Origin: a virus
Reading direction: 5' to 3' (one strand)
DNA length: 23,358 bases
IMG/VR virus record: IMGVR_UViG_3300027759_000435
Span: 1 to 23,358 of that record
Each line of letters opens with the position of its first letter. Within the stretch, counting starts at the first letter, position 1. The translations under genes and the position numbers were made by a program. This document shows, piece by piece, positions 1 through 23,358 of this stretch. Below the pieces are notes generated by a model that had not been told where the DNA came from, did no database searches, and saw only the letters and a program-made list of their open reading frames with translations.

Positions 1-1
1 T

Positions 2-406
2 AACGAACAACAATCCGGCTATGTATTTGGTTACGACTTTCAGAAACCCGATTGGGAAGTATGTTTGTTAGTTGAAGGTATATTTGACGCATTAAGTTTA
101 AATGCTTGTGCGTTAACACATAATACAATCAACGATGACCAAGCACAAATTCTAGCACAACTTAATAAACGTATTATCTTTATTCCCGATAGAGATAAGA
201 CAGGTTTAGAAACATGTGATAGAGCATTAGAGTTAGGTTATAGTGTAAGTATTCCCAATTGGGATGACGATGTTAAAGATGTAAATGACGCGGTAGTTAA
301 GTATGGTAAGTTGCCTACATTACTCAGTATATTGAGTAGTGCGACAACTAGTAAAATCAAAATAGAACTACAGAGGAAAAAAATTGAAAAAAGATTACGA
401 AAATAA
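2..406 (+). CDS. DNA primase, C-terminal part (partial at left edge)
   Basis: The frame is open from the left edge of the window, so this is the 3' end of a longer gene; no start is visible. It encodes the catalytic Toprim half of a DnaG/gp61-type primase, which makes RNA primers for lagging-strand synthesis. The Toprim signature is clear: LVEGIFDAL near position 65 carries the conserved acidic residue and glycine, and IPDRDKTG near 180 is the DxD-type metal-binding motif. The chain ends in a basic helix (QRKKIEKRLRK) likely to contact the helicase or DNA. The helicase gene overlaps the last 23 bases, as expected for a coupled primase-helicase pair. An apparent TTG start at 65 is internal to the Toprim domain and is not the real start. 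Confidence 0.85.
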   Translation, partial: NEQQSGYVFGYDFQKPDWEVCLLVEGIFDALSLNACALTHNTINDDQAQILAQLNKRIIFIPDRDKTGLETCDRALELGYSVSIPNWDDDVKDVNDAVVKYGKLPTLLSILSSATTSKIKIELQRKKIEKRLRK

Positions 407-1832
407 AAAAGATTACGGTATTGAGATGCAAAAGATATTTTTGCGTGTGATGATTACTGAAGCCGAACTCTACACTAGGGTTATGAACATTTTAAATAGT
501 GAGAACTTTGACAGGTCATTAAGGCCAGTTGTAAACTTATATAAAGAACATACTACAAAATATAGTATTTTACCTGACGCTACACAAATCAAAGCTATCA
601 CTGGTCAAGATATTGATATTATTTCTAACTTTAGCCCCAATCAATTTGATTGGTTCTTGGATGAGTTTGAAGCCTTCACTAAACGACAAGAACTAGAACG
701 TGCCATTCTTAAAGCGGCAGACTTACTTGAGAAAGGTGAATTCGACCCTGTTGAAAAACTAATCAAAGATGCGGTTCAAATCAGTTTGCAAAAAGACATG
801 GGCACAGATTACTTTTATGATCCGGCAGCACGTATTAACAAATATTTTAATAGTGGTGGGCAGGTTAGTACAGGCTGGCCCCAGATGGATCGTATCTTAT
901 ATGGGGGTTTCAGTCGAGGTGAATTGAACATCTTTGCAGGTGGTTCAGGTTCAGGTAAATCATTAGTTATGATGAATATTGCATTGAACTGGTTACAGCA
1001 AGGTATGAGTGGTGTCTATATTACATTAGAACTTAGTGAAGAACTTACATCACTACGAACTGATGCTATGTTAACTATGATGGGTACAAAAGCGATTCGT
1101 AAAGATATTGATACAACTAGTCTTAAAGTTAAAATGGTTGGAAAGAAGTCTGGACAATATCGTGTTAAAGCATTACCCGCACAAAGTAATGTAAATGATA
1201 TTCGTGCTTATTTAAAAGAGGTGCAGATTCAAACAGGTATTAAGATTGACTTTGTTATGGTTGATTATTTAGATTTAGTTATGCCAGTCAGTGTTAAAGT
1301 CAATCCTAACGACCAGTTTATTAAAGACAAGTATGTAGCAGAAGAATTGCGTAATCTTGCAAAAGAGATGGGCATATTAATGGTGACTGCAAGTCAGTTA
1401 AATCGTAGTGCGGTTGATGAGATTGAGTTTGACCATAGTCACATTGCTGGTGGTATCAGTAAGATTAATACTGCTGATAACGTGTTCGGTATCTTTACAA
1501 GTCGTAGTATGCGTGAGAGAGGTAAGTATCAGATTCAGTGTATGAAAAGTCGTAGTTCAACTGGTGTAGGACAAAAGATTGACTTAGATTATGATATTGA
1601 AACTATGCGTATTAGTGATAGCGATCCTGATAATCAAAATAGTTATACCCCCAAACCTAGTGCTAATGATATTATGAGTCAACTTAAACCTCAAAGTACA
1701 TTGGTATCAACTGAACCTATTATAGACCAAGGGACAGGGGAGATACTAGAGCCGGAAAACAAACGTATTATAGCGGATGTGCAGGGTTCTAAGCTAAAGT
1801 CAATGCTGAATGGTTTAAGAAATAAAACCTAA
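384..1832 (+). CDS. Replicative DNA helicase, DnaB/gp41 type
   Basis: This is the hexameric replicative helicase that unwinds DNA ahead of the phage fork and loads the primase. The RecA-like core is complete: Walker A GGSGSGKS at residues 186-193, the conserved glutamate in LELSEE at 215-220, Walker B FVMVDY at 290-295, and TASQLNR at 335-341. The N-terminal 150 residues match the layout of T4 gp41. Length (482 aa) is normal for the family. The start chosen is TTG at 384, with an AGAGG ribosome site eight bases upstream; ATG at 426 is an alternative that fits the gp41 N-terminus equally well. It overlaps the primase gene, which indicates translational coupling. A low-complexity tail follows the core from about residue 415. 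Confidence 0.93.
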   Translation: MKKDYENKKDYGIEMQKIFLRVMITEAELYTRVMNILNSENFDRSLRPVVNLYKEHTTKYSILPDATQIKAITGQDIDIISNFSPNQFDWFLDEFEAFTKRQELERAILKAADLLEKGEFDPVEKLIKDAVQISLQKDMGTDYFYDPAARINKYFNSGGQVSTGWPQMDRILYGGFSRGELNIFAGGSGSGKSLVMMNIALNWLQQGMSGVYITLELSEELTSLRTDAMLTMMGTKAIRKDIDTTSLKVKMVGKKSGQYRVKALPAQSNVNDIRAYLKEVQIQTGIKIDFVMVDYLDLVMPVSVKVNPNDQFIKDKYVAEELRNLAKEMGILMVTASQLNRSAVDEIEFDHSHIAGGISKINTADNVFGIFTSRSMRERGKYQIQCMKSRSSTGVGQKIDLDYDIETMRISDSDPDNQNSYTPKPSANDIMSQLKPQSTLVSTEPIIDQGTGEILEPENKRIIADVQGSKLKSMLNGLRNKT

Positions 1833-1837
1833 AAGTA

Positions 1838-1845
1838 GATAAATA
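1838..1845 (+). promoter_or_regulatory. T4-like late promoter GATAAATA
   Basis: GATAAATA differs by one base from the T4 late element TATAAATA. By the T4 rule (last A at -6) the predicted start of transcription is 1851, giving an 11-base leader that begins with the AGGA ribosome site of the gene at 1862. Confidence 0.65.
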
Positions 1846-1846
1846 C

Positions 1847-1862
1847 TATTAGGAAACTAATA
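1847..1862 (+). promoter_or_regulatory. Small hairpin over ribosome site and start of the 84-aa gene
   Basis: Six base pairs (1847-1852 with 1857-1862) close a GAAA tetraloop. AGGA lies in the 5' arm and loop, and the A of the start codon is paired. RNA begun at 1851 would lack most of the 5' arm. The stem is short and AT-rich, so the effect would be modest. Confidence 0.4.
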
Positions 1863-2116
1863 TGCAAAAACAAACTCGAAGTCTGCTAGAAGAACTAGAA
1901 GCTATTGGTAATAATAGAGATAAGACTCACATTATTGAGAGTCGTGGTCATAATATTATTACCAGTGCTATCAATCTAATAGAGATGATTAATCGTAACT
2001 ATAGTCCAGAGCAAGCCGCCATTTTAGAGCGCAAATTGCTAGGTGCCATCAAAAGCAAGGACCAGGCAAAGTTTTCTAAATCTCTAAAGAAAAATCGAGA
2101 TAATGAACCTAGTTGA
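1862..2116 (+). CDS. Small protein of unknown function
   Basis: An 84-residue charged, helical protein that I do not recognise. The N-terminal half (LLEELEAIGN) and the middle (NLIEMINRNY, EQAAILERKLLGAIKSKD) read as amphipathic helices, and the C-terminus is lysine- and arginine-rich. There is no signal peptide, membrane segment or cysteine motif. The ATG at 1862 has AGGA nine bases upstream. The gene overlaps the next one by 14 bases, so the two are probably translated together. It has its own late-type promoter although it follows the early helicase gene. It could be a small virion or DNA-associated protein, but nothing in the sequence proves this. Confidence 0.75.
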   Translation: MQKQTRSLLEELEAIGNNRDKTHIIESRGHNIITSAINLIEMINRNYSPEQAAILERKLLGAIKSKDQAKFSKSLKKNRDNEPS

Positions 2117-3257
2117 ATCACTGGCAATATTGACAACTAAAATTGACCAAATATCCAATGTTGTTACAGAAGATAAAGGTCATCTTGACCATCCTGAGGA
2201 TTTGATTTTCTTACGTGGTGTAAGTGGTGCTAATCAAGCTGTTCAAGCTATGGCGGATACGGTAGCTAAACCTGAAAAAGTCACAATCAAATGGGACGGT
2301 TATCCTGCATTGATATTTGGACGTAACAGTAATGGTAAGTTCACTATATTAGACAAGCATATGTTTAACAAGAAAGATGGTAGTGGTCGTCAAGTATTCA
2401 GCCCGGAACAGTTTGCTCAATATGACCAGGCACGTGGGGTAAATCGTGCAGACTTACATCAATTAATTGCACAGATATGGCCCGGTTTAGAAAAGTCTGA
2501 CAGAAGTAAAGGTTATTATTGGGGTGATTTGTTATTCAGTAAACCATTAGTAGAAAAGAACGGGCTATACACATTCAAAGCTAACCCTAATGGAATTACA
2601 TATACAGTAGATGCAAATAGTGATTTGGGTAAGTTTTTTGATAAGAAAAACTCAGGTATAGTGGTACACCAATATATTGCACCCGATGCATTAACAACAG
2701 ACCAAGCAATCCCATTAGATGGTACTATTGGTAAATTGAAAAATAATAGTGATGTAGCTATATTACCTGCTAAAATGCCAATCACTCCTAGTCTAAAGTT
2801 AAATGCTACCTTGCTTAAGAGGGCACAATCAGCCATACAAAAATATGGACAATCAGTAGAACAGTTAATGACTACAGCACCCCAGGCTAGAAATACATTC
2901 AATCAACTATTCACTACATACATTAATAAGCGTATCGTAGCCGGCGACTTAAATGATTTATATGCAGGATTTATTGAGTATGTTAATTCAAGACCCATGA
3001 CTGATAAGATGCGTGAAAAGATTAATCAGCATTTGGCTACTAATAAAGCAGGTGTAGTGGGTGCATTTACTATTTGGGTAGCTATCTACAATCTTAAAAT
3101 GAATATTGTAGACCAGCTTAATAAAGCCGCTAAGACTGCCCCTGTCAAGGGTTATTTAGACGACGGCACACAAACTCAAGAAGGATTTGTAAGTCACGGG
3201 CTTAAATTTGTAGATAGAATGGGCTTTAGTCGCCAGAATTTGGCTGGAAGACAGTAG
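2103..3257 (+). CDS. Ligase-like nucleotidyltransferase (putative)
   Basis: This 384-residue protein carries what looks like the active site of the covalent nucleotidyltransferase superfamily (DNA/RNA ligases and capping enzymes). KWDG at residues 63-66 fits motif I (KxDG, with the lysine that is adenylylated). YWGDLLF at 139-145 resembles motif III, SGIVVHQY at 184-191 motif IV, and GKLKN at 210-214 could supply the motif V lysines. The C-terminus (EGFVSHGLKFVDRMGFSR, 360-377) looks like a conserved element, and the region between is helical. The assignment rests on motif order and spacing only. Its substrate (DNA, RNA or a protein) is unknown. It overlaps the upstream 84-aa gene by 14 bases and is followed by the late promoter at 3285. 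Confidence 0.55.
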   Translation: MNLVESLAILTTKIDQISNVVTEDKGHLDHPEDLIFLRGVSGANQAVQAMADTVAKPEKVTIKWDGYPALIFGRNSNGKFTILDKHMFNKKDGSGRQVFSPEQFAQYDQARGVNRADLHQLIAQIWPGLEKSDRSKGYYWGDLLFSKPLVEKNGLYTFKANPNGITYTVDANSDLGKFFDKKNSGIVVHQYIAPDALTTDQAIPLDGTIGKLKNNSDVAILPAKMPITPSLKLNATLLKRAQSAIQKYGQSVEQLMTTAPQARNTFNQLFTTYINKRIVAGDLNDLYAGFIEYVNSRPMTDKMREKINQHLATNKAGVVGAFTIWVAIYNLKMNIVDQLNKAAKTAPVKGYLDDGTQTQEGFVSHGLKFVDRMGFSRQNLAGRQ

Positions 3258-3284
3258 CCAAAACCGACTTTTTTTGTTGCCAGG

Positions 3285-3292
3285 CATAAATA
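3285..3292 (+). promoter_or_regulatory. Late promoter CATAAATA
   Basis: CATAAATA lies 46 bases before the gene at 3338, with predicted +1 at A3298. The bases just after it (ATAGTATG) are the same as downstream of the tail-sheath promoter at 21492. A small hairpin (GAATC/GATTC, 3300-3314) sits in the leader, well clear of the AAAGGA ribosome site at 3324-3329. Confidence 0.6.
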
Positions 3293-3337
3293 ATAGTATG
3301 AATCTATACGATTCAAACTTTTTAAAGGAATTTCATT

Positions 3338-3760
3338 ATGGCAGGTTTTACAAGAACACACGGCGATGCACAACCAGTATTCGCAATTGACGTACAAAAT
3401 GGTCCAGTAGCACCAGACGCATCAGCTAACGGCACGACTACTAATTTATATGGTCCAGCTCTAGACTTCTTCGGTTTTGACTTAGGCGCCGCCCCAACAG
3501 CACAATTAGGTGTTGACGAGATGGTTGCACAAGTTATGGTTTCTATCGAACAATTAGCTACAGTTGCAATCTATGCAGTTCAAGCTACATCAAACACAAC
3601 TAATATGTCTGTTGCTGTTTATCCAGTTGGCGCATATACAGCGGCTGCACTACAAGCACAAGTTCGTGCTTTAGGTACAGTTAATGGTTATGACCTAAGT
3701 GGTGCTGTTGTAACAAACGTTGGTTTCCGTTTAGCTTCTTCAGCTACAAGCGCAAGCTAA
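3338..3760 (+). CDS. Small abundant virion-type protein (putative)
   Basis: A 140-residue protein rich in Ala, Thr, Val and Gly, with no cysteine, typical in composition of a small structural protein. I cannot match it to a named T4 protein. The N-terminus (MAGFTRTHGDAQPVFAIDVQNG) is followed by a helical segment (LGVDEMVAQVMVSIEQLA) and a beta-rich C-terminal half. It is a single-gene transcription unit: a late promoter at 3285, a strong AAAGGA ribosome site nine bases before the ATG, and a strong terminator 20 bases after the stop. Such insulation suggests high late expression, as for a capsid decoration protein or a packaged internal protein. That role is inference. Confidence 0.7.
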   Translation: MAGFTRTHGDAQPVFAIDVQNGPVAPDASANGTTTNLYGPALDFFGFDLGAAPTAQLGVDEMVAQVMVSIEQLATVAIYAVQATSNTTNMSVAVYPVGAYTAAALQAQVRALGTVNGYDLSGAVVTNVGFRLASSATSAS

Positions 3761-3780
3761 TCAGAAGTTTAACTTCAAAG

Positions 3781-3810
3781 AAATCCGAGATTTATTCTCG
3801 GATTTTTTTT
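3781..3810 (+). terminator. Strong intrinsic terminator
   Basis: A perfect ten-pair stem (AAATCCGAGA with TCTCGGATTT) closes a five-base loop (TTTAT) and runs into eight consecutive T. It ends the unit of the 140-aa gene and shields the next late promoter, four bases downstream. Confidence 0.9.
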
Positions 3811-3813
3811 GCC

Positions 3814-3821
3814 TCTAAATA
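3814..3821 (+). promoter_or_regulatory. Late promoter TCTAAATA giving a leaderless start
   Basis: TCTAAATA starts four bases after the terminator T-run. With the last A at -6, +1 falls on A3827, which is the A of the ATG of the next gene. No ribosome site is present. Confidence 0.5.
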
Positions 3822-3826
3822 CAAGT

Positions 3827-4282
3827 ATGAGTTTTAAAGTAAGCTGTTATACACTATTTGATATCACACAGACTGGTGTCGTCAATCGCTCTAAGCCAGG
3901 AATGGATGACGATCCTGATTTATGGTTGCATAAAAGAAACACACAATGTAATTTTGACACAATAGTTCAAGCAGTTTCGTTACGTAGCCAACCGGAAAAC
4001 ATTAGCGTCCCTTCATCTAGTAAGATTAAGTTTGATGACTTTGAGAATTTTGGATTCTTGTTAGAACATGACGAACAGGTCATTTGCTGGACTTTTGATT
4101 TTGAGATACAACATCCTAGTGTGTTTAATGATGGTACTTCTGATTTGGGTGCATTATACTCTGATTGCGATAGAGTTCCTATGATTAAAACAAAAAATAT
4201 TTGGGATAAATTACCTGCGTTCTTAGACTCATCGGATGAATTACGAAATATTTATTTTAAGGTGTTAGACAATGAAAATTGA
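3827..4282 (+). CDS. Conserved-looking phage protein of unknown function
   Basis: The frame is open from a TTG at 3809, but that lies in the terminator T-run and upstream of the promoter, so I place the start at ATG 3827 (151 aa). The protein is soluble and acidic. The segment RNTQCNFDTIVQAVSLRSQP at residues 38-57 looks like a conserved core and resembles unnamed proteins I recall from T4-like marine phages. A second well-formed part is VICWTFDFEIQHPSVF. No catalytic motif is recognisable. The gene overlaps the next by 11 bases, and the pair probably works together. The start codon sits at the predicted late +1, so the mRNA may be leaderless. Confidence 0.75.
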   Translation: MSFKVSCYTLFDITQTGVVNRSKPGMDDDPDLWLHKRNTQCNFDTIVQAVSLRSQPENISVPSSSKIKFDDFENFGFLLEHDEQVICWTFDFEIQHPSVFNDGTSDLGALYSDCDRVPMIKTKNIWDKLPAFLDSSDELRNIYFKVLDNEN

Positions 4283-4754
4283 TGTTAATAAAATTGATAG
4301 AAAATTAGATAAAATGATATCAAATTCAGAGTTTGCTAAATTACAAGATGTTGTAATTTTTAAAGACACTGACGGTACATACAATCTGTTTAATAAGTAT
4401 CATATTAAAAAGAAAGATGTAAATGATATAGTCGTATCATTAAATAACGGTGATGACGTTAACTCTTTTTTTAGCATGAAAAATGCTGTGTGCTGGTGTG
4501 TGATGGATAAAATAGGAAAATATCAATTAGCAAATCGGGTAATTGATTTGGATATGCATTTAAGTAGCGTAGAGGTACACATTTCTATCCATTCCAAACT
4601 GTTTAAAAAAGCCAAAAAAACAGAGGATAAATTGATATATCTTGCTAAATTAAATGAAGATAAGTTTCAAAAAAAAGCCATGAGTGATGAATTAAATCAA
4701 TATATAGCAAATTCATATGCTTGGCAACAGAAAAGATTTGATTCAAAATCCTAA
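4272..4754 (+). CDS. Protein of unknown function, partner of the preceding gene
   Basis: A 160-residue lysine-rich protein with high helix content, overlapping the upstream gene by 11 bases. The start ATG lies inside the end of the upstream gene, preceded by AAGG. The middle region (MKNAVCWCVMDKIGKYQLANRVIDLDMHLSSVEVHI) looks the most conserved, followed by long charged helices (LFKKAKKTEDKLIYLAKLNEDKF). The tail KRFDSKS is basic. I recall similar unnamed proteins in T4-like cyanophages but cannot assign a function. Its AT-rich, lysine-heavy codon use differs from the alanine-rich virion genes nearby. There is no membrane segment or signal peptide. Confidence 0.75.
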   Translation: MKIDVNKIDRKLDKMISNSEFAKLQDVVIFKDTDGTYNLFNKYHIKKKDVNDIVVSLNNGDDVNSFFSMKNAVCWCVMDKIGKYQLANRVIDLDMHLSSVEVHISIHSKLFKKAKKTEDKLIYLAKLNEDKFQKKAMSDELNQYIANSYAWQQKRFDSKS

Positions 4755-4769
4755 CAATAAATGAAAAAA

Positions 4770-4777
4770 GATAAATA
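4770..4777 (+). promoter_or_regulatory. T4-like late promoter GATAAATA
   Basis: Exact GATAAATA with predicted +1 near 4783, giving a 21-base leader with TTGGA as a modest ribosome site before ATG 4804. It appears to drive the five-gene operon from 4804 to 7852. No start-blocking hairpin is seen here. Confidence 0.65.
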
Positions 4778-4803
4778 CTTTATATTAGTCTTGGAATACA
4801 ACT

Positions 4804-5502
4804 ATGAAATTAACTGATTTTGACAAAAACCCAATCGAGAACGCTACTAGAGCGTTAAAAGAGCATTATAACGTTCCGTTTAATGTTCGTAAAATGTCTT
4901 ATGCCCAAGCAAGAGATATGCTTCACAAAGTTCGCGGTCTAATGACTGAAACAAAGAAATCTACTGGTTTCTATGAAAGCCAACAAAATTCTTCATATCT
5001 AAAACTTGTGTTTATGGAACAAGCACTAAGCAAGCATTTTGCTGAAATCAGCTTACGTAAACCACGAATTGTTGTAGAGAATGAAGAAGTTGAAAAGTCA
5101 CAAGTTGTTTTGGCAGCTCAAGATTTAGTAGACCAAGTACAGAAAATGGTTGAAGAAGTTAGTGATATGTTAGTAAAAGAATTACCAGCATTGACAGATA
5201 GTGTTCAATCTGAGATTGGTGTTAACGAAAGTGAAACATTTAATCAACAAGTTTCTGAAGCATTAACTTCACTACAAGCCGCATTGACACAAAGTCAAAC
5301 AACATTGAAATCTGCATTGAATAGTATCACCGGTCAAGGTGGTGCTGAAGCATTTGATGCAGGTGGTGATATGAATGCTGATATGAATGCTGATATTGGC
5401 ATGGAAGAACCACTTCCCGGCGGTGGCGAAGAAGAAATGAATCTTGACATTGAAGCTCCTGAAGAAGAGCCTCTAGGTGGTGTCGGTCGTCCTAAGAGAT
5501 AA
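4804..5502 (+). CDS. Acidic, helical core/scaffold-like protein (putative)
   Basis: This 232-residue protein has a basic N-terminal third (residues 1-90), a long helical, probably coiled-coil middle (VVLAAQDLVDQVQKMVEEV and following, to about 175), and a very acidic Gly/Glu/Asp tail ending GRPKR. The tail contains a short tandem repeat (MNADMNAD) encoded by two copies of a 12-base unit at about 5369-5392. Helical rods with acidic tails recall T4 prohead core proteins such as gp22 or gp67/68, but I see no specific motif, so this is a guess from composition. It is the first gene of a late operon and is followed two bases later by the next start. Confidence 0.6.
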   Translation: MKLTDFDKNPIENATRALKEHYNVPFNVRKMSYAQARDMLHKVRGLMTETKKSTGFYESQQNSSYLKLVFMEQALSKHFAEISLRKPRIVVENEEVEKSQVVLAAQDLVDQVQKMVEEVSDMLVKELPALTDSVQSEIGVNESETFNQQVSEALTSLQAALTQSQTTLKSALNSITGQGGAEAFDAGGDMNADMNADIGMEEPLPGGGEEEMNLDIEAPEEEPLGGVGRPKR

Positions 5503-5504
5503 AC

Positions 5505-5825
5505 ATGCGTTTGTATGAGTTTGCCGGCAGTCCTCTGTTAGTTAAGCTGGTAGCCACTACCAGCCAACTTAAGAGTGAAATTGATTCCGGTAACATTCAT
5601 AGTGATTGGACTGTTCCAGAATTATTGCAATACTACAGAGATAATGATATAATTATTGATAAGTCTGATTTATATAACATGATTAAAAATCCACCATTGA
5701 ATCAGAGTATAGAAAACATTCAAGGTGATAAAATTATATTCAAAGGTCAAACTCCTGAACAAGAATTAGAGCCTGATGAAAATAAAAAAGTTGTAGCACA
5801 AATGGCAAAGAATGCAATGCAATGA
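5505..5825 (+). CDS. Small conserved-looking phage protein, possible capsid-targeted N-terminus
   Basis: A 106-residue protein starting MRLYEFAGSP. The middle (LYNMIKNPPLNQSIENIQGD, then KIIFKGQ) and the C-terminus (KKVVAQMAKNAM) look like conserved blocks, and I recall a similar unnamed family in T4-like cyanophages. The first residues contain L-x-E (LYE) in a short basic/aromatic N-terminus, which loosely resembles T4 capsid-targeting peptides. The start lies two bases after the upstream stop, and its own stop overlaps the HesB/IscA start (ATGA), so it is firmly inside the operon. Its function is unknown. Confidence 0.7.
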   Translation: MRLYEFAGSPLLVKLVATTSQLKSEIDSGNIHSDWTVPELLQYYRDNDIIIDKSDLYNMIKNPPLNQSIENIQGDKIIFKGQTPEQELEPDENKKVVAQMAKNAMQ

Positions 5826-6142
5826 TAAGCATAACTGAAAAAGCATCAAACAAAATTCAACAAACAATACAAAAACGAGGTAAGGGATTAGGCATTCGCA
5901 TAGGTGTAAAAACTACAGGATGCTCAGGTCTCGCTTATGTGCTTGAATATGTTGACAACCCATTAGAACATGATATTAAAGTAGACTGTAATGGTTGTAC
6001 TTTATACATTGATCCAAAAAGTTGTGCATATGTCCAAGGTATGACTATTGACTATACACGTAACGGGTTAAATGAAGGGTTTGAATTTCAAAACCCAAAT
6101 GAGCGTGATAAGTGTGGTTGTGGAGAAAGTTTTAGGGTATAA
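5822..6142 (+). CDS. HesB/IscA/ErpA-type iron-sulfur carrier
   Basis: A complete A-type iron-sulfur carrier of 106 aa, the usual length. In bacteria these proteins accept or hold clusters and pass them to client enzymes. The three defining cysteines are present: Cys34 in TTGCSGLAYV, and Cys98 and Cys100 in the C-terminal KCGCGESF. The N-terminal helix and the glycine-rich GLGIRIGVKTTGCSG stretch match the family. Three extra cysteines (56, 59, 68) are present. It starts within the stop of the upstream gene and its stop shares a base with the next start, so it belongs to the late operon at 4804-7852. T4-like phages of marine bacteria are known to carry such genes; here it presumably assists iron-sulfur assembly in the host late in infection. 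Confidence 0.92.
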   Translation: MISITEKASNKIQQTIQKRGKGLGIRIGVKTTGCSGLAYVLEYVDNPLEHDIKVDCNGCTLYIDPKSCAYVQGMTIDYTRNGLNEGFEFQNPNERDKCGCGESFRV

Positions 6143-7044
6143 TGTATCTAGCAACAGTAACCTGTAACAGGGATTTTCAGCAAATGTTATTACAGTCTGA
6201 AAGCATTGGTAAATTTGTAGAACCATGCACTCATGTAATTATTATTAATGAAGACAAACCTGATTTAGACTTTTGGTATAGATGGCTAAAACCGTATTAC
6301 AAAAATCATAAATTAGAAATTATTCCTAGAATAACATACCATTATCCAACTTCTTTTTTAGGCACTGGTGTCAGCCAGAGCACATCCGGTGATGCGTCTA
6401 GCAATGGCTGGAGAACTCAGCAATTACAAAAATTATTATTAGCATATGAGTTTGAAGATGACTATTTGCTATTAGATTCAAAAAATTTCTTTACTAAAAA
6501 ATCAAATATAAATGAATGGAATAATATAATTGGAAGTGGTGTCTTTTTAAAAATAGGTGATGGTAACTCATTTGACAACTCTTGTAAAATTTATAGTGAT
6601 TTGTTGGAAAAACCAGTAGACCAATGGTTAAGACCTCAAACTCCTTTTAAAGTAGCAAGGGATCCCTTCATCAAAAAATGCAAGCGTAGTGAATTAGCTT
6701 ATCTATTATTCTATCCTGAATTTAAAGATAGTCCGTCTACTGAAGGAGTATTTTACTCACATTTTGTAAAAGATGAAATCGATGAGTTTTTAAAGACGTA
6801 TAATCCAGACGATAAAAAATACTCAACAATATGGATACATAATAGACAAGAGATTGCTAGACTTTTGTTTGACATATCATTATCTGATAAGATAAAAATA
6901 GCCGCAGTACACCGAGAACTGTTATCAAAACTTGATGAAAAAGAACTAGAAATTATAAATTTTTGGTTAGCATCAGATAATCCAAAATTTGGGTTAGGAT
7001 TAAAGAATAAGATTTATCCTATGCCAAGAGATAGTCATGTCTAA
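6142..7044 (+). CDS. GT-A-like glycosyltransferase (putative)
   Basis: A 300-residue protein that reads like a family of GT-A-type glycosyltransferases found in bacteria and phages. The N-terminus (TVTCNRDFQQM, residues 6-16) begins a Rossmann-like strand, the conserved GWRTQQLQKL is at 89-98, and LLLDSKNFF at 109-117 is where the DxD-like metal/sugar-nucleotide site would lie (here D-S-K). There is no signal peptide or membrane segment, so it would act in the cytoplasm. It shares one base with the HesB/IscA stop and overlaps the SGNH hydrolase by eight bases. The paired genes suggest sugar modification of the virion or host surface; the substrate is unknown. The sequence is noticeably more AT-rich than the virion genes. 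Confidence 0.6.
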   Translation: MYLATVTCNRDFQQMLLQSESIGKFVEPCTHVIIINEDKPDLDFWYRWLKPYYKNHKLEIIPRITYHYPTSFLGTGVSQSTSGDASSNGWRTQQLQKLLLAYEFEDDYLLLDSKNFFTKKSNINEWNNIIGSGVFLKIGDGNSFDNSCKIYSDLLEKPVDQWLRPQTPFKVARDPFIKKCKRSELAYLLFYPEFKDSPSTEGVFYSHFVKDEIDEFLKTYNPDDKKYSTIWIHNRQEIARLLFDISLSDKIKIAAVHRELLSKLDEKELEIINFWLASDNPKFGLGLKNKIYPMPRDSHV

Positions 7045-7852
7045 AACCATATATGTTATAGGAGATAGTTTTTCTGCCGGATCGGAATTAGAAGATAACA
7101 CATTTCCATCATATAATCAATGCAAGCCCAAAGATAAATCTGACTATTATAAGTGGATAGCTAGCAAAGAGTATAAAAACGACTTTAATTTAAAACCTGC
7201 AGGATATAGTAAATATTATGCCGAAATGAAAAGAGCATGGCCTGCAAAATTAGAAGCTATAACTGATACACGGGTTATAAATAGGGCACACGGTGGATCT
7301 GGTCCTGCTATGTGGAGAGCTAGAGTTATGACGGATTTACTACATTTTAAAAATGATGGTATTAAAATAGACACTGCAATAATACAAATACATGCTTATG
7401 ATAGAGATTGTTTATTTGATATCGGTGAAAACAATACCATATATAATAATATAGGTTTAACTAAATTAAAATATGGAACCGGTGCAGAAAAGGCATATTT
7501 TAAAATTAGGCTCATGCTAGAATCAACATATGGCAATTTTTATAGATTTCTTATAGATGTAGCAAACATGAAAGCTAGTTTTTTGAGTTTTGGTATAACT
7601 GATATTAAAATAATAGTATCTGATTCAACATCAGTATTTTATGACTGGAAACAGCTAGAATTTATAAATCACCCTGATATAAAACCATTGTTAGATTATT
7701 TGGAATTTGATTTAAATACGCCATCGTGTGTTCCTTCTATATGGGATTATGGCACTCATGAAGGAGTAGTAACTAAATTACCGATGGGTCATTACCCCGA
7801 ATTTATACACGATGAATTCGCACATAAAATGAAAACTATTTTAAATTTATAA
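7037..7852 (+). CDS. SGNH-family hydrolase/esterase
   Basis: A 271-residue protein with the blocks of the SGNH (GDSL) hydrolase superfamily. Block I is GDSFSAGSEL with the nucleophile Ser11. GGSGPAMWR at 86-94 fits the block carrying the oxyanion glycine. The C-terminal GHYPEFIHDEFAHKM (251-265) supplies the catalytic histidine (His252 or His258). Such enzymes remove acyl or acetyl groups from sugars or lipids. There is no signal peptide, so it acts inside the cell or in the virion. Overlap with the glycosyltransferase points to joint work on a glycan. The gene ends the late operon and, like its partner, is AT-rich. Confidence 0.8.
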   Translation: MSKTIYVIGDSFSAGSELEDNTFPSYNQCKPKDKSDYYKWIASKEYKNDFNLKPAGYSKYYAEMKRAWPAKLEAITDTRVINRAHGGSGPAMWRARVMTDLLHFKNDGIKIDTAIIQIHAYDRDCLFDIGENNTIYNNIGLTKLKYGTGAEKAYFKIRLMLESTYGNFYRFLIDVANMKASFLSFGITDIKIIVSDSTSVFYDWKQLEFINHPDIKPLLDYLEFDLNTPSCVPSIWDYGTHEGVVTKLPMGHYPEFIHDEFAHKMKTILNL

Positions 7853-7865
7853 TTATCCATTTAGC

Positions 7866-7893
7866 TTTACAACGTGTGATAATAGTGTATAAT
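7866..7893 (+). promoter_or_regulatory. Sigma70-like promoter before the exonuclease gene
   Basis: TTTACA (7866-7871), a 16-base spacer and a perfect TATAAT (7888-7893). The expected +1 is around 7900, which is the A of the exonuclease ATG, so the transcript may be leaderless. This is an early-type promoter using host polymerase. Confidence 0.6.
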
Positions 7894-7899
7894 AACACA

Positions 7900-8586
7900 A
7901 TGTATATACCAAACAAATATAATTATGTTCCAATGAGCCGTGTTGAGATAGACGGCAAACGCAGATATGCTACTCCTGATGGTGAAAAGCTTCCTAGTGT
8001 CACTACGATACTAGATGCTACTAAAAGTGAAGAATCTAAACAAGCATTAAATAATTGGCGTAAGCGTGTAGGTGTTCAAAAAGCACAAGAGATTACAACC
8101 GAAGCCGCGGGTCGTGGAACACGAATGCACAAGTGGCTAGAAGATTACATTAAGACAGGAGTACTCAATGAGCCCGGAAGCAATCCGTATAGCTTGCAAA
8201 GCCATAGTATGGCCCAATCAATTATTAATCAAGGTCTTGTTAAATGCAGTGAATATTGGGGTACAGAAGTTCCTCTCTATTATCCTAAGATTTACGCGGG
8301 GACGACAGACTTAGTAGGTGTACACGATGGTAGTGACGCTATTATGGACCATAAGCAAACAAACAAGCCCAAGAAACGTGAGTGGATTGATGATTACTTT
8401 GTTCAATTAGCAGCCTATGCAAACGCACACAATGAAGTTCACGGCACAAAGATACGTAAAGGTGTCATTTTTATGTGTTCTGCTGACAATCTCTATCAGG
8501 AATTCATATTAGAAGGTACTGAATTTGACAAATACACTGAAATTTGGTTCAGTCGTGTTGAACAATACTATATGAAGTTCTTATAA
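7900..8586 (+). CDS. PD-(D/E)XK exonuclease, RecB/Cas4-like
   Basis: I place the start at ATG 7900 (228 aa); a GTG at 7876 is in frame but lies upstream of the -10 element. The nuclease core is clear: RGTRMHKWLEDY at 72-83 (the RecB-type histidine), Glu123, AGTTDLVGVHDG with Asp137, IMDHKQ at 148-153 (the D-x-K pair, Asp150/Lys152), and VQLAAYANAH with the QxxxY motif near 169. These are the marks of RecB-like exonucleases widespread in T4-like cyanophages, acting in recombination, host DNA breakdown or end processing. It has an early-type promoter and is followed 43 bases later by the tail fibre gene. Confidence 0.88.
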   Translation: MYIPNKYNYVPMSRVEIDGKRRYATPDGEKLPSVTTILDATKSEESKQALNNWRKRVGVQKAQEITTEAAGRGTRMHKWLEDYIKTGVLNEPGSNPYSLQSHSMAQSIINQGLVKCSEYWGTEVPLYYPKIYAGTTDLVGVHDGSDAIMDHKQTNKPKKREWIDDYFVQLAAYANAHNEVHGTKIRKGVIFMCSADNLYQEFILEGTEFDKYTEIWFSRVEQYYMKFL

Positions 8587-8594
8587 TGTTTTAA

Positions 8595-8602
8595 GATAAA
8601 TA
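8595..8602 (+). promoter_or_regulatory. T4-like late promoter GATAAATA (tail fibre)
   Basis: Exact GATAAATA nine bases after the exonuclease stop, with predicted +1 at 8608. The start lies within the 5' arm of the hairpin at 8600-8631. Confidence 0.7.
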
Positions 8603-8631
8603 AGTGTAAATCTTCAAAGAATTACACTTAT
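8600..8631 (+). promoter_or_regulatory. Start-blocking hairpin before the tail fibre gene
   Basis: TAAGTGTAA at 8601-8609 pairs perfectly with TTACACTTA at 8622-8630, extended by A8600-U8631. After one A/A mismatch, TCT/AGA pairs around a TCAA loop. The 3' arm covers the A and U of the start codon, and the weak AAAGA ribosome site lies in the loop and inner stem. RNA from the exonuclease promoter would contain the whole hairpin; RNA begun at 8608 would lose nearly all of the 5' arm. Confidence 0.65.
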
Positions 8632-11389
8632 GGCCATTATACAGATATCGAAAATCCAACAGCGTTCAGGTAACCTTGTAGACCTGCCACAATTAGATGA
8701 AGCACAATTTGGCTTTGCACAAGATGCTAGTCGATTATTCATTGGTAAAACTACTGGCACTCCTGAAAACATTGAAGTACTAACCAGCTACTCAGAGATT
8801 AGTTTTAGTCAAGTACAGGGTAGTGGTAATAGCAATGTCAATATTACATCAAACACATTACATTCTGGTCAAATATTAGGATACGATAATGTTACTAACT
8901 CTTGGGTGAATACAGGTGGTAATGCTAACTCTCCGGGCAACACGGCAGAATACACAGGTATACCGGTACACTTGGGTAGTGTAAGCAATGTTAAAATTGG
9001 TGACGGTGCAGTAGGTTATGTATTAACTACTGATGGATACGGTAACTTAGCTTGGACAAGTAAAACTACAGCAATTGCAAATATATTAGCTATATCAAGT
9101 GCCAATCCAGCAATAATGACGTTTGACCCTAACATTGTTAGTTATACGAACGGTACTGCAATTACAATTTTAGGTATTGCTGGAAATAGCTCTGCTAATG
9201 CAAATCTACTAAACGGGAATACGTTTTACGTAAAAGTATCTAACACTTTTAATACAACCGGTAATGTAAGCTTATATATTTCTGATGCCTTAGATGGACC
9301 TAATGCATTTAATGGTGCAGGAATTGTATATGATAATCCTGCTAACGTATTTGCAACAGCAACAAGTGCATTTGGTATTAACGTAAATGCACCTGCAGCC
9401 GGTATTGACGGATCAATACAATACAATGTTAGTGGTGTATTGACTGGATCAGCTTTATTAAAATATGCAAACGGCAATGTAGAAATAGCTAACAGCAGTG
9501 TCATAGTATCAAATGGTAATGTATCAGCTAATTTATTAACCGGTACATTAACTACAAACGCACAACCAAATATCACAAGTACAGGCACTCTTGCTGGTTT
9601 AGTTGTTGCAGGAAATATTACCCCAAGTGCAAACATAACATATAATTTAGGTAACAATACTAATAGATTCAATGACTTGTATCTAGCCAATAGCACAATT
9701 TACATTGGTAATCAAACAATCAGTGCTAATGCTACTAACGTAATTGTTTCAGGTATACTAACAGCAAATATATCTGGTAATATATCAGGTAATGCAACAA
9801 CAGCAGGTACAGTAACAACAAATGCACAACCTAACATTACATCGGTTGGCATACTAACTAGCTTATCAGTCAGTGGCAATATTACTACCGGTAACTTAGA
9901 TGGAGCAAATAGCATCACCGCTAATTATTTTATTGGTAGCGGTAACAACTTAAGTAATATACAGGGTGCAAATGTTACCGGTGCTGTAACTTATGCGGGA
10001 ACAGCAAATAGTGTAGCACTTGCAAACGTAGTAGGCGCAGGTAATATCGCAACTGCAAACTTAGACGGTAGTACGAGCAATGTATTGTATGGTAATGGTG
10101 TATTTGCTCCGGCAGCAGCCACATATGGCAACAGTGACGTTGCTACATTCTTAGGTAGCTATGGTAGTAATACAATAACAACTACAGGTAATGTAAGTGT
10201 TGGCAACATCATTGGTAATGGACAAGCTTTAACTGGTATAGCAGGAGCTAATGTTACTGGAACAGTTGCAAACGCCACATATGCTACAAGTGCAGGAACT
10301 GCAACATCAGCAACATCAGCAACATCAGCTACAAGTGCTACAACTGCAGGCACTGTAACAACAGGTGCACAGCCAAACATTACAAGCACAGGAACACTAG
10401 CAAGTTTAAGCGTATCAGGTAATGCTAATATAGGTAATATTGGAACAGGTGGATTGATAACCGTTACTGGTAACATCAACGGTGGTAATATTATCACTGG
10501 TGGTATTGTTAGTGCAACCGGTAATATCACTGCAGGGTTGTTTGTTGGCGATGGTGGCGGATTAAGTAACATCAATATAGCCGCCGGCTCATCAATATTA
10601 AATGGAAATAGTAATGTAACAGTTATCGCAAATAGTAATGTAACAGTTAGTGTAAGTGGAACAAGTAACGTAGTTGTTGTAACAAATACAGGAATTATTG
10701 TTACAGGTACGGTGAGTGCAAGTGGTAACATCACTGCAGGTAACGTAAGTGCTACTACATTCACCGGCGCATTAAGTGGCGCGGCTACAAGTGCTACGAC
10801 TGCAGGTACTGTAACGACTGCGGCTCAGCCAAATATTACAAGTGTTGGAACATTATCAAGTGTAAGTGTATCTGGTAACGCAACCGTAGGCAACTTGAAC
10901 ACAGCAAACGCTGGCTTTGTTGGTGGCAATAATGTAACATTTACAACTGGTGCAAATACTAATGTAGGAACATTTACTGGTAACTTCTCACTAAGTGCAG
11001 GATCAAGACTTAATGCTACATACGCTGACTTAGCAGAATATTATGAAGCAGATGCCGTATATGAATCGGGAACAGTATTAGCATTTGGTGGTGATAAGGA
11101 AGTAACATTGGCAGAAGATGGTACTAATAAAGTAGCCGGTGTTGTTTCTACTGATCCTGCTTATGTTATGAATATGAAATGTCAGGGTGAACATATCGTG
11201 GCATTAGCACTTCAAGGTCGTGTGCCAACTAAAGTTCGCGGAACAATACGTAAAGGTGATATGTTAGTATCAGGCGGTGATGGCTATGCTAGACCAAGTT
11301 CAGCACCTCATATGGGAACAGTAATTGGTAAATCATTAGCAAACTTTGACGGTGAAGGTATAATAGAAGTCGCCGTAGGCAGACTATAA
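8630..11389 (+). CDS. Tail fibre/structural protein with repeated modules
   Basis: A 919-residue fibre-type protein. The N-terminus (IQISKIQQRSGNLVDLPQLD ... LFIGK, residues 4-40) matches the attachment module seen in many phage fibres and tropism determinants. The middle is low-complexity Gly/Asn/Thr/Ser beta repeats, including four copies of a 25-residue unit with QPNITS followed by GTL or GIL and SVSGN. The last 130 residues (from ATYADLAEYYEADA, with VAGVVSTDPAYVMN) form a distinct globular domain resembling the terminal domains of marine phage fibres and the self-cleaving chaperone domains of the peptidase G2 type; cleavage is not proven. It would recognise the host surface. Expression is late, and the start is masked in read-through RNA. 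Confidence 0.85.
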   Translation: MAIIQISKIQQRSGNLVDLPQLDEAQFGFAQDASRLFIGKTTGTPENIEVLTSYSEISFSQVQGSGNSNVNITSNTLHSGQILGYDNVTNSWVNTGGNANSPGNTAEYTGIPVHLGSVSNVKIGDGAVGYVLTTDGYGNLAWTSKTTAIANILAISSANPAIMTFDPNIVSYTNGTAITILGIAGNSSANANLLNGNTFYVKVSNTFNTTGNVSLYISDALDGPNAFNGAGIVYDNPANVFATATSAFGINVNAPAAGIDGSIQYNVSGVLTGSALLKYANGNVEIANSSVIVSNGNVSANLLTGTLTTNAQPNITSTGTLAGLVVAGNITPSANITYNLGNNTNRFNDLYLANSTIYIGNQTISANATNVIVSGILTANISGNISGNATTAGTVTTNAQPNITSVGILTSLSVSGNITTGNLDGANSITANYFIGSGNNLSNIQGANVTGAVTYAGTANSVALANVVGAGNIATANLDGSTSNVLYGNGVFAPAAATYGNSDVATFLGSYGSNTITTTGNVSVGNIIGNGQALTGIAGANVTGTVANATYATSAGTATSATSATSATSATTAGTVTTGAQPNITSTGTLASLSVSGNANIGNIGTGGLITVTGNINGGNIITGGIVSATGNITAGLFVGDGGGLSNINIAAGSSILNGNSNVTVIANSNVTVSVSGTSNVVVVTNTGIIVTGTVSASGNITAGNVSATTFTGALSGAATSATTAGTVTTAAQPNITSVGTLSSVSVSGNATVGNLNTANAGFVGGNNVTFTTGANTNVGTFTGNFSLSAGSRLNATYADLAEYYEADAVYESGTVLAFGGDKEVTLAEDGTNKVAGVVSTDPAYVMNMKCQGEHIVALALQGRVPTKVRGTIRKGDMLVSGGDGYARPSSAPHMGTVIGKSLANFDGEGIIEVAVGRL
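9542..9616 (+). repeat. Fibre 75-bp repeat, copy 1
   Basis: A 25-codon unit including QPNITSTGTLAGLVVAGN. Diverged in DNA from the other three copies but conserved in protein; the copies are separated by whole codons. Confidence 0.75.
9806..9880 (+). repeat. Fibre 75-bp repeat, copy 2
   Basis: Same 25-codon unit, with QPNITSVGILTSLSVSGN. It begins 264 bases after copy 1. Confidence 0.75.
10301..10327 (+). repeat. Three tandem copies of a 9-base unit in the fibre gene
   Basis: GCAACATCA is repeated three times in a row, encoding Ala-Thr-Ser triplets. Such perfect tandem units can gain or lose copies by slippage without changing frame. Confidence 0.8.
10349..10423 (+). repeat. Fibre 75-bp repeat, copy 3
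   Basis: Same unit, with QPNITSTGTLASLSVSGN, directly after the Ala-Thr-Ser tandem tract. Confidence 0.75.
10606..10649 (+). repeat. Two direct copies of a 20-base unit, 24-base period
   Basis: AAATAGTAATGTAACAGTTA occurs at 10606-10625 and exactly again at 10630-10649, encoding repeated NSNVTV segments of the fibre. Confidence 0.8.
10805..10879 (+). repeat. Fibre 75-bp repeat, copy 4
   Basis: Same unit, with QPNITSVGTLSSVSVSGN, the last copy before the C-terminal domain. Confidence 0.75.
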
Positions 11390-11390
11390 G

Positions 11391-11398
11391 AATAAATA
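11391..11398 (+). promoter_or_regulatory. Late-type promoter AATAAATA
   Basis: AATAAATA two bases after the fibre stop, with predicted +1 at 11404, giving a 12-base leader that starts in TAGGA, the ribosome site of the next gene. AATAAATA also occurs inside genes here, so this site is less certain than the GATAAATA ones. Confidence 0.45.
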
Positions 11399-11415
11399 AG
11401 ATATAGGAATTAAAA

Positions 11416-11973
11416 ATGGCATCATACGCATATACAGCAAGTTCAGCAGTACAAACATCAGGCAACATCGCTACGGATAAAATACAAATAGCGACTACAA
11501 GTAGTCCTATACAATATACAACTAGCTTCCCCAATGTTGCATTGACAGGTACAATAACCGCTGCCACTAATAGTGCAACAGTGACAGGTTCTGGCACAAC
11601 ATTCTTGACTCAACTAAATGTTGGTGCTTGGATTGGTAACACAGCAGGTGCTACTGCAGGCATTGTAAAAGCTATTGCTAACAATACAAGTTTAACACTA
11701 ACTGCAAATTCAGCCGTAGTAATCAGTAATGCTACAGCACGATATAGCCCATACGGTGTAGCATACACTGTAGCTGATGCTAACAGCACAATCATTCCTG
11801 CTAACACAGTGAATAACAGTATTATTGTAGGTCAAGGCAATATAGTATCATTCTTAGAAGTATCTGGAGTAACATCTGCCCCATTTACTATTACAGAATT
11901 AGGTATGCCACATGCTAATACAGGTACTACTGGAATATTCCCAACGCCAAATCTCGGCGGCCCTACAACTTAA
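11416..11973 (+). CDS. Virion-type protein of unknown function
   Basis: A 185-residue Thr/Ala/Asn/Gly-rich protein, almost certainly beta-structured. The N-terminus is MASYAYTASSAVQTSGN. The middle (ATVTGSGTTFLTQLNVGAWI ... ANNTSLTLTANSA) is a small beta-sandwich-like module often seen in phage structural proteins. The end is glycine- and proline-rich. It has no membrane segment or catalytic motif. It sits between the tail fibre and another repetitive virion-type gene, with its own ribosome site (TAGGA) and a probable late promoter. A fibre-associated or baseplate-peripheral role is likely but unproven. Confidence 0.7.
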   Translation: MASYAYTASSAVQTSGNIATDKIQIATTSSPIQYTTSFPNVALTGTITAATNSATVTGSGTTFLTQLNVGAWIGNTAGATAGIVKAIANNTSLTLTANSAVVISNATARYSPYGVAYTVADANSTIIPANTVNNSIIVGQGNIVSFLEVSGVTSAPFTITELGMPHANTGTTGIFPTPNLGGPTT

Positions 11974-11981
11974 TTTTACCC

Positions 11982-12073
11982 TTTTTTGATAAATATAACA
12001 TACACTCTCATTCTGAGAGTTTATGCAGTTACCCACTGCGTAGCGGCTAGAACCCGCTAATTTTATCAAAGGA
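11982..12073 (+). promoter_or_regulatory. Four-way-junction leader masking a ribosome site
   Basis: Bases 11982-11993 (TTTTTTGATAAA) pair with 12062-12073 (TTTATCAAAGGA): nine perfect pairs, then two G-U pairs and one more A-U, covering the AAAGGA ribosome site. Inside lie three hairpins: 12004-12020 (ACTCTCA/TGAGAGT), 12025-12039 (GCAGT/ACTGC, loop TACCC) and 12041-12059 (TAGCGG/CCGCTA, seven-base loop). RNA begun at the late +1 (12001) keeps the three hairpins but loses the closing 5' arm, leaving the ribosome site open. Confidence 0.6.
11988..11995 (+). promoter_or_regulatory. T4-like late promoter GATAAATA
   Basis: Exact GATAAATA fourteen bases after the upstream stop. The predicted +1 is 12001, which gives an 80-base structured leader, the longest in the window. 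The element itself forms the 5' side of a long pairing with the ribosome site. Confidence 0.7.
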
Positions 12074-12080
12074 AAAACAA

Positions 12081-13451
12081 ATGGGACGTCCTCTAAAAAT
12101 CGCAAAGGCTCAAGCAGTCTTAACAATCACAGATACAACAGCGGCAACAGGAGCTGTTACCGTAACTGAAAGTTTAACAACAACTGGCGTTATCGCAGGT
12201 ATGCCATTCGTAATAGCATCAAGTGTTGGTAATCTACTTACTGCAACAACATACTATATTTTAACAGTTATTGATGCAAACAACTTTACAGTTTCCGCTA
12301 CTGACTTAAGTGCAAACACTACACGCACAGCGGTTACATTAGCTGATACTACGGGTGGTTCAGTATCAATGTCAGTTGGTGTAGTTGATGCATATTTCAA
12401 CAATCCAGTTGGTGGCGCAGGTTTCCCATCAACTAACGCTAACACATATGGTGTAGTTGGTGGTAACACATCAATCGTTGGTTCACAGGTTCTACCACGT
12501 GTCGCTATTGGTATTTCTGGTACAGGTAATATTTACTCAAGTGACGCAAGTGCATTAGTATATGGTGCTGGTACAGACTTTGCTAACACACTATCTACTG
12601 GTTCAGCTATTCAAGCTGTTGCCGCAGATGGTACTACAACTAACTTAGGATTTGCTACAGCTACATTTGGTTATGTATCAGTCACGTTAGCAAATACACT
12701 TGTTACTGGTAACGTTATTAGTACAACAGGTAATGCTCAAACATTAGCAGTTGACCAGCCGGTATCATTCAGTGCTAACATAGGTACATTAGTTACAGGT
12801 ACAACATACTTTGTTAAAACTATTGCTAATGCTGCCGCATTCACAGTTTCTTCAACACTAGGTGGTGCACCAAAAGTTATGACAGCCGCAACTGGTACAC
12901 CTGATGCATTACAAGACAGTATCACATTGGCAGCAAATGCATCATCAACAATTGGTGGCTTGGGTCAGAATTATGTATATGCAAATGACGAAGCTGGTTT
13001 CATTGTTCGTCAAAAAGGTAAGACAAAATATCTAGTACAAGGTGGTACGACTGGTTTAATTGCACAATGCTATACAGCAAACGTTGCTAACACAGCATTG
13101 ACACCAAACACAATGAATATCTTGTCTACTGATGCAGCCTCTGCTACAGCATATGTTTCAAGTGTTAATGATTACAATACTGAAGTGTTCCCAGCACAAG
13201 TTGCACCTGGTTCATTAAGTGTAGGTACAGTATATACAATTTACAGTACTGGCACAACAGATTGGACAGCATGTGGTGCGGCATCTAATATGACAGGTGT
13301 TTCATTCGTTGCTACAGCAACCGGTACTGGTACAGGTACTGCGGTATTGAACACAGTTAACCCTGATGTTATCGCTACATTCAACACAGCATACGCCGCT
13401 AATACATATGACGGTCAGCCTAACCCAATCGTTACGATTGCTAGTGCTTAA
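12081..13451 (+). CDS. Virion-type protein with repeated beta modules
   Basis: A 456-residue protein beginning MGRPLKIAKAQ, rich in Thr, Ala, Val and Gly. Two copies of one small module are visible: TATTYYILTVIDANNFTVSAT near residues 54-74 and VTGTTYFVKTIANAAAFTVSST near 237-258. A third common phage module (GTVYTIYSTGTTDWTACGA ... GTGTGTA) lies near 380-420. A more ordinary folded segment (YANDEAGFIVRQKGKTKYLV) is at about 300-320. This looks like a peripheral virion protein, but I cannot match it to a T4 protein. The ATG has a good AAAGGA site and a highly structured leader. The 103-aa gene starts two bases after its stop. Confidence 0.7.
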   Translation: MGRPLKIAKAQAVLTITDTTAATGAVTVTESLTTTGVIAGMPFVIASSVGNLLTATTYYILTVIDANNFTVSATDLSANTTRTAVTLADTTGGSVSMSVGVVDAYFNNPVGGAGFPSTNANTYGVVGGNTSIVGSQVLPRVAIGISGTGNIYSSDASALVYGAGTDFANTLSTGSAIQAVAADGTTTNLGFATATFGYVSVTLANTLVTGNVISTTGNAQTLAVDQPVSFSANIGTLVTGTTYFVKTIANAAAFTVSSTLGGAPKVMTAATGTPDALQDSITLAANASSTIGGLGQNYVYANDEAGFIVRQKGKTKYLVQGGTTGLIAQCYTANVANTALTPNTMNILSTDAASATAYVSSVNDYNTEVFPAQVAPGSLSVGTVYTIYSTGTTDWTACGAASNMTGVSFVATATGTGTGTAVLNTVNPDVIATFNTAYAANTYDGQPNPIVTIASA

Positions 13452-13453
13452 TC

Positions 13454-13765
13454 ATGATGGTAGCGAAAACTATTAAAATGCCAAAAACTGAAACGGACAT
13501 CGCAGTGCTTCAAATACAGGTACAAAACATCACAAATGATATCAGCGAAATCAAAGCTGATATCAAAGATGTAAATGCTTGTATTGCTAGAAACAATGAA
13601 GATACACATCAGCTTCTTAAAGAAATGAAAGATGCTAGTGCCGGTGCCCATAGGGCTATGTCTGACAAAATTTCTGCGCTCGAAAAATGGCGCTGGATGA
13701 TGATGGGGGCAGGTATAGTTCTTGGCACATTGGGATATGATACAGTTGCAAAACTGCTAAAATAA
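13454..13765 (+). CDS. Coiled-coil protein with C-terminal membrane segment (XhlA-like)
   Basis: A 103-residue protein with a short basic start, a long heptad-like helix (residues 12-75, through IQVQNITNDISEIKADIKDV), and one hydrophobic segment (WMMMGAGIVLGTLGY, 80-95) near the C-terminus. This layout matches XhlA-type phage proteins, which sit at the membrane near lysis genes and may help holins. An alternative is a small membrane-anchored structural factor. It begins ATGATG just after the previous stop and is translationally linked to it. Its 3' end is overlapped by the opposite-strand Nudix frame, and a terminator follows at once. Confidence 0.65.
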   Translation: MMVAKTIKMPKTETDIAVLQIQVQNITNDISEIKADIKDVNACIARNNEDTHQLLKEMKDASAGAHRAMSDKISALEKWRWMMMGAGIVLGTLGYDTVAKLLK

Positions 13766-14192
13766 AAAAGAGACTTAGGTCTCTTTTTTTGTAAGCGAAT
13801 TTAGTTTTTTTCTGAACAACATCAAAGTTAACCGTGTTAAACAACCCCGGATGTAATGGTTTGGGGTATTGTTTATTACCTACCCAAGCATAACCACAAT
13901 GTTCATCATTTAATATAGGAGTAAATTCATCTGATACTTTACAAAAAAATGTATGATAGGTAAATGTATTATTGACAAACTTCTGAATGGGTACAAGTTT
14001 AGCATGTTCGGGGAAGTAATTTACTTCTTCCATACATTCACGTTGCAAACCTTCAAGTAATGTTTCATCAGTTTCTATTTTACCACCGGGTATACCCCAG
14101 TTACCTGGATTCTTATTATCATTTCTTAACAGGTATAGGAAACGTTTTGTATTTTCAGAATAGAAAAAGACGCCTGCAGAAATATTATTCAT
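13656..14192 (-). CDS. Nudix hydrolase, ending across a terminator
   Basis: I start it at ATG 14192 (178 codons) because the longer frame begins inside the gp15-like gene. The Nudix box is nearly perfect: Gly37, Glu43, Arg51-Glu52 and Glu55-Glu56 in GGKIETDETLLEG then QRECMEEV, with Asn in place of the last conserved Gly. Such enzymes cleave nucleoside diphosphates linked to another group, for example damaged nucleotides, ADP-ribose or RNA caps. The natural domain seems to end near VVQKKTKFAY; the frame then continues through the bidirectional terminator and 110 bases antisense to the coiled-coil gene. There is no stop before the terminator, so mRNA ended there would be non-stop. A homopolymer error or slippage at the seven-A run may explain this. 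Confidence 0.8.
   Translation of the reverse strand: MNNISAGVFFYSENTKRFLYLLRNDNKNPGNWGIPGGKIETDETLLEGLQRECMEEVNYFPEHAKLVPIQKFVNNTFTYHTFFCKVSDEFTPILNDEHCGYAWVGNKQYPKPLHPGLFNTVNFDVVQKKTKFAYKKRDLSLFFILAVLQLYHIPMCQELYLPPSSSSAIFRAQKFCQT
13764..13790. terminator. Bidirectional intrinsic terminator
   Basis: GAGAC (13770-13774) pairs with GTCTC (13779-13783) around TTAG, flanked by six A on the left and seven T on the right, so it works on both strands. It ends the plus-strand 103-aa gene and should also stop minus-strand transcription of the Nudix gene. Confidence 0.85.
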
Positions 14193-14197
14193 ACTAT

Positions 14198-14205
14198 GAT
14201 TTATC
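14198..14205 (-). promoter_or_regulatory. Late-like element GATAAATC, leaderless Nudix start
   Basis: On the minus strand GATAAATC is followed by ATAGT and then the ATG, so the predicted +1 is exactly the A of the Nudix start. It has one mismatch to GATAAATA, and GATAAATC also occurs inside the SGNH gene, so it is weaker evidence than the exact sites. Confidence 0.35.
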
Positions 14206-14211
14206 ACAGTA

Positions 14212-15588
14212 TTAGATGACGATAGAATAATCCCCTTGAGCATACCAACCTTCATACGACTTCATCCAAACGTTGTTGATATAATCAAATCTATACTGCA
14301 AATCAGTAGTAAGATTGGTTACGTATTCTATTGTGGTAGCAGACTGACTATCAAATGATACAAACCATTGACCCGATGTTGCGTCAAATTCAACAATATC
14401 ATTTGCATTTGCAATTAATGCTCCCCAGGCAATAGTGGTATTATTTGGACTACCTATATCTTCTACAATAAGATATCTACGCCCATTGATTGGACCTGGT
14501 AGTCCTGCGTTTGGTCCTGTGACTAGTGGGTTAATCACGCTGTCTACAGGATCCAATGTGTTTTGTGGCAGGGTGTCAGGATCAATATCGTATATTAATA
14601 ATCTATCATCTGTTGGATCAGGCACAATAGTACCAACAATGTCAGTAGTCATAAATGGATTTTGTAACCATATCTGACTTATACCCGGTCTTATTGTCCC
14701 ATAGACATTTAATAAACTAGTCCAGTATAAACTAGTGTCAGGTGGAGGAGGATATTCTAAACTTTCATTACTTGGATAGAATGCTTCATCTGCTGGTAGT
14801 AGCTGAAGTCTATTACCAATCAGTAACAACTTATATCCATATGGTGTAATCTTTTGCCGAGTTCCTAACAATAAATCATCATCTTGTATATCTTCTAATG
14901 CTTGACCTTTAAAGATACTAGCAATAACTTTTTCGATAACGCCCATCTTTTTAAGTTTAGCGGCATTACTTAACCATATAGGCATATAAAATTTCCAACT
15001 TAATACATCAATAGGATTACCTGTACCTTGCGGTATACTGCGACTGGTAAATGTTAATCCATCTTGATAAACAACGCTTAAACTGGTCCAATCAATAAAA
15101 TTATCAGTACTTTGTATTTCTAATGAAGGATTAAACAATGTTCCTATCTGCTCAACTAATTCTAATTTTTGTTGATAGTTAGTTGTCCAAAAATCAACAT
15201 TAATTCGCAATGTATAGGGTACGGGCATTAGTCGTTCAACTGTAAATGCCTGTCCTTGTACAGTTTCGTATTGTTGTGTTTCACTATTATAACTACGTTG
15301 GCGAACCTGCATCTTATCAATGAATGTAGGATCTTGTGTACGTCTTTGGTCATATTCTAACCCATTAATATAATATGTAATTAGTGGTGCGCTTGGCAAA
15401 TTACTTGCACTATTATTAGCGATGATAGTACTAGCCTGCCGACTTGAATCACCATACATTATAGGCACACGCACAAGTATTTCATTACCTGCAGGATCTT
15501 TACCTTTAGTAACTTGCCAGTTACTGAATATTTTTGCAAATTGTATTAAAAATCTGCGTATCTGATTGTCATAGAAAAATTGTGCCAT
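14212..15588 (-). CDS. Tail completion / sheath stabiliser, gp15-like
   Basis: The N-terminal half resembles T4 gp15, the ring that caps the tail tube and sheath and joins the tail to the head. The shared pattern is F-F-Y-x5-R-R-F ... L-F/I-F-S-N (residues 4-24), then a conserved RVPIMYGDSS (here residues 40-49), PYTLRINVDFWT near 127-138, QIGTLFNPSLEIQ near 150 and SWKFYMPIWLSN near 202. At 458 aa it is much longer than T4 gp15 (272 aa as I recall); the extra C-terminal part, from about residue 235, is proline- and aspartate-rich and probably beta-structured. It follows the gp14-like gene by nine bases on the same strand, the T4 gene order, with no clear ribosome site. Confidence 0.8.
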   Translation of the reverse strand: MAQFFYDNQIRRFLIQFAKIFSNWQVTKGKDPAGNEILVRVPIMYGDSSRQASTIIANNSASNLPSAPLITYYINGLEYDQRRTQDPTFIDKMQVRQRSYNSETQQYETVQGQAFTVERLMPVPYTLRINVDFWTTNYQQKLELVEQIGTLFNPSLEIQSTDNFIDWTSLSVVYQDGLTFTSRSIPQGTGNPIDVLSWKFYMPIWLSNAAKLKKMGVIEKVIASIFKGQALEDIQDDDLLLGTRQKITPYGYKLLLIGNRLQLLPADEAFYPSNESLEYPPPPDTSLYWTSLLNVYGTIRPGISQIWLQNPFMTTDIVGTIVPDPTDDRLLIYDIDPDTLPQNTLDPVDSVINPLVTGPNAGLPGPINGRRYLIVEDIGSPNNTTIAWGALIANANDIVEFDATSGQWFVSFDSQSATTIEYVTNLTTDLQYRFDYINNVWMKSYEGWYAQGDYSIVI

Positions 15589-15597
15589 TTATATTCT

Positions 15598-17304
15598 TTA
15601 AGGTGTGGGTGGTATCGGATCCGGGGCTATTGTAAGTATTGTACTTAATGCCTGTTTCTGTGTAGTAGATGTTCCATCTGTCAACACCGTCACGTTACTG
15701 TTATTTATGAAGCTAGATTGTTGTGACAAATCTCCAGCAGTCATACCAGTTTGAGTTCTTACATTTTCAGAGATTCTTACCCATAGTCGTCCGTCCCAAC
15801 GATATAATAGTTGAGGTAGATAATCTATACGCAAGAAGTAATCCCCTACTTGTGGATTTTGAGGGAACGCAATACCTGCACCTGTTGGGAATCCGTTAGG
15901 TGCAGTGCCATCACCGTCTAAATATCCTGTTGTATAGCCGAAGCTTCTTGGGCTACTACGTGCAATGAATTGGAATCTAGGATCACAGTCAGCACGATAA
16001 TCCATAGTATTTGGACCGTATGGCTCTGTACCTGTAAAGCCAGGCGCTTCTGGATTCTGGTCAGCGGTAGCATATGTATTATCAGCAGTACCATATGGCC
16101 CTGTGATATTATATCCTATGCTATCAATAGATAATACTGTGTAGCCAGACACTGGGCCTGAACCACCGTCAGTTAATGTTGGTGCAATAGTTATTGACCT
16201 TAACGATAATGTTGATTTAGGTGCAACTACTCCTGCATCAACCGTCATGTCCCAAATAGACTGTGCTGACGCGGCAGAAATTCTTAGTACAGGACTAGCA
16301 ATTCTATATTCTGAAGAACTTACCATTGCAATAGTAGCAGTAGGTGGCCCTGGATTTGGAATTATAACATCAATAGGTGGTGCCGGCTGATTATATTTAC
16401 CAGACAATTCTGTATTAGTTTCAAACGTACCATATGTAGGCACAACATATAAGTTGTTTCTATCATAACCTGATTTAGGTACAAGTCTTTCGGCTTCTTT
16501 CAATGCCGCATCGTTGATTGCAATATTCTTATTGTAAGTAGCAAGAATGTCTTTAAGATTTGATGCCGTATCTAACTCCCAATATGTTGGATCTGGAGGA
16601 TATATTCCAGGTGGTACTTCTATTTTACTGATATAATTCTTATCGCCAAATGTAATAACATACCCCGGTGGATACGTTTTATCTTTATCCCATAATCCTA
16701 AATAATTATCTTGGTTAATAGGTTCTGCTAATATCTGACTAAATTCTTCACTATCAACTAATGGTTCGCACTTAATACGCCACATATGTGGATACCAAGT
16801 TTGACTAAATCCTTCACTGGAAAAGTTAGCATCAGTAATACTATAAAAACGTTTTAATGCTACTGGGATAGTTTCTTTTAATGGATTATAATCTAATAAG
16901 TGTGGTAATTCTAATACATCACCAACCATTAGTTTCCTTCCAACAATATCAATCATATCATTATAATGAACGTTAATAAAGATAATATCATTGTTTAAGA
17001 ATAAACCAAACTGACTTAAATCAAAATCTAAATTCTGTACATTATAATGTCCACGTAATCTATAAATGTTTGGGTCATATGTTCTATCTCTATTCTCTAG
17101 GAATAATAAATCCTGAATATTTAGTGGATTTAAACTATCATATTCTGGTTGGGTATAATCAATACTAGGTCCTTGATTAGTAGGACCTAAATACTTGTGA
17201 ATGTATAAATCCGTGCCACCGACACGCAATTCTTCCGATATAGTTCTATCAAAGAAACGATAATCATTCTGTTTATTTGGGCGGTATAAGGATAACTTTG
17301 GCAT
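15598..17304 (-). CDS. Neck protein, gp14-like (putative)
   Basis: A 568-residue protein at the position of gene 14, directly before the gp15-like gene. Blocks reminiscent of gp14-type neck proteins of T4-like phages are VGDVLELPHL near residues 127-136 (compare a GDLIYFP-type block in T4) and the aromatic RFYSITDANFSSEGF then WYPHMWRIKCEP near 152-180. The C-terminal 350 residues form a Pro/Gly/Thr-rich extension with no counterpart in T4 gp14 (about 256 aa); the segment GDYFLRIDYLPQLLYRWDGR near 487-506 could be a small binding module. The start codon coincides with the predicted late +1. In T4, gp13 and gp14 form the collar between head and tail. Confidence 0.6.
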   Translation of the reverse strand: MPKLSLYRPNKQNDYRFFDRTISEELRVGGTDLYIHKYLGPTNQGPSIDYTQPEYDSLNPLNIQDLLFLENRDRTYDPNIYRLRGHYNVQNLDFDLSQFGLFLNNDIIFINVHYNDMIDIVGRKLMVGDVLELPHLLDYNPLKETIPVALKRFYSITDANFSSEGFSQTWYPHMWRIKCEPLVDSEEFSQILAEPINQDNYLGLWDKDKTYPPGYVITFGDKNYISKIEVPPGIYPPDPTYWELDTASNLKDILATYNKNIAINDAALKEAERLVPKSGYDRNNLYVVPTYGTFETNTELSGKYNQPAPPIDVIIPNPGPPTATIAMVSSSEYRIASPVLRISAASAQSIWDMTVDAGVVAPKSTLSLRSITIAPTLTDGGSGPVSGYTVLSIDSIGYNITGPYGTADNTYATADQNPEAPGFTGTEPYGPNTMDYRADCDPRFQFIARSSPRSFGYTTGYLDGDGTAPNGFPTGAGIAFPQNPQVGDYFLRIDYLPQLLYRWDGRLWVRISENVRTQTGMTAGDLSQQSSFINNSNVTVLTDGTSTTQKQALSTILTIAPDPIPPTP

Positions 17305-17309
17305 AATAG

Positions 17310-17317
17310 TATTTATC
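17310..17317 (-). promoter_or_regulatory. T4-like late promoter GATAAATA, leaderless gp14-like start
   Basis: Exact GATAAATA on the minus strand, followed by CTATT and then the ATG at 17304. The predicted +1 is therefore the A of the start codon. It lies divergent to the sigma70-like promoter at 17345. Confidence 0.65.
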
Positions 17318-17344
17318 GCAATGTCCTACCCTTGAATCCTAAGG

Positions 17345-17373
17345 TTGACAATAAATATGGGTTATGCTATAAT
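17345..17373 (+). promoter_or_regulatory. Consensus sigma70 promoter
   Basis: TTGACA, exactly 17 bases, TATAAT, with TGC just before the -10 element (extended -10). This is a textbook host-type strong promoter and the best in the window. It should drive the unknown gene at 17401 and MazG early in infection, with +1 near 17380. Confidence 0.85.
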
Positions 17374-17400
17374 AATAAAATCAATACAAAGGAGTGCCTA

Positions 17401-18567
17401 ATGGCAACACGTAAGCGTAATACAGAGGACCATAGTCTAGTTAAAGCATTAAATCCACGGGATGTGGATGTACAACATTATGGAGATGAACCACTATTTG
17501 TTCTACAACCCGATGAGGATAAGCGTAGAGTCGCATTGATGCGTAGTTTTACTTGGTATCATCGTTTTTATGGGAAAAAAGATGCTAAGGAATTATTGAG
17601 TCAGTATTTGGAATACAATAAACGCACAAACGATTCTAAAATTATGCGTCGGGTTCACGAAAATGAATTCTTAATGACACTATGCTGGTTGGCACGTATG
17701 CAGTTACGTGGCCTTGAATTGACTGAACACGAGGAACTAACACTTGAAAACGAAATCAGTCGTTTGTTAAAGTTAGTACATAAACCAGAAGAAGAAAAAG
17801 TTGAAGTTGTGGCACCTGCACGACCCAACATTCAGGACATATTAAAAGAAAAAGCACGTGATGCCGCAGGTGAACTTGAAGGACTGTTTGATGAATTCAT
17901 TACATCCGGTGCACCTACAAAGCACACACTACGTCCAATGGATGAAGTTGCTAAAAAGAATGTGATGCCACAACATATCAGTATTTTAACTGAAGTATGG
18001 AAAAAGAAACTGAATGAGTTTGAAGATGTTCTTAAAGGTACTGATGCACAACTTGTTCAAGGTTACAATCATTTGACTAAAACACAGGTTAAAAACATTG
18101 TTAAGTTTATTGAATTGGTTATCAATGACTTGAATAGTTACATCAGTGTTAAGAAAGCCGCTAAAGCTCCTAGGGCACGTAAAGCAGTACCAGTTGAGAA
18201 GATTGTATCTAAACTCAAGTATCAAAAAGTATTCAAAGATACTGCAAACAAACTTGATTTAATCAGTATCAGTCCTATCAAACTTCACGGTGCAAGCGAA
18301 GCTTGGGTCTATGATAGTGCAAAACGCAAATTGCATCACTATATTGCCGATGATTACAGCAAAGCATTTACTGTTAAAGGTAATACATTACTTGGATTTG
18401 ATACGGCAAAAAGCGAAGTTAAAACATTACGTAAGCCTGCTGAACAATTAAAAGAAATTATGGGAAGTAAACCGGCAGCTCGTAAATACTTTAACGACAT
18501 TAAAGCAGTCGCTACTGCATCTAATGGTCGCTTTAATGAGAATATGATTATACTGAAAGCATTTTAA
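17401..18567 (+). CDS. Early phage protein of unknown function
   Basis: A 388-residue protein from ATG 17401, which has a strong AAAGGAG site; the frame is open further upstream but the promoter lies there. Residues 1-125 are helical with many charges (MATRKRNTED; RSFTWYHRFYGKKDAKEL). Residues 126-190 form a Glu/Pro-rich linker. The C-terminal part begins with a basic stretch (VKKAAKAPRARKAVPVEKI, 250-268) and ends in a block (SEAWVYDSAKRKLHHYIADD; GRFNENMIILKAF) that I recall from unnamed proteins of T4-like cyanophages. The basic stretch suggests nucleic acid binding. Its strong early promoter and overlap with MazG place it in early metabolism or host takeover. No catalytic motif is seen. 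Confidence 0.8.
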   Translation: MATRKRNTEDHSLVKALNPRDVDVQHYGDEPLFVLQPDEDKRRVALMRSFTWYHRFYGKKDAKELLSQYLEYNKRTNDSKIMRRVHENEFLMTLCWLARMQLRGLELTEHEELTLENEISRLLKLVHKPEEEKVEVVAPARPNIQDILKEKARDAAGELEGLFDEFITSGAPTKHTLRPMDEVAKKNVMPQHISILTEVWKKKLNEFEDVLKGTDAQLVQGYNHLTKTQVKNIVKFIELVINDLNSYISVKKAAKAPRARKAVPVEKIVSKLKYQKVFKDTANKLDLISISPIKLHGASEAWVYDSAKRKLHHYIADDYSKAFTVKGNTLLGFDTAKSEVKTLRKPAEQLKEIMGSKPAARKYFNDIKAVATASNGRFNENMIILKAF

Positions 18568-18986
18568 TGAGTAATATTGATTTAAACAAATACAAAGATT
18601 TTGTAAAGGCTGTAACAAGTAGTGCAAGTAATGACTTGACTACATTTATGAACCGTTGTGATGAACTTGATGGTAATGATGGAGGACCTGATATCAATGT
18701 CCCACTATTACTTACAGCTTGTTTAGGATTAGCGGCTGAAGGTGGTGAGTTTATTGAAGTGCCCAAGAAGATGTTTTTTCAAGGTAAACCACTGACAGAA
18801 GCAGAAGTGTTTCACTTGAAGCGAGAGTTGGGTGATGTTATGTGGTATTGGATTAATGCTTGCCGTGCATTGAATCTTGACCCAAATGATGTGATTGATG
18901 AGAATGTTCGTAAGTTGGAAAGTCGCTATCCCGGTGGTAAATTTGATGCACATTATAGTGAAAATCGTAAAGAAGGTGATATCTAA
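18567..18986 (+). CDS. MazG-like nucleotide pyrophosphohydrolase
   Basis: A 139-residue all-helical protein of the MazG type, which hydrolyses (d)NTPs to monophosphates. The metal-binding pairs are in place: Glu58 and Glu61 in LAAEGGEFIEVPKK, and Glu87 and Asp90 in ELGDVMWYW. The C-terminal block (NVRKLESRYPGGKFDAHYSENR) is typical of the family. Phage MazG proteins are thought to adjust the nucleotide pool or stress nucleotides of the host during infection. The start codon shares a base with the stop of the upstream gene, so both depend on the sigma70 promoter at 17345. The gp13-like neck gene follows 42 bases later behind a late promoter. Confidence 0.9.
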   Translation: MSNIDLNKYKDFVKAVTSSASNDLTTFMNRCDELDGNDGGPDINVPLLLTACLGLAAEGGEFIEVPKKMFFQGKPLTEAEVFHLKRELGDVMWYWINACRALNLDPNDVIDENVRKLESRYPGGKFDAHYSENRKEGDI

Positions 18987-18995
18987 GAACCAATA

Positions 18996-19024
18996 GTTTC
19001 CTGATAAATACAATATCGGGAAAC
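18996..19024 (+). promoter_or_regulatory. Start-blocking hairpin before the gp13-like gene
   Basis: GTTTCCTGATA (18996-19006) pairs with TATCGGGAAAC (19014-19024): eleven pairs including one G-U, around a seven-base loop. The 3' arm contains the GGGA ribosome site. RNA from the early promoter at 17345 would carry the complete hairpin, while RNA begun at 19016 would lack the whole 5' arm. Confidence 0.7.
19003..19010 (+). promoter_or_regulatory. T4-like late promoter GATAAATA (gp13-like)
   Basis: Exact GATAAATA, with predicted +1 at 19016, giving a 13-base leader that begins TCGGGAAAC and carries GGGA as ribosome site. The element lies in the 5' arm and loop of the hairpin at 18996-19024. Confidence 0.7.
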
Positions 19025-19028
19025 ATAT

Positions 19029-19826
19029 ATGACAATATCAGCAACAGCAAATATCCTTTCTACTCCATCTGGATTAACCCTGGATGAACTAAAACAAGCA
19101 TTATTCAGTAATCTGCGTTATAGATTGGGTGATGGCATCATTGACCTAGAGTTAGATCCGCAACACTACGAAGCGGCATATAACTACGCTATTAAAGTAT
19201 ATCGTCAAAGAGCACAAAATGCTACGGCTGAATCATATACACTAATGACAGTTGTAAAAAACGTAGATACTTACACTCTACCGCAAGAGTTTATCAATGT
19301 TCGTTGTATCTATCGTAGAACAGTTGGATTAGAAACAGGTCCAGGCTCAAGCAGTTTTGATCCGTTCAGTAGTGCTATTCTTAATACATATTTGTTAAAC
19401 TATAACTATGCAGGTGGTATGGCAACATATGACTTCTATGCCGGTTATGTTGAACTAGCCGCACGTATGTTCGGTGGTTATGTAATCTATACATTTGATC
19501 CAGTTACAAAAGTTATACGTATTGTTCGTGATCCAAAAGGTAGTGGTGAGCGTGTTCTTATTTGGGCTGACGTTCAACGACCAGAAGAAGTGTTACTACA
19601 AGATCCAGGTGCTGGTGTATGGATTGGTGACTTTATCTTAGCTAATCTTAAACTAATCATTGGTGAAGCACGTGAGAAGTTTGGAACTATTGCAGGTCCA
19701 GGTGGCGGCACTACACTAAACGGTACAGCTATGAAAGCTGAAGGTAAAGCCGCAATGGAACAACTGTACGATGAACTAAAACGTTATGTTGATTACAGTC
19801 AACCATTGACTTGGGTACAAGGTTAA
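19029..19826 (+). CDS. Neck protein, gp13-like
   Basis: A 265-residue protein with the layout of T4-like gp13, which with gp14 forms the collar joining head and tail. The N-terminal helices (LTLDELKQALFSNLRYRLG, then DLELDPQHYEAAYNYAIKVY, residues 38-57) match the gp13 pattern of an acidic turn followed by a helix with spaced Tyr and Ala. The C-terminal part (LIIGEAREKFGTIAGPGGG, then GTAMKAEGKAAMEQLYDEL) matches the end of marine T4-like gp13 proteins. It is transcribed opposite to gp14 and gp15, unlike in T4. The ribosome site GGGA is seven bases upstream of the ATG and is masked in read-through RNA. Confidence 0.75.
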   Translation: MTISATANILSTPSGLTLDELKQALFSNLRYRLGDGIIDLELDPQHYEAAYNYAIKVYRQRAQNATAESYTLMTVVKNVDTYTLPQEFINVRCIYRRTVGLETGPGSSSFDPFSSAILNTYLLNYNYAGGMATYDFYAGYVELAARMFGGYVIYTFDPVTKVIRIVRDPKGSGERVLIWADVQRPEEVLLQDPGAGVWIGDFILANLKLIIGEAREKFGTIAGPGGGTTLNGTAMKAEGKAAMEQLYDELKRYVDYSQPLTWVQG

Positions 19827-19829
19827 ATA
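19822..19829 (+). promoter_or_regulatory. Late-type element GTTAAATA before the superoxide dismutase
   Basis: GTTAAATA overlaps the gp13-like stop. The predicted +1 is 19835, two bases before the ATG, and there is no ribosome site. It has two mismatches to T4 TATAAATA, so it is a weaker call. Confidence 0.4.
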
Positions 19830-19836
19830 AGATTTT

Positions 19837-20394
19837 ATGATGCGTGAATTTATTACTTTACTTGAAGATAAGAGTAAACCTCAAGACATAGAAATTATCC
19901 CACTAAACTTTACTGATAGTGAAGTTGCACCTGTACTTAGTAAAGATACAATAGAACTTCATTATGATAAATTAGCCAAAGGTTACGCTGAACGTTATAA
20001 TAAAGGCGAGGGTGATAAGGATTTTAACTATGCGGGTGCATTCTTACATAATACATTGTTCCCCCAATTCCGTGAAGTAAGAAACAAAAACAATCCAAAT
20101 GGTCCTATTATGGGCTTTATCAACAAACATTACGGTTCATATGATAATATGAAAGAACAGTTTGAAACTGAATTTATGAAGTTAGAAGGATCTGGTTGGG
20201 TATACTTAGCATATGATGGTAAGATTAAAACAATTAAAAACCATGAAGTACGCAATGATATATTGTTATTAGTTGATAGGTGGGAACACGCTTGGATATT
20301 AGATTACGGTGCGGACAAGAAAAAGTATCTAAAAGAACAGTGGAAGATTATCAATTGGAATGTAATCAATACACGTTGGGGTAAAAGTTTATAA
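19837..20394 (+). CDS. Iron/manganese superoxide dismutase with N-terminal extension
   Basis: A 185-residue member of the Fe/Mn superoxide dismutase family, which turns superoxide into oxygen and peroxide. All four metal ligands are present: His42 (IELHYDKL), His71 (FLHNTLFP), Asp147 and His151 (VDRWEHAWILDY). The gateway Tyr is Tyr50, and GSGWVYL (118-124) and IINWNVINTR (171-180) are the usual C-terminal blocks. The first two ligands are 29 residues apart against 47 in E. coli SodB, so the helical hairpin is shortened. The outer-sphere glutamine seems replaced by His136 (NHEV), as in some archaeal forms. An extra N-terminus, MMREFITLLEDKSKP, resembles T4 capsid-targeting peptides with an L-x-E cleavage site. 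The gene follows the gp13-like gene by ten bases, so expression is probably late. Confidence 0.85.
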   Translation: MMREFITLLEDKSKPQDIEIIPLNFTDSEVAPVLSKDTIELHYDKLAKGYAERYNKGEGDKDFNYAGAFLHNTLFPQFREVRNKNNPNGPIMGFINKHYGSYDNMKEQFETEFMKLEGSGWVYLAYDGKIKTIKNHEVRNDILLLVDRWEHAWILDYGADKKKYLKEQWKIINWNVINTRWGKSL

Positions 20395-20421
20395 TAACTA
20401 CTACAAAAATAACCTAAACAG

Positions 20422-20450
20422 TTTACTTTTCAACTTTCCTGTAGTATACT
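20422..20450 (+). promoter_or_regulatory. Sigma70-like promoter before the dNMP kinase
   Basis: TTTACT (20422-20427), a 17-base spacer and TATACT (20445-20450). The expected +1 is near 20457. A dyad (GTAGT ... ACTAC, 20441-20459) spans the -10 and start region and could be an operator or a short leader hairpin. Confidence 0.6.
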
Positions 20451-20471
20451 ATACACTACGGGAGTTTTTTT

Positions 20472-21104
20472 ATGATTATAGGAGTTACAGGATTAATTGG
20501 GTCAGGTAAAGATACGATTGCTGACTATCTTACTACATTTCACGGGTTCAAACGTGTTAGTTTTGCCGCTTCGTTGAAAGACGCAGTAGCATCAGTCTTT
20601 GGTTGGGAAAGAGATTTACTAGAAGGGTCAACCAAGTCTAGTAGAGAGTGGCGAGAAAAGCGTGATGACTGGTGGAGTAATAGACTTGGTATGGAAATCA
20701 CCCCTAGATGGGTATTACAATACTGGGGAACAGAAGTTTGTCGCAATAATTTTCACACTGATATCTGGGTTGCTAGTGTAGAAAACAAACTACGTCAGAC
20801 CAGTGATAACATTGTGATTACTGATTGCCGTTTTGCCAATGAAGTCAAGTCTATTAAAAGTGTAGGCGGAATTACGATGCGTGTAAGCAGGGGAGAACGT
20901 CCTATTTGGTATAGTGCCGCAGTTGATTACAACAATGAACCTGAAGGTAGCGAACAACGATTAAAAGCTATGGTAGAGTTAGGTAACTATGCAGTCCACG
21001 CTAGTGAGTATAGTAGTATTGGTTTGTTGTACGACTATTACATTGATAATAATGGTACCATTGACGCACTACACAATCAGGTCAACTCAGTGGTCAACTT
21101 CTAA
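20472..21104 (+). CDS. Deoxynucleoside monophosphate kinase, gp1-like
   Basis: A 210-residue P-loop kinase similar to T4 gp1, which phosphorylates dNMPs, including modified ones, to feed phage DNA synthesis. The P-loop is GLIGSGKDT at residues 7-15. VSFAASLKDAVASVFGW (29-45) matches the conserved FAxxLKDA element. LQYWGTEVCRNNFHTDIWV (82-100) resembles the LQxxGTD and F...W block of gp1. VITDCRFANEVKSI (114-127) is the conserved D-x-R-x-x-x-E segment. It has a GGGAG ribosome site eight bases before the ATG and its own early-type promoter. Its end overlaps the opposite-strand HNH gene by 18 bases. Confidence 0.9.
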   Translation: MIIGVTGLIGSGKDTIADYLTTFHGFKRVSFAASLKDAVASVFGWERDLLEGSTKSSREWREKRDDWWSNRLGMEITPRWVLQYWGTEVCRNNFHTDIWVASVENKLRQTSDNIVITDCRFANEVKSIKSVGGITMRVSRGERPIWYSAAVDYNNEPEGSEQRLKAMVELGNYAVHASEYSSIGLLYDYYIDNNGTIDALHNQVNSVVNF

Positions 21105-21464
21105 GTCACCACGACGCCAAGTTATTTCTTTGCGCTTAACAACCTCAATACAACATAAACAGACAGTTCGTAAATTAGTAAGAGCAATATTTTCTAAATT
21201 ACCATCAATGTGATATACTGTCATTTGTGATGTAAACAAACTTTTAAAGCCACATAAATCACAAGTGGCTTTTTTCTTATATCCACTCTTAGTCCAGTTA
21301 GCCTTTCTAGGCTTTAGCTTCTTTTTCTTACGACCGCATTCATCACATCCACTGCGATAGTGTGTAATACCCTCACGGATGTAATTCACGGCACAATGAT
21401 TCTTTCCGCAAGATTTACATATAGGTCTTAACATACAGTATTTAGTAGGAACCTTCGAAGGCAC
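21087..21464 (-). CDS. Zinc-ribbon HNH endonuclease-like protein
   Basis: A 125-residue basic protein with zinc-binding cysteine pairs: C16-x2-C19, C40-x2-C43, C68-x2-C71 and C102-x2-C105. The nuclease core lies between the last two: YHIDGNLENIALTNLRTVC (84-102), with catalytic-type His85, Asn89 and Asn97. Similar proteins are frequent in T4-like marine phages; whether this is a homing enzyme or a phage DNA-processing enzyme is open. The start is taken as GTG 21464 to include the MPSKVP leader; ATG 21434 is an alternative and lies four bases after a TAAATA element. It is convergent with the kinase gene and points away from the tail sheath gene. Confidence 0.8.
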   Translation of the reverse strand: MPSKVPTKYCMLRPICKSCGKNHCAVNYIREGITHYRSGCDECGRKKKKLKPRKANWTKSGYKKKATCDLCGFKSLFTSQMTVYHIDGNLENIALTNLRTVCLCCIEVVKRKEITWRRGDLEVDH

Positions 21465-21483
21465 GGTAATACCGTCTTTTTTT
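21463..21483 (+). terminator. Intrinsic terminator upstream of the tail sheath
   Basis: ACGGT and ACCGT form a five-pair stem with an AAT loop, followed by C and seven T. It would stop plus-strand read-through before the tail-sheath late promoter at 21492. It overlaps the start of the opposite-strand HNH gene. Confidence 0.6.
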
Positions 21484-21491
21484 AATTTTCT

Positions 21492-21499
21492 ACTAAATA
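21492..21499 (+). promoter_or_regulatory. Late promoter ACTAAATA (tail sheath)
   Basis: ACTAAATA nine bases after the terminator, with predicted +1 at A21505. The sequence that follows (ATAGTATG) is the same as after the promoter at 3285. The leader is 49 bases and carries AAAGGA at 21540-21545. Confidence 0.6.
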
Positions 21500-21553
21500 A
21501 TAGTATGCAATTTAGGTAGTAAACCTCATAATTTTACATAAAGGAAAAATAAA

Positions 21554-23358
21554 ATGGCATTAACATCTCCAGGCGTACAAGTAACGATTACCGACGAAAG
21601 TCAATACTTACCGGCAGCAACAGGTTCAGTCCCGCTAGTTCTATTAGCAACAGCACAAAATAAAGCAAACGCTAGCGGTACAGGAGTAGCAGTAGCTACT
21701 ACGGCAGCTAACGCAAATAAATTATATCAAGTAACAAGTCAGCGTGATTTAGTAAACTTATATGGTACACCTTTCTTCTATACAACGACAAATGGCACAC
21801 CAATTCAAGGTTACGAATTAAACGAATATGGTTTGTTAGCGGCTTACTCTTTACTTGGAGTTACAAATCGTTGCTACGTACTACGTTGTGATATTGATTT
21901 AGCAAGCTTAGTGGGTCAAACAGGTCGTCCAACTGGCGCGCCGGCTGATGGTACATATTGGTTAGACAGTACTACAAGTGCTTGGGGTATCTATGAATTT
22001 AATCAAACAACTGGTCAGTTTGCATTGCAATCACCTATTGTTATTACAGATGCTACTAATATGTCCGGTGGTGCTCCTCTAGCAAGCATTGGTGCAATTG
22101 GTGATTATGCAGTTAATGCATTACAAGTAACAACTAATCCATCGGGTGCGGAACGAACATATTATTATAAAACAACAGATAACGTGTGGGTTATATTAGG
22201 TAGTTCTGATTGGAAAAACGATATTCCTGCAATTACATCAACTGTTTCTAACCCAACCATCTCTGCAGGCGGAACACTTGTTATTGGTATGAGTGGTTTA
22301 TTCTCTGCTACTATCACTATTACATCAGGTGATACTGTATCTGACATTGCAACTGCAATTAATAATCTAGGATGGACATATCTATCAGCAGAAGTTAGAA
22401 GTGGTAAACTATGTATATTTACTGACCAATACCTATCAGCAAGTGTTGGTACAGCAAACGCTAGTTTAATTATTAGTGGAACAGGTTCATTCTCTGCATT
22501 AGGTATTCCGGCAGCTACTTATTATACCACTCTAGTCGCATATGGAACAAGTGCTCAAATGCCATTGTGGACAACTAGTCAATCGCAACCTCGTCCAACA
22601 GGCAGTGTATGGATTAAGGTTGGTGCAGCCGGCAATGGATTGACACCAGCAATGTCCAGATATAGCACAGCTACAGCATCATGGATTGCAAAAAATATAT
22701 CATTGGCTACCGCGGACTGGGCGGCAACTTCAGTATTAGATGCAACAGGTGGACAAGCTATTCCTGCAGGAACAATCTATGGTCAATATAATTTCAACGG
22801 TTCTTCTACAACATCACCCGTATATTTTTGGGAGAGAATTGCAACCGGTCCTACTGTTGTAACAGGTAGTAACACAGCTCCTGATTTCACGGCAGGCCCG
22901 TATTATATGCAAGTTTTTGTGAGTGTTCCTGGAAGTAGTTCATTAAGTTCAGCATATAATTTTACTTTAGCCGACAACAGTGACGCTACAGATTTTGTAA
23001 CAGCTTGGTACGCCGCTGGTATTCCATACACAACAGCAACAGTAACAACAGAAGGTTCTATTCAGTTAACTCACACTGAAGGTGGTGAAATTGTTATGAC
23101 TGATTACGTAAATTCATCATTTGTATCAGATGGCTCAACCAATGGTTTAATCACAGAGGCTGGCTTTATTATAGGAACAACAACTGGTGTTAAGTTTGGT
23201 CCAAGTGTATTTGTAAGTTTTACTGCCATACCACAACTTTCTACTAGTGGAAGTGGTTCTGCCGCAACATTCCAAGCACAATCAGCATACGGCGTTTATT
23301 TATTAAATGGTGATGGTGTAACTGCAGGAGGAAGTGGCTATGCAGTAGGAGACACGAT
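21554..23358 (+). CDS. Tail sheath protein, gp18-like (partial at right edge)
   Basis: The frame is open from ATG 21554 to the window edge (601 codons seen, no stop). The N-terminus, LTSPGVQVTITDESQYLPAA followed by SVPLVLLATAQNK, is the strongly conserved start of the contractile tail sheath of T4-like marine phages. The helix-rich block around QGYELNEYGLLAAYSLLGVTNRCYVLRCDIDL (residues 85-116) continues the sheath fold. Residues from about 120 onward are Thr/Ser/Gly/Ala-rich and look like the variable, outward-facing insertion domains, ending in a GGSGYAVGDT-type segment; the conserved C-terminal domain is beyond the edge. The ATG has a strong AAAGGA site and a late promoter. It is the major contractile structural protein. 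Confidence 0.92.
   Translation, partial: MALTSPGVQVTITDESQYLPAATGSVPLVLLATAQNKANASGTGVAVATTAANANKLYQVTSQRDLVNLYGTPFFYTTTNGTPIQGYELNEYGLLAAYSLLGVTNRCYVLRCDIDLASLVGQTGRPTGAPADGTYWLDSTTSAWGIYEFNQTTGQFALQSPIVITDATNMSGGAPLASIGAIGDYAVNALQVTTNPSGAERTYYYKTTDNVWVILGSSDWKNDIPAITSTVSNPTISAGGTLVIGMSGLFSATITITSGDTVSDIATAINNLGWTYLSAEVRSGKLCIFTDQYLSASVGTANASLIISGTGSFSALGIPAATYYTTLVAYGTSAQMPLWTTSQSQPRPTGSVWIKVGAAGNGLTPAMSRYSTATASWIAKNISLATADWAATSVLDATGGQAIPAGTIYGQYNFNGSSTTSPVYFWERIATGPTVVTGSNTAPDFTAGPYYMQVFVSVPGSSSLSSAYNFTLADNSDATDFVTAWYAAGIPYTTATVTTEGSIQLTHTEGGEIVMTDYVNSSFVSDGSTNGLITEAGFIIGTTTGVKFGPSVFVSFTAIPQLSTSGSGSAATFQAQSAYGVYLLNGDGVTAGGSGYAVGDT

Follow-up and report, generated by a model that had tools for sequence, protein, structure and literature searches.

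The window, by which we mean the whole 23,358-bp stretch analyzed here (a 23-kb IMG/VR virus record), carries at positions 19837–20394 on the + strand a gene that encodes an Fe/Mn superoxide dismutase (SOD); translation from 19837 gives MMREFITLLEDKSKPQDIEIIPLNF... (185 aa). The Pfam family Sod_Fe_C spans residues 88–180 of this protein (2e-23, 82.8 bits against a cut-off of 20.9), and Sod_Fe_N starts at residue 19 (8.9e-5, under its own cut-off), in agreement with the original prediction that the dismutase fold begins near that residue. The top PDB matches of the AlphaFold model (pLDDT 89) are Fe/Mn-SODs, with E-values of about 1e-13 and query-normalised TM-scores of 0.76–0.82, and the metal ligands H42, H71, D147 and H151 (three His and one Asp) are invariant among the 28 sequences of alignment A1. 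Judging from its sequence, the enzyme is probably active. It has a C-terminal-type His, H136, where Gln otherwise stands. A 501-aa uncultured-phage protein with an SOD domain (BFVD A0A6J5L953) is a possible SOD fusion.

Upstream of SOD lies the gene for the head-tail adaptor Ad2, a neck protein (19029–19826, + strand; phrog_211, 1.2e-22; homologous to PA5oct gp291, 40%), and downstream lie a deoxynucleoside monophosphate (dNMP) kinase gene (20472–21104, + strand; phrog_139, 4.8e-49), a zinc/HNH-like ORF (21087–21464, − strand; cluster cl101) that is kept downstream of the kinase in relatives, and a tail sheath gene that runs off the fragment (21554–23356, + strand; phrog_10581, 5.6e-57). SOD is thus located between a neck gene and a kinase, as had been noted before, in what we call the Ad2-kinase slot after its left and right borders. 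The order of Ad2, dNMP kinase and sheath is shared with phage PA5oct, whose SOD gene (gp223) lies elsewhere.

A late-type element had been proposed to precede SOD; it is present as a T4-type box, TTAAATA, at 19823–19829 (+ strand), where it overlaps the neck gene stop, but the window copy is degenerate. The neck gene is itself preceded by a clean box, GATAAATA (GATAAATACAAT), at 19003–19010 (+ strand), which may also drive SOD. Among relatives, 31 of 57 distinct upstream regions have [GCT]ATAAATA 12–15 nt before the SOD start codon, against 0.7% expected. The box is found upstream of 22.6% of the homologues of PA5oct proteins noted in mass spectrometry (MS; see below) and of 6.1% of the homologues of the others, and so it marks late genes. 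In the relatives G001–G004 (L085–L102, L109–L163) the first in-frame ATG follows [GCT]ATAAATA at distances that fall into two peaks, 12–13 nt (66 of 349 sites) and 24–33 nt; should the start site match that of T4, the 12–13 nt group would be leaderless mRNAs, for example GATAAATACTATTATG at 17317 on the − strand of the window.

Residue 1 of solved cellular Fe/Mn-SODs aligns at about residue 17 of the window SOD, which therefore has about 16 extra residues. These comprise the leader MMREFITLLE (19837–19866, + strand) and a linker, DKSKPQ (19867–19884, + strand), that runs from the predicted prohead-protease cut to the start of the dismutase fold, placed at residue 17–19 by Pfam and the PDB sequences. 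The L8-L9-E10 that led to the prediction of a cut after Glu10 (after base 19866) is confirmed in the translation. Residues 1–20 have low confidence in the AlphaFold model (block means 57 and 68), and they form a lone helix at residues 2–12 that is poorly packed. Inspection by eye spoke against a Sec signal or a membrane anchor, as the extension has five hydrophobic residues and then acidic ones.

In a single sequence, L/I-x-E near the N-terminus is barely above chance. Of the N-termini in these phages, 4.5% have [LI]xE with its last residue at 9/10, 12% have it ending anywhere at residues 7–14, and 2.0% have it together with K/R at position 2; the significance of the leader comes from its conservation and context and not from the motif in one sequence. 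Every readable IMG/VR relative bears an extension of the form MR[DEH][FILY]I.[LI][LI]E, so its possible absence from close homologues, which would have spoken against the original prediction, is not what is found. Arg2 and Glu9 of L-x-E (single-Met numbering) are invariant in 56 distinct SOD sequences, R3 and E10 are the sole invariant leader columns of alignment A1, and I/L-x-E is retained even in the two most distant homologues, those of L164 (MTDIRQTLDLLEAKEK, TLDLLEAKEK) and PA5oct (MNDSIKKYISIAEAASS, YISIAEAASS). The P1′ residue is mostly Asp or Glu, which counts against packaging. SOD positions 16–20 are conserved as strongly, and the whole stretch up to DIEII is kept, so conservation alone does not single out the cut site. 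The commonness of L/I-x-E at residues 7–14 is what favors a chance resemblance on a recently acquired host gene; we disfavor this explanation and consider it very improbable, because the extension is absent from solved cellular SODs, a matching leader was not seen among cellular SOD hits, and the extension has its invariant Glu in all the readable phage relatives.

Related leaders, for which the original prediction had suggested a search, are abundant on other proteins of this phage group, but SOD itself lacks the Glu5-Phe6 core that they share. We found 90 strict cases of the canonical leader MRAxEF[IL]xE (54 peptides, 85 different DNA sequences), in which positions 2, 3, 5, 6, 7 and 9 are kept and 4 and 8 are free. 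The selecting pattern partly fixes these positions, so what carries information is how sharply the leader ends after Glu9 and how unrelated the mature parts are: identity between unrelated families is 0.65 within the leader and 0.06 just past Glu9, exactly where conservation ends, and is at background in the upstream DNA. The mature parts fall into 29 families in the SOD-linked loci and large genomes, and a scan of IMG/VR by leader DNA pattern, which is independent of SOD, gave at least 24 families among the matches listed, 96 of 98 of which lie in open frames of at least 60 codons; these family counts vary with the BLAST cut-off. Domains behind the leader include GNAT, ADP-ribosyltransferases (PF03496, 9.5e-13; ART-PolyVal, 1.1e-20), SLT, GH19, LysM and NT5C; acetyltransferases and lysozyme-like enzymes are among the families, and Kinase-PolyVal was also matched. 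Searching a phage collection by tblastn with two of the cargo proteins gave no useful isolate.

Two further features deserve mention. In multi-domain proteins (L174–L213, L002, L044, L052 and L009), the junctions between different modules carry an in-frame DNA repeat, CAAGGTGTGGCGGAAGGC (QGVAEG); it is in the same frame in 43 of 43 cases, against 0 in shuffles, and may serve as a point of shuffling or as another protease site (V-A-E/G). An ART-looking domain (YLWHGS...), which lacks Pfam confirmation, stands behind many different N-terminal modules (L174–L211) and once directly behind an MRANEFIVE leader (L009).

The SOD leader keeps Arg2, Leu7 and Glu9 and is without Ala3, Glu5 and Phe6, which places it outside the definition of the MRAxEF[IL]xE class. 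Scored against a profile of the other leaders, it ranges from 2.2 (window) to 7.0 (G001), values that 4.4% to 0.5% of internal Met positions also attain; most canonical leaders score 12–21, on a profile trained on most of them. It is closer to the leaders of GP88-like proteins (L-L/M/F-E) than to canonical ones. With the core missing and a moderate profile score, the SOD leader is compatible with the address class and is not a canonical member of it.

A T4 gp21-type prohead protease (PF03420, S77) is encoded by all seven large SOD contigs (G001–G007; E-values 1e-27 to 1e-29); it is seen in these relatives and not within the 23-kb window, so that for the window phage we infer it from them. The major capsid proteins of the large SOD contigs have LLAE before the conserved core, like the T4 gp23 site, and that of PA5oct has FLVE. 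In T4, cleavage by gp21 follows L/I-x-E, and as little as the first ten residues of IPIII is enough to target a protein to the capsid (PMC9026906).

The contents of the Ad2-kinase slot vary among relatives. G001 and G002 have no gene there (61 bp); it holds an unrelated leader gene of 263 aa (MRAKEFIYE) in G004 and another of 279 aa (MRATEFIAE) in G003; in the near-identical L002 and L009 it contains SOD followed by MRAIEFLTE and MRANEFIVE leader genes. Overall, a canonical leader gene adjoins SOD in 21 of 55 distinct neighborhoods, against 1.1–1.8% of genes, in phages that are related and hence not independent. Many other SODs sit within a base or two behind the GP88-like gene (cl299), which itself starts MNFKELFEG or MKIKHLMEG, and SODs of relatives are found behind a late box or beside head-type genes. 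In the window SOD falls between genes of the neck and the sheath, and some other phages have it beside tail-fibre-like genes, as might be expected if the enzyme were an uncut structural or surface component of the particle outside the head, in the neck or tail. We find this improbable, as the position of SOD varies between phages and follows the leader genes rather than any one structure, and L-x-E is retained.

In many of these phages an IscA/ErpA-like gene lies directly behind SOD (L005, L012, L016, L022, L023 and L166); L166 is a short and possibly chimeric Polaromonas MAG contig with SOD and then this gene. The window has an IscA-like ORF at 5822–6142, which overlaps a 106-aa MRLYEFAG gene. 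Genes at 4804–5502 and 5505–5825 of the window start MKLTDFD and MRLYEFAG, and such genes have orthologues in four of four large relatives, with M[KR]L.[ED][FL] kept and without L-x-E.

Virion data touch on one homologue. The SOD homologue of PA5oct, gp223, bears an ESI-MS/MS note in its record, as do 93 CDSs of that phage in all, and the PA5oct omics paper reportedly counts 93 virion-associated proteins. The same MS-noted set holds ribonucleotide reductase, thymidylate synthase and DNA ligase; with such cytosolic-type enzymes present carry-over is possible, and detection of the SOD is weak evidence for packaging. Within PA5oct, [LIV]xE by itself near the N-terminus fails to distinguish MS-noted proteins (14/93) from the others (61/352), and the freshwater leader pattern in its strict form has too few cases for comparison (2/93 versus 1/352); looser leader patterns, fitted after the fact, are enriched in the MS-noted set (7/93 versus 3/352 and 5/93 versus 2/352). 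For phage MIJ3, gel-band MS is reported to have given four structural proteins only (PMC6892783). A literature search that went into few papers found no report of a phage-encoded SOD in virions.

The PA5oct SOD gene lies among metabolic genes, and so does that of Vibrio phage 2.275.O, whose SOD is without the extension and whose capsid protein is 67% identical to that of G001; a scan with the Vibrio SOD as query gave no matches. These clusters, the Vibrio protein, the missing canonical core and the conservation that continues past the leader up to DIEII are all in keeping with an ordinary metabolic enzyme, made late and unpackaged, which would protect replication and assembly in the dying host and whose N-terminal helix would be a structural or interaction element. 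We hold this to be possible though rather unlikely, since it leaves unexplained the invariant Glu of L-x-E, the leader-gene neighborhood and the shared slot, and since the extension is poorly packed in the model.

We return to the packaging of SOD in the head, which we judge to be fairly likely. By analogy with the T4 internal proteins, the SOD of this T4-related jumbo phage would be made late with a short removable leader, MxREFITLLE, that brings it to the core of the prohead. Cleavage after Glu10 by the gp21-type (S77) protease of the phage would then remove the leader, and the mature enzyme would remain in the head until it is injected together with the DNA; in the new host it could remove superoxide, and it may give the protection from an oxidative burst that was originally proposed. 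The original prediction of a virion-packaged dismutase gains from the kept extension, the related leaders, the gp21-type protease and the probable late context, but the mismatch to the leader core and possible carry-over in the MS list count against it.

SOD would be a new type of cargo for the capsid-leader principle known from T4, and the leader family as a whole is a more important discovery than SOD alone. We put at about even the chances of a broader proposal, that in a freshwater clade of T4-related jumbo phages a general N-terminal address (MRAxEF[IL]xE and variants), removed by the gp21-type protease, serves to load dozens of unrelated enzymes and effectors, including SOD, into the head, some of the cargo being polyproteins with an in-frame GVAEG linker that is perhaps a second cutting site. 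If so, a T4 curiosity would become a readable address, and the proteins that uncultured jumbo phages inject could be read off from N-terminal scans, with ADP-ribosyltransferases, acetyltransferases and cell-wall enzymes among them. We know of no phage with a dismutase inside its head; if the packaging is real, this would be the first, a virion-packaged SOD being known from chlorovirus PBCV-1.

Comparison with known systems is informative at several levels. The window SOD resembles the SodFM3/SodFM4 dismutases in its C-terminal-type His (H136) instead of Gln, but it has lost both His of the HxxxHH motif after the ligand (compared with PMC10172142). PBCV-1 packages an SOD made late in its virion (PMC7019647); the likeness is that of an SOD from a gene that here too is probably late, whereas the PBCV-1 enzyme (A245R) is a Cu/Zn-SOD of unrelated fold, from a eukaryotic algal virus, and has no capsid leader. 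The SODs of PA5oct (gp223) and MIJ3 (sodB) are homologous to that of the window (39%) and have an N-terminal extension with I-A-E, and the former has its MS note; they differ in lying in a metabolic cluster and in a leader that is 3–4 residues longer, and the PA5oct protein is annotated as hypothetical. The polyvalent proteins of phages, with ART, kinase and other effector domains, are predicted to be packaged and injected (Iyer 2017; PMC5512222), and ART-PolyVal and Kinase-PolyVal occur among the leader cargo, but here a defined N-terminal leader stands before many small separate proteins. The closest parallel is with IPI, IPII, IPIII and Alt of T4, the last a packaged and injected ADP-ribosyltransferase (PMC5512222): both systems have short N-terminal leaders ending in L/I-x-E, a gp21-family protease and, for SOD probably, a late context, and both have unrelated mature proteins behind similar leaders, with ADP-ribosyltransferase cargo in the relatives of the SOD phage as well. 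They differ in that the cargo here is a dismutase whose packaging we infer and whose MxREFITLLE departs at targeting positions, and in that the relatives of the SOD phage have many more leader genes than T4.
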